A stretch of DNA of 64,000 nucleotides from Nepenthes gracilis (lineage: Eukaryota > Streptophyta > Magnoliopsida > Caryophyllales > Nepenthaceae). Under the pieces are notes generated by a model. It was not told the origin of the DNA, made no database searches, and saw only the letters and a program-made list of their open reading frames with translations. Below, piece after piece: positions 1 through 64,000 of this stretch. How positions within the stretch are numbered: the first letter of the stretch is position 1; the number at the start of each line of letters is the position of its first letter. The position numbers and the translations under genes were made by a program. The DNA lies in NCBI GenBank assembly GCA_033239525.1, contig BSYO01000008.1, positions 11,787,294 through 11,851,293 of the forward strand. Direction: 5' to 3'.

Positions 1-1037
1 GGAATTAAAAACCGGATTTGGACTTTGAGAAATTGTTAATATTTGGTTGAATCAAGTTTAATTATCCTGCATAAAAATCATATTCATGTATGTTTATAAC
101 TAAAATCTGATGGATGGGCCGATCCATAAATATTTTTTTATTTTTATGCATTTTTATTTAAAAAATTAAATTTATATAATAAATACTTAAAATACATAAA
201 ATAAGTTCAAAAACCATATTCTTTAGATAAAAAGATTACTTAAATAAATGATTATTCCATATAAAAATTATTGGTTACATAAAAAGTATAATTTATTAAC
301 ATAATTTTTTTTTCTAAATTTAATATTTATCTTACATAAAAAAAATTATATTTGGAAAAAAAAAAATTTACCCAAGCTGAAAATGCAATTATTTTTTACC
401 GGTGACTGTAGACTATTTAAAATTTTAAGAAGGCCTAATTTTTTAATCGTCTTAATGTATATTATTCATATATATTGATTATATCTTATAAAATATCAGA
501 CCAAATGAACTATGCTGGTTTGATGGATGAATATGGTCAAGTTATATAAATATTGTGGATCAACGTAAATAAAAAGGCAAAAAATAATTCAAGCTGCAGT
601 TAATTTTGTTTGCAAAATTTCTGGACATACTTTTAGAAGCATTTGGAGGCGTCTCGGATTGCGCCGATCATCTCGATCAGGAAAGAAATAAACGGCAGAT
701 TGAAGAATGAATGGGATCCGGGCCCGCTGCTTTATCTCTTGAATTTTTTTAAATAAAACATCCATATTTAAACCTTAAAAAATGTATTCTAAATAATTTT
801 TTAAAACTTTTGTTTATATTAGAATTGATAATCAATATAAGTCAACATTACAAAAATTTAAAAAATAATTATTTTTGTTTCTTTAAAAAATTTAACTATT
901 GAATTTTATTTCAATAGTTGACCAGTGGATAGACTATTCATCATTCTAACGAGGGTGCCCAAGGAAGAGAGATGCAAGGGGGAAGCCAGATGAGTGCCAC
1001 TGGTTGTAGAAGAGGAGAGAGAGAGAGAGAGAGATAC
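1..1037. other. AT-rich noncoding DNA, probable intron 1 of the host gene
   Basis: Very AT-rich sequence with no supportable coding region on either strand. On the minus strand it starts with GTATCT directly after the exon at 1038-1217, followed by a CT-repeat, so it reads as the start of a long intron. I looked for the next conserved exon of the family and did not find it, so the rest of the gene lies beyond the left edge or is absent. Confidence 0.5.
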
Positions 1038-1217
1038 CCGGTTGAAGACCATGAAACCAAGATCTAAATCAACGCCTTCAACAGTAACAGTCTTGGCATG
1101 ACCCCCTAACAGCTCTTCCTTCTCATACAACACCACGTTCACCCCTGCCTTCCCTAGTTCATACGCTGCCCCCAATCCGCTTATCCCTCCTCCAATCACT
1201 GCCACTCTCGTCCCCAT
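1038..1217 (-). CDS. Exon 1 of a plant cyclopropane-fatty-acyl-phospholipid synthase (N-terminal FAD-dependent oxidase domain), partial gene
   Basis: Encodes 60 residues starting MGTRVAVIGGGISGLG. The dinucleotide-binding motif GxGxxG (here GGGISG) sits at residues 9-14, followed by an acidic end of the second beta strand (VVLYEKEE) and GGHAKT. This is the Rossmann FAD fold that opens the large plant cyclopropane synthases, in which an amine-oxidase-like N-terminal half is fused to the S-adenosylmethionine-dependent methylene transferase. The family adds a methylene bridge to unsaturated acyl chains of membrane lipids. The exon ends after FNR at a GT donor (CGG|GTATCT), a whole number of codons. 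The start is the only ATG giving the Rossmann motif at the usual distance from the N terminus. No stop or frameshift is visible, and a TATA box lies about 130 bp upstream. It may be a live gene continuing to the left or a stranded first exon; the window cannot decide. Confidence 0.8.
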
Positions 1218-3064
1218 TGATATAATATTAATTCTCCTCCCTACCTCTCACGTCTTCTTTCCCTGCATACATTTACTGCCGTCAGCATCCACGACACATA
1301 CGTTTATTAACTCTTAAGAAATTAACATTCACGCCATGTATCTCAGTTTTATACACCTATATTCTATGCGAATTCAACTTATGAAAGCATCTAAGACGGT
1401 CTGTATAGGAGATTAAATGTATTGAGTCTTCTTTTCCCGCGTATTCGTATATTTCCCACGTAAAGAAACTATTTCGCTTGTTTGTGTACAAACGCAACAG
1501 AATAACTTTAACGCACCGGATTTCCTGTGGTACGGGAAGTAGAGAGGATTTCCTGTGTTACGCGCCTCTACCTGCATTGGAGAAAGATTCGTTTTACAAT
1601 TGGAACCCCCAAATTTGCAGGCACAATGGAATAACTTCAAATAATGGGAAATAATTGAAGAAAAGAGAAAACCAAAAGGAAATTACACGCATTTTCTTTT
1701 GTATATTGAATATCAAGCAGAAAATAAACTTATAGCTTAATAATGCTTGTGTATATACCAGGGGTAAGAGCTTCTAGCGAAGGAACGAGAAATCTACCCG
1801 CGTGTAAATTTTCAGCCGCCGATAATGCAGATTGATAAGAGCGAAGGAACGAGAAACCCACCAGAGAGACTACTGAGAGAGTGAGAGCCAATCGCTTTAT
1901 GGAAGGGATTTGCGGCACTCGGATCCCGCCCCCCTCCAAGCAAAATGAACGGGAATTGAGATAAGACTGATAGGCTTCAGGGATGCGTAATGGAGCAGTA
2001 CGCTTTTATTGACTACTCACTTGCGGTGTCTGATCCCCTGGTTCATCACTGTGGCGTTGTTCCAATCTCAACCGTCCACGTACGTCGCGCTTTTAGACCT
2101 AGTTCCTTAGGCGTAGGACCCACCTGCGTGATCGTCCGGAACGACAGTCCCCATATTTCAGAGCATCCCTCTGCTGCCAAAGTATCAGAAAACAGAAAAG
2201 ATAAACGACCAAATAAAGCGAAATTCACTGCGGCGCACAAATCGGATACGGGGAAATACTCCATCATAGTACTCGCGCGGTAAAGACTCGAAAGATAATT
2301 GCAATAATTTAGTTGAGAAAATTGTGGACTCAAAATCTATCTTATGGCAAAATTTCAGTTAGAATCAGTTTAGCATTGAGGACCATTTCAATCAATTTTG
2401 TTCAACGACCCTCTCCCCCTCCCCTCCTCTCTCTCCCTCTCTCTAATGCTGTTCACCCACACTCATAAATAAGATAATTAATCTAAAAAAATAAAGATCT
2501 TTCAATTAAGGGCATTAGTTTTCTAGAAGGAAAAATCACACACAGAGTAATTGGCCCTAAATTTTTTGAAAGAAAGTAGTCATTAATTTCCTCTGAGATT
2601 ATTCAATGACATACCATTAGCCTCTGTAAAATATAAGCTCGCTTGATGAATAATAGGGACCCCATACGCTAATATTTCTTACTATTTAGATTATTCTCTA
2701 TATTTTTATATCTTCTGCTTCTTAAAATGCCCACTCTTACTTGAAATAATTTTAGAACACTCATTAAAATGCGAATCTGGCAGTAGTAAAACTTACATAG
2801 AAGGTTAAGAGCTTATATTTAGGATAATATTATCCCTTAGAAAAACTCAATACAAAAAAGACTGTTATTTAGAAAGCTTATACCTCACCTCTCTCACTCG
2901 AGTATTCTAACTTGGCTATTGCCTTACTAACTAGAGTATTGAATATAAGTCAAAAAGTTATTGCTTTTATATTTGTATTTATTTTAGTTTATTGTGTGTT
3001 GAATTTGGATTGAAAAATCTAAGAGCACATTTTAGAATCTTTCATATCAAAATTCAAATTTGTA
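1218..3064. other. Promoter-side noncoding region of the host gene
   Basis: No coding sequence can be supported. From 1218 to about 2290 the base composition is mixed and consistent with the 5' leader and promoter of the minus-strand gene. A CT-rich tract lies at about 2409-2446. Beyond 2460 the DNA is AT-rich with nothing recognisable until the LINE fragment. A 16-bp segment, gcgaaggaacgagaaa, occurs twice near 1779 and 1840. Confidence 0.4.
1347..1354 (-). promoter_or_regulatory. TATA box of the cyclopropane synthase-like gene
   Basis: On the minus strand the sequence reads GTATAAAAC, a good TATA box about 130 bp upstream of the ATG at 1217, leaving a 5' leader of roughly 100 nt. The leader is purine-rich. 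Inference from motif and spacing only. Confidence 0.5.
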
Positions 3065-3695
3065 ATGCAAATTAATCTCCTTCACTGGCACATGTTCTAT
3101 GTAGATGATCTCTTCTTTTTCGCTAAAGCAAGGAGAAATGATATATCTTTCATTACTGCCCTGCTCGAGGAGTTCCATCAAGCATCGGTCCAATTTATAA
3201 AAGGCTGTGTTGCTGTTTTGTTCTACATCTCCTCAGCCAGGAGGCTGCTGGGGGACATTCAAAGGATCTGTGGATTGAAATGGATGATGGCTCTGGGGCG
3301 GCACACCGGATCTAAATCTATCCTGAAAGATTCTCCCTGCATGACCACCACAGCGACATCATTAAGAAGAGGGGAAAGAGACTTTGGGACTGGAAATCTA
3401 AATTCCTTTCATTTTTGAGCAAGGCTTCCCTTGCTAAAGCCGTTGCTCAATCAATTCTCATGTTTTTGAGGGAAAGTTATGCTCTTACCAAGAGCTTTGT
3501 TTTGTTCTACATATCCTCGGAGAGAATTGTGGGGACATTCAAAAACGTGGTTGAAATGGATGACACGGTGACAGGATCGGTTGGAAAGATTCTCCACGCG
3601 GATGCCAACATCATTAAGAAGAGGGAAAGAGACTTTGGGAGATGAAATCTAAATTCCTTTCATTTTTGAGCACAGCTAAAGTTGCCTTTCAATCA
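3065..3695 (+). pseudogene. LINE (L1-type) reverse transcriptase fragment, rearranged
   Basis: The translation at 3095-3200 reads YVDDLFFFAKARRND followed by LLEEFHQASVQF, the catalytic [YF]xDD block and following helix of plant L1 ORF2 reverse transcriptase. About 200 bases on, the reading KFLSFLSKASLAKAVAQSI matches the conserved post-RT block (LS.AGR..L..SV) of the same protein. The DNA between is shorter than in an intact ORF2, and a segment of it is present twice in tandem. There is no ORF1, no endonuclease, and no intact frame. It is an old, broken insert; both catalytic aspartates happen to survive. Confidence 0.7.
3216..3695 (+). repeat. Diverged tandem duplication inside the LINE fragment
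   Basis: Unit 1 (about 3216-3453) and unit 2 (about 3500-3695) share the order: ttttgttctacat, a ggggacattcaaa block, a ggattgaaatggatga / ggttgaaatggatga block, catcattaagaagagg, gagactttggga, and ctaaattcctttcatttttg. The copies differ by many substitutions and by a 40-bp difference in length. The duplication arose after insertion, because normal LINEs do not carry it. Confidence 0.7.
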
Positions 3696-3737
3696 AAGAT
3701 AGAATAAGTGAGACCAAGAGCACTCGCAGATTTTAAT

Positions 3738-4444
3738 TGTTGACGTAAAACGATCGGTTGGATAGACCAGCCCAGAATGAGCTAAGAAGAATAAGTGAAA
3801 AACACACAAGAAAAACGGAAAGCCCTTCTCAACTAAGAGAAAAACCACAGCCAAATGACAATTGATTGTTTATAAGAATGTTAGCTACACAAGCCCAAAC
3901 AAAGAAAATAATCACAAGTGTATATCTCTCAATCTCTCTAGAAAAGCGTCTCTCTCTCTCTATCTTTACAACAAATGCTTGCCTACAGCTCTTTTTATGC
4001 ACACACAAGTGATGCCACCAAACAAAGGCTACAAGTATATATATACATATACAAAAGGCCTAGTGGGTGGCCACCACCCTTAAGAAGAGGGTGGTAGGAC
4101 CACGCCTCCTAGGCCTGTCATAGCAGGTGCACGCCTGGCGTGCAAAGTGACAGGCCTGTTGTCCATTGGAAGTTGTAATCGCCTCAAACTTTCAATCAGG
4201 GTGGGTCAACTACCCATCTGCAAACGCGGCTATGGCGGGCCTACAAAGAGAGAGGAGTCAATATCTAGGCTTTCAGAGTCCTCGTCCATATCTTTGGCTA
4301 CTTCTCGGATATGACTCCTCCAACGGGTCCTCGTCCATTTTGACAGACTTCTCAGACTAAAGTTCTTGGACCTCTCCAAAAGTCCGCGTCCATTTTCTTC
4401 CACTTGTTCGCGGACAAAACACCACGAAGGGAGTGACCCCAACA
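3738..4444 (-). mobile_element. Solo LTR of a Ty1/copia-type element
   Basis: On the minus strand the segment begins TGTTGGGGTCACTCCCTT and ends ACGTCAACA, so it has the TG...CA ends of an LTR. Its start resembles that of the copia solo LTR at 62364 (TGTTGGGTCTGGTCACTCCC). Near its 3' end it contains the block typical of plant copia LTRs (GGTTTTTCTC, then GGGCTTTCC). Flanking 5-mers are TTAAT (left) and AGAAT (right), so any target duplication has decayed. No internal region is attached. Confidence 0.6.
4056..4156. repeat. Cluster of nested hairpins in the copia solo LTR
   Basis: Three interlocking inverted repeats occupy about 100 bp. AGGCCTAG (4056-4063) pairs with CTAGGCCT (4109-4116) and encloses CCACCACCC / GGGTGGT. 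GGCCTGTCA (4112-4120) pairs with TGACAGGCC (4148-4156) and encloses TGCACGC CTG GCGTGCA (4128-4144). The GC content is far above the surroundings. Confidence 0.75.
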
Positions 4445-4771
4445 AGAATCAATAGGGTTTTCTTTGGGGGAGCACTAGACTAAAGCTACTTTCATAAAAA
4501 TAGGTTCATTTTTGTTGGGATCAATAAATTGGGTCGAATTGGAATGAGAAATAAAACATAAGGACCCAAATAAAAAAAAAAACCAATTTGTGGTGCCCAG
4601 GCCGTGAGGTCGAAGACTAGCATCCAGGTACAATAGCCCTCGAAGAAGGGACCAAAGATAGGGGCATCATCAGTGGGCCACTTGGCCCAACAATAAAAAG
4701 GATGGATAATTGTTCTGCATATGCATTGTCAGTTCCCACCCCTTGTCTAAAATGTGTGGCCCGGTAAAAAA
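4445..4771. other. Short unassigned stretch between two retroelements
   Basis: No gene. A TGTTGGG...CCCAACA pair at 4513 and 4692 could be taken for LTR ends but no duplication flanks it. The stretch ends with the run of A (4766-4771) that served as target site of the copia element. Confidence 0.4.
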
Positions 4772-5612
4772 TGTTGAAGTCGCTCCCATGTAGGAAAAAT
4801 CGGTGTGAAAATTAATGTAACGACCCAAATTTTTGAACATAGGAAATTTCCAGTCATGAAATCCTTATAATTCGATCAACGCCAATTGACTGAAAAATGT
4901 AATAAGAAATGGTAAATCGACCTTAAGATGAAATCAAGCTCACCCTTACTTGATGAAAACTAGTCCGGATTTTCTTGATGAAAAGAAGTCCGAAATATTT
5001 CCTTGATGAAAAGAAGTCCGGATTTCCTTTGATGCAAAACAAGTCCGGTTTCATTCTTAAGAATCAAGTCCAGTCAAGGCCGGAGTACATTATATGAATG
5101 TAAGGCCGAAGTGACTTGAAGACCGGAGTGGCTTTGTGGAGGCCAGAGTAGCATTGTAGTTAGTGAGGCCGAAGTGGAATTGTGGAAAGAAAGTCGTTGT
5201 TGATGATCCGGTCAACAAGTGTTGACCGGAAGTTGTGTAAGAGTAATCCGGTCAACACCGGTAGTTGACCGAAATATGATTAAATGGAAAATCTAAATTC
5301 TGTTAAGTTAACCAGGCATTTAATGTGTTTACATGGTAAAACTAAATCCTGCTAAGTTCAGTTAATTAGGAATTTAATATGTTCACATGAGAAAGCTAAA
5401 TTCTGTGAATTAGGAATTAATTGAGAAATCTTAATTCCGTTGGGTGCAGGAATTTATGAACTCTTTAGGAATTAATGATCTAATTATTAAGGAAACTTTT
5501 TTAAAATTAATAAGAAATATTTTCCTGTACTACCAATTATTAATGGTCATCATTAATAAGAAACATTTCCCATGTACTGCCAATCATTAATGGCGGTTAT
5601 CAAGATCAAGGC

Positions 5613-5621
5613 CTATAAATA
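5613..5621 (+). promoter_or_regulatory. TATA box of the gypsy solo LTR
   Basis: CTATAAATA, about 800 bp into the LTR and followed by a purine-rich leader, is the best candidate for the LTR promoter. Its position relative to the downstream AGGCAAG motif (about 90 bp) suits a short transcribed leader. Confidence 0.4.
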
Positions 5622-5929
5622 AGAATTAGAAGAATGGGAAGGAGACACGTAATAGAGTTGCTTGTAACAGAAGGCCAAAAGATCAAGACAAAGAAGTAGA
5701 AACCCAGGCAAGATACTCACCCCTGTTTTCAAATTCATGATTATGCATGATTTCTATGCTAGTATATTTGATATTATATGAACTTATATGATGTTTATTC
5801 TGTTCTTTTCATATCTGATGCTTAAAGTATGATTATTTGTCGATAAGTGCATGTTTAAGGAAAAGGCTTCATGATGTTTGATTTTGTATGATTATTTGTC
5901 AAATTATATGAACTCTGATAATTGCAGAA

Positions 5930-6400
5930 AAGACTTCTAACTTTTGAAAAAAAAGCGCTCCGTCCTTTGAAAAAGAGCTCCGCCCTTTTGAGAAAAGTAC
6001 TCCATCCTTTTACAAAAAAGAGCTCCATTCTTTTGAAGAAAAAGCACTTCGTCCTTTTTACAAAAAAGAGCTCCATTTTTTTATGAAAAAGCACTCCGGA
6101 TTTTGAAGAAAAATCACTCCGGTTTTTGAACTCCAGATTTAAAGGAACTCCGGCTTTTAAGAACTTCGACTTCAAAAAAAACGCTGCCTTTTTTAAAAGA
6201 ACTCCGGCTTTTAGAACTCCGACTTTTTATGTAAAAGAATTCCGGCTTTGAAAAGAACTCCGCCTTTATGAATAATAAACTCCGGTTTTTAAGAACTTTG
6301 AATTTTAGAAAAGAACTCCGGCCTTTGAAAAGAACTTCGGATTTTGAACTCCGCCTTTTTAAGAAATGAACTCCGGCTTTGAAAAGAACTTCGGATTTAA
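5930..6400 (+). repeat. Minisatellite of GAACTCCGGCTTTT-type units
   Basis: More than twenty degenerate copies of an 18-30 bp unit made of an A-run, GA[AG]CTCCG[CG] and a T-run (for example aaagaactccggctttt). Unit length drifts from about 28 bp at the left to about 18 bp at the right. It lies in the downstream half of the solo LTR. A smaller array of aagaagtccggat-type units is at about 4960-5055. Confidence 0.8.
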
Positions 6401-7792
6401 GATTATACGGACTTCAACTGAGGAAGTAAAGAACAAGGCTACATAAAAAATGCATGTAATACGGATAGCAAGTAGAACTCTATGACTTTCGACTTTCGAT
6501 CTATGATGTATGGCCATTAAAGGACAAGAACTATGAACCGAGTCTCCATTAAACTTGCTGTTAAAGATAGATGAAGGGTATTGGAGTGACACTTGAGAAT
6601 TGCCTCCTAGGCCACGGGAGGGGATTTTCTGGTGGCATAAGAACTATGGGTTACGGCCCCGTATGTTGGGTTAAAGGTATTACCTCCTGCCCCGGGGAGC
6701 ATAATGAGGGGATACGGCTTTAGGTTGTGGGGTTACACACAACCCGTCCTCGATGTTGTCCGCTACCGTCCGGTCCCTAAAGATGATAAGAATTCTCAAT
6801 GGTTTTTATGAGTTTTCAGCAGACAAGACAAGAAGAAAAAGACTAAGAAAATTTTGAACTAAAAGACATGATGATTTTCGTATGCTAAATTATATTCGCT
6901 TATATATATATGTTTATCTTCTCTGTTTTCTGCATGTGAGTATTTTGCTGGGCTTTGTAGCTCACTCTTGTTATTTTCAGATGACGAAAGGCTCATGGAG
7001 GACGAAGTCGAGTAGAACATTATGGTGTAGCCAAATAGTTCGGTTGGCCGGAGCTGATTAAATGGAGAGCTTAATTTTATTTCCTTTTGATGTTTTGAGA
7101 AAATTGTAAAATGATTTGCTGTTTATAACTTTATGGATGTTATTAGAATGTTTCGTGATTTCTTTATTGTTAATGTTATTGAAAGGTTTAGTAAGCATCT
7201 CAGACTTTCAAATCCGGCTAAAAGTTGGCTGGCCTAGTGTGGAAATTATCGGAAGGCCAACTCATGCAGTCCGGCCTTATCAATCCTGTGAAAAGAAAGG
7301 AAACATTTTTATGTCCATAATTGTCTTTTAAGACCTGACGGCGACTTTATGTGGGAATTAAGTCCGGGACGTCACAATTAACCATACGGGCAAGTAAGAA
7401 TTCGGTCAATAGAAATGTTGACCAACTAAAAATGAATCTGGTCAATAGAATGTTGACTGGCTTAGAGGAGAATCTGGTCAACAAAATGTTGACTAGCTGA
7501 GATAAGAAACTGCTCAACGGGATATTGACCGACTGTGAAGAGAAGTCGGTCAATGGATAATTGACCATCCACAAGAGAAAGTAGTATGGTCCATGGGTGC
7601 CAACTCAAAAGATTAACTGTGTATGCGTGATCTCTAGAGGATATGCACAATATCTGCAGAATGGGCATTGTCTCTACAAAGCACGATAATTTGAAGAGTA
7701 GTTTTAAATTATTGATGGTGACAGGTTTTGTCGTATATACAATACCGTGATTGCAAAACAATATATATGTATACTGTATTGCTTGTTAATGG

Positions 7793-8694
7793 AGCTCTGA
7801 GACAGTTGCCCTGTTTTTTTTTTAGCTGAGATTAGTTTTGTAATGCTAGGCTGGGATGTCTACAAAGAGGCAAGGTATTGGGGCGATGATCCAACCCATG
7901 CCAGAAAATTCAGAGCTGCAATCTGAGCATTGGGCGTGGATCAAAAATCTGCATAGATGCTGTGGTGTTTGCTGAAGCATTCTGTTGTTGGCAGAAAGAA
8001 AGCTCTCTACTCATGCTGTAATTTGATGTAGCCATGTATCAGCATGATGTAGTTGCTAAAGCTGAATTCATTTGCTACGGTTTACTGCTTGGATTTTCGC
8101 CATTGACTGATGATGCCAACAGTCTGCGGAGTGCTCTTGCCATGTCCGGGGTGCTCTGTTCGCTGTATGAGAGGAAATGGAACGAATCCATGGTCCTTTA
8201 TGGCCGAGATGGCCTTTTTATCCGAGATGAGTCCTATAGCGATGCATATGGCCGAGGTGGTGCCAAATGTTCGAGGTGCCTTTGGTGGATGTTGCACGTG
8301 TCTTGAAGCTTTTGTGGTCTGCTGATTGCAGTGTGTGGTTGCTCAATATGAAGAGATGATGCTGTGCGTGTTAGCCTGCTGCTAGGCTAAGGGAATTAAT
8401 GACATGCTGGTGGCTGGTGATGCTGATCCTGCTGGTACATGCGGCATACTCATGCTGAAGCAAATCGGGGTGAATGTTTGTTTTTGAAGACACAACCGAG
8501 CCTAAGTTTACTGATAACCATGATGAATATTTAGTTTGTGCTGTTTTTTCGTTTGAAGACACAAGACTTGTTTTTTATTTTTAATTTGGTGTTCGAGGTT
8601 TATGACTTTATTCCAAGTCGGAAAAACACTTGGAGTTTAATCATAGATTGTATAAATTTTTTTTAATACAATTTAATTACTTACAAAAAAAAAA
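7793..8694 (+). mobile_element. Truncated LINE 3' end inserted in the copia 5' LTR
   Basis: This 0.9-kb segment is absent from the 3' LTR and ends in a pure A tail (8685-8694) preceded by ttaattactta, the same ending as the LINE at 56548. About 70 bp before the tail is a small hairpin, CCAAGT (8613-8618) / ACTTGG (8628-8633), also present near the tail of the LINE at 56776-60594. No RT motif is present, so it is a 5'-truncated copy of a LINE 3' region. A target duplication was not found. Confidence 0.65.
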
Positions 8695-8990
8695 GTTTCT
8701 AAGTGTATGAGAGTGTGAAGAGAGAAAACTGTGAGTGAATTGTGCTCTTACTCTCTATTTTCTTCTCATGGGGTTTGTGTAACCAAAGGTTTCTATAACC
8801 ATGAAACTTACATAGTAAAATTTATTTGTGGACTAAGTATCCCGTTATTTTTCTCTTATTTAAGAAAGATTTTTCACGTAAAATCTCGGTATACTCCTTC
8901 TCTTCCTTATTCCTCTTTTCTTGGTGTGTGTGATTGTAAAATTGTCATCACTACCGTTATCCTTCTGCTGACACCATTTATTCAAACAAA

Positions 8991-9000
8991 TGGTATCAGA
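8991..9000 (+). other. Primer binding site (initiator tRNA-Met) of the copia element
   Basis: TGGTATCAGA begins two bases after the 5' LTR end. It is complementary to the 3' end of plant initiator methionine tRNA, the usual primer for minus-strand synthesis in copia elements. Confidence 0.85.
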
Positions 9001-9049
9001 AAGAGATTGAAAACTTTTGATTAAATTGCGTCGTCTTCAAAGAACTTGT

Positions 9050-9860
9050 CATTTAGTGTGGAGCAGTTCAATGAGTAAAGTAACTTTATCCTTTGGTCAG
9101 AAAAGGTGAAAAATATCTTGACTCGATAAGGAACGATGAAAGCACTGTGGAAGAAGGATGAGAAGCCAGAGAACTTGACCGATGAAGAATGACAAGATAA
9201 GAGGGATCTTGCAAACTATACCATCAAATTGTGTCTGGCAGACAACACGTTTCAAGAGGTCCTCGGCTTGTCAGACCTGGCGGAGGTCTAGGAAAAACTT
9301 AAAAGTCGATATAAATCCAAATCCCTTACAACAAGGCTTCATGTGAAGAAGTGATTCTATGGTCTTTGGTTATTTGAAGGGGAAAGTTTCGAGAAATACT
9401 TAGACGAGTTCAATAGAATCGCGACGCAGATGACAGCCCTTGATGAGGAGATCAAGAAGGAGAATGAGGTGTTGGTACTATTGGCTTCCTTACCAGCCTC
9501 GTATGACCATGTCGTTATAACTTTACTATTTGGGAAGGAGACACTTAAGTTGGATGAGGTTATTACTTCCTTACTCATGAATGAGTCAAGGTGGTTACAA
9601 GAAACCTCAACCTCTATACACTTTGAGCTACTTGTGATCGAGTTACGAGGAAGAAGTAAAGGACGAGGCCAAAAGCTTGGAGAAAAGAGCCGCAGCAAGT
9701 CCGGGTCAAAGTATTAAAACCTTGAGTATCATCATTGTGGTAAGAAAGGCCACATTAAAAAATATTGCTACAAGTGGAAGCATGAGAACGCTGAAAGGGA
9801 GAACAAACTGAAAAAAGACGAGATGAAGAAAAGGCCTCAATCTCAATAGTTATTGCAGGC
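9050..9860 (+). pseudogene. copia gag, degenerate
   Basis: Frame-by-frame translation gives the standard copia Gag series: VEQFNE, ALWKK, DKRDLANYTIKLCL, RYKSKSLTTRLHVKK, FEKYLDEFNRIATQM, LLASLPASYDHVV and VITSLLMNESR, ending in a zinc knuckle at about 9736-9780. The frame is broken by at least five stops, several at positions where the family has Trp (for example DEE*QDK and EV*EKL), which fits G-to-A change of TGG. The knuckle reads YHHCGKKGHIKKYC; its first Cys is Tyr, so zinc binding would be lost. Gag normally packages the element RNA. Confidence 0.8.
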
Positions 9861-9904
9861 AATCTCCTGTTAACTTGTGAAATGGACAACATTATGAGTT
9901 TGAT

Positions 9905-12900
9905 GAATCACAAATCCAATAGGATAGTAGATGCTGGCGGCCTCTCTCCACGCCACATTTAGAAGGGGACTGTTCACTTCTTATACTCGAGGTGACTTTG
10001 AAGTAATAAGGATAGAAAATAAAGGTACGTCACAAGTTATTGGCAGAAGTGACATATTTCTTATCACCAATAATGGGACAAGGTTGCTGTTGAAGGATGT
10101 CCGGCATGCTCCTCGTGTTTGACTGAATATCATTTCAGTCGGATGACTTGATGACGAATGTTATTTTAATACCTCCTATGAAGGAGAATGAAAGTTGACC
10201 AGAGGGTCTCTGATTGTTGTACGAAGAAAGAAGGGTTTCGGCCTGTATGTGATGAAAACGTCTGCAATGGCTGAAGATGTGAACGATACAACCAGTAAGG
10301 AGTCCTCGGATCTGTGGTACCATCGGTTGGGCCACATGAATGAAAGGAGACTATGTCATTTGGCCAATAAGGGCCTTTTTTTATGGATAAAGGAAGATGG
10401 ACTGAGTACTTGTCCTCACTATATGGTTGAAAAGTAACGAAGGGTCTCATTCCATGGAGACTCGGCTTCTATGAAGGTGGAACTACTTGACCAGGTCCAC
10501 ACTGATATATGTAAAACATTTAAAGAAAAGTCATTCGGAGGGGTCCAGTATTTCATGTCGTTCATTGATGACTGTTTAAGGAAACTGTGGGTTTATCCAT
10601 TTAAGACCAATGACCAAGTCCTCGATACTTTTGAGTATTATCATATTCTGGTGAAAATGGCAGTCGGGAAAGAAACTAAAGACCGTCTGAAGAGACAATA
10701 GTGGCGAGTGTATTGGGGCATTTAATGCCTATTGTCGAAAATATGGCATTCGGTATCAGAAGACGTTACAGTTGAATGGAGTGGTCGAATGGATGAACCG
10801 CACACTTTTGAAAAGGGTCAAGTGCCTACTTTCTAAGGTAAAGCTTCTTGGATCCTTCTGGATAAAAGCTTTGAAGACGACAGTCTATGTTATAAATAGG
10901 TCGCCTAGTAAGTCATTAAATGATGAAATTCTGGAGAAAATGTGGACCGAAAAGGAGCTGTCCTATGATTATCTTCGAGTGTTTGGGAGTAAGGCCTTTG
11001 TCTATATCCCAAAGGACGAGATGATCAAGTTAGAGTTAAAGACGATACAGTGTGTCTTTCTCGACTATGGGAAGATGAATTGGGATATAAATTTTATGAC
11101 ACAATTGATAAGAAGTTTGTCCGATTAAAGGACGTAATTTTTGTTGAAGGTGAAACAATTGAGGATATTGGTAAGAAGACCAAATCAGACATCGGTCGGA
11201 CGAACAAGTGTTGATATTGTCCGTCCGGTACCTCTTCACTAAGAGGTCAACGGCCTTTGAGTAGTCAACAAAAATAATAAGGCAGTCGCAGCACCTAATG
11301 AGGACCAGAATAAAATCGCTCCTCAACCGGTCGAGGATGTTCCTGTCCAACGATCCTTGAGAGACAAACGACCGTCCGTCCGACTGTCATCCAGAGAGTA
11401 TGTCCTGCTCATTGATGCAGGAAAGTCTGAAAGTTTTGACGAAGTTATGAAGGATAAGAATAAGAAAAGATGGCTGGAAGCCATATAGGATGAAATAAAC
11501 TCCCTATATAAAAATCATACGTTTAATTTGGCCAAACTACCTAAGGGGAAGAGAGCTCTAAAGAATGAATAAATCTTTCATTTGAGGACAAATGAAAACA
11601 CCACACAGCCGGGGTACAATGTGTGGTTGGTGGTAAAGGGCTTTAATCAGAGAAAGGACACTGATTTTGATAAGATATTTGCCCCTATAGTAAAGAAGCC
11701 CTCAATAAGGATTGTGCTTGGTTTGGCAGCTGTTCTGAATTTAGAGGCAGAGATGCTAGATGTCTAGATAGTATTCCTCCATAGTGTCCTTGAGGAGAAA
11801 ATTTACATAGAGCAACAAGAGGGGTTCGAGGCCAAAAGGAAGGAAGGATGGTGTGTCGTTTGAAAAAAAGCCTGTACAGACTAAAACATGCTCCACGACA
11901 ATGGTATAGGAAGTTTAAATCTGTTATGATAGATTAAGGCTAACGGAAGACTACTTCTGACCATTGCATATTTGTTCAAAGGTTTTCAGAAGATGAATTT
12001 GTTATCATTCTCCTCTATGTGGACGATATACTGATCGTCAGACAAAATAGTACTTGGATCAAGGAGCTAAAGCAGTAGTTGGGACAGTGATTTTCCATGA
12101 AGGACTTGAGGCCGGCGAAGCAGACTCTGGGGATCAGAATATTTCACGACCAAAAGGATAAAAAGTTTTGGCTGTTCCAAGAGGTTTAGACATCTTAGAG
12201 AAGTCCAAGCAAGTGAGCACTCAACTGGAAAACCACTTCAGGTTGGGTAGCCAGCAGTGTATGACCTCGGATACTGAGAAGGTTACAATGAGAAGTGTGC
12301 CCTACTCATCAGCAGTAGGAAGTCTCATGTATGTTATGGTGTGCACGAGGCTGAATATTGCACACTCGGTCAGCATTGTTAGCAGATTTCTCTCTAACCC
12401 AAGGAAGGAGCACTGGTCTACTGTGAAGTAGATTTTGAGATCTCTCCGGTGGACTTCAAGGATTGTTTATATTTTGGAGGAGAGAAGCTTCAATTAATTA
12501 GTTACACAAACGTGAATATGGCCGGAGACATTGACTCCCAAAAATCCATTCGGGTACTTAGTCAAGTTTATCGGAGGGGCAATCTCCTGGCAATCTAAGT
12601 TGTAGAAATGAGTTACTATTTTCACTACGAATACGGAATTCATTGTAGTCATTGAAGCCAGCAAAGAGATGTTGTGGATGAAAAAGTTCATTTAAGAATT
12701 GGGCTTTAGGCAGGAGAGATATGTGGTATTTTATGACAGCCAAAATATTATACACCTCTGTAGAAATTTCTCATTCTACTAAGGATCGAAACATATTGAT
12801 GTTCAATATCATTGGGTGAGAGATATTGATGCTGGACTGTTGTCGCTTGAAAAAGTCCAGACGGAGGAAAATGGGACAGATATGATGGCTAAGGTTCTGC

Positions 12901-12966
12901 CAAAGGGAAAACTTGAAGCCTGTTGCAGTATGGCTGATTTATTAAATTTGATTCCCATACGGTTGT
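9905..12966 (+). pseudogene. copia pol (protease, integrase, RT, RNase H), degenerate
   Basis: Domains in order: protease at about 9925-10125, where the active-site D[ST]G is DAG; GAG-pre-integrase WYHRLGHMNE at 10315-10450, whose CxxC partner is CPHY; integrase core with HTDICKTF at about 10500 and LNGVVEWMNRTLL at about 10770, shortened and shifted in between; RT from about 11500, with VVKGFNQRKDTDF and FAPIVKK..IR; a preserved LLYVDD box at about 12011-12027; RNase H with SSAVGSLMY at about 12308 and SKHIDVQYHWVRD at about 12787, ending KVLPKGKLE. Numerous TAG/TGA/TAA stops and frame changes rule out a working polyprotein. RT keeps its two catalytic Asp, while protease and zinc finger have lost key residues. 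Confidence 0.85.
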
Positions 12967-12977
12967 GAGGAAAAGTT

Positions 12978-13697
12978 TATTGGAGTTACTTCCATATAGA
13001 AAAAGTCGGAGTGAAAATCAACTAGCCAGGCAAGTAAGAATTCGGTCAATAGGGATGTTGACCAGTTAAAGCATGAATTCGGTCAACGGAATGTTAACCG
13101 GCTGAGATAAAAAATCGGTCAATGGGATGTTGACCGGCTGTGTGGAGAAATCGGTCAATACATGATTGACCATCCACAAGAGAAAGTAGTATGGCCCATG
13201 GGTTTCAACTTAGAAGAGTGACTGAGTATGCATGATTTCTGGAGGATATGCGCAATCTTTGTAGAATGAATGCCGTCTCTGTAGAGCACGATGATTTACA
13301 GAACAGTTTTATATTGTTGATGGTGACATGTTTTATCATGTATGCAATACCATTAAAGGTGATTATAAAATAATATAGATATAAGTGTTGCATTGAAACG
13401 GTGTGTAAGTTTCTAAGTGTGTGAGAGTGTGAAGAGAGAAAACTATCAGTGAATTGTGCTCTTACTCTCTATTCTCTTCCCCTGGGGTTTGTGTAACCAA
13501 GGGTTTTTGTAACCGCAAAATTTACATAGTGAAATTTTTTTGTAGTCTAAGTATCCAGTGACTTTTCCTTATTTGAAAAGGTTTTTCACGTAAAATCTCG
13601 ATGTACTCTTCTTCCTTATTCATCTTTTCTTATTGTGTGTGATTGTAAGATTGTCATCACTACCATTATTATTGTGCTGATGTCATTTTTTCTAACA
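12978..13697 (+). repeat. 3' LTR of the copia element
   Basis: 720 bp, TATTGGAG...TTTTTCTAACA, uninterrupted homologue of the split 5' LTR. A purine-rich tract (gaggaaaag, about 12967-12975) just upstream is the likely polypurine tract. Four GGTCAA/TTGACC inverted pairs at 13044-13175 match those of the 5' LTR. It is followed by the AAAAA target duplication. Confidence 0.88.
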
Positions 13698-13702
13698 AAA
13701 AA

Positions 13703-14625
13703 TGTGAATGTAGAAGGATGTGTTGCAAGGTAGATGGTGCATGTGTGCTGATTGAGTGCGGCGGCCATAGGGAGTGTAGAGCAGATAACCGTAAGGAATT
13801 AACTCCACGTGGCCTACTAGATGCAGCACCATCATATTGCCCACACCTCCCTCACCGGCTACTTAATGCATACTACTTAGGTCACTCCTTCAACAGGAAT
13901 TAACTATGCAAACAACACAGGAAGCCCTAATCAGGGCCTCTGCCCCCCAAAAAAGAAAAAATCCCCCTAGCTAAAAAATCCACCTCTATGAAGATGGGAA
14001 GGAATTCACAAAGAGGCCAGGCAAAACAGAGCAACCTACTAAGGGAAAAAAAAAATGATTTCCTAACCCAACAGCCCCATGCAAAGTCCCGAAAAGCCCA
14101 TGTGATTGCATAGGAAGCTCATCATTCACAAATATCCAAGTTACCATCCCCACTATCCAAAAGGTAGGGCCAACCATCCTAGGATGAACCGCCAATATTG
14201 GCCCTCACACCTATCATATTTGGATAAGTGTTTCTACCATTAACATATTTCTTATTGCTAAGTTATTCATACTACTTTTCACTTTATCTAATGCCATATT
14301 AACTTGAGTGTTGGACGGTTTCTCTAAAAACATTCTTGAGCCTTTTGACTATATATTTTCTTATAGTGTATAGGATAGCTGGTTAAGAATTTGAACTAAA
14401 CTTTTACACAATTTTTTAAAAACTTAAATAAAATTAGGATACATGCATGTATTATTGGGATCATTAGTAAAAAAATGCATCATAAAAGTCTTCCTCTATA
14501 ATGATTACTTTGCAGTGGCAAAGAGAAGTGGCAAACATGCCTTCACAGTGTCAAACTAATTTAGTACTAAGAGAAAGGCTTGTCTCACCCACACCATGGG
14601 ATAGTATGGCCGTGAGAACTTGTAG
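13703..14625. other. Unassigned DNA right of the copia element
   Basis: Moderate base composition in the first 500 bp, then AT-rich. Short open frames on both strands resemble nothing I recognise. This is the older sequence into which the copia element inserted. Confidence 0.4.
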
Positions 14626-14629
14626 CCTA

Positions 14630-15205
14630 CTGATCTAACATTGACCCTAAATAATGTAGCTACTCAAATGGGCGAGATGTTGAGTATAATAAAGATGGCA
14701 GGTGAAAAGATAGGAAATCAGGTGACTCCTGCAGCCCAAGCAAGCGCCCTAGATCCCCAAATGTAACCTCCTAGAGTTAGACGGATTAACCCCTACAGAT
14801 CCCTGCCAAGTCCACGCCTCGTTGACAGTGACATCAAGAGGATAGGGGGCTGGGAAGGTGGACACCATGCCTTGTGCAATCCAGGTGGATGCCCGCTAGG
14901 AGGAGCAAACAGATCTTGAATCATCGCTAAAATGTGTAATCCTTGGTCCTGACAAAAGTTAGGTAATTGGCAACCAGTGGAGCTCCACCAACTCAATGGG
15001 TCTCGACTAATCATGTGAAAAATCGGACAAACACATTAATGCAGATTAAGGACAAGAAGTTTCTTAAGTGACTAAAGTCAACACATCACCCAAATTCACT
15101 AGATCAAACCAAAATGCTATCACTTCCATAAGAATCTCGGTCATAAAATGGAAGAATTTAAAAATCTCTTGAAGGAGATCAAAGCCCCAAAACCAAGAGA
15201 GCTCA
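14630..15205 (+). pseudogene. Ty3/gypsy gag fragment, degenerate
   Basis: Reading through stops, the plus strand gives NNVATQMGEMLSIIK, then a proline/arginine-rich stretch, then CYHFHKNLGHKMEEFKNLLKE at about 15115-15175. The last string resembles the Cx2-FHxxxGHxTE-C finger region of plant gypsy (Tat/Athila-like) Gag proteins, with the final Cys replaced by Phe. No LTR or pol can be attached, because element C inserted 45 bp downstream. Function as a capsid protein is long lost. Confidence 0.5.
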
Positions 15206-15251
15206 TAGAAGTTTTATGTGGCATCCAAATAGGTGCCGATAGGGGGTAACT

Positions 15252-16235
15252 TGTCATAAACTTAGACCAAATAGGTCAAAACAATAAATAAGTAATCTAA
15301 TTAATAGATAAATAATAAATCTCAAACCTGGATGTAACAAATTAAATATATATAAGATCCTAATATAAGTCACATAAAACCTTATCGGACAACTATTTAG
15401 ATAACATAAATATGACATACTCATTAGAAAAATGTGACGCCATGTCGAATCTCCCCTAATACCTCCAATATATCCATGTCTTATACTTTGAATGGATAAA
15501 ATAGAAAAAATGTGAGCTTAAAGCTCACTATAAAATAAATAGATATTTTTTTAAGCTTCTATAAAATAGTAAAACTGTTCAAAAATCACAAAATTAGAAC
15601 AAAATTTTCAAATTGACTGGTAACTCATATATATATATACAGAATAAATAGATATGGTGTATAAAAATAATATATATATTAGTAAAATCTCCAAATAGTA
15701 GTCAAAACACATTATATGCTAAAAGACCAAATATAGGGCTTAAAAATAAATGTCTCAACCTCATAATAAGCAAATCTGACAAAAGAATATTTCGAGATAC
15801 CCGATCTCTTCTTCTCTCTCCTGCCGTGTGCCTCATCTCTCCTCTCTTCCATACTTCTGCCCCCCTCTCTCCTTCTTCCTTCTCTTCCGCTGCGCACACC
15901 TTTCTCTTTCCTCTTCTTCTCTCTCTCTTCCTCAAGGCTCTTTCTCAGCTCCGCCTTTCACGCGAGCTCTCCCCTCTCCTTTCCTTTCCTCTTTCCTCTT
16001 TTCTCTCTTCCTCTCTTTTCTCTTCCTCTGCTTCTGCCGCACGTCTCCTCCCCTTTTATTCTTTTTTTTTTTTTCAATTGACACTCGAGCACTAACACCA
16101 GTGTACCTCGGGCGGCAACCAATTAATTCGATCCCCATTAATATTTTATAATATTTAATTAATTTTTATCACATTCAAATTATTCAAAATAATAAATATA
16201 TCCAAACTAAATCAAATAGGATTTGGGGCATAACA
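15252..16235 (-). repeat. 3' LTR of gypsy element C
   Basis: On the minus strand it runs TGTTATGCCCCAAATCC...AGTTTATGACA, 984 bp, preceded by the polypurine tract ATAAGGAGGGGAGAA (16236-16250). Its middle is a purine-rich block (about 15790-16060), and its distal half shares blocks with element A's LTR (GGAGATTTTACTAA, TGAGCT..AGGCTCA-like, TTTGACC...TGACA). The left end is placed by that alignment and by the TG/CA rule. Confidence 0.7.
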
Positions 16236-16544
16236 TTCTCCCCTCCTTATAAAATTTTGTCCATGAAATTTACGCACCTCAATCCTCAAAGAGATAGAAA
16301 ATTTTTTCCGAACACCGTCCTTGCGCTTTCAAGTCGCCTCCTCAACCAAATGATTTCATCAAAGCACTTTAACCAATGAAATTGATTTATTTCTTAACAC
16401 CTGATCCTTTCAATCTAGAATTTGAATGGGAACCTCGACATGTGATAAATTCTCATCAATCTCTAATTGCTCAAATTTGATCATATAAAAAGAATCATGC
16501 ACATATTTCCATAACATCGAAACATGAAATACTTTCGAACACAT
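16236..16544 (-). pseudogene. Gypsy C pol C-terminal fragment
   Basis: Immediately inside the LTR, the minus strand translates NHLVEEAT*KRKDG and then RKFHGQNFIRRGE. It corresponds to the EATWE segment at the end of the integrase/chromodomain region of plant gypsy polyproteins and the usual last residues before the polypurine tract. The Trp of EATWE is a stop. The fragment ends abruptly at 16544, where B's LTR sequence starts. Confidence 0.65.
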
Positions 16545-16802
16545 ATTTCACTCAAGTGCTAGTCGGGCACTACTTAGGCACCACTACCATGGAACTCGCG
16601 CATCGGGGGCTCATCGGGCGTGCTTCAGGTGCACCCATTCTAAAAAATGTGCCCTGAGTGTGCCTCGAGCTCCACTCAGGTGCCAATCCTTCCTCATCCA
16701 ATCTTACTTTAAAAGCTTAATTTTTCGTATATTTTAAGCCTAATTTTAATTATATCAACTTAATTACTTCAAATTATTATATTTTAAAATTGGTACCTTA
16801 CA
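16545..16802 (-). repeat. Truncated 3' LTR of gypsy element B
   Basis: Its last 258 bp (plus strand) match the right end of the full LTR at 40360-40621: the same ctcaag..., caccactacc, ggaactc, gcgctcatcgg-like and tggtaccttaca blocks. The remaining 2.2 kb are missing at the left, where element C sequence abuts without a TG end. Confidence 0.75.
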
Positions 16803-18102
16803 ATCTTCTCCAACTTATAGAAATTTCATCCTTAAAATTTAACGAACCTCAAGATTTAACAATCGAGGATAATCCTTCTAGATTTCCTCCCTACATTCCC
16901 AAGTCACATCTTTAATTAAATGATTTTTCCTGAGAGCCATAGCCAAATGGAATTATCTTGATCCCCTATAATGGCTTATCTTGAGCTCATACTTACTTCC
17001 TCAATTGTCAATACATGAGAGGAAACATCAAGATAATCTACCAAATTTAAAGGCAAGCTAATTTATTGACAATCTATCTGACTTACTATAAAACCTTAAA
17101 TGGACCAATAAATTTCTACTTCAATTCACTCTAAGCCTTTAAAATGATCATTCACCTTGAACCTCAAACTGAATCTTAAAATATATGGATCATACATTTT
17201 CGCTACGCTACTCTGATTAACCGTTATTTGTGCACTAAAAATCCTCTTACAACTCTTATCCATTGATTCATATCGGACGCTTAGGTTACACAACAGCCGT
17301 AATCCGAAGAAAAATTTTAAAAATATCGATACAACTAAAGTAAAGCTCTTAATTCTCATATTACAATTAACTTAGAAAAAACAATTGATGCAATTGCCTA
17401 AAAATTTTTAGCACAGCCTCAGATCACCACCAAAGCCTTAAAACTCGAATATTTAGCAAACTTATTATCTCATTGACATACTGATGAGCCAACTTATTCA
17501 ATCGAACGTATCATCCAAATTCACGATAAATGGGTCATCTTTATTAGCTAATCTACAATTATCCAAATAACACCCATAAGCCTTGCATCTTAACAATCCC
17601 GAAGCAAAACCACGAGGGCTCCTCATCTCATAATTTCAAAACTTCAATACTTTGCATACAACTCTTTTTCCCAAAAATCAAAAGTAGAGTGCCCCATTTG
17701 CTCAGATATTAGAACCTGCTCACGGTTCACACTTCAACATTTCCTATGAAGTATCGAAGGCATATTAAATCCAAATACTCATGACATCAAATTATTGGCA
17801 ATAATATTTGCTCTTCTTAAAATGCACAGAGATTCACCTTCACAATCGTTAAGTAAATTTACCCACTTGCACTATTGCATGATCATCTCTTCTTTATGAA
17901 ACAACTTCTCAATCCTTTAGAATCAATTTGACAATAACTATCTCCATAAGCAACACCTATAAATCCTTAATGTAAAGACCTCAACTGTTAACTTCAAGCC
18001 AGGGGTGGAGTAATTCTGATCATAGACTTCCCTCCCACTTAACCCAACGGCAACCACCCATACACGCTGCAGGAAAATACATCCTAAATCTTTCTCAAAA
18101 GT
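16803..18102 (-). pseudogene. Gypsy B integrase C-terminus and RNase H, degenerate
   Basis: Minus strand. Behind a purine tract (16803-16818), the reading HLIKDVTWECREEI is the chromodomain-side EATWE block; LRFKVNDHFKGLE at about 17130 is the EVGDHVFLKV block that follows the integrase core; and GLKLTVEVFTLRI at about 17980 is the RNase H block ELAAVVFALK. At 18102 the RNase H opening FEKDLGC (family: S.KGLGCVL) meets element A. Stops and frame changes are frequent; nothing could be expressed. Confidence 0.7.
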
Positions 18103-18107
18103 ACTAG

Positions 18108-18289
18108 TGTAATATTTCGGATCCCGATTAGATTATTTTAATATTAACTGTGATTTTGGGTATTTCGGACGTGGTGAAAGTAAATTAAAATATTCTAAAA
18201 TTTTGAGGAGTGATCGGGATTTTGGGGCGGCACCCAAGGAGCGCCTGTGCTGTTGTTCGGAATGCGATTTCGAATTTGAAATAAAAGAA

Positions 18290-18347
<58 letters not shown>

Positions 18348-20617
18348 GTAAGTAAAAGAATAAAGAAAAAAAAAGAAAAAGGAGAATGGGAAATCAGAAG
18401 GGAGAAAGGAATCGGGCAGAGAGAGGGGCTAGGGATTGTGGCGCGAAGAAGGAGGAGAAAGGAGGAAGCGGCGGCGGCGACGCGGGAGATCTGTGGAGAA
18501 TCGGCGGCGTGTGGTGGTTGTGGGGAGGTTGCGATTGTCGTGGGTGAGGCCTCGGCGGTTGTGGATTGAGGCGGCGGCGTTGTGTGAGGAAATTGGTGTC
18601 GGAAGAGACGATGGCGGCCATTTGAGGTGGTAGCGGCGACATCGGTGGTCGCAGTGGTGAGCGGTGGTGAGCGGAGGCTGCGGCGTGCAGTGGCAGTGCG
18701 AGCGGTGCGAGGGGAGTGAGAGGACGGCGAAGTTGTTCGATGGGAGAGAGGAGGCGATAGCGCAACGGTTTAAGCGTCGGTGCAGGCTGGGTGAGGCGGA
18801 GGAGGCCGACGACGGCCACGTGAGGCTGTGCGGTCGTCGAGCGGCGGCAGAGGACCGGCGGCAGCCGCGGCTGGCAGAGGCGCTGTGCGCAGAGAGGAGA
18901 AAGAGGAGGCCGTGCGCGCGGGGTGCGTGGGTAGGAGAGAGAAAGGCTCAATTGGAGTGCTTCGAGACATCCTTTCTTCAGATCTGCAGAGTATAATATT
19001 AAGGCAAGTATCATTTAACCCTATTCTTGGTCTGATTTAATTTATGATGCATTTTGACTACTGTGGGAGATTTTACTAACATGCATGTATTTTTATATAC
19101 CCCTAATTTATCAATTGTGTACATGCATGTATATTTTATCGGTTGTGCGGTGGTTTTATACTGGTATTTATGTTTTGGAGGGATTTTGGACACCGAGACG
19201 ATATAAATGTATGTTTGTGTATCCGTATATTGTGGAACCATGAACCAGGCCTTGCACTAACCATGCATGCTGCCGGGGGTGGGATCACTACGGGACCATG
19301 ACGGTTTGAGACCAGAGGGATCGTTTATGTGATCCGAGGCATGAGACATTTGGTACCGCTCCCGACGGGGACATATATGATAGGCTACTTCCGCCGGAAG
19401 AAAGGTTGAGGCTACTTTCGTCGGAAGGAAGGTTGAGATATTTGTAGCTGACCTACCCCACTGTGTATTTAATTGAGAACCATCGTAAGGAATTGACGGA
19501 AAACTAATATATTCGGACGTCCTAATATATAACTAAAATTTAATGTTGTACCCAAAGCTGCGGGTGGTAAAACATAGTGAGTGATTTCCTAATCTATGGG
19601 AGATAGAGTACATGGATGGCCTTGAGCTACTGGCCTAATTCGTAGCCGATATAGCCGTGGTTACCGGACGAGGGTAACCCTTCCTCAAGTTGGTATCATT
19701 GATCTTTGGTTCTCCGATTTCGTACATGCTTTGTATTTCTGCACGTATTTGGGTATACTGTGATTTGAGATACATGGTTTGGCCCATGGATGGATGATAG
19801 GAATGTCTCGTACGTGCTTATGTGATAAACCCAGCACGTGTTTTGATTTATGTTTTAGTTCCGGCGGTTTTTTCTTAATTTCTGCATTATGAGTTTTAGA
19901 TCCGGATGACGGTATGTGTCCCACGTGGATGTGGTGACGGTTGCGACATATGTGACCTCGGATTATATGATATGATATCATTTACGAGATTTTACCGGAT
20001 CATGATTTATATGATTTTGTCCCGGATGGACGAGTTATTACGGACGACGATTTAGTACAAGACATCTCCTCGATTTTTAGGATTTCACGGACATGGTGTT
20101 TTGTTTTACGTAATTGCTATGCGATATCCTTGTTCTGATTTATAAGTACTGTTTTTATACAATGATGCTTGCTGAGCTCTAGGCTCATGTTTTCATATTT
20201 TATCCCTTCAGACTAGTGGCATGGATACGCTTGCAAGAGCTCGGACGTGATCGGGCTCGGATATTCCTCTTGGCAAGTGGAGATGTTATATTTGGTATAT
20301 TTCTGGTCTCGAGGATATGTTATGATTATTATTTATGGCCGAATGATGGCCTTGATCATTGTATGTAAAATATTGAAGTTATAGTATTATGTGGATGAGT
20401 TGTTACAAATTTGGATACCTCCCTTGCGATAATGGTTAGCATGTCGTGTATTATGTTTGTCCGAATTCTTATCTGATGAGATCTTGTGCGGGTTTTATTT
20501 ATATTGGGTCCTACATGTGTATGATTGTCACACCCAGGTTGGGTTCTTATGGTTGATGGAAATATTATTATTGATTTTATTTTTGACCTGCGAATATTGT
20601 GTTCCCGGGTCTTGACA
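18108..20617 (+). repeat. 5' LTR of gypsy element A
   Basis: 2,510 bp. It holds a TAA microsatellite (18292-18346), a GC-rich purine-biased block (18430-18990), the AGGCAAGT motif (19002-19009) and the ATGCATGT-rich segment at 19080-19135. Long open frames in the GC-rich block on both strands are compositional and have no homologue I recognise. It is largely collinear with the 3' LTR, which lacks many short GC-rich pieces. Confidence 0.88.
18292..18346 (+). repeat. (TAA)n microsatellite in the A LTR
   Basis: About 18 uninterrupted trinucleotide units. The equivalent tract in the 3' LTR is the insertion site of element D (units on both sides, 24362-24367 and 34552-34588). Confidence 0.95.
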
Positions 20618-20621
20618 GTGG

Positions 20622-20632
20622 TGGTATTAGAG
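20622..20632 (+). other. Primer binding site of gypsy element A
   Basis: TGGTATTAGAG, four bases after the 5' LTR end, is the initiator tRNA-Met site with one C-to-T change (family form TGGTATCAGAG). Confidence 0.75.
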
Positions 20633-20639
20633 AAAAGGT

Positions 20640-23600
20640 CATAAGGAGAGGTGATTTCGGGTCATCTTGGGTAAGAAATTGATTGAATATCTGGCGTGAT
20701 ATGTGTAGCCTTTGGTAAAGAATGAAAGTTTGGGTCGTAAATATTTGAATTCGACTCGAAAAGTTGATTAATTGGCTGTGTTGAGTCGTACGAGCGACGT
20801 AATTGGTAATTCGATTTAGCAGCCAGATGAGGGTTTGGTTGCTTTGTGAAGGATGGTTTGTTGTAGTCAAGATGGAGAGTCCTTCGAATGATTAAATGTG
20901 AGTCGATTTGAAAAATTTTGGGATGTTTAATCTCAATTAATGCTTAAATTGAACTTCAGAAAGTGGATGAGGTGTTCGAGGTTTCTGACAGTCCAAATGA
21001 AGTTTTGTCTATTGCCCATAAGTTGGAGAGTGAGGCAAACCAGTAGTAGGCTTCTCAGTGCCATATTTCACTTCTTGAGATGTTTTTGTGGAGGCAATTT
21101 TAAGAGTTATTCTCTGTTTGGCATTCGGGATAATAAGGAAGGTGAATTTAGTTGGTGAAAGCACGGAATTAAGTCTGTAGCCTTTAAGATTGTACGTAAA
21201 TATTGTATGTTTTTTCAATTTTTAGAGCGAGCTTTGATAAAGTTTACTCGTGATGGGTAAACCTTTGACTGTTAAGTTGTAGACTCTGATGTCCGGTCTG
21301 GGTTTGTAGATATCAATGATTGGTTAATCTAATTTTATTTGATGAACCGAACTTTAATGTGATATTGTGGGTGATTTGGTTGGGAAGTCACCACATTAGT
21401 GTAAACGATTTTAGTAAGAATATTCTAATTTACAATTTGGGCTGTAAATTTTAAATATGAGGAACAGCTGATCAAGAGGTGATGAAATTGGTATTATTGT
21501 GCCTGCAAGTGAATTGATGAAAATATGTGTCGAGTTTATCTGGCATATGTGGCGACTTCTGGGAGTCGTTATGTGATCATAAAAGGGTTTTCTGGTTGTA
21601 TGATAATTCAAGGCTGTTTCTTAGATGAGAAGATTAGCCTAAATTGTCTTTTAGTCGGTAGTTGAGGTTGTTGCTGAGGTTGTGTCCGGAGTGACATCGA
21701 TTTCGAGGACCTTGTATAGAGTTAATGAGGCATTGGTCGAGTGCCTTGCCGCGGGGTGTTAAATGCTTTTGGGATAAGCGTGATGAATCTATGAGGTTAT
21801 CTATGAATTATTAAAATTTAATTCGTTTGGGAAATGAATTATTTGATAAGCGAATGTTAGGAAATGGTAGGTGATTTGTTTGATCAATGGTTGGTACTCG
21901 ATGTTTTCTAAATCGATCTGTACTTGGAGTATTGTCAATTAAGGCTATCAGGAGAATATACCTGAGGTTGCCTTCAAGATAAAGGTGCGGCCGTTGTGAG
22001 CTTCAGTGATGTTTTTGGGTTAGTGATTTTGTTGGCATCTTTTGTAGGTCTTATGAATCTTATAATCTTTTGGCCGTATTTTTGGTCTATTTATGATGGC
22101 TTCATTAATGATGTTTTGATTTGTTCGATGAATTTATGTGGGGCATGAGTTTCGTCTGAGGAGCGTGTCATAGCTGCGAAGGGTTGTTTGTGGTTTGCCC
22201 AATTGAGGAGATGTGAGTTTGGTTGGAAGTAGTGTTATTTGGGCATGTTGTTTCTTCGATGGCATGCTTGTATATTTGCAGAAGATTAAAGCGATGGCCA
22301 GTTGGGGAAGGACCATCGTTTGTTGTGAAGATGTGCAATTTCTTAGGTTTAGTTAAATTTATTAAGCGATTTGATGATGATTCTTTGAGAATTGTTGCGT
22401 CCGTGGGACGTTTGGCTTTGAAACGATCGATGTTTATTGTATAGTAATTGTAATGAGAGCTTTCCAGAAATGAAGGGCAGATTGCCGATAATGTCAATTT
22501 GGTCAATCCCGGATGGATCAAGTTAATCTGTGGTAGGTTGTGATGCTCTCGAGGAAGATTTGAGGTTGTGTTTTGATGCAGCGTTTTCAGGTGATTGCCT
22601 ATGGGTTTTAGCGGTTGAATGTTTTTGATCAGAATTACTCCACTTATGGCTTGGAGTTAGCAGTTGAGGTATTTGCTCTGAGGATTTAGAAATGTTATTT
22701 GTATGAAGATAATTGTTGTTTAATTTGATTATAAAGGCTTGAGAAATCATTTCAGAAAAGGAGAATATTATTGACAATGTTTTGGGTTGAAAGTCTTCGG
22801 ATTTGTTATGTATATTTTCATAAGAAAAAGCAGAAGCATGTAGGCTCGTAACCCTCAGTGGTAAGATTCGATTTGGATTCTTAGGTAGAGAATTTGATTT
22901 GAAATTCAGTTCGAGGACGTTGATTATGTGGAGGTTTTGTTGAGTCCTGTAATTTTGGAAAAGTGGCAGCTTCGATTTGGATCGGTTTGAAATCTCACGG
23001 AGTAGAAGGAGATTTTTATCGACGAAGGAGTAGGTAGGTGGATCCATTCTCAGCCTATGCGTATGCTGTTCAGGATCAGAGTTGCATTAAGAGCTTGTGC
23101 TGTAATGTCTTCTGTTTTTGTTTTGAGCAGAGAAGTTGTAAAGTTATCGGTGAATAATTTCCTGCTAAGATTGGGCTCCAAAGCAAGCTCCTATCTGCGG
23201 AAGATGCTTTTGTGAAGATCAGAAGTGAAGATCTTTTTGTTAGCGGTCATGAAGCCGACGCAATCAAGCGAGCCTCGATTGTCGGATGGAAGCTCGGGAG
23301 CTTGATTGAGGTTGTCAAAGAACTATTATGGAGTCAAGTGATCTAAGTTTGTTAAGAACGTTGAAGACTCTTCACTGGCGGAGTGGCGAGTTGAACATAC
23401 GTCTCGCGCTTAAAGGTAGAAGCCAAGAGGAAGAAGCCTTCGAGATTTTGTTTTGGTTTGCGTTGGATAGCGAGGAATTTAGTGGCATCTTGGATGATGA
23501 TGGATAAGCTGGTGAAGTCGGTTCTTTGCTTGCTGATCAGAAAGTCATTCTTGAGTTTGGTCATCGACATATTATCGAGATGAGAAAATTGCACAGTATT

Positions 23601-24160
23601 CTAATTCTGAAGCCCTTGATTGCGATTGGAAGTAGATGGTTGATCAGAGTTGCACAGTGGAAGCGTGTGGATTCATAGCTATCGGTTACAAGAATTGATT
23701 CGAGAATTCAAGTATGGGATCAGATTTGTAGCTTGAGTGGATGATGGAGAAGAGTGGTCAGATATTTCTGAAAGCATCATGAAGAGAAGAGCTTCAAGTT
23801 TCGATGGCAAATGATGGATTGAGGTTGAGGTTCGATAGGACTTTTGAGATTTTGCGATGGACTGGAAAGGTGGCCAAGAGATTGGCATTGTCCCTAGTTT
23901 GGCAAATTGTGATGATGTGTTTTGTATATGTATGTTGAGAGAAATATGAATTGAGTATTGGCATGTGATCGAATTTGAATTGTTGCTGATTTTGAGAAGC
24001 TATTTTATGTTGAGATTTTGATTCCGATATTGGGATAGAAAGATCAGGTGTTGATGATCAGATTTTTGGAAGAATCTTTTGATCAATGTTAAGCTCGGAA
24101 GAATTGTTCTTATTTATTCAAGGATTGATATGCGTAAATTTCGAGGACGAAATTTTTATA
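20640..24160 (+). pseudogene. Gypsy A pol (protease, RT, RNase H, integrase), degenerate
   Basis: The 3.5-kb interior aligns with a gypsy pol but has no usable frame. Landmarks on the plus strand: FNVILWVIWLGSHH at about 21352-21395 (protease/RT linker FDVILGMDWL), CRVYLAYV at about 21530, the RT end VVLFGHVVSS...CNFLGLVKFIKRF at about 22230-22375, RNase H block GLELAVEVFAL at about 22650-22685, and the last residues KFRGRNF before the polypurine tract at about 24136. No gag finger or RT YxDD box is recognisable, and stops are very common. Element B's interior is collinear with it, so A and B belong to related families with different LTRs. Confidence 0.75.
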
Positions 24161-24367
24161 ATGAGGGGAGAGTGTAATATTTCGGATCCCGATTAGATTA
24201 TTTTAATATTAACTGTGATTTTGGGTATTTCGGACGTGGTGAAAGTAAATTAAAATATTCTAAAATTTTGAGGAGTGACCGGGAGTTTGGAGCACCGGAG
24301 GAGCGCCTGTGCTGTTGTTCGGAATGTGATTTGGAATTTGAAATAAAAGAAATATATATAACAATAA

Positions 24368-25548
24368 TGATGGGTACACCCAAAATTGGCCCAAAGAGAG
24401 GTCAGAAAGCCGGAAGGCCAAGGGTCAACGTTCTTTGACGGCCCACTAAGGAGATAGGCCGAGGCCCAGAAAGGCCCAAGGGCATTCCCGGCCAATCAGC
24501 TCAAAAACAGTCAACTTCGGCGTTGACCGACTTGATTGGGCCTTCGATTGATGGGCTGTTCCATTATGGCCACGGCCCATATTGGTCGCCGCCGCTCCAC
24601 GAGGGCGGCGACACTCGAGGCGTTGGCCGTCCCGCCTCTTACGTGACGGGCCCTAAAATAGGCCCTTTTGAAATGGGCAGCTTCAGGCCCATAATCCAAA
24701 TGAAGGCCACCAACGGACGCCTTTCGTGATTATGTGGCCCAAGAGTTCTAGGGCATAGACCCACGATGGAGGAGGGCGGCGAAAACCGCAACGCATTTAA
24801 TTCGGGAGACACGCAAAAGAGGCGGAAAGGCTAGCCACCGTGGGCAATTTGTACAACACCAACGCCACTGCCTGTCTGCGGTGGCCAACCACTCCCGCGA
24901 AGGAGGAGTCGGGCTAAACGACACCAAAGAACGCGTGCCGATCACGACAAGGCAGCCGCGTGACCAACGGTCCACGGCGACTGACCCGGCGATTGGCAAC
25001 GACCACCTTGGTGCCCAAGAATCCAGCATGGTGAGGCGTATAAGAACCCTCACACCCCACTGAGAAGGGAGAGTTTTTCTGAGATCTTTCCAAGCATCTT
25101 AGACTCTTCACTTCTCTTTGAATCAAGAACTAAAAAGACAAGTCGCATTGATCTGCTTCCCTTTGAGTGAACTCCCAGAACTGCACAAGCTCTGATCCCC
25201 AGCAGCCGAGTTCTCAAGCACGATCGAACTTCAAGGCAACGAACGGGTCGCTACACACGTTCTCTGCCTTCCCACCATCCAGATACGAGGAAGGACCTGC
25301 CCCTTACTAACATCTGGAACTAAACACTCTTCTCTCTTCTCTCATTGCTCTTTCTATCTTTCAGTTCCTTCCATTGAAGGCTGTTTATTGACTTGAGCGT
25401 CGGAGAGTTTTCGGTGGGATTAACTCCCGCCGTGAACGCCGACTTCTTGTTTGCTTTAGTGGTGTGCGGGGTTCGCACTCGGTGAAGCGAATAAGGATCA
25501 GCTCATCCAAGAATCCGAATTCGTTCAAGTCGGATCCAGCACGCATCA
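24368..25548 (+). repeat. 5' LTR of element D
   Basis: 1,181 bp, TGATGGG...GCATCA. A probable TATA box, GTATAAG at 25038-25044, lies 3' of a GC-rich U3. The 3' LTR is about 145 bp shorter and has lost the 40 bp that include this TATA box. Confidence 0.88.
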
Positions 25549-25549
25549 T

Positions 25550-25560
25550 TGGCGCCAGGA
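25550..25560 (+). other. Primer binding site of element D
   Basis: TGGCGCCAGGA follows the LTR after one T. The TTGGCGCC start is the usual primer site of Tat-lineage elements; the following bases differ from the common form. Confidence 0.7.
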
Positions 25561-25599
25561 AGCGCTTACAAAAAAGCCTACCACAAAAACCCGCTCTAA

Positions 25600-27235
25600 C
25601 TCTCTGTCACCTTCGCTTCTCAATGGTGAACACGAAAAGGCTAGTGATCCGGCTAGAGAGATTAACCCGAGGACCATGCGCTAATGTCCTGGTGAAGGTG
25701 GGAGTCTACCACGTTATTTTCGTATTGGTGGTGGAGCAGATGCAAGCTAACAATCCTCTGCTCCAAGCGCTCTGTGTACACGTATGAGCAACAACTGCCG
25801 GTGGCTCCACCAGCCGTCATCCCCGCTCCCGCCACCAAAAAAGGTGGCCAGAGGAAGAAGAAGCCGGCCAAAAGGCCTGCGAAAGCCGGGGACGATCCGG
25901 CTCCAGCGTCCTCCCGCGCTCCTGGCCAGAACAGGCCAACGGAACGCTCCGGGAGTACGTCTCCTACAGAGAGCCCAGAAAGGAGAAATCCTCGATATTC
26001 TCGGGCAAAGGACCGTCACGCGGTCCAGGAGCGAGCCCTCGGGATCGCCGAGATCCAAGTGGCGGCGATCGACCGATTCTGAACCCAGCGGGACAAGGCG
26101 GAGTTGAGGAATTTCGCCGGCTCCAAGAGATCGACCAACGCCACTCGTGACCCACGAGTGGATCAAATCTGGAACCGCGTGTTCCCGAACGACAAGGGCA
26201 CCATCGACTTGGACAAAGTCGCCTTTCACCGTAGAAATCCTAAGCCGTCCTCTACCGTCCAAGTTCAAAATGCCGTCCCTTGACTTATACGATGGGGGCG
26301 GTGAGGTTGACCACCCGATCACTTCCGCACCCATCTAAGTCTACAAGGGCTAGAGGACTCGGCAATGTTGCTTTCCACTCGAAAGGAGATGCGAGAATCT
26401 GGTTTCACCATCTCCCTTCGGGCACGATCGTAGTGAACTCACGGACCTCTTCCCCGCCCCAAGTATGCATCAAGCCGGCGGGAAGAGAAGCAGCCGTGGC
26501 ACCTCTCCCACATAAAACGAAACCGGAGAGAACCCACGCGCTTCTGGATCGCTTCGTGAAGCCGGGAGGATTTCGAGATCACCGAGGAGATGAAGTTGGG
26601 CGCCTTCATCTCGCCGACTTACGGCGACTTTTTCAAGCACCTTGCCCACAAAAATTCTCGAGACTTTTCGCGAGGCGGAATCCATCACTGCAGCCTACGC
26701 AGCGGGGGAGGAGGCCAATGAGGCAAAACATCCCGAGAGAGGCGGACCGGCCTCTACTGTTCCTCAGTGATGGGAAAAGAAAATACAAGCGAGAGACTAC
26801 GGGCCCACCACCTTCACGCCCGATGAGACACACGCTCCAATGTTCTAATGCAGATCCGCGGAGAAAAATTTTTGAAGTGGCCAAAGACGCGAAGAAGGAC
26901 TCGGAAATCAGTCATTGGATTTCCACCGCTCTGCGGCCATTCAATCAAGATCAGAAACGCTGCGAAGGAAATGAGGACTTGATCCACAGAGGTCACCACA
27001 CCCGGTTTGTCAAGGGGCGGGGACGGAACTCGGGGCGGCCAACGAAGAAGGGCGAGAGCGAACACCTCCCAAACAGATTGCGGCGGGGTGGTCAACATGA
27101 TCAACAAGCACTGCTAGGAGCCCAGATGACAACAAGGGGCAGCAGATCGGGAGGAAGAAGCAACGCACGGAAGACAACATCATTAGCTTTAGTGATTGTG
27201 ACTCGAACCATGTAATCTCCCCCATGTGACCCCCT
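25600..27235 (+). pseudogene. Element D gag, degenerate
   Basis: The N-terminal part is Lys/Pro/Arg-rich (25770-26080). At about 26218-26300 the reading PFTVEILSRPLPSKFKMPSLDLYDG is the conserved opening of the Tat Gag core. Later blocks occur in shifted frames: HLAHKNSRDF at about 26640, and EDLIHRGHHTRFVKGRG at about 26965-27020, which is the segment after the Gag finger (family: EIE.LIRRGHL..FV). The finger itself is lost. Short deletions and stops break the frame throughout. In a working element this protein forms the particle. Confidence 0.72.
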
Positions 27236-27249
27236 TGTAATCTCGGACT

Positions 27250-30200
27250 TTCGTTTGAGCACGGGTGCACGTCGGACTACCAGTGGGAAGCGAGTCTTTG
27301 TCGATAATGGAAGCTCTAAAGATTTGCTTTACTTGGACGCGTTCTTTAGACAAAGCCTAAGAAAAAAATCAACTAAAACTCTTGGTCAAGGACCTTTATA
27401 CGGCCTTGACAATGAACCAAAGTGCCCGTTCGAGGACAATCAGCTGGAGGTCACCACAGGCACTTACCCAAAACAGCAAGTCGCATGCTAACCTTCCTAG
27501 TGGTTGATCGCCTCTGTTTACAACGCCATACTAGGCGGCCGTGCCTAACAGCGTTTGGGGCAATCACGTCAATTCCACATCTTAAAATGAAATTCCCAAC
27601 GCCCTACGGCGTCGGAGGTTCTCGGGGAGATCGAGTCGTTGGGCGGACTGCTACATGGAGTTGCCTGGCGGCGTAGCCCGACATGGCGGGAGAACTCGAT
27701 CACCGAGCGAGACCACCTTGCAACAAGCGTAGCAGGGTGAAGCCACGAATTGGTCCCACTGGACCCCGGGGGAGCCGAGACAAGTGCGTCGGTTGGCGGC
27801 TCACTCACAGGGCCTTACGCGATGAACCGATCACGTCTTTACTCGGGTCTCCATGGACATGCTCGGATTTCAGTGAAGTGATGGTCAAACCGGCCTTGAT
27901 CTAGCAAGAAGCCGATCGTAGAAACGGAGGAACCACTTCGTCGAAAAACTAATCGCCATCCGAGAGGAGGTGAAGAAGTTCTTTGGACACAGAGCTTCAT
28001 TAGGGACGCCGATCAGTGATCGCTCTCAAACGTCGTCCTGGTTAAAAAAGTAACGGAAAATGGCGAATGTGCGTCGATTTTACCGAGCGTCAACAAGGCT
28101 TGTCCAAAATGAGCTTTTCCTATGGATTGACTTTGTTGGTTGACTCATTTTAAGCTTCATTTGATCGAGAATGAGTCCAGAAGACGAGGGCATACCTCGT
28201 TCATGACAGACCATGGCACCTATTGCTATAGGGTCATGCCCCCGGGTATGGAGCCACTTATCGAGTGAACAAGATGTTCGAAAAAGCAAAATCGCAACAT
28301 GGAGGTCTCTACGTCGACGACATGCTCGTCAAGAGAGTCACGGGCGACCACACGTGACTGGAGGAGTCATTTGGGGTGCTCCGCCGGCACCAAATGAAGT
28401 TAAAGCCAAGTGTGTCTTCGGGATAACCTCGGGGAAGTTCTTGGGTTTCATCGTCTCTCGAGGGATCAAGGCAAACCGAGGAAAAGATTAAGGCCCCAGG
28501 CCGACATGGCTCCCGAAAACGTAAAAGACGTCCGGCGATTGTAGGCGTTTGGCGGCTTTGTCCGCTTTCGAAGGAGACAAATACCAGCCCTTCTTTAAAG
28601 CCTTGAGAGGAACAAAGTCTAACGGATTCCAATGGACGGTTGTTGCCAAATCGCCGATGAGTTGAAGCGGTATCGGCCAGCCCCAGTTGTTGGCGTCACC
28701 CAAAGACGGAGAGGAGCATACCTTTTGGGCGAGACGGAGGCATCCTCGGCTCCGTCCTCGTGCGCCAGAGTCCGATATCCAACAACCGGTCTACTACGTA
28801 TGACCGGCCCGAAACTCGCTACCGCGCGTTGAAAAAATGGCGTGCCCTTATCTTTTTGAGGCCATACTTTCAGTGCATCGCATAGTGGTCACTTCTTGAC
28901 CCGCCATAAAGGCATACTCCAAAGCCCGACGTTTCGGGCGATTGGTAAAAATGAATTGGGTGAGTTCGACATCGAGTTTTGAGACCCGCCATAAAGGCAT
29001 GAGCTCGGGCCGACTTCATCGTCGAGACCACGACCCCAATCCGAGAAGAAAAACCAACGAAAAGCGAAGAACAGCCGGTGGGGCCCAGAATCGGGGAGCT
29101 CCACGTGGAGATCGTCCAATTGGCGATGGGGCGGGGGGTGATCCCGGCGACCCACGATGGATACGAGATTAAGTACTTCCTAAAACTTGATTTGGACCAA
29201 CAACGTTTGAAGCCCTACTAGGCGGCTTGCGATTAAAGGAGTGCTCACCAAGAGGTTGGCGATCCACAATAGCGATTAATCGTCAAATCAATGGGGGCTT
29301 CGAGGCAAACAACCCTTCCTTGGCGGTGCACTGCAAAGGCAAAGGAGGCTATCCGGGCTTGATAAGCTAACCCTCGGTTCACGTTCTCGAATGTAAAATT
29401 GGAAAGTAAAGAGTAATTAATTCGAGGACATGCGGGAAACACTCCTAGCATAGAGAAAAGGAGGCCATGGATTTCGGAGACGGGCTGGATGACTCCTTAC
29501 CTTAGATACGCCGACGGATCACTCCTGAGGAGGAGAAAAGGCCAAGCGGATTAAAAAAGGCAAGAGGCTGGTACACGGTAGTTGATGGACGGCTATATCG
29601 CCGCGGATACTCAACTCCGTATCTCATTTGCCTATCCCCGAGGAGGCGGAGACTAATTTGGGCGAAGTTCACCTTGGGATCTCGTGGATCGCACGTAGGC
29701 GGGAAGAACCTCGGCCTCAAAGTCATGCGGCGGGGCTACTACGGGCCCAATGAAAAAGGACGTGCTTGAGTTTGTAAAGAAATGTTGGCCTTCATGGCAA
29801 CCTCCACCACCGGCCGCCCGCGGACTGAAGTCCCTTCAGCCCCCGTGTAGCCCCTTGGTGGATGGGGGCTTGACAGGCCCATTTTCCCTTGCCACGGACA
29901 AAGGAAATTCATCATAGCGGGCATCGACTACTTCACTAAATGGGTCGAGGCGCAAAAATCACGTTGGAATTCCTTCGCGGGGCATTGTGCATAGATCTGG
30001 CGTCCCCGAGGTCGTGGTGACCGAGGACCCGGGGGAAACGCTTCACCAAGTATTGTACCGGCCTTGGAATCAAGCTGGTCCACAAGCCAACGGGCAGGTG
30101 GAGGTCACAAACCGTACGCTGCTCACGGGTTAAAAACTAGATTGGAGGACGGCGGGGCTCTGGGGTAGTAGCGGTCTTATCGCACAACCCCGAAAGAATA

Positions 30201-30560
30201 AACACGCGAGACACCCTTCAGCCTCATTACGGGATCAAGCGGTAATCCCGGCCGAAATCGGGCTTCCAAGTCTCGGGGTGGAAAAGACCAAGAAAATCGG
30301 GGAGCACTTGGACTTGTTGGAGGAAGCCCGTGTGGCGGCTAGAGTACAGGATAAAGAAGATACCAACACCGTACTACAATAAAAGTTCAACGTTGGGGAG
30401 CATCGAGGGGACGGCTCTCCCAACGGGAGGGACCTTTTCTTGTCTCCGCTGTCCCGCGCAATGGGGAGTACAGGCTCGGAACCGGGACGGGAAGTTGGTC
30501 CCACGAACGTGGAACGCAACCCAGAAGCGCTACTTCAATAGGGAACCCAGTGCGCCCTAA
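27250..30560 (+). pseudogene. Element D pol (protease, RT, RNase H, integrase), degenerate
   Basis: Protease: VFVDNGSSKDLL at 27295-27330 (family IDNGSSADIL). RT: FIRDADQ and NVVLVKK at about 27995-28050, LYVDDMLVK at about 28302-28330 with both catalytic Asp present, SGKFLGFIVSRGIKAN at about 28427-28475. RNase H: a stretch ending AIKAxARADFIVE at about 28990-29025. Integrase: GWMTPYLRYADG at about 29482, VVTEDPGE at about 30014, ANGQVEVTNRTLL at about 30085-30122. Comparison with the usual spacing shows many blocks of 6-60 nt missing, plus frameshifts and stops. The integrase lacks the TDNG box in intact form. It cannot encode an active polyprotein. Confidence 0.8.
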
Positions 30561-30717
30561 CTCGATCCCTGTGCATTCATTCGTGTGCTTGTTTTTACTT
30601 CGGAAAATGAGAGTTTACTTAGCATGTAGAATTTTAGGGCCTATGAATTGTGTTTGCCTTGCGGTATCCATCCGACCTAGATCTGCCCCTAAGTCGGGAG
30701 GTCTTCACCTCTCGTTA

Positions 30718-30972
30718 AACCCTAGTCATCTAGGTGGCCCAAAAAGTGGTCGAAAACCTGGTCATCGGGTAGCCCATAGCGGTCTTAAACCCTAGTCATC
30801 TAGGTGGCCCATGAGCGGTCCAAAACCCCGGTCATCCGGGTGGCCCATGAGCGGTCTTAAACCTTGGTCATCCAAGTGGCCCATGATGAGCGGGAAACCT
30901 CGGTCATCCGAGCGGCCCAATAGCGGTCGGACTAAACCTTGGTCATCCAAGTGACCCATGGCGGTCTAAAAA
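30718..30972 (+). repeat. 36-bp tandem array with covarying hairpins
   Basis: Seven units follow pol. Each contains a 5-bp stem, a TCAT loop and its complement, then GGCCCAT..GCGGTC. Stems are CCTAG/CTAGG (30721-30734 and 30791-30804), CCCGG/CCGGG (30827-30840), CTTGG/CCAAG (30863-30876 and 30938-30951) and CTCGG/CCGAG (30899-30912). One unit (30756-30770) has a weaker ACCTG/CGGGT pairing. Stem sequence changes on both sides together while loop and spacer stay constant. Confidence 0.92.
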
Positions 30973-31504
30973 CCTTAGGGGGCAAGAATGGCACACGCGA
31001 CGACCTCTTTTTGAGGAGAACGGCGTCAACGGCGGTCGAAAGGAGAAGCATTTCTTCTCCAACATTGCAGCCCAAATCTTCACTTGAACAGGCGCCACCA
31101 GGTGGTTCTTCCGACCGCTGGTGGCACCAACTTTCTCTATAAAGGGATGGCGTAATCAAACAATAACGGAAGTGCTCCTTCTCTAACACTAACCGCCCAA
31201 GTTCCCGCCACAAAGATCGCGAGGATGGTTGATGTTCGGGGCTAAGCTCCTCGAGCAACCAAGCAACGATTCTTTTTGGCGCCCAAAACAAAGAACTCAC
31301 GCAAGCAATGAACACAAAGCGGTAAAAGGCAATGGACATGAACTAAAAGATCATCCATTTTATTGCTGTAAGTATGGGCAATCTACATACGGGAAAGGAA
31401 ACAAAAGAGAATACAAAGGCCATTGGCGGACCACCCGGCTATCTCGGGGCTCTCCCCGCAAGTCTTCTTCTTGCGCGCCGCGCGGTTCCTTTGATTTATA
31501 AGCT

Positions 31505-32981
31505 CTACAGGAAGTCGGGAACAACCAACCGCGCGACGCGATGTCCAATATTGAGCCCCTCCAACAGCCGGGCATGCAGTGCGCCCGACCTCGTGGGAGG
31601 CTCATCCAGTATCCAACTCGCTCTCACGACGGCGACTCTATCCGAAAGGCGTTTGTTGTCTGCCTTAAGCCGATCTTCCTCTTCCTTTGATCGGGCGACC
31701 TCCGCCTTGATGCAGCGATCTTCCTCTAAGTCCGCCACGATTGACCTCAAGAGCGGCGATGCTCGCGTAGCTCTCCCCCGAGGCGGCCATCCCGGCGTCT
31801 ATGCTATCTCGACCTCCCGCTCCATGATAATGCATCGCGTTGTTCTATTTCCCGGGAGACAAGCGAGGCCACTCTTCTCAGACAGACTGAGCAGCGTGAG
31901 CTTATAAACATAAGAAAAAAAAAAGAATGTTAAGGTTATACCTCGTAGGTATTCCAATAGGACCTCAAGGACTCCCCTATTCGGAGGTGTGGAACATCCT
32001 CGAACACAATTTGCCCTCATCCAAATATGATCCAAAGACTCATCATCCTCAACCGGCACAAGGCTCCTCCACTGCAGCCATGGAGTACTCGCGGCGGGTG
32101 TCTTTTTACGCCTCGGGGCTGGGCCGGAGGAGCCCCGTCGCGGCTCCACAATATGCCGCGAGCCGGCTCCTCCATCGATCCCATATATGAACCACCTTAA
32201 GTTGGGCCAAGATAACTCCTCCAAAGATCCGCCGCCTCGTCCTCACCCGGTACATTGCTGGGCGAATGAGCCACAAGGTCAATCGAGAGGAGGAAGATGA
32301 GGGCGTTTGGCGCAGCTTCCTCCGAGACATTGGGCGGATGAGCAACTTCTCGAGTCGTGGCTTTTGAATAGTGGCCAGTGGGACCCATTCAACCTTCTTG
32401 GTCTCCTGAAACCAAGAAGTCCCTTCTAAATTCATCGGGATTCTTCGTATGGCCGTGGTCGCCATGCACCAATCTCCGCCGCAGTCGACACGCCAAGGTG
32501 CACCTCGGGGACCTCGCCCGGTCTTCGCGATGGGGCATTCCTCTCCCACCTTCACGAAGAAGAACCGGTCCTTTGTTCTTGAGGAGTCGTAAATAGCCTT
32601 GCTTATCTTGATCTCGCACGGGGCCGAGTGAGATCCACTCGCCCGGGTCACCTTAAATATACCTTAAGACCGACATCCTAAACCTCTGTTTGAGCTTAGG
32701 GCAAAAATGCATAAAGTACAAATATACCTCATGGCATGAAGCCGGGCGATGGGAACCCCTAGGGCCGCTACAATCGACTCCAGCTCCTCCGGAAGGGGCA
32801 GCCGGAGCCCGCTCCTCAGGTGAGCCTCGTAGACGGTGATGTGGCCTTCCGGTGGGTGAGAGGCTATTTCATCTGCTCCCGGAACCCTCCAGGCCATCTC
32901 CTTCGGAATGTTAAATTCGACGCACAATGCCTTAATATCACTCTCCCTTAAGACAGATGAGATTTCCGCGACGGAAGCCAT
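31505..32981 (-). pseudogene. Antisense gene of element D (gypsy-associated 'Transposase_28'-like protein), degenerate
   Basis: Read on the minus strand from ATG at 32981: MASVAEISSVL, then about 30 residues on WRVPGADEIASHPPEG followed by TVYEAHLRSGLRLPLPEEL. The RVPG..E..S.PPEG.ITVYE..L..GLR.PL series is the signature of the plant 'putative gypsy type transposon' family, encoded antisense in Tat-lineage retrotransposons. After LHAMR a GT donor (32727) opens what looks like a short AT-rich intron, and a basic region with KDRFFFVKVGEECP (about 32530-32575) follows. Further downstream (31505-31750) is a charged, coiled-coil-like stretch with ADLEEDR and EEEDRLKADNKRLSDR. Intermediate frames carry stops and shifts. 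The protein's biochemical role is unknown to me. Confidence 0.7.
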
Positions 32982-33503
32982 GATCGGAAAGGTTCTAGGG
33001 TTTTCCTCAGAGGTTTGTCTGCGAAACGAGAATGAGGAAGACGAAGGAGTTGTACCCGATTTCAAACAAAAAACGGAAGGAAAATTTAGGCGCCAAGCTT
33101 GAATTGCCACATGTCAACTCCTCATTCGATGGGACTCCCGAAACCCCTCATTAATGGTCTCATCACACGTGTCACACGCTTGCCAGAGGACGGATCTCCG
33201 CGTATTAATTACCCGGATCTCCTTCCAACCAAAAAGGGGACGTGCCACTTTGTGTATCAGAAATCATTCCCGCACTGACCCAGGACGGTCAACGGTGGAA
33301 CGATGGCAGGACGGGCCAATATGACCGACCAGACGGGGGCAGTGCGGAACTCGAAATGACCGGGGACGGCTAACAATTCTCGTACTCGGAATTGGCTAAA
33401 ACGGTCCAACAATTGAGCCAAGCATTCCTTCACGCTCTTGTGAGTTTCCACGGGATTCTCAAAGCAAGGAAGGCGTCCCATCATGAGGTCAAATCGACCA
33501 CCA

Positions 33504-33515
33504 GATGGGGGCTAG
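33504..33515 (+). other. Polypurine tract of element D
   Basis: GATGGGGGCTAG directly before the 3' LTR start, the expected primer for plus-strand synthesis. Confidence 0.7.
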
Positions 33516-34551
33516 TGATGGGTACACCAAAAATGGGCTGGCCCAAGGAGAGGTCAACGGGAAGCCCAAAGAAGGCTACCAACGTTCTTGACGGCCCACT
33601 AAGGAGATAGGCCCAGAACCGAAAGGCCCAAGGACGGATTGGCGGCGTTACTGCCAATCGTCAAAAACGGCCAACTGCGTTGACCAGCATTGTTGGGCTT
33701 TTAGACAGGCTTTGGCAGGCACATGATAACCATTATGGCCCAAAACTCCACGAGGGCGGCGGACACTCCCGACGGGGTCAACTCAAATTGACCGTCCGCC
33801 TCTACGATCGGGAGGCCCTTCTAAAATGGGCCTCGACTCGCCTGTGCCCATAATCCAAATGAAGGCCACCAACTGAGGACAACCAATTCACCAAGAGTTC
33901 TAGGCATAGACCACGATTGCATTTAATGCGGTCACGGAGACACGCAAAGAGGCGAAAAAGGCTAGGTGGTAACCAACATAGTGGCCAACCACTCCCCGCA
34001 GAGGGAGGAGACAAACGACAGTGCCGATCACACTAGGCAGCCGGGCGTGGGTCCACGACGATGGGCCAGCGGCGAATGCCCCAGCAAACCACCACCTTGG
34101 TGCCCAAGAATCCAGCATGGTGAGGCGTATCGAGATCTTTCCAAGCATCTTAGACTCTTCACTCTCTTGAATCAAGAACTAAAAAGACAAGTCGCATTGA
34201 TGCGCCTTTGAGTGAACTCCCGTAATCGCACAAGCTCGATCCACCCAAAGTTCTCAAGCACGATCCAACTTCAAGGCAACGAACGGGTCGCTACACACGC
34301 GTTCTCGCCTTCCCACCATCCGGATACGAGGAAACCTTACTAACATCTCGAACTAAACACTCTTTCTCTCTTCTCTCATTGCTCTTTCTATCTTTGGTTC
34401 CTTCCATTGAAGGTCATTTGACTTGAGCGCCGGAGAGTTTCGGTGGGATTAACTCGTGAACGCCGACCTCTTGTTTGCTTTTGGTGTGCAGATTCGCACT
34501 CGGTGAACGAAGTCGGATCAGCTCATCCAAGAATATTCGCTCAAGTCATCA
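33516..34551 (+). repeat. 3' LTR of element D
   Basis: 1,036 bp, TGATGGG...CATCA, collinear with the 5' LTR but missing many short segments, including the TATA-bearing stretch (the copy jumps from gaggcgtat to cgagatctttcc). Followed by AATAA and the remaining TAA repeats of element A. Confidence 0.88.
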
Positions 34552-34588
<37 letters not shown>

Positions 34589-36671
34589 TATAAAGTAAGT
34601 AAAAGAATAAAGAAAAAAAAAAGAAAAAGGAGAATGGGAAATAAGAAGGGAGAAAGGGTGGGAGAGAGAGGGGCTAGGGGAGAGAAGAAGGGGAGGAGGA
34701 GAAAGGCGAAGGAGGAGGAGAAAGGAGGAGCGGCGGCGCGACGCAGAGATTAGTGGAGAATCGCATTGTGGTGGTTGTCAGGGGGAGGTTGCGATTGTCG
34801 TGGGTGAGGCCTTGGCGGCCAGGGATTGAGGCGGCGGCGCTGGGTGAGGAAATCGGGTGTCGGAAGAGACGATGGCGGCCGTTCGGTGGTAGCGGCGACA
34901 TCGGTGGTGATTTACGTGGTGGTGCAAAGTTGTTCGATGGGAGAGAGGAGGCGATAGTGCAAGTTCCGGCGTCGGTGCCGGCTGGGTGAGGGCGGAGGAG
35001 GCTTGAGGCTATGGTGGTTTGTGCGCAGAGAGGAGAAAGGGGGAGTGCGCACGGGTGCGTGGCGGGAGAGAGAAAGGCTCGATTTCAGGACATCCTTTCT
35101 TCCAGAGTATAATATTAATGCAAGTATCATCTAGCCATATTGTTGGTCCGATTTAATTTATGATACATTTTGATGGGAGATTTTACTAACATGCATGTAT
35201 TTTTATATACCCCTAATTTATCAATTGTATACATGCATGTATATTTTATCGGCTGTGCGGTGGTTTTGTACTGGTATTTATGATTTGGAGGGATTTTGGA
35301 CACCCGGTCGATATATATGTATGTTTGTGTATCCGTATATTGTGGAACTATGAACCAGGCATTGCACTAACCATGCATGCTGCTGGAGGTGGGATCACTA
35401 CGGGACCATGACGGTCCGAGACCCGAGGGGTCATTTGTGTGATCCGAGGCACGAGACATTTGGTACCTCTCCCGACGGGGAGGCTTAGTCCCGACCGGGA
35501 GGCTTAGTTCGGACGGGGACGTATATGATAGGCTACTTCCGACGGAGGGAAAGTTGAGGTTACTTCCGCAAGAAGGAAGGTTGAGATATTTGTAGTTGAC
35601 TTACCCCACTGTGTATTTAATTGAGAACTATCGTAAGGAATTGACGGAAAACTAATATATTCGGACGTCCTAATATATAACTAAAATTTGAGGTTGCACC
35701 CAAAGTCGCGGGTGGTAAAACATAGTGAGCAAGTTCCTAATCTATGGGAGACAGAGTACATGGATGGCCTTGAGCCACATGGCCTATTTAGCCCCGATAT
35801 TTTACCGGACGAGGTAACCTTTCCTCAAGTTGGTATCATTGATATCATGCTTTGTATTTCCTTGTGATTTGAGATACGTGGTTTGGGCCCACGGATGGGC
35901 GATAGAATACGTCTTTGATTGATAAAACCCGAACGTGTTTTGATTTATGTTTTAAGGTGATTTTCTCTTGCATAATAAGTTTTAGAGGACGATGGTATGT
36001 GTCTGGTTGTAGCGTGTGTGACCTCGGATCATATGATATGATATCGTCTACGAGATTTTACCGGATCGTGATTTATATGATTTTGTCCCTTACAACGATT
36101 TAGTACGAGACATCTCCTCGATTTTGTGGATTTCACCCGGACATGGTATTTTATTTTACGTGATTGCTATACGATATCCTTGTTCCTAATTTATGAGTAC
36201 TGTTTTTATACGATAATGCTTGCTGAGCTCTAGGCTCACGTTTTCATGTTTTATCCCTTAGACTAGTGGCATGGATACGCTTGTAGGAGCTCGGACGTGA
36301 TCGGGCTCGGATATTCCTCTTGGCGAGTAGAGATGTTATATTTGGTATATTTCTAGTCTCGATGATATGTTATGATTATTATTTATGGCCGGATGATGGC
36401 CTTGATCATTGTATGTAAAATATTGAAGTTATAGTATTATGTGGAAGAGTTGTTGCAAATTTGGATACCTCCCTTACGATCATGGTTAGCAGGTCGTGTA
36501 TTATGTTTGTCCGGATTCTTATTCGATGAGATTTTGTACGGGTTTTATTTATATTGGGTCCTGCATGTGTATGATTGTCACACCCGGGTTGGGTTATTAT
36601 GGTTGATGGAAATATTATTATTGATTTTATTTTTGACCTGCGAATATTGTGTTCCGGGTCGTGACAATCAG

Positions 36672-38118
36672 ATCCTACTACAATTCACTTAATCCATCGA
36701 GGATCCACCCAAACGATATAGTCGACAATCTACCACTTATTCCTTAAAAGCAATCCTCATATATCTCTTTCCGATAAATACCAATCGCTTTCAAGCCAAA
36801 TGCCCCATAGACGCTGCAATCCTGAATGAATACTTAAAGGCAACTTATTAAATTTAGCTAGACCTAAGAAAATCGCACGCCTTCACCACATCAATCAGTC
36901 TTTCCCAATTAGCCATCACTTCAATGTACTACAAACCCACAATCATGCTACCGAAAAAGCCACATGCCCAACATAACAACTAAACTTATATTCATTTCCC
37001 TATTGAGTACACGACTAATTGTCTTTCACTATCCATGATACAGTCCTTAAATAGAGTTTATACACTTCTATAATTCTTTAAATTCATCGATGAGGCTATC
37101 ACGAAATTGATCTAAATATGGCCGGAAGATTCAATCCATAAAATTTACAAAAATGTCAACGAGACCACAAACCTAAGAGGCATTACCGAAACTTGTAATG
37201 GCTGTATCATTATTTTACGAGTTGCCGTGGCATAGTTCTCGATTATCCACAATTGACAATACTATGGATATAAATCGATCTTAGAAAATATCAAGCCCTT
37301 GTAATAGATCAAACAAATCATCTATTAATTCACAATACTCGCTTATCAAACCACTCATCCTCCAAACAATCTAAATTTTCAATCATCTACATATAACCTC
37401 GTCAGTTCATCTTACTTACCCTAAAGGCTCTAAAGCATCCCATGGTAGGCACCCAACCAATACTTTTTCGATTCTATACGGAATCCTTAAAAATCATTGC
37501 CGATTTTGACATAACCTTAATAGCAACCTCGATTTACCAATCAAAATATAATCCATCCTAATCCTTTCCTCTAAGAAATATCCACGAATACTTACACAGC
37601 TGAAAAATTCTTAGTGACCACAAGATGACTTCCAGACGTGGTCATATACACCTACTAAACTCAGCACACACCATCACTAATGATTTGCAGGAAAAAATCA
37701 ATATCAATTCCCTCGCCTCTTGATCAATTCTTCCGCAAATTCAAAATTCATAACCAAACTTGTAAACATACACCTAGTGTGGCGACTCTCCAACCAAATG
37801 CCCCTAATATCACATTAGCGCTCAATACATCAATTAAAAATCTAATGAATCAACTACTTACATTTGCAGACCTAAAACGAACACCAGAATTGGCTCTAGG
37901 CGAGTATTTAGTTTCCCGTTAATTCTAAGCGCTGCCATATCTTAATTCTATCACCAACATATTAATAGTCGAGTTAGATCATCCCACCTTAGCAAAGTAC
38001 TCAACTAAGGACCTCAACCCAAAACCAATCAAACCTAAATTTTAACCTGAAATCAATCAATTTAGGCCTTGAATTAAGATCAACCTAATTTAGACCTTAA
38101 GGCATCTCCCTACAATTA
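36672..38118 (-). pseudogene. Gypsy B protease/RT part, degenerate
   Basis: On the minus strand this piece is collinear with element A's interior: an ANVILGAF block near 37785-37800 matches A's FNVILWVIW, and the segment at about 36835-36870 matches A's FLGLVKF block. Its left end, GGATCTGAT, meets the RNase H start on the other side of element A. Stops are frequent in every frame, and I find no gag or YxDD motif. Confidence 0.65.
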
Positions 38119-38128
38119 TCTTATACCA
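38119..38128 (-). other. Primer binding site of element B
   Basis: On the minus strand TGGTATAAGA, two bases after the 5' LTR end, fits the initiator tRNA-Met site with one change. Confidence 0.6.
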
Positions 38129-38130
38129 CT

Positions 38131-40621
38131 TGTAATGGAACACCTCCCAAATTTGTCATTTCTTCTAATCATAAACAATTGACCAAATAATTTTTTTTGG
38201 CAAGTAAATTGACTAAATAATTGAAAAGAAAAAATCTATTGGACGTGATATACTTCAACTGACCTCAAATCGTCAAATGAAATAAATAAAGAACATACAT
38301 AGGATCTAAAAAATAGGCTACAATATCGGTGGCTCCGATATCAACCCAAAAATACGACATCGGATCTTTAGTAGGAAAAAATACCTGCAAAAATATCAAT
38401 CTAACATATACATATATAATCCAACAATATCACGAAAGCAAAAATACTTTCTTGCACCGAAACGATAATCCCACACATAAAAATGTGTCCAAGATCATCA
38501 TGACATAATAATTAATATCAAACTCCATGATACAACAATTTGACCTTCTAAACATCGGCCACAACCTATTTACTTTACTTCCATTATTCGAAATAGAAAT
38601 TCAACTAAATTATAATGTCTAGTACAATAAATAATGTCCGAAAAATGCTAAACAATATAAATAATCCATAACAGATTTTCTCCATAACCTGCACAATATG
38701 GAGCAACCTGTTTAATCCAACATAATAAATAACAGTCTTGTCCATGATCAAATATGAAACTGGTAGCTCCGAACAATACAAAAATACTGAGTTAATAATA
38801 TCGCCAGAAAATCTATAATACAATCACAACCATGTCCGGAATTAAACTAACTAACCTACAATAAACAATACAGTCTAGACCTGCCCAAAAATACAAATAT
38901 ATAAACAACAAAACTAATAAGTTTAAACACTTCCAAATCTCTAATCTTACTCGTCAGGTAAGAACTCCTATATCTCTTGCTCATCTGAAGATTAGTAAAA
39001 ATAGCAATAAAGTGAGTCAAATACTCAATAAGGTACATTATACAAAGAAATATGCATAGTTTATACTTGAAATATAACGGTACATATTAGAAGGAATAGG
39101 GATAAATGGATAGTCATAAATATGATCATAAAATACTTTCATAATACATTCAAAACTCGTTGTCTTATTCTTTCATTATCTTACTCATCAGATCATGTTG
39201 AAAACTTACTTTTGTTTGGGGATCAGGGCTAGTAGGCTTTACTAGCTAAATGAGCGGTTAATCGAAAGCTGAATTGTATTTATTTTTAGGCAATTAAAAG
39301 CCTTCTTCCCTATTCAAGATTCAGAAGATGGCCGTCTATATATAACCCTATAGACAGAGCCTTAGTCGTAAAGCGGTTCTTAGCAGACAACGATCGCCCG
39401 CTATAATATATTAAGGTATGCTGAAATATACTATCTGTTGAACGTTCCTTGATCCAGTTTCTTAGTTCTTAACTTCTTAGGGAATTCTGCACTGAACTTT
39501 ATACATCTTTGGTTCTCATTCTTTTGGATAATAGTTTATAATTCTTTAATATAATTGCAGAATTTTCTCCATAATTCCTTTCAATAAATATGTACTTGTT
39601 TCTTATTATATGATGTTCACATAACTTCAAATGTACACATAAATTGACAAGAAGCTTAGGAAACTTTTACATTCCTTGTACAAAACAAAAACATTATCAT
39701 TTTCGGACTATAAATATTAAATTCCATGCATAGTCCACTTCATATGTATGATATATATTTAATCCTTCAATTTTTATAACTAATTTCGGATTGAGGGTTC
39801 GGGGTTTCCAACAATTTCAAGAGTTTCCATAAAAAAATGCAAAATAGGCAATTTTTACAATATCGGTCCTTATACTTACAAACGGGATATTTTGGGAAGG
39901 AAATTTGCACATTTAAAGGATTTAATATAATTAACCGGACTGTGAAACATTATATACGAAATACAAGTGGTAAAACATCATATACTCGAAATCATGGCAT
40001 GTGTGGGTTTAGGGTTTCCTATTAAACACAATATTTCGCATAAACCTTGAAATTGGACATAAAATCGACATGTATACACGTTTTTCATACATATACTTCA
40101 AAATCGGAAAGAAAATTGACATATATGACATTTAATACATGAATACTTCAAAATCTAAGATTGGATGGGTATTTGAATAAAAATATCTAGAATGAATGGT
40201 AAGAAATGAGCGAAAAGAGAAAGAAAAGTATAAGAGTGCACTTACCTTAATCCGATCTACAAGTTCCTCAACTAGCCCCACGTCGAAAACAGATCCAATA
40301 GCCTCGACCTCCTCCTCTCTCTTCTCCTCCACGTTCTCTCTCTCTCTCATCTTTCTCTTTCTCTTTCGAAAAATGACCGAAAAATGACTGCGCGAATATT
40401 TATACCCTGACTGGCGCTCAAGCTCCAGTTGGGTGCTGCTCGAGCACCACTACCCTGGAACTCTCGCCTGAGGCGCTCATCGGGGGTGCCTTGGGCGCGG
40501 CCATTTTGAAAAATGTAACTCACCTCGGGCGCCACTCAAGTGCCGAGCCTCCCTCATCCAATTTTGATTATATTAATTTAATTACTTCTACTTACTATAT
40601 TTTAAAAATTGGTACCTTACA
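38131..40621 (-). repeat. 5' LTR of gypsy element B
   Basis: 2,491 bp, on the minus strand TGTAAGGTACCAATTTTT...GTTCCATTACA. The promoter-proximal part has a CT/GA-rich tract (about 40310-40365), followed in the sense direction by AAGGTAAGTG (40240-40249), a splice-donor-like motif shared with other LTRs here. No protein is encoded. Confidence 0.8.
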
Positions 40622-41400
40622 ACTTCATACTCAAAGTATCAACAATAATATTTGCTTTTTCTATCTGATATTGGATCTCATAATCATAATCTTTCAATAT
40701 ATCCATCTATCTTCGCTGCCACATATTTAATTCTTTTTATGAGAATAAATACTTTAAACTTTTATAATTAGAGTAAACTATAAATTTCTTTTCATACAGA
40801 TAATGTCTCCAAATTTTCAATGTAAAGATTACAGCTGCTAATTCTAAATTATGGTTGGGATAATTTGACTAATGAATTTTCAACTGACTTGACTCATAGG
40901 CAATCACCCTAACTCGCTGTATTAGAACACATCCCAGACCGCTCTTAGAAGTATCACAATATACAGTAAAGCCACCCGACCAATTAGGGATCGATAATAT
41001 AGGCGCTGTTGTCAATCTCCTTTTCAATTCTTGGAAGTTGTCCTCATAGTTACTATTTTAAACAAATATCATCTTCTTTTGTGTCAATTGAGTCAAAGGT
41101 ATTGCAATCCTCAAGAAAGTCACTGCTTTCACTTTCTTCGAATCTACTGATATGCCACATTTGAAAATGATATGACCCAAAAATAAAATTTTCTCCAATC
41201 AGAACTCACATTTCTTTAATTTAGTATATAGTTACCTATCCTTCAAGGTTTGCAATACAATTTTCAAATAGGTCTCATGCTCATTAAAGCTCCTCGAATA
41301 AATCAAAATGCCATTAATAAAGACTACCATAAACTAATCCAGATATGACTAAAAAATTTTATTCATTAGATCCATAAAGGATACCGGCACATTCACAACC
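40622..41400 (-). pseudogene. Gypsy C RT and RNase H fragment, catalytic residues lost
   Basis: The minus strand reads, from right to left, VNVPVSFMDLMNKIF (RT palm), FMVVFINGILIYSRS, LKKCEF, LFLGHIIF, the RNase H start FTVYCDTSKSGLGCVL, NLELAAVIFTLK and LKYLFSFKELNMWQRRW, ending ANIIVDTLSMK at the junction with element B. In the RT box the family sequence IDDILIYS is INGILIYS (codons at 41310-41315), so both catalytic Asp are gone. It is the best-preserved gypsy pol segment in the window but has several stops. From 41400 to 41630 an unrelated-looking open stretch continues on the same strand; its identity is unclear. Confidence 0.82.
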
Positions 41401-41630
41401 ATCTGTTCAATTTTGAATATTTTCTTCTGTTCTACTTTTGAATCAGTTTTGAACTAGTCTTGTTACTAACCATTGCACGCACAGTATCTTGAATTCTACA
41501 AATTGGCTCCACTGCTAGCAACGTAAGTTGTTCTAGATGATTCTTGCACAATTCTTCATCATCAGCTTGGAATAACAAATTTTTAAGTCTATTATAGTCA
41601 ATCTTCAACAATTTTAACAACATACGCAGA

Positions 41631-41830
41631 CACTACAAAAAAATTAATTTTTAGTGACAAAAAATTAGTGAAAAATATATCTTTGTCACTATTAATAATT
41701 AATATTTATAATTTAGTGATAAAAATATTATTTTATCACTAAAAGTTTAAAATTAAATAAATAATAATTATGATAAATAAAATAATTAATATTAAATAAT
41801 AAAAATAAGAGTGATAAAAATATATTATTA
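41631..41830 (+). repeat. CACTA terminal and subterminal repeats
   Basis: The CACTACAAAAAAA end is followed by short motifs in both orientations: TTTTAGTGACAAA, TTTGTCACTATT, TTTAGTGATAAAA, TTTATCACTAAAA and GAGTGATAAAAA. Such clusters are the binding sites of the CACTA DNA-binding protein in studied elements. Confidence 0.75.
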
Positions 41831-42179
41831 CTAATTATAAAAAATAATCTTAATACTTAAAAATATTAAAAAAAAGTTATACTTTATTTATTAAATTATT
41901 ATTTTAAAAATTTAAATCTTATAAAAATTTAGTAAATAAAATTTAAAATTTAACAACCATACACGTGGAAATATTTTTAATTTAACATTTTAAATTAAAT
42001 TAATTTAACGTTTAATTTAATTTGCCCGTTATCAGGCTCTGGAAGCTTCTAATGAATCGCCTTCAACCACGTGCACGTTATTTTTTTTTATTAAAAAAAA
42101 AAGGGTGACATGTAGTCATTGGATGAAAATGCATCCAATGGCTGCAAGTATCTGAGGCAAATTAAACCCTCGTCCCATT

Positions 42180-42398
42180 CAAGCTTCCATTTATTTTACT
42201 GAGCGTTACACACTCTCTTCCTCTCTTCCTCTCATTCCCTTCATTTTGCTGAGCGTCACCATTCAGCCACTGTCGTTACTTCCGTAGCTATTGCCGTCAC
42301 TTGAGAAAGAGAGCTACTATTGCCGAGGCTGTTATTTCTTGTCGCCGTTGTCCATCGTTATTGTTTGGGTTGTTGTCACTGTTCATCGTCGCAAATCA
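42180..42398 (+). other. Probable leader exon of the CACTA transposase gene
   Basis: A CT-rich, moderately GC-rich segment rises out of AT-rich DNA and ends at CAAATCAG|GTAAGCATT, a strong splice donor. It contains no start codon followed by a long frame. The position, 550 bp from the transposon end, fits a noncoding first exon. Confidence 0.45.
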
Positions 42399-42399
42399 G

Positions 42400-43338
42400 G
42401 TAAGCATTATCTTCCATTCCTTGAAACAACCATAAATCTACCTTATTATTGTTAAAATATAACGATTTGTTGGTTAAAATTTTTTGAATCTCAATTTATA
42501 AAATAAGATTTATTTTTACATTAAAATATTTTTCACTTATTTATCGTTAATATCGTCGTCTTCCATTCAACTATTTTTCTTTAATTTTTTCTACTATCTT
42601 ATTTCGAATACTTTCTTCAATCTTATAGTTGATGAAAAGCCGTGACAGAAGTATTATGTTTGAGGTATCATCCTCTTCTATTCAACGTCACTATCGGAGC
42701 AGCTATTATTCTCGATTCACTGTTTGAGATATAGTATCAATTCTGAGCTATATTATTTATTTTCTTGCTGTTGAGGATTTATACTAATGATTTCATTTGA
42801 TCTGTACTTGGCTGTTTAGAATGAGTTTCATGTTAGATGCTCAGGTTTTAAATGAGCCGTGTTTTTTGCCAAAACTAACTAGGTTGGATCTTGTAGAAAT
42901 TTTTTACTTTTGACCATTCATGAGGCAATGACTAAGTTATTTTTAGGCATGTTCTGCCTCTTACTTACAGTCTGTCTTGTAAAATCTGTGCTAAATTTCA
43001 TGTTTCATCTTCTAGCCTACTATAATATTACCTTTTTGTTGAGTTTTTCTTTCAGATTGTTGAGGCTTTTAGTGACTAGTTGCTAAAGAATCTTCTGCTG
43101 CTCATATAAATGAAAAACTTTTGGTGTATATGGAAGTTGTGCCCTTGTAGGTTGTCATTTATCCCTTTTATACAGTTTCGTACAACTTTAAATATGAACT
43201 GGTGTTCTGACTCTATAGTTTATACTTCATTTCTGTGATATGGGACAATATTTTTGTGGCCATTCCTTCTGCCATCATCTGACTCTTATCTGAATAAAAT
43301 TGTGGCTTTTAACTATCAAGAAGGAAAGAGGCTTATAT
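42400..43338. other. CACTA intron-like DNA
   Basis: AT-rich, no coding signal recognised. It ends at the insertion of the gypsy solo LTR. Confidence 0.4.
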
Positions 43339-45967
43339 TGTGACGGAACGGATTATTCTCCATTGAATAACCTCCGTCAATGATGACACAACCCTAAGCC
43401 TATACTTTAAACTATAGACTTCTTCGTGGACGAAAACCGAAACGTTAAAATATCAACCCGCAACAAGCACACATCTATTCAAAAGGCTTAACTCAAAGCC
43501 TACAACACACCACACGGGGATCACACACAGCCATATCATCCATGGCTCCAACACAAGACTCTGCGGTCACAAGATCGGGATCTAGAGATGCCATCTAACT
43601 AATCAAAACTCCAAACACAAATATACAAACGGAAGCATAATTAAATCATCACACATGCGGAAGCATAATAAAACCATAAAATAACAACAATAATGAGCCA
43701 CGCCCAACTCGAGTTCCGATCCAACTCTATTGTCCAAATCTTACGATAGTCATATCAAGCAAGTCTCTCTCCTTGCTCTATCTACTTTTAAGTGTTCTCA
43801 TTCGAAAGGAAAAACATGCAAGAGTGAGCCAATAGCTCGCCAAATGAAATCATAAACACCCCTCCAAGACACGTACAAGAATCTCAAACGAGAGGGGATA
43901 CACACACTCTCCAATAGGAATTCGGGATCACTCGATCCCTGATTTCTCACGATCACATGGATTTGTCATTCTTCCGATTCATTTGGATTTTCACTTGCTC
44001 ATCTTGAATCATTGGGTTCATATTTCTCATCACATGGTTAATCTTGAATCACTTGATTCATCGTTTGGATATTATTCACTTTCATTATTATATCATCTTT
44101 CGGACCTGCTAAGTAGACCGTACTAGCCAACGGATGCGAGAGAACGAGGATAGGAATGTGTTAGCTACACATTCTAAAGCTACTACTTTGGTCGGTAGCA
44201 CACGACCCTCGGTTGCATCCATGCAGCAATCATTGACGACTACATCTCAATATGGCGTCGCCGACACACCCCACACCCCGGGGTCCGTGGCAATCCTCGT
44301 TCTTCCAAAGTAGTTTCCTAAAGCGTACCACGAGACATCCCGCTGGATGGCCAAATATCCTCGGGTTCCCACCACGATGGATATGGTACACTAAAGAATA
44401 CTACTCATATGACTCGGGGTCCTAGTTTCAAGGTTAGGTTCGACACTTGGAGAGGGAAAATCCACATTTGCCACACAAGATCACATCTCGGGAATCTCAT
44501 TCCCATCACAAGATCTCCAACCGGAGATCATCTCATCAAACACATCTCCAACCGGGAGATTATATCATCACAAGCACAATGTGGACTCCTTCCGATCACA
44601 TCACGGTTCACAATCACCAAAGGGACTCAATTCCCTTAATCACAATATCGGGACTTCATTCCCTTATTCACAACAATCAACCCAAGTTCACAAGAGAAAA
44701 GATCTCATAATGATCACATCTCACTTTTGGAACCTGAATGATTCACATTCGGGTTCTTACTTTTACGTTTAATCATTTAAACGTTACATTTCTCATTACA
44801 TTTCGGGTGAGGTTCAATACTTTTTAATGCATACAATTCGTATACGATATTTCACGTTCGGGGTTCAATTTACTTAACACGAGGGTGAAGTATGCAACTT
44901 CCCACTCACTTTCGGATTAATCATTACGGAAGTCTTTATCGGATGCCACGAACGGGTCAAATCTTTTTCGCATCCGGTCGATATATATACACAATTGGAA
45001 TACCGGGATTCATATTCTAGAGTTCTTTCATCATCTCACGAAGGTGGAAACACGCAAAATCCACCTCCGGTCTCAGGTGAACAATGCCGGAGGCCGATTT
45101 AGAGGGCCCGGACACCGCGAACGGGTCGAAACGTGTCGAACCCGCGGCCGACATATGTTCATATTTGGGACGTGGGCTTTCCAATTTTGGGGTCAATTTC
45201 ATGATACGGGCCGGGAAACGGGAAACCCCCAAAATCCCGTAGGTTAGGGTTTTAAAACCCACCCGGCGAATCGGACACGATCGGACAACTAACCACATTT
45301 TCATGGACCTCAAGGCATGGGTTTTCAATATCCTAACATTCCCCGTGGGTATCGACACAAAATACCCAACGAAAATACACAAAACATCGAAAGAGAACGA
45401 GAAGTGGGTATGAGAACACTTGCCTACGTGCTCTACATTTTCTCCAACTAGCTCGAGCTCGGAATCGGACCCGAAGGCCTCCATTTTCCTCTTTTTCCTT
45501 CGCGAGCACCTCCGCTCACCGGGCTCCCACGAGCGCGTCCGCTGCTCGACCGCAACGCCCGGCCGGCCACCACCTCGCATGGTCGTCGCCGGCCGCTGCC
45601 GACCCCTGCGCCACCGGCGCCGGCGCCGTCCGCCCCTCTCTTTCTCACCAACAAACCCTAACCCTCGCCCCTCTCTCTCTCTTCGAATCCCCTCTTCCCG
45701 AATCTGCCTCCCCCCTTCCCCTTTTTAACTTATTTTATATATATATATATATATATATTACGTTTTCTTTTAATCTCGATTTAAATTCGATACCCGAACG
45801 ATCAAATGGGCACACTCTGGCACCGACCCAACAATTCCGAATATTCTTCCAAAATTTCATAATGTTAAATTAATTTTTCACATGCCCGAATTACCCAAAA
45901 TTACCGAAAATAATAAATAATTCCAATTTAGTCCGATAAAAATATTTCAGGATTTTGGGATGTTACA
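43339..45967 (-). mobile_element. Gypsy-type solo LTR inserted in the CACTA element
   Basis: Minus strand TGTAACATCCCAAAATCC...TTCCGTCACA, 2,629 bp, with a perfect TATAT duplication (43334-43338 and 45968-45972). In sense order it has an (AT)n tract at 45736-45757, a GC-rich block (45450-45720), and the motif GTAGGCAAGTG at 45418-45428. The 187-codon open frame across the GC-rich block (45580 to 45017) matches no protein I know and is likely compositional. No internal sequence remains. Confidence 0.92.
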
Positions 45968-45972
45968 TATAT

Positions 45973-46860
45973 GATACCTTGTGTAGTAGATCGTAGAATA
46001 GTCTCTTTGTACAAATGTGGATTATTCTTGTAAACTTTTTTAGATTGCATAAATTCATAACCCTAGTTTAAAAAATAGATGTTAATATTTTATGCTTGGT
46101 TGGTTGCTTGTATCTTCCTTAGTTGCTTGTCGAAATTCTGCTAAACATTTGTCTAGCTACAAGTTAGTTTAGTTCCTTTTTATGATGTAGCTGCTCCTAA
46201 GCTTGTGCCAGCCCTATGTTCATACATAGCAATATCTACAATGTCTACTGCAGTAATCAAAATATATAATGGCCTGAACATATAGATTCACCATTAACGG
46301 AATGGATGTAATTATTCTAAAATAGGAGACACTATTGCAACTAGACATTTATATATGCCTCCTTGATAATTCAGCATGTTTTGATTATTGTGTGATTTTG
46401 ATTTCCATCATCTTTTCACGCTAAAGCAAATGAGATTGCGAAGTTGATGAATGATAATGAACATCAAAAATTTGTGATTGAAGGTTTGCAGGTAGGTACC
46501 ATTTGATCTTACTTGACAGCAACTTTACCTTTTTTTATTATATTTTTCTCTTTCTTTTCTTGTTAGTTAATCTCTTATTCTACCATTGAAGATTAGAGAA
46601 AGGTGTGAAAAGAAACTCTTCTTCAAATGTCCTTAACCAACTATGACCATTTATTTTTCAAAAATTCTATTGGTTAAATTCTAATAAATTCTAAAAGTTC
46701 AAAAGTATGCAATCCTGTGCAAGCAGTCATTTTCGCGACAAGCCAAATTGCAACCGGCTAAAACCACAACTAGCCAAAATGCTCCAACTTGGCAAATCGT
46801 TGCAACCAGCCATTTTGCCCCTTACTTGGCAAAATGGCACATCCAGCAAAATTCCGCGAG
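45973..46860. other. CACTA internal DNA, possible short exon
   Basis: Mostly AT-rich. One short open segment, about 46420-46491, reads NEIAKLMNDNEHQKFVIEGLQ and ends at CAG|GTAGG, a plausible exon end. I do not recognise the product; it could belong to the transposon or be a captured host exon. Confidence 0.25.
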
Positions 46861-46869
46861 CCTTCAACA

Positions 46870-47385
46870 GGAATTCATAATCGGTTGACTGGTCATTTTG
46901 ACTTCCTGCAAACATTCTCGGCCATTTTTCCTTCTCAGCCGGTCAATCCCATATTGGCAAAGTGTATTCCGTGCACCTTCAGGCGGTCAACTTGTTGACC
47001 GGCTATTTTGGCTTCTTGCAAACATTCTTAGCCATTTTGCCTCATCAGCCGGTCAACTTGTTGATCAGCCACTTTGCCCCATATTGGCAAAGTGTATTCC
47101 ACGCACCTTTATCCGGTTAACCTATTGACTTGCCATTTTGGCTTCCTGTAAATATTCTCGGCCATTTTACCTCCTCAGCCGGTCAACCCGTTGATCAGCC
47201 ACGTTGCCCCATATTGACAAAGTGCATTCCACACACCTTCAGCAGGTCAACCCGTTGACCGGCCATTTTAGCTTCCTGTAAATATTCTCGCCCATTTTGC
47301 CTCCTCAACCAGTCAACCTGTTGACCGGCCACTTTGCCACATTTTGGCAAAGTGCATTCCGCGCACCTTCAGCAGGTCATATAAT
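46870..47385 (+). repeat. Four-copy 130-bp tandem repeat with GGTCAAC/GTTGACC palindromes
   Basis: Markers such as gcttcctgta[a/c]a[t/c]attct recur near 46904, 47014, 47144 and 47274, giving periods of 110, 130 and 130 bp. Each unit contains ggtcaac..gttga[ct]c, ccatattggcaaagtg and cgcaccttcag-like blocks. The unit around 47245-47260 holds the perfect palindrome GGTCAACCCGTTGACC-type core. GC content is higher than its surroundings. Confidence 0.8.
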
Positions 47386-48085
47386 ACATGATATAAGAAT
47401 AACTAAAATACTGCGTGATCTCTTAGCCGCAAAATATCATATAATACATGCCAAATTGTGATTAAACATTTTAATTATTCTACCTATAACAACATAATAC
47501 ATAGCAATGTCTTCTTCAAAATAAACCGTCCAACAAAAACATTTATGATCCAAAACTTCCCAAAAGATCATGCCTACTAATTTGAAAGTGTTGCACAATA
47601 ATACGAGTTAAAAGTTTAGTAAGTAAAGAAATAAATGAATTAAAAGGTTATGATAAACCTTACTGACTAAAATAAATGTATGAAAATTAATTTACACTCT
47701 ATCTCAGAAATTATGGCCATACTTAACTATTAAAATCCATAAATAAGTTGTCTATAATTATCTCTACAGATGGGGTTTCGTCCAATATTCTTATCCATTA
47801 TCTTAATATATTTCTTGCTTTCCATGAATAGGCAAAAAAGCCCTCTACCCTATTCAGTCTCATCTCATCACCTATTACTCTTTTATGTCCCCTTATTTAG
47901 ATAAATATTTTATGCATACCATGTATCGAGTTGAATGCTTTGAACATCAGTGTGATAATATGAATTTGATATGTCCTATTACAGGAAGAGTGTGATTTAA
48001 TTTTTATTATATATTTATTTACTTACCATTTTGTAATGTGGTTCACTTAAAATTGGTTTATTAACACTAATATTTTTCTTATTTA
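47386..48085. other. AT-rich DNA before the transposase coding exons
   Basis: No gene. A 14-bp word tcatataatacatg occurs twice 70 bp apart (about 47376 and 47446). The stretch ends with a pyrimidine-rich tract and TATTATAG, the acceptor for the first coding exon. Confidence 0.4.
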
Positions 48086-48089
48086 TATT

Positions 48090-51000
48090 ATAGGATAGAT
48101 AAGAGTTGGATAAATTATAAGACTATTAATGATAGACGAAAGCCAAATTATAGAAAAGGAGCCGTCAAATTTCTTGATTTTGTATTTTTAAAAGTTAGAA
48201 ATGGGAATAAGATACGTTGTCAATATAATAATTATAATAATCTTCTTTATCAAGACATGAATATGATCTTCAATGACTTAATCATAAATGGAATATTAAG
48301 AGATTACAAACAATGAATTTTTCATGGAGAAGAAGAAAATGACTCTACTAGTGATGAGAGATATGATGATGATGATGGGAAAGAAAGTGAAAATAATAAT
48401 TTTGAATATGATGATACTATTTCTTTAATCCATAAAGCCACAAATGTTAAAAATTTAGATTTCAGTGAGGATGTTGACCATGTAGGTGATGAAACTGATC
48501 AAAATGATGCATTGCAAGAAAATTTTTATAGACTCATGAAAGATGCCGAACAAGAATTATTTTCTGGTTGTGATCATTTCACTCACTAAATTTAAATTTA
48601 TTTTACATCTTCTCCATTTGAAATGCATTAATGGTTGGAGTGATAAATCTTTCTCAATACTACTGAATTTATTGAAACTAGTATTCTTCCATAATAATAA
48701 TTTTTCAAGTAACTCTTATGAAGCAAAGAAGTATACGAGAGATTTATCGAAATGTATATGAAAAATATCAAAACTGTCCAATTTGTAGGTGTTTGAGGTA
48801 AAAAAGTGATAATGATGAAGGAAAAATATTTTGCATATAATTCTTTATCATTTTTCACTAATGCCTAGACTTCAAAAGTTTTTATGTCTTAAAAAATAGC
48901 CTCTCATATGCAATGGTATAAGGAGAAATGCCCCGATGATAAAGTTTTGAGACATCCAGCTGTCTCAAAAGCCTAAAAAGCTTTTGATGAAATGTACCCA
49001 AACTTTGCACTAGATCTCCAAAATGTGAGGCTTCGATTAGCTTCTGATGGATCTAATCCTTTTGACAACTTAAGTACATCTTACAGCATATGGCCAGTGG
49101 TATTAGTTTCATATAATCTCCCATCGTAGATGTGCATGACAAGTGAATATTTTATACTGTTATTATTAATTCCTGATCGAAAAGCTTCTGAAAATGATAT
49201 TAATATATTCTTGGAACCATTAATAGATGAGCTTATGGAATTATAGTATGTTGGGGTTGAAACTTACGACACCTTTAGTTCAAACAATTTTAAATTACAT
49301 GCATCATTATTGAAAATTATTAATGATTTTTCAACTTACACAAATTTATCAGGTTGGAGTATGAAAGAAAAATTTGCTTGTCCTATTTGCAATATTGATA
49401 CTTTCTCTTATAAATTGTCACATGGTTATAAATTGTGTTATGTGTGTCATCGTAGATTCTTAGATGCCAATCATAAATTGAGATTTGACAAAAAATCCTT
49501 TGATGACACTATAGAAATATAACATGCTCCAAAGCTATTTTTAAGGGATGATGTCATTGATCAACTTAGTGGATGTAATAATGTAATATTTGGGAAGGTC
49601 GGTACAAATGAAAGCAACCTGAACATACTCTCAAGTATAATTGGAAAAAGAGAAGTATTTTTTTTAAGTTGTCTTATTGGAATAAAGTTTTAGTTCGTCA
49701 TAATTTAGATATTATGCATATTGAAAAGAATATCTGTGAAAGCACCATAGGCACGGTATAAGGCATTGATGGGAAGACAAAGATAATGTGAATTCTCATT
49801 TAGACTTGAGGAATATGGGAATTCGAAAGGACTTACATCCTATTGAAATCGGAGATAAATATTTAATTCCTAAAGCTGCCTATACGTTGTCATTGAAAGA
49901 AAAAATTGTTGTTTGTAAGTTTCTTATAAATTTGAAAGTTCTTGATGGTTACTTTTCCAATATAGCTCGATGTGTAAATTGTGTTGATGGTAAAGTTTTA
50001 GGGATAAAAAGTCATGATTATCATGTGTTTATGTAAGACCTGATTGCATTGACATTTTACGGTATCTTTCCTATAGAAGTATATAAGCCATTAGCTAAAA
50101 TATGTGTGTTCTTTAAGCAATTATGTGGAAAAATAAAAATATTGCGAGTGGATGCATTGGAAAAATTAGAACGAAATATTGTTTTGACCCTTTGTAAAAT
50201 GGAATGTATCTTTCCCCCATCTTTTTTGGATATCATGTTGCACTTACCTATTCATTTGGCAAGTGAGGCAAAAGTTGCAGGACCAGTTCAATATCGTGGA
50301 TGTATCCTTTTGAAAGGTGAGATATATCCCTAAAATTTATAGCATATGTATTTTGAATATAATGATTATGATATTTGAACTAATAAATTCTTATTTATAG
50401 GTACATGTGTAAATTAAAATCATATATACGTAATAAAGCTTTCTCAAAAGGCTCTATAGCTAAACGTCATATTGCAGAAGAATGTCTTGTATTTTGTTCT
50501 AAATATTTGAGTAGGGCAGAAACAAGATTTAATCGTAAAGAAAGAAATTTTGACGGCGGTAAAGTACAACATGTGAGGTTATTTGTGTTTTCTAAATTTG
50601 AAAAACCATTAAGCAAAAGAAATATTAAAGAGTTGAGTTTTCAAGATTGGAGAAGAACTCAACTATCTATATTGAGAAATTGTAAGGAAGTGTGACCTTT
50701 TATAGAGTAAGATACTTTATTATTATGGTATATAGTAATATCATTATTGTGGTATATATGTGTTTCAATCCACCACCTATTAATATAAAAAACTTTAATA
50801 TTTGATGATGAACAAGGAGTATGAAAATATTAATCAAGATCAGAATGTTTATTAGTTAGAGTTGTTTGATTGCAGAGTAAGTAAATTTTTATACATTCTA
50901 TATGGTTTGATGTATTTTATTAATACTTACTAAATTATAATACTTATTAATGTCTTTTAATACTTATTGTGTTTAATAGATTATAAAATTGGTGAACAAA

Positions 51001-51676
51001 AGGGATAAAAGTGCAAGCAAATATCTTTTATATTTGGCACAAGCTCCAATTAGAAGAGTGACTTATTATTCACCATATGTGGTCAATATATATCAATTTC
51101 ATATAAAAAGTCGAGTAAGAAAGTATAAAACACAGAATAATGAAGTGGTAGTGAAGGGTGATTTACATAGTAGGAAAATGGACTATTATGGATTATAAAG
51201 AGAGATTATTGAATTAGAGTATAATGGCGAAAACACGATAGCGCTTTTTCGTTGTGATTGGTATGACATCTATGATATGAAAAAAGGTATTAAAAAGGAA
51301 CCAAATGGGCTTACAATAATAAATATCACTCGGCTTTTACAAACTGATGAGCCTTATGTTTTAGCATGCCAAGTTGAATAAGTTTATTACGTGATAGACC
51401 ATACAGATTTGAATTGGCGAGTTATTTCATCAATGACACGTAACTTTTATGATATTCCTATTGGTGAAGAGATGAATGATCTCTATGAAACATATATGGA
51501 TAGTAATGAGCCAACTTTAGAAATAAATTTGGATTATATAATAGAGTTAAGTGATATGACGATGTATTTAGTTAGAGTTGATATTGAACCAGAGATTGTA
51601 AATATGAATTATGCTAGCGGATCTAAAGATGTGTACAAGTCTAGTAGTAAAAAAGACAAGTCATTGATATGGTGAT
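48090..51676 (+). pseudogene. CACTA TNP2-type transposase gene, multi-exon, degenerate
   Basis: Domains in order on the plus strand: a transposase-associated N-terminal domain (48100-48330: DKSWINYKT.NDR, KIRCQYNN, FHGEE), in which the usual CPCxxC has Cys replaced by Tyr; an acidic region (48340-48540); TNP2 core pieces from about 48628 (GWSDKSFSILL) through 49310-49520 (FSTYTNLSGWSMKEKFACPI) to 49788-50310 (LDLRNMGIRKDLHP, SFLDIMLHLPIHLA); DUF4218 (50403-50690: AEECLVFCSKYLSRAETRFNR); and DUF4216 (50990-51640: YQFHIKSR, LFRCDWYDIYD, DEPYVLACQVE). An 84-bp intron with GT-AG ends (50317-50400) splits the TNP2 core from DUF4218. A one-base loss near 50298 and multiple stops, several at Trp or Gln sites, make it non-functional. 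In an intact element it cuts and joins at the CACTA termini. Confidence 0.88.
50317..50400 (+). other. Intron of the CACTA transposase gene
   Basis: GAAAG|GTGAGATAT ... TTATTTATAG|GTACATGTG. Removing it gives the expected protein continuity PFER|YMC between the TNP2 core and DUF4218. Confidence 0.75.
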
Positions 51677-52153
51677 TGTTCAAAATTATAATTATGTAAG
51701 GTATGTGTTTATTATGTGCCACTATTTTATTTTTCATAATTATAATGTTAGTTAATTACAAATCAATTGACTATATGTTAATAGGTTTCAGAAGGTGCTA
51801 AAACTATTGGTGCTTCCAATTTCAGTCTGCCTAAGCAACTGGATGTTTCTTCTTGTTTAAAGAGGGTTAAGTTTATATAGTGTGTTTGGTTACGATCCTT
51901 GAACATAAAGCAACTGTCAAAATTTTTGTGACGTGGTTTATATTACCAAAAAATCCTTGATCAACATTACCATATATAATGAAAGTTTTAACATATATAT
52001 AATAATGTCTGTGTTGTGTGGACAGATGCAATGGTGAAAGAGGTGGGTTTTTTATTATCTTTGAACATAAAGCCTAAGGTAGATAGAGTTGTGGATACAA
52101 ATTGGGTCAATATCAATGAGGTTTTGTTACAGTACAAAATCATTATTGGGTTC
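51677..52153. other. CACTA sequence between its two genes
   Basis: AT-rich with short open pieces; a segment near 52040-52125 reads VGFLLSLNIKPKVDRVVDTNW and may be an exon remnant, unassigned. Confidence 0.3.
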
Positions 52154-52498
52154 TCAACTAACAACTTAAATTATTAGATAAGTTTGCATACATTTGGAAT
52201 ATAGATTAAAATAATGGATGCTTTAAAATAAGTATATCAAAAAAAGGAACTTACCTATTTTTTCCCCTTGCCCGACCCTCGCAAGAAAATAGGTAAGTTC
52301 CTTTTTTTTGTACTTATTTTAAAGCATGATTTTTTTAATCTAACTCAAGGACTATTTGTATTTGTAAACAATTTATATCAAATTCAAGAATGCTTAGGTT
52401 TAAATCAATGAGAACTAACATTCAATATAAAGAAAAACAAGTGCATTTGATTCCAAATGTATGCAAACTTATCTAATACGGGAGAAGTTGTTAGTTGA
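52154..52498. repeat. Long imperfect inverted repeat (foldback)
   Basis: The left arm (52154-52261) and right arm (52286-52498) are complementary. Innermost, AAGGAACTTACCTATTTT pairs with AAAATAGGTAAGTTCCTT around a 24-nt loop; next TGCTTTAAAATAAGTA pairs with TACTTATTTTAAAGCA; outermost TAGATAAGTTTGCATACATT pairs near 52455-52478; and TCAACTAACAACTT pairs with AAGTTGTTAGTTGA. The right arm contains an extra 105 bp (about 52340-52448). No protein is encoded and no target duplication was identified. Confidence 0.9.
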
Positions 52499-52599
52499 AA
52501 AGAAAGAGATAATAATTTTCTATGAAGAAAATCTATCATCATCTCTTGACCCAATTTGGAAAATGTGCACTAATTTATTCTAACTTAGGCTTAATCACG

Positions 52600-55430
52600 A
52601 AACTAAAAATGAAATAAAACCCAAGACCTTAAATGATCATCTTGGTGATATTCATGAGGAGGTTGCAAAAACTTGTAAGGTGTTAGAAGATCTCCAGGCT
52701 GGGCACCCTACTCTTAGGGTCTCCTGTCGCGAGGAGCAAGCTTGCCGAGAAGCTTATTTCCTTGGTATGGCAAAGGAAATTGACCTTATTAAGCAAAAAG
52801 CTAAAATAAAGTAGCTCAAGGAAGGGGATCAATGTACCAAATTTTTTTCCGGATTGTTACTAGAAATAGCAATAGGAACAAGATATCCTCCTTACTTCAT
52901 GAGAATGGAACCTCTACTTCTAGGATTGAGGATGTCCATACGCTTATTGTTGATTACTTTCAACGCGTTTTAGGATCTGGATGTGCTCACGGATCGGCCA
53001 ATCCCAACCGGATTTGCCCGTACATTCTTCGCATCATCCCGGAATCTTTAATCACCCCTCTCACTGCCCCAGTCAGTGAAGAGGAGATCAAGAAGGCAAT
53101 CTTCTCAATTAGTGATTTCCGTGCCCCTGGGCTTGATGGGTTCTCTTCAAAGTTCTTCAAAGATGCATAGAAAATTGTTGGTCCATCTGTGACTAAAGCT
53201 ATTTGTGATTTCTTTCATCATGGAAAGTTTCTCAAACAGATCAACACTACCATCATCAGCCTTATCCCCAAGGTTCAAACTCCTCACTTGGTGACTGACT
53301 ACAGGCCCATCTCCTGCTGTAATGTCATCTACAAGGCTATATCGAAGATCATTACTAACCGCCTTAAGATGACCCTTCCTCACCTGGTGGACGCCTGCCA
53401 AACAGCCTTTGTTGAAGGTCGTCAGATTAGTGACAACATTCTCTTGGCTCAGGAGCTTCTGCACAAATACCACTTAGGCCATGGTCCCCCTCACTATGCA
53501 ATGAAGATTGATCTTGTGAAAGCTTACGATTCCATCCATTAGGACTTTATCATCCACATATTGTTCCTAATTGGATTTCCTCCTCAAATCATTGTGTGGA
53601 TCAGCCAATGCATTACCACCTCCTTCTTCTCGATTAATATTAAAGGGGAATCGGTCAATTTTTTCAAAGGTGGTAAGGGTCTTCGGCAGGGTGACCCCAT
53701 ATCCTCTTGTTTGTGCTCGTCATAGAAGTGTTGAATGGTATTATTGAGGTGAAGGCTTGATGAAATGAAATGTTCAAGTTTCATTGGCGATGTGAAGATA
53801 CTCGAACTGTTATGCTTGCTTTTGTGGACGATTTGCTACTTTTCACTAGAGCTGATGTAAACTCAATCCGAATTCTACAGGACTATCTCGAGGAGTTCCT
53901 GTTTGTATCTGGCCTGTCTGCAAATAAAAATAAAAGTGATATCTTTATCTGCACAAAGGATACTGACCTCCAAAAGGAAATCTCCGACATGTTGGGTTTT
54001 AACGAAGGCAAATTACCCATGAAATACTTGGGGGTCCCGCTGATCACGTCTAGACTATCAGTCTCGAATTGTAAGCCTCTCATTGAAAAAGTCATTTGGC
54101 AGATCTCAACCTGGAATAATCAATGACTTTTGTTTGGAGGGTGTCTCCAACTTGTCTCATCCATTCTTTCATCCTTCCACTTGTACTAGGCCTCGATGTT
54201 CATTCTACCCAAGACCGTTCTTAAAATCATCGGAAGCTACATTCGCAGATTTCTGAGGCATGGTATTATTGATGGGAAGGCAACTGCAAAGGTTACGTGG
54301 GCCGACATATGCTATCCAAAGAGCGAAGGCGGCCTGGGGTTAAAAAACTTGCAGGCCCAGAACAAAGCTTTGATCTGCAATTACTATGACGCATTATTAC
54401 TAAGGACTCTGGCTCGACGTGGTCTTTATGGGTTTATGTACACAGGATTAAGGACTGATGTATTTGGACCTTAAAAGTACTGGACTCAGCGTCTTGGTGT
54501 TGGAGGAAAATTTTGAAGTTACGTTCTTTCATGTGCCTCTATATGAAATACTCAATTGGGGATGGTACCGATACCTTTCTATGGCTTGACAACTGGCATC
54601 CTCTAGGCCCTTTTGCTTACCAAAAAAAAAAAAATCCTCTAGGCCCTTTGTGTGATATGAATACTGATTGGACCCAAATGGTCTCAGGATTGCCTTGGGA
54701 TGCAAAGGTTAAAGACATTATTCAGGGTAACCGGTGGGCTTGGCCAAACCCGTTTGATATGGAAGTCTCCCGTATTATGGAAAACATGCCCCCTATCTCC
54801 CTAATACTTGGATCAAGGACTTTGTCCATTGGATGGCCTCAGCTGATGGACAATTTTTGACATGTTCTGCCTACTACCTTTTCCATCCTCCAAAGGCGAA
54901 AATGCCCGGGCCAACACTGGTCTAGGGTCCCTCCAACATTCCCGCCCATGCTTTCACCCTTTGGCTGGCCATTAGATGCAGACTTAACACTCTTGACCAT
55001 ATTCGCGTGTCCCCAATATTTCTACCAAATGCACATTTTTCAATACAGGGGATGAAGACCATGATCACCTTTTTTTCTCTTGCCCCTACTCCTATTCCTT
55101 ATGCACATAATTCGGTGATGGGTAGGTATCCACTGGCCTTATCCTGAGTGGTCCAAGAACATTCTTTGGGCTGCAAAGAAATGGAAAGGAAAAAATTTGC
55201 TTGCCCATTCTAAACGTCTAACCGTTGTGGCCACGGTCTATTTTCTCTAGAAGGAGTACAACAACCACATTTTTCAAAGTTCTTCTACGGACACCACCCT
55301 CTTATATTCCCATATTATTAATGTTGTCCGAAACAAGCTGAAGGCCCATCTTGATACTACCAGAGGGGTGGATTGATCCTTCCTGAATCAATGGAATATA
55401 AAAAAAAGCATCCCGTCTTCTAGGAACTGA
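52600..55430 (+). pseudogene. LINE ORF2 (reverse transcriptase), degenerate
   Basis: Pre-RT: LKEGDQCTKFF at about 52815-52850. RT: EEEIKKAIFSISDFRAPGLDGF (53080-53145), FFHHGKFLKQINTT (about 53210), LIPKVQTPHLVTDYRPISCCNV (53260-53325), QTAFVEGRQISDNILLAQEL (53400-53460), GLRQGDPISS (about 53680) and AFVDDLLLF (53818-53845) with both catalytic Asp. Downstream: KMKYLGVPL-type block, GGLGLKNLQAQNKALICNY (54330-54390) and a weak zf-RVT region at 54880-55200 ending before 55430. Stops such as FKDA*KIVG (Trp in the family) and at least four frame changes inactivate it. In an active LINE this protein nicks the target and copies the RNA there. Confidence 0.85.
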
Positions 55431-56450
55431 CCGGAGTGGTTTGGTTTGCTGGCTAATTGCCACGGGTCGGGGTAATTTGCTGGCTGTTTGCCACATTGGA
55501 GGTTTGCTGTCTGTGGGAGAATTGCTTTCTGTCACTAGGGAGGCTTATTTAGGTTGGAATGGTTTGGCTTGCTTGTTGGGTTTTTTGGGTGGCATGAAAT
55601 TTTCGGTGGAATGGTTGGAGGATTGATCCCGAAAATGTTGGAAACTCGTGAGATTGGTATGCGGGGTACTGATTTGGCATTTTGGAGTTTGAACGGCTAT
55701 TCGACCTGATAGTCGCATACTTCCGGAATGCTCTCGGCCCTTTTGATGTTGTATGCCGGTATGGGTGTTCTGACCGTTTGGGCTATCTTGCCTGACCCAG
55801 ATATTTGCTCGCCCGAATGGGCCATCTATTGGAAATTGCAGAGCTGGTGCTCTTCCTGGTATACAGCTAACGGCAGGTTAGCAAAAAAAAATAGCAAGTT
55901 TTTGGCCAGCCAACTTGTTGATCGGCATTTTTGGTTTAAAAATCTGGGGTTTCTGTTGCTCTCCAGCATTGTCTACTTTGCGGGTTGATCACCTCGCTGG
56001 CTATTGTGCTGCCGGCATGCTTTCCGACTCCTGTTGCGGTAAAAAAAAATTTCCTTTCCGGTAAAAAAAAATCTGGGGTTTGGTTGCTTTACGGTTGCTT
56101 TGTTAGACGCTTGTCAGCTGGGGTGTTGTTGCCAACTGGCATTCCGGGTGATTTGATGCACTCCAGAACTTCCCGGTTCCTGATTTCGGAAACCAGGAAG
56201 GCTGACTTGCCCTCAAGTCCAGCGTGGTGGTATCACTAAATCCTGGTTCCCCCTCGCGCAAGACCTCGGAATTTTGCTACGGATGTTGGCTGTTTATATT
56301 TCAATTGGCTGATTTAGCTTCTTCCGCTTTGACCAGCTTGGGTTTTGGCTTTTGGAAGATGTTTCTCTTTTTCTTCCTTTGCCTCTTCGGTTTTTTTTTC
56401 CTTTGGACTCATGAAATATTTTGTGGTACTTGGGGAATGGCCCAATGTCT

Positions 56451-56493
56451 GTGTTCTAAATCTAAATTAGCAAAACACTTAGATTTAGAACAC
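56451..56493 (+). repeat. Perfect hairpin near the LINE 3' end
   Basis: GTGTTCTAAATCTAA (56451-56465) pairs over 15 bp with TTAGATTTAGAACAC (56479-56493), loop 13 nt, about 50 bp before the A-tail. Confidence 0.92.
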
Positions 56494-56548
56494 TGATTCT
56501 GTATTTTTTTTTTTTTTTTATTATAAAATTTAATTACTTACCAAAAAA

Positions 56549-56775
56549 AAGAGACAAATTATTTTGTCAAATAGTACTATCCTGTTAATGTTGAGAATTA
56601 GAAGCAAATGGATAACAACATCAAAATCAAATTGATACAAAAAGTGAAGGTAAATTTAATAAATATATAATGATGTATCAATAGATTTGATTGTATTTCT
56701 TTTTGCATTATTTGGTATGTATGATATATTGCCATTGCTTGCTTGTTGTCGGAAAAATACGCATTACCAACTAAA
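56549..56775. other. CACTA DNA between two LINEs
   Basis: AT-rich host sequence of the second CACTA gene. It may include a short exon near 56590-56645 ending at a GT. Its last 11 bp are the target duplicate of the next LINE. Confidence 0.4.
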
Positions 56776-56862
56776 GAGAGAGAAACTCTCTCTTCTCTCC
56801 TGAAATTCAAATTCAAATTTCCTCCTGACGTCCGTTCGGCTCTGGCGGCCCCGACGCCGGCC

Positions 56863-59144
56863 ATGGCCGGACTATTGGGGGCTCCCCTTGTTTCGTCCTC
56901 GGACGACCTCGATTCCCATGGTCCTCCTGTTCATTCTCTCCCTTTTCAGTCAGTGAAGGAGCAGATCGTCACAAGCGACTTTCCGCCACTTCCCGTAAAC
57001 TCTCTTGCCACTCCTAATGGCCCTGACGCCGGCTTCTTATCGCAGATTAAGGGCTTGGAAGCTGGCAGTTGTATTCCTTCGGCGTTGGTTTCCCTTCCTG
57101 CCCCCCTTCGAACGGTTCTGCTACTCTCTGCTGTGACTCGCCACGTTCGGGAGCTAAGGGCCTCCGCTCCCCAGTGTCGCCTGCGAAGATTAATGCAGAC
57201 AAGGTATCTTCTAATACCATCATAAAGCCTGCAACTGTATATGGAACCACAAAATCTTGGGCACAAGTTGCTTTGGACAAGGGTCTCCGCTCATTTGCCT
57301 CCCTTAAATTCTTTCCTCCTCGTGCTGGGTCTACTTCGATAGCCCATTATCACCTCCTGCTGAGGTTGTGCAGCAGTGCTCTGATTTCTGGGGTGCCACT
57401 TTGGTGGGTTTCTTCCCTGAAAAACCTCCCCACTTTTCGGCGATCAATTCCATCGCTAGGAAAGTTTGGGCACGATTTGGTTTATGTCACGTTGCTGTCA
57501 ATGAAAAAGGATTTTACTTCTTTTAATTTGACTCTGTGTCTCAATTGGATGGTTGTTTGGCTCGTGGCCCCTGGGCCTTCAAGAAATCCCCTATTTTTCT
57601 CAAGAGATGGTATCCGGGTCTGACTCTAGATCAAGAATCTCTCACGTCTTTCCCTGTTTGGATCTCGTTGACAAATGTTCCAATTGAATATTGGACTCCA
57701 TTGGGTTTAAGTTGGATCGCTAGTAGGATTGGCAAACCAATCCTGTGTGATCCCCATACTGCCATGATGGATCGGGTTCATGTGGCCAGAATCTGTGTTG
57801 AGATGAAAAAGGGTGATCCTCAACCTGCTAAAATCAGGATCATGCCGGGTGCTGCTTCATCTGCCAAGATGATGGAGGTTGATGTTGCCTATCACTCTGT
57901 TCCAAGCAGATTAAAGAATCTGCCTAAGGCCCTGGTTCCTGCTGTTGATGAGGTGGGTGTACGTCCATAAAACCCATCCCTGTTTTGTCTGATGTATGTG
58001 TTGAATTTGCATCTCCTGATGCGGGCACCCCTGTTAGGAAGGTTGATTCCTCTTCTGGTAGTGGTATGTTTGCTATGGATGATGGGGCTTTGGATCAGCA
58101 GGCATGTAGTCCTGCCATTGTTGAATTCTCAGCACGTGGGATGGTATCTTCATTGCCTTCCCAATTAATTGATTCAGTTCCTATTCAGACATCCTTAGCT
58201 GCGTGCTCTGCTTCAGCTGGGGATGTTTCTAAGGATGATGGGGCTCTCTTTGTGTCCATGATTGATGAGCTTGCTAATGTTGTCACTAACACTGATCACC
58301 CTGTCTTGGATGTGGGTGCTCCGTTTGTGGCTGATCATGCTGCCGGCTCTCCTCATAGGCCACTAAAAACCCTGGACTACGTCCCATTTGAGGATGGTTC
58401 TAAGGGGGCGCATCAGCCCTCTTTTGATGGTTTGGATGCCGTTTCGAGCCATTATAACCAGACTGATGGGTCAAATGGATCAAATGAGTTTGGCTTTATT
58501 CCTGGGGTCGATGGTTCTACTCCGGAGTCTATCGCGCGGATCGCCCGCAAGTACTCCCAGGTTGATGTTGTAGATGGTTTATTGAACAAGGCCCCATCTG
58601 AATTTCAAGATGTCAGCTCGATCCCCTTGTCTGGCTGCCCGGTTAAGGGCTCGAGGCTTCAGTGGGTCAAGCAAAGGCGTATTTTCGTGACTTGGGGCGT
58701 GGATTGGTCCACGCTCTGACCAAGGTGGATCCTAGTGCTGGTGATCCATTGGCCCATGCCATTTCTTTATTTTCTGATGATAATGGTACTCTGCAAAGTC
58801 CTGATTTTCACCTGCCATGTTGCTCTAAGGCTACCTGTGTACCAGTGGGACCTTCTTCTGGGAATGTGGCTGCTGTGCAGGGCTTGTCGCCTTGCTATCC
58901 TGTCCACAAGGCTAGTGGAGTTGCAATCCTGTCGCCTTCTGGGAATGTGGATTCTGGTAGTGGAGTTGGTCCTGCTAAGTCCTTTGCGAATCCTGATGCT
59001 GGTGATGTGGATTGTTATGACGATCGCCAACGTTATGAGGATGAGCAATTTGCCAGGCAGGCTATTAATGGGTGGGAACGAGTGGCTGCTGAACGCCGAC
59101 GGCGTAAATCTGCCTCCAAGAAAGCCCGGCGACCTCATTACTGA
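56863..59144 (+). pseudogene. LINE ORF1 (DUF4283-type RNA-binding protein), frameshifted
   Basis: The likely start is MAGLLGAPLVSS at 56863, the first ATG after the 5' UTR. The frame changes near 57068, 57535, 57975 and 58665, but the successive frames join into one protein of about 750 residues. The DUF4283 part (57240-57930) shows TKSWAQVALDKG, LDGCLARGPWAFKK, FPVWISLTNVPIEYWTPLGL and ARICVEMKKG. The zinc knuckle that normally follows is missing after VDVAYHSVPSRLK. The rest is a Gly/Asp/Ser-rich linker and a basic tail, ERRRRKSASKKARRPHY. DUF4283 proteins of plant LINEs bind the element RNA. Only four shifts and few internal stops make it younger than most elements here. Confidence 0.8.
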
Positions 59145-60594
59145 TAATTGATGTAGTAGGTGTAGTTCCCTGGTCGGCTTTTGTAGCTGCTCCCTCTGAA
59201 CTGCTCCCTACTGGGTGGCTCTCGTGCTGGGCCGATTGGTTTTATGGCCCATCTGGTTGTGGATGTTGCGGACTGGGTGCTGAAAGGTGCTTCTGAATTG
59301 GGATTTGTGAAGCTTGTTTAGGGGGATCTGATCCTAGTTTATATGTTTTGGGGATCTGCTGGCCCGTGTTGTTAGGCTGGCCTTGTCCGACTGGGTTGTG
59401 GACCTAGTCTGCTTATCTTATGCTGATAATGTGGCTTCATTCTGGAGGCCTTTCCTCCTGCTTGCTGATGCCTGAAGTGAGGAAATTTCTGGAATATGGT
59501 GATAGTGTTGTGGGCTGTGTTGATGACCAATGTTATGCTGTGAGTCTAAAAGGCTCTGCTGTTCAATTCCTGTAGGTAGTTCTGCAATTGCCTTGTGGTT
59601 AGGTGGGTTCCTCTTGTTATGCGGATGCATGGCTAGGGATGATTCGATGCGAAGGGTTGCATGGAGGTGGAAAGCGCATTTACAGGACCATGTCGATGGG
59701 CTCTCCGATTTCCTCTCTCCGATAATTGCTACAAAGTGGATGCTTGTGTTCGGCCGCTTGCTGCCCCGCCGGGCAAGTTGGTGCAGCTTGTTTCTATCTT
59801 GCTTTTCCGAATTGGCGGTTTTGTGAAACTTGGCTTGGGGTTTTGATGTGAGGTTCTGAATCGAGAATCTGATGTGTGGTGCGGCCTTTGCTGTAAGGAA
59901 TTGGCTGCAATTCTGGACTAGGAGTGGCCTTCTTTGTCCATGGACTTCTCCCTGGGTTAATAGTATGTGAGGCATGCTGCTTTTTTTGTGGTGCTTATGC
60001 AGTATCATTGCCAATTGGTTTTACAAGTAGGTGCTGGTTTGGGCTTGCATTCCGGGTGATGTCTGTCATCCTCAGATTCTTTGGCCGAGATGCATCAGTT
60101 CCGATGGAAGAGGTGCAGCTAGGCGGATGCTAAATTGCTGCCCTCTGGGAAGTCCATCGTGACTTAGATGCAAATTGCATTGGTATTGCGCTATACTGCT
60201 TGATGAGGTTGGAGCCTTGGAGTTAAGGTTTCTTTTGAGTTGTTGTTGCTATGTTCAACGGTACCAAGATGGTGTCTTCGCTGGTCTCGGTGTTGGAGCA
60301 TTCTCATTGTCTCATGTGCAAAGTGCCTCGCCGTGCCACCGTGAGAAGCCGATTATGTGTGTCGCCCTCTTTTGCATCTTTGTGTTAAGTTTTGTTTATG
60401 ATGGAAATGTCATATTTTGTCGTTTGCAAACGATGTCCTCCTAGAGGCCATTTTGTATATTCAGATGTACTGTCCGCTCGGGGTATGTCCTAGCGTTTTA
60501 TGTTTTATCTTCAAGTCAAAATACTTGGAGATGAACATATTTTTTGCACTATTTTTCTCCCATTAATCCAAAAATACTTACTTAAAAAAAAAAA
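59145..60594 (+). other. 3' untranslated region of the ORF1-only LINE
   Basis: GT-rich sequence with short open frames that resemble nothing known. Near the end TCAAGT (60511-60516) pairs with ACTTGG (60523-60528), closely resembling the hairpin of the LINE tail at 8613-8633, and the A-tail begins near 60583. Confidence 0.7.
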
Positions 60595-60605
60595 TACCAA
60601 CTAAA

Positions 60606-61905
60606 AATCATGTGAATATGACAATTCAAAAAGAATTGATGAAAATGTTTCATATTTAGCATTTGGTTTGCGAAGAGACCATTACAAGAAGTATAGAACT
60701 GACAAGGAGCAAATTGAAAAATACCCTCCTAACGTAGATATTGAGCAATGGAAATGGTTGCTTCTAGAATATTAGGGAAGTCAAAAGTTTTGAGTAAGTA
60801 TATCATCCATTATTTAATATCATTACTTAATAAATAAAATATGAGTAAGAATATACTGCGAAACATCAACAAACAGAGCATCCGAGTTCTATTTTCTTGT
60901 ATTCTTGACTTTTTTTTTTATGTTATTTCAATTACTTCTCAGCGCTTGATGTTATTTCAATTTCTGAGTACCTTTTTGATGGGCTTTAAATCAGGATTCT
61001 ATCTTTTCATTGAAGATTTTATCTTCTCAGTGGTTTAAATTGTTTGAATTAAAACACCCCTTTCTTTTTTATTTCCTATTTGTAGAAGATGTACAGTAGA
61101 AACGTATTTTCTTTGTGATTTTACAGCAGCTATGAAGATTGGTTTGCATGTTTCATATGTATATCTCTGTACTGGTTCCTAAACATACACATATATGTAC
61201 TCAGATGATTAATATTATTTCTTATTTCAAATGTAGAATATGAGTGAAAATATTTCAAAGAATAGAAGTAAACAAAGAATGATGAACTACGTTGGTACAA
61301 AATCTATTGCACGAATTTTGCATGAGATGGTAATTTTTATCTTTAATATAAATCTATTTATAGGCTACAAATATATGACATATTTTGTTATTAGCTAATA
61401 TTTAAAAATTTACAAATAGCAAAATGCCTCACATTCACATTCCGAAGTACTTATAGAGCTAATAGAATATTTGAAATTATTTGTAAAAGAAAAGAAATAA
61501 AAAAAATAAAAATTGAATTGATAATGAGTCGAAAGATGTATATCAGAAGCTTTTAGAATTACATGAGACTTAAGTTGAATAAAATGGTGCTGATAACTTG
61601 ATGGAAGAGGATGCTTTCTCAATTGTTCATGGATATAAGTCTACGTACATAAGAGGGAAGGGAGAAGGTCATTGGCCAACTAGAAATGACAATAACTATT
61701 TAAAAAGTCATAGTGAGATGTCCATATGCTTAGAAAATAGCACTAATGCTCGGATTGTGATTAAAGTATAACGTCAGTTAGCAGATCTGCTAAATCAAAA
61801 AGAAGTCGAGTTTTGTTCTAAATTGCTTATCGAGTTGAAAGCTAATATATATTCTGATATGCAATTTTTTATTAAAGAAGAATTATGTACAATGCAAACT
61901 TAAAA
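60606..61905 (+). pseudogene. Second CACTA gene, Transposase_24 (Ptta/En/Spm)-like, fragmentary exons
   Basis: Exon remnants on the plus strand: RRDHYKKYRTDKEQIEKYPP followed by NVDIEQWKWLLLEY (60670-60773), MSENISKNRSKQRMMNYVGT (61241-61300) followed by KSIARILHEM|GT (donor at about 61331), SHSEVLIELIEYLK (61425-61475) and DAFSIVHGYKSTYIRGKGEG (61610-61670). These match the plant transposase family 24 pattern: a yKkY..deER...P..v...W..L..yW block, then KNR.NR.k...ph..GtKSia..., then a G.gRgkG-type tail. In CACTA elements this product accompanies TNP2 and is thought to bind the subterminal repeats. Stops interrupt several exons, and the ORF1-only LINE inserted just upstream. Confidence 0.65.
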
Positions 61906-62302
61906 AATGGTAAGTTTATAACTATCTTTTCTGATTATACTTTTAATTATTTACATTGAAAAATGGCATTAATGCTTTCTGTTCATTATTTTGCTTGGAA
62001 GCTCTCTGTATTGCTATAATGGGGATTTAGAATTGACACTAAAAAAAACCTTCAGTTTGATATTGAGCATCGTGAAAATCATGATTTGTATTCTATGTTG
62101 TCCTTTGATTGTTTCTAGCCCAATTTAGAATAGAATCTTATATTATGTTCACAAGAAGATGAGTGAATATATAGTTGATGTAAATCTAGAGTTATTCTCA
62201 TGTGAGTTCGTAATGTCCAAACTCAGTTTTTAATAATGCAATGACATGAGGAATAATATTATTTCTCATGTATGTATGTATGTATATGTTTTTCATTAGA
62301 GA
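61906..62302. other. AT-rich CACTA DNA
   Basis: No coding signal. A short (TATG)n run lies at 62272-62286. Confidence 0.4.
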
Positions 62303-63340
62303 TTATTAAATATTCTCTTTGTATTAAGCACAAGATCCCTACTTGTGTAGATATGGTTTATGGTGTTGGGTCTGGTCACTCCCTTGTGGGTAACCCAACA
62401 AATTGGTTCGTCATCGGAGGATTTTCGGAGAACAAATGATGGAGTTCATTTGAGAGAACACTTCAGCCTGGCCAAGATGTTATTAAATATTCTCTTTGTA
62501 TTCAACGGGAGGCACAACATCCCTACGGAGGGTTGACCGGATGGCAGCAGGAGTACTGCCGGGAAGGTAGATATGGTTTAAAGTTGGCTGTTTGAAGATA
62601 GAAGATGGCAACTCGGCAAATGTCTTTATACTCATCCCGTCGCAAAAGTTATAAATAATTAGTGGGGCGTCTTGTCCACACACAACTCGCCTATTGGTTG
62701 AATTTAAAGGTGATGACGTGGCACCTATTATCTCGACTTAAGACCAGCCGGGCGAGATGGGATTAGGTGGAGCCAGGACGTCTTTATATGGGCACCATGA
62801 GCTTCCAGAGAAGGTGTGTGAAAACCACCAAGTGAGTGTGGTCAAGTCCAGTAAAGGCCTTGAGAGCACCATGGGCGAGCATCAGAAAGGGGTGAAACGG
62901 TGGGCTGCCGTTTCACCAACACTTGTAAAATGAAGAGAGGAGTGCACCACCAGTGAGAGGGAGAAGAAAGAAAAACAGAGAGTAAAAGAGTGGAGAGTGT
63001 TTCCCGTTTACTCCAGTGAGGTTTTTCTTTGTTATTCTCGGGTGTGTAGCGGATACTCCATCTCGGGGGTTTGTAACCAATTTTACATAGTGGATTTGAC
63101 AGTGGACTATGTGTCCCGTGGTTTTTCCTCTTCGGTTTGGGAAGGGGTTTCCACGTAAAAATGCATTGCATCCCTTGTTCCTTATTCCTACTAAATTTGA
63201 ATGACGGGGGGTTCGATTTTACGCTTTGCGGATCTGGTGGATCCGGGTCTTCCGACCCCAACATATGGCCTACAAAATTCTTGCATTTTGGCTGTTTTTC
63301 TGGGGAAATATACTCATCCCGTCGAATTTATAAATAAATT
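62303..63340 (+). repeat. Older fragment of the same LTR family, split by the solo LTR
   Basis: The flanks 62303-62360 and about 63285-63330 resemble segments inside the solo LTR: 62303-62325 is identical to 62480-62502, gtagatatggttta at 62347-62360 recurs at 62567-62580, and tatactcatcccgtcg at 63309-63324 recurs at 62629-62644. The order is preserved, so the insertion site was itself a shortened copy of this LTR. Confidence 0.75.
62364..63263 (+). mobile_element. Copia-type solo LTR in the CACTA element
   Basis: 900 bp, TGTTGGGTCTGGTC...GACCCCAACA, with a perfect TATGG duplication (62359-62363 and 63264-63268). TATA-like boxes are GTTATAAATAA (62649-62659) and TTTATATGG (62783-62791). The 3' part has GGTTTTTCC..GGGTTTCCACGTAAAAA, as in other plant copia LTRs. 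No internal domain. Confidence 0.92.
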
Positions 63341-64000
63341 TGCTTCTTGTTACCATTTCACGTGAGGCTTCTGGCTTACCAGCATTTTCATTATCACCCA
63401 CTACACCATAAAAATGAAAATTAAATGTATGTATGTATGTATTCAATGGCTGTCACTTACATTGTTAAACACCTGCTATTTGAAGGGTTCCATATACGTT
63501 TGACAGGCACTTTACATTTAGTCATTTGCTTGTTGCAATTAAATTTTATTATAACTTGGCTGTACACTTTATATGTTACTTATTGAAGGTAAAAGTTGTA
63601 AGGTCGTTTGATAAGAACATGAAGCAAATTTGTGATCAATCTAGTAAGCCTACTAGTAAAACTACGAGCCAATCTAAAGTCTTAAAAGGCCAACTGACTT
63701 TCTTTTCCTGGCTGATCATGTGCTAAAGTAAGTTGAGGTTAGAGCCTTTGAAGGGACGTTAAAAATGTTATTTTTTATATTAATTTAGTTTATTCTTGAG
63801 TATAATTAGATTATATTGAGGTATCTAGGATTATATCAGAGTTATTTGTTAAATAACTCATTGCCCATAACAGCCAAATATTAAAAAAAAAAAAGAGACC
63901 AGATCAGATGATCTCAGCATTCAAAAGAGGCATACATATAAGTTCAAGTTCAAGTTGTAAACTTTAAATTTAAGTATATTTTGAGTGCTTAATACATGAA
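63341..64000. other. Right edge, unassigned
   Basis: AT-rich, presumably still CACTA. An open stretch at 63590-63680 (RSFDKNMKQICDQSSKPTSK) ahead of a possible splice site may be an exon remnant of the second gene. No transposon terminus is seen. Confidence 0.35.

Follow-up and report, generated by a model that had tools for sequence, protein, structure and literature searches.

Paired stem differences among tandem 36-bp hairpin units in a Retand/Tat-like retrotransposon of Nepenthes gracilis

When the unit of a tandem array contains a hairpin, the hairpin of the founder unit is passed on by duplication, and a row of hairpins is in itself unremarkable. The remarkable part of the array considered here is that its units differ from each other by paired changes in the two arms of the stem, which raises the question of what has kept the arms complementary while their letters changed. 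The array lies in a window (the whole stretch analysed) of 64,000 nucleotides from a genome of 752.5 Mb in 133 contigs. A first-pass annotation of this window alone had described seven 36-bp units with a TCAT loop and six perfect stems. This description is confirmed by TRF (36-bp unit, 7.1 copies, 30716-30971) and by the unit coordinates, with loops starting at 30726, 30762, 30796, 30832, 30868, 30904, and 30943; the stems are 5 bp long, and the broken one belongs to unit 2 (Table 1). Selection on a stem-loop is the single explanation that we favour, with a probability of roughly one half as judged from the sequences.

Host element and constant parts of the array

Table 1. Positions in the window of retrotransposon D, its parts, and the hairpin units of the array.
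Feature	Position	Strand	Basis
LTR retrotransposon D, Retand/Tat-like, 10.2 kb, within older repeat	24368..34551	+	self-comparison
5' LTR of element D	24368..25548	+	end inferred from TGGCGCC primer-binding-like site at 25550
pol stop codon of element D	30539..30541	+	homology with copies whose pol ORF ends RYFQ; by eye
Hairpin array, seven 36-bp units	30715..30971	+	TRF and unit alignment
Unit 1 hairpin, CCTAG-TCAT-CTAGG	30721..30734	+	identical stem in 75/82 aligned copies
Unit 2 hairpin, CCTGG-TCAT-CGGGT, broken in window	30757..30770	+	family's commonest stem is CCTGG/CCAGG
Unit 3 hairpin, CCTAG-TCAT-CTAGG	30791..30804	+	window and copy alignment
Unit 4 hairpin, CCCGG-TCAT-CCGGG, probably CWG lesion of CCTGG/CCAGG	30827..30840	+	copy alignment
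Unit 5 hairpin, CTTGG-TCAT-CCAAG	30863..30876	+	window and copy alignment
Unit 6 hairpin, CTCGG-TCAT-CCGAG	30899..30912	+	window and copy alignment
Unit 7 hairpin, CTTGG-TCAT-CCAAG	30938..30951	+	window and copy alignment
Broken antisense ORFs of element D	31505..33113	-	ORF comparison with copy L087
3' LTR of element D	33516..34551	+	self-comparison

The stretch 18106-36666 of the window holds two copies of an older repeat, one at 18106-20617 and the other split at 24368/34552 by element D. The element is flanked on both sides by AATAA, which lies within an AAT-rich tract and is weak as a target-site duplication. No Pfam matches were obtained for ten ORFs of the window, where the copy is too broken. 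In the genomic copy L087, three overlapping or adjoining ORFs carry RVT_1, RT_RNaseH, RVT_3/RNase_H, Integrase_H2C2, and rve in this order, so two RNase H domains accompany the reverse transcriptase and the integrase, as is characteristic of the Tat group. The same copy has two antisense ORFs (6145-6678 and 6949-7992, minus strand), and antisense ORFs also occur in the region between pol and the 3' LTR in copies L088 and L092.

This region, 30542-33515 of the window, is approximately 2.97 kb long, against approximately 3.6 kb in L088 (ORF end 5122, LTR start 8712); the accessible text of PMC11963269 gives 2,933-6,566 bp for Retand elements and describes them as having a long region of this kind, antisense ORFs within it, and tandem arrays in about half of the elements. 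All three features are found here. According to the same part of that source, the Retand antisense ORF contains the TRP28 domain (PF04195), for which we found no match with E up to 10 in two copies and the window fragment, using a Pfam copy in which the presence of this model is unconfirmed. Judged by domain order, element D is Tat-like, and the layout of the region is that reported for Retand. The array begins 174 bp past the homology-placed pol stop, ahead of the antisense ORFs converging on it, and its assignment by the first-pass annotation to a place between pol and an antisense gene of a Tat-like element is thus borne out by the ORF layout and the L087 domains.

Across copies, the unit columns show a constant core, AAACC-stem-TCAT-stem-(T)GGCCCA, and variable spacers. 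Both the loop and the downstream sequence had been taken as fixed; this holds for the core, and the GCGGTC tail proved less constant. It should be noted that the unit parser demanded TCAT, which makes its 100% conservation true by construction. A coding constraint on the array was considered and rejected, as none of the six frames of the type-a unit is free of a stop codon (read by eye).

Other tandem repeats occur nearby. Two related 36-bp arrays with GGTCAA/TTGACC inverted arms lie at 7396-7557 and 13036-13160 of the window, and a 130-bp array with inverted repeats resembling CCGGTCAAC/GTTGACCGG at 46948-47379. A third repeat of the element with a 36-bp period is located at L089:2906-3069, where the antisense ORFs lie.

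Scrambled CWG sites in the window copy

Covariation seen in one assembled copy can partly arise from damage at CWG sites, and the window copy is heavily affected. Units 2 and 4 are highly variable in many copies, with single-base indels, and the variation centres on CTG and CAG sites, outside the array and in pol as well. In the window copy of pol, only 19 of 113 majority CWG sites are intact (read CTG); the T is substituted at 31% of CTG sites and lost at 14%, compared with 4% and 2% for other TG. CpG decay was rejected as the source of the variation in units 2 and 4, since the T of CTG is far more variable than that of other TG and deletions concentrate at it. The observed/expected ratio of CWG is 0.55 in element D and 1.07, 1.06, 1.04, 0.70, 0.88, and 0.99 in L087-L092, respectively. 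Scrambling of CTG/CAG, in the form of T-to-C changes and deletions, is seen in some copies of the family, the window copy, L091, and L090 among them, and not in others.

Neither T-to-C changes nor deletions are products of deamination. Base-calling errors can arise where methylation alters the nanopore signal, and base-calling or assembly error at methylated CHG sites is probably the source. The response of the nanopore signal to CCWGG methylation is described in the accessible part of PMC8495745. If real, the scrambling would represent a CWG-directed mutation process.

Because the window copy is scrambled at these sites, its CCCGG/CCGGG stem and its broken unit 2 probably derive from CCTGG/CCAGG through lesions or sequencing errors, to judge from the aligned copies. 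In the alignment of 82 copies, the commonest stems are CCTAG/CTAGG in units 1 and 3, CCTGG/CCAGG in units 2 and 4 (35 of 56 gap-free cells and 42 of 69 cells, respectively), CTTGG/CCAAG in units 5 and 7, and CTCGG/CCGAG in unit 6. CCCGG/CCGGG was also found at three loci of a less noisy set of copies and, on this basis, may be a true further stem type.

Assembly error or CWG-site damage thus accounts for these two units. As an explanation of the covariation as a whole, it is very improbable: units 1, 3, 5, 6, and 7 show paired differences in most of the 82 aligned copies and also in the 77 less noisy ones, and the stems CCTAG and CTTGG are free of CWG sites. Of the four covarying stem types named in the first-pass annotation, CCCGG/CCGGG is accordingly the doubtful one; when other copies are collected and aligned, as the annotation had proposed, covariation holds at the family level.

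Stem types across genomic copies

Depending on the query, a DNA search of the genome gave between 1,566 and 2,906 first-look candidates, of which 40 were scored. We parsed 121 distinct copies, comprising 77 less noisy copies, 42 flank-chosen copies, the window copy, and L083. The main covariation set consists of the 77 less noisy copies (596 units), 38 from the initial search and 39 from a query with the array of an 11-unit copy, which yielded the useful subfamilies. Flank queries from diverged copies, intended to reach older families, returned the same family (88-94% identity besides the query), with many CWG-noisy members. The main count leaves out the window copy (6/7 paired), L083 (four units), duplicate loci, the 42 copies chosen by their flanks, which are CWG-noisy (of their 262 units, 191 are paired and 55 broken), and units with a non-TCAT loop or a flank score below 7/12. 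The term "less noisy" is relative: the 38 copies retain a CWG excess, the 39 are so called on their few broken units (16/333), and the pooled CWG counts on short loci (0.92, 0.79, and 0.71 vs 0.45 in the window) are dominated by the array and are no proof of low noise. The copies share ancestry, and the counts are not independent.

Stem types were grouped by the number of loci carrying them. All four types present at at least 10 loci are fully paired, as are two of the nine types at 3-9 loci (CCTGA/TCAGG at six loci and CCCGG/CCGGG at three), none of the 12 types at two loci, and none of the 39 private types. Private types show mutation in resident copies, in which pairs are broken and no paired double change was seen among the 39; common types represent what active lineages have transmitted. 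Ordinary divergence therefore breaks pairing, as the first-pass annotation had expected. Its alternative of a mutation process acting on hairpins finds no support in resident copies; one acting during reverse transcription, or methylation hotspots common to the two arms, may be at work. Loss of pairing, which it had named as an outcome unfavourable to selection, is found in single copies and not in the types at at least 10 loci. The other such outcome, an origin of the variants in few events, is partly realised: the five core types require four paired changes (A-T/G-C at pair 4, C-G/T-A at pair 2, T-A/C-G at pair 3, and G-C/A-T at pair 5), yet the pair 5 change, CCTGA/TCAGG, is an addition, present at six of the 77 loci. 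This type adjoins CCTGG/CCAGG units with identical spacers in L108 and L116.

Where each arm of a unit is that of a core type, the two arms match in 492 of 527 cases. Only 1 of the 120 whole-arm arrangements of the five core types is fully paired, and permutation by column gives p = 0.0008. A first unit alignment of 16 rows, biased in that the broken unit 2 had been left out, had 100% of its cells paired and a covariation score above 500 of 500 shuffles; the number of pairs changed on both sides in it, three, was reached by 180 of 500 shuffles and is not unusual.

The predicted folding energies of the paired types are −5.5 to −7.9 kcal/mol, and three one-step mispaired types drop to −1.3 to −1.8 kcal/mol on one strand. 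Folded whole as RNA, the array is only slightly more stable than shuffled sequences, with z = −1.69 for the sense strand (10 of 200 shuffles as good) and z = −0.84 for the antisense strand (41 of 200); as DNA, z = −2.41 (2 of 200). The wobble-pair test showed no strand preference (24 sense vs 41 antisense units, 12 vs 15 types). Diversity in the array was not lower than in the flanks among 38 mostly noisy copies (2146 of 10000 permutations).

Several observations count against selection. Some mispaired types are shared between loci, at 8, 6, 4, and 4 of them, and in L105 one such type has multiplied to five units. The four paired changes are without exception C-G/T-A transitions, and their contexts are mirrored on the two arms. 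This pattern could also come from chance and shared mutation hotspots: an inverted repeat has the same methylation sites in both arms, on opposite strands, so deamination of methylcytosine changes C to T on one arm and G to A on the other, and doubles arising at these mirrored sites could be amplified by unequal crossing over. Pairs 2 and 4 lie in a CHG context, pair 3 in CG, and pair 5 in CHH; G>A and C>T are the most frequent of the 37 single steps away from core types, accounting for 16, and intermediates of every step occur. Genome searches for double transversions with one exact flank gave four matches for pair 2, none of them fully paired, and no matches for pairs 3 and 4. The pair 5 count can be set on either side of the question: with one exact flank, the genome contains 34 doubles, 51 units with only the 5' change, and 37 with only the 3' change (split by eye).

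Separately, expanded arrays of 8-12 units in L071, L104, L105, L108, and L121 contain chimeric mispaired hairpins resembling the products of unequal exchange within the hairpin.

Hotspots would, however, make single-sided types at least as frequent as doubles among those that have spread, and none of the four types at at least 10 loci is single-sided. A crude neutral simulation of 60 units, in which all mutations were transitions, C and G mutated at three times the rate of the other letters, and exchange at the loop was either allowed or excluded, left 4-9% of common types paired; in none of the 1390 runs with at least three common types was every common type paired. The pair 5 change, moreover, lies in a CHH context, which as a rule is the least methylated. 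We consider an origin by hotspots and chance unlikely, though it is the strongest of the alternatives to selection.

Pairing could also be restored without selection during reverse transcription, when a strand switch causes one arm to be copied from the other; quasipalindrome correction is a known kind of such hairpin-templated correction. This mechanism requires no function; it would yield paired types in lineages that leave progeny, with private changes that arise after insertion remaining unpaired, which agrees with the observed distribution. A second hairpin array bears on it. This array, AATTGACCAGGACGGTCAACAATTCTGGAACTCCGG, lies at L088:8259-8565, past the antisense ORF and immediately ahead of the 3' LTR, and is also present in L087, L089, L091, and L092, with a decayed counterpart at about 33280-33420 of the window. 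It is like the first in its 36-bp unit, in having a hairpin per unit, and in its location in the same region of the same element, but variation in its hairpins is often confined to one arm. In counts shaped by a regular expression fixing three letters per arm (TTG, GGT), full pairing is seen in 9 of the 27 matched units, and five of the seven copies examined contain the one-sided TTGGCC/GGTCAA. The same reverse transcriptase thus leaves some hairpins imperfect, which makes templated correction a weaker explanation, and the mispaired types common to up to eight loci also argue against it; we regard it as rather improbable. Since the second array has not been kept paired, pairing is no general by-product of such arrays, and since hairpins in them need not covary, the first array is the special one.

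Candidate role and relation to known systems

Under the favoured reading, selection on a stem-loop, the array would be a row of such structures in the non-coding stretch between the pol and antisense ORFs. In copies that left progeny, selection would have kept the pairing of the arms, the TCAT loop, and the AAACC and GGCCCA flanks, with the paired letters of the stem free to change together. The constancy of AAACC, TCAT, and GGCCCA around a variable stem suggests that loop and flanks are recognised, presumably by a protein, and the seven to twelve units could then form a multivalent binding platform on the RNA of the element, sense or antisense; single-stranded DNA is a less likely alternative molecule. 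That selection is the cause, that the molecule is RNA, and that the array serves protein binding are inferences from the pattern. The full proposal, a selected multivalent RNA stem-loop platform with recognised loop and flanks between converging pol and antisense transcripts, is tentative, and we hold it possible with the odds against it. If it is true, the array is a working part of the element, beyond raw material for satellites.

Our literature search by title and start of abstract found no match for covarying hairpins in such arrays, and their novelty is provisional; the paper cited for arrays of this kind is Macas et al. 2009. PMC7004042 contains no mention of hairpin, palindrom or inverted repeat, and the accessible text of PMC11963269 none of hairpin, secondary structure, stem or inverted. 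As far as that text describes them, Retand/Tat arrays resemble the present one in lying between pol and the 3' LTR beside antisense ORFs and in having short family-specific units in variable copy number, and they differ in that each unit here holds a hairpin with paired differences between units; their origin and function are reported there as unknown.

The covarying hairpin belongs to a family in which each query met 1,566 to 2,906 first-look candidates, and it provides a direct test of selection against hotspots. In further species, paired changes should accumulate if the structure is selected and fail to accumulate if hotspots are responsible.

RNA hairpins that bind proteins include the operators of phage coat proteins and the transport elements of retroviruses. 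The array, known from its sequence, resembles these systems in combining a constant loop and flanks with a variable paired stem, present in several copies.
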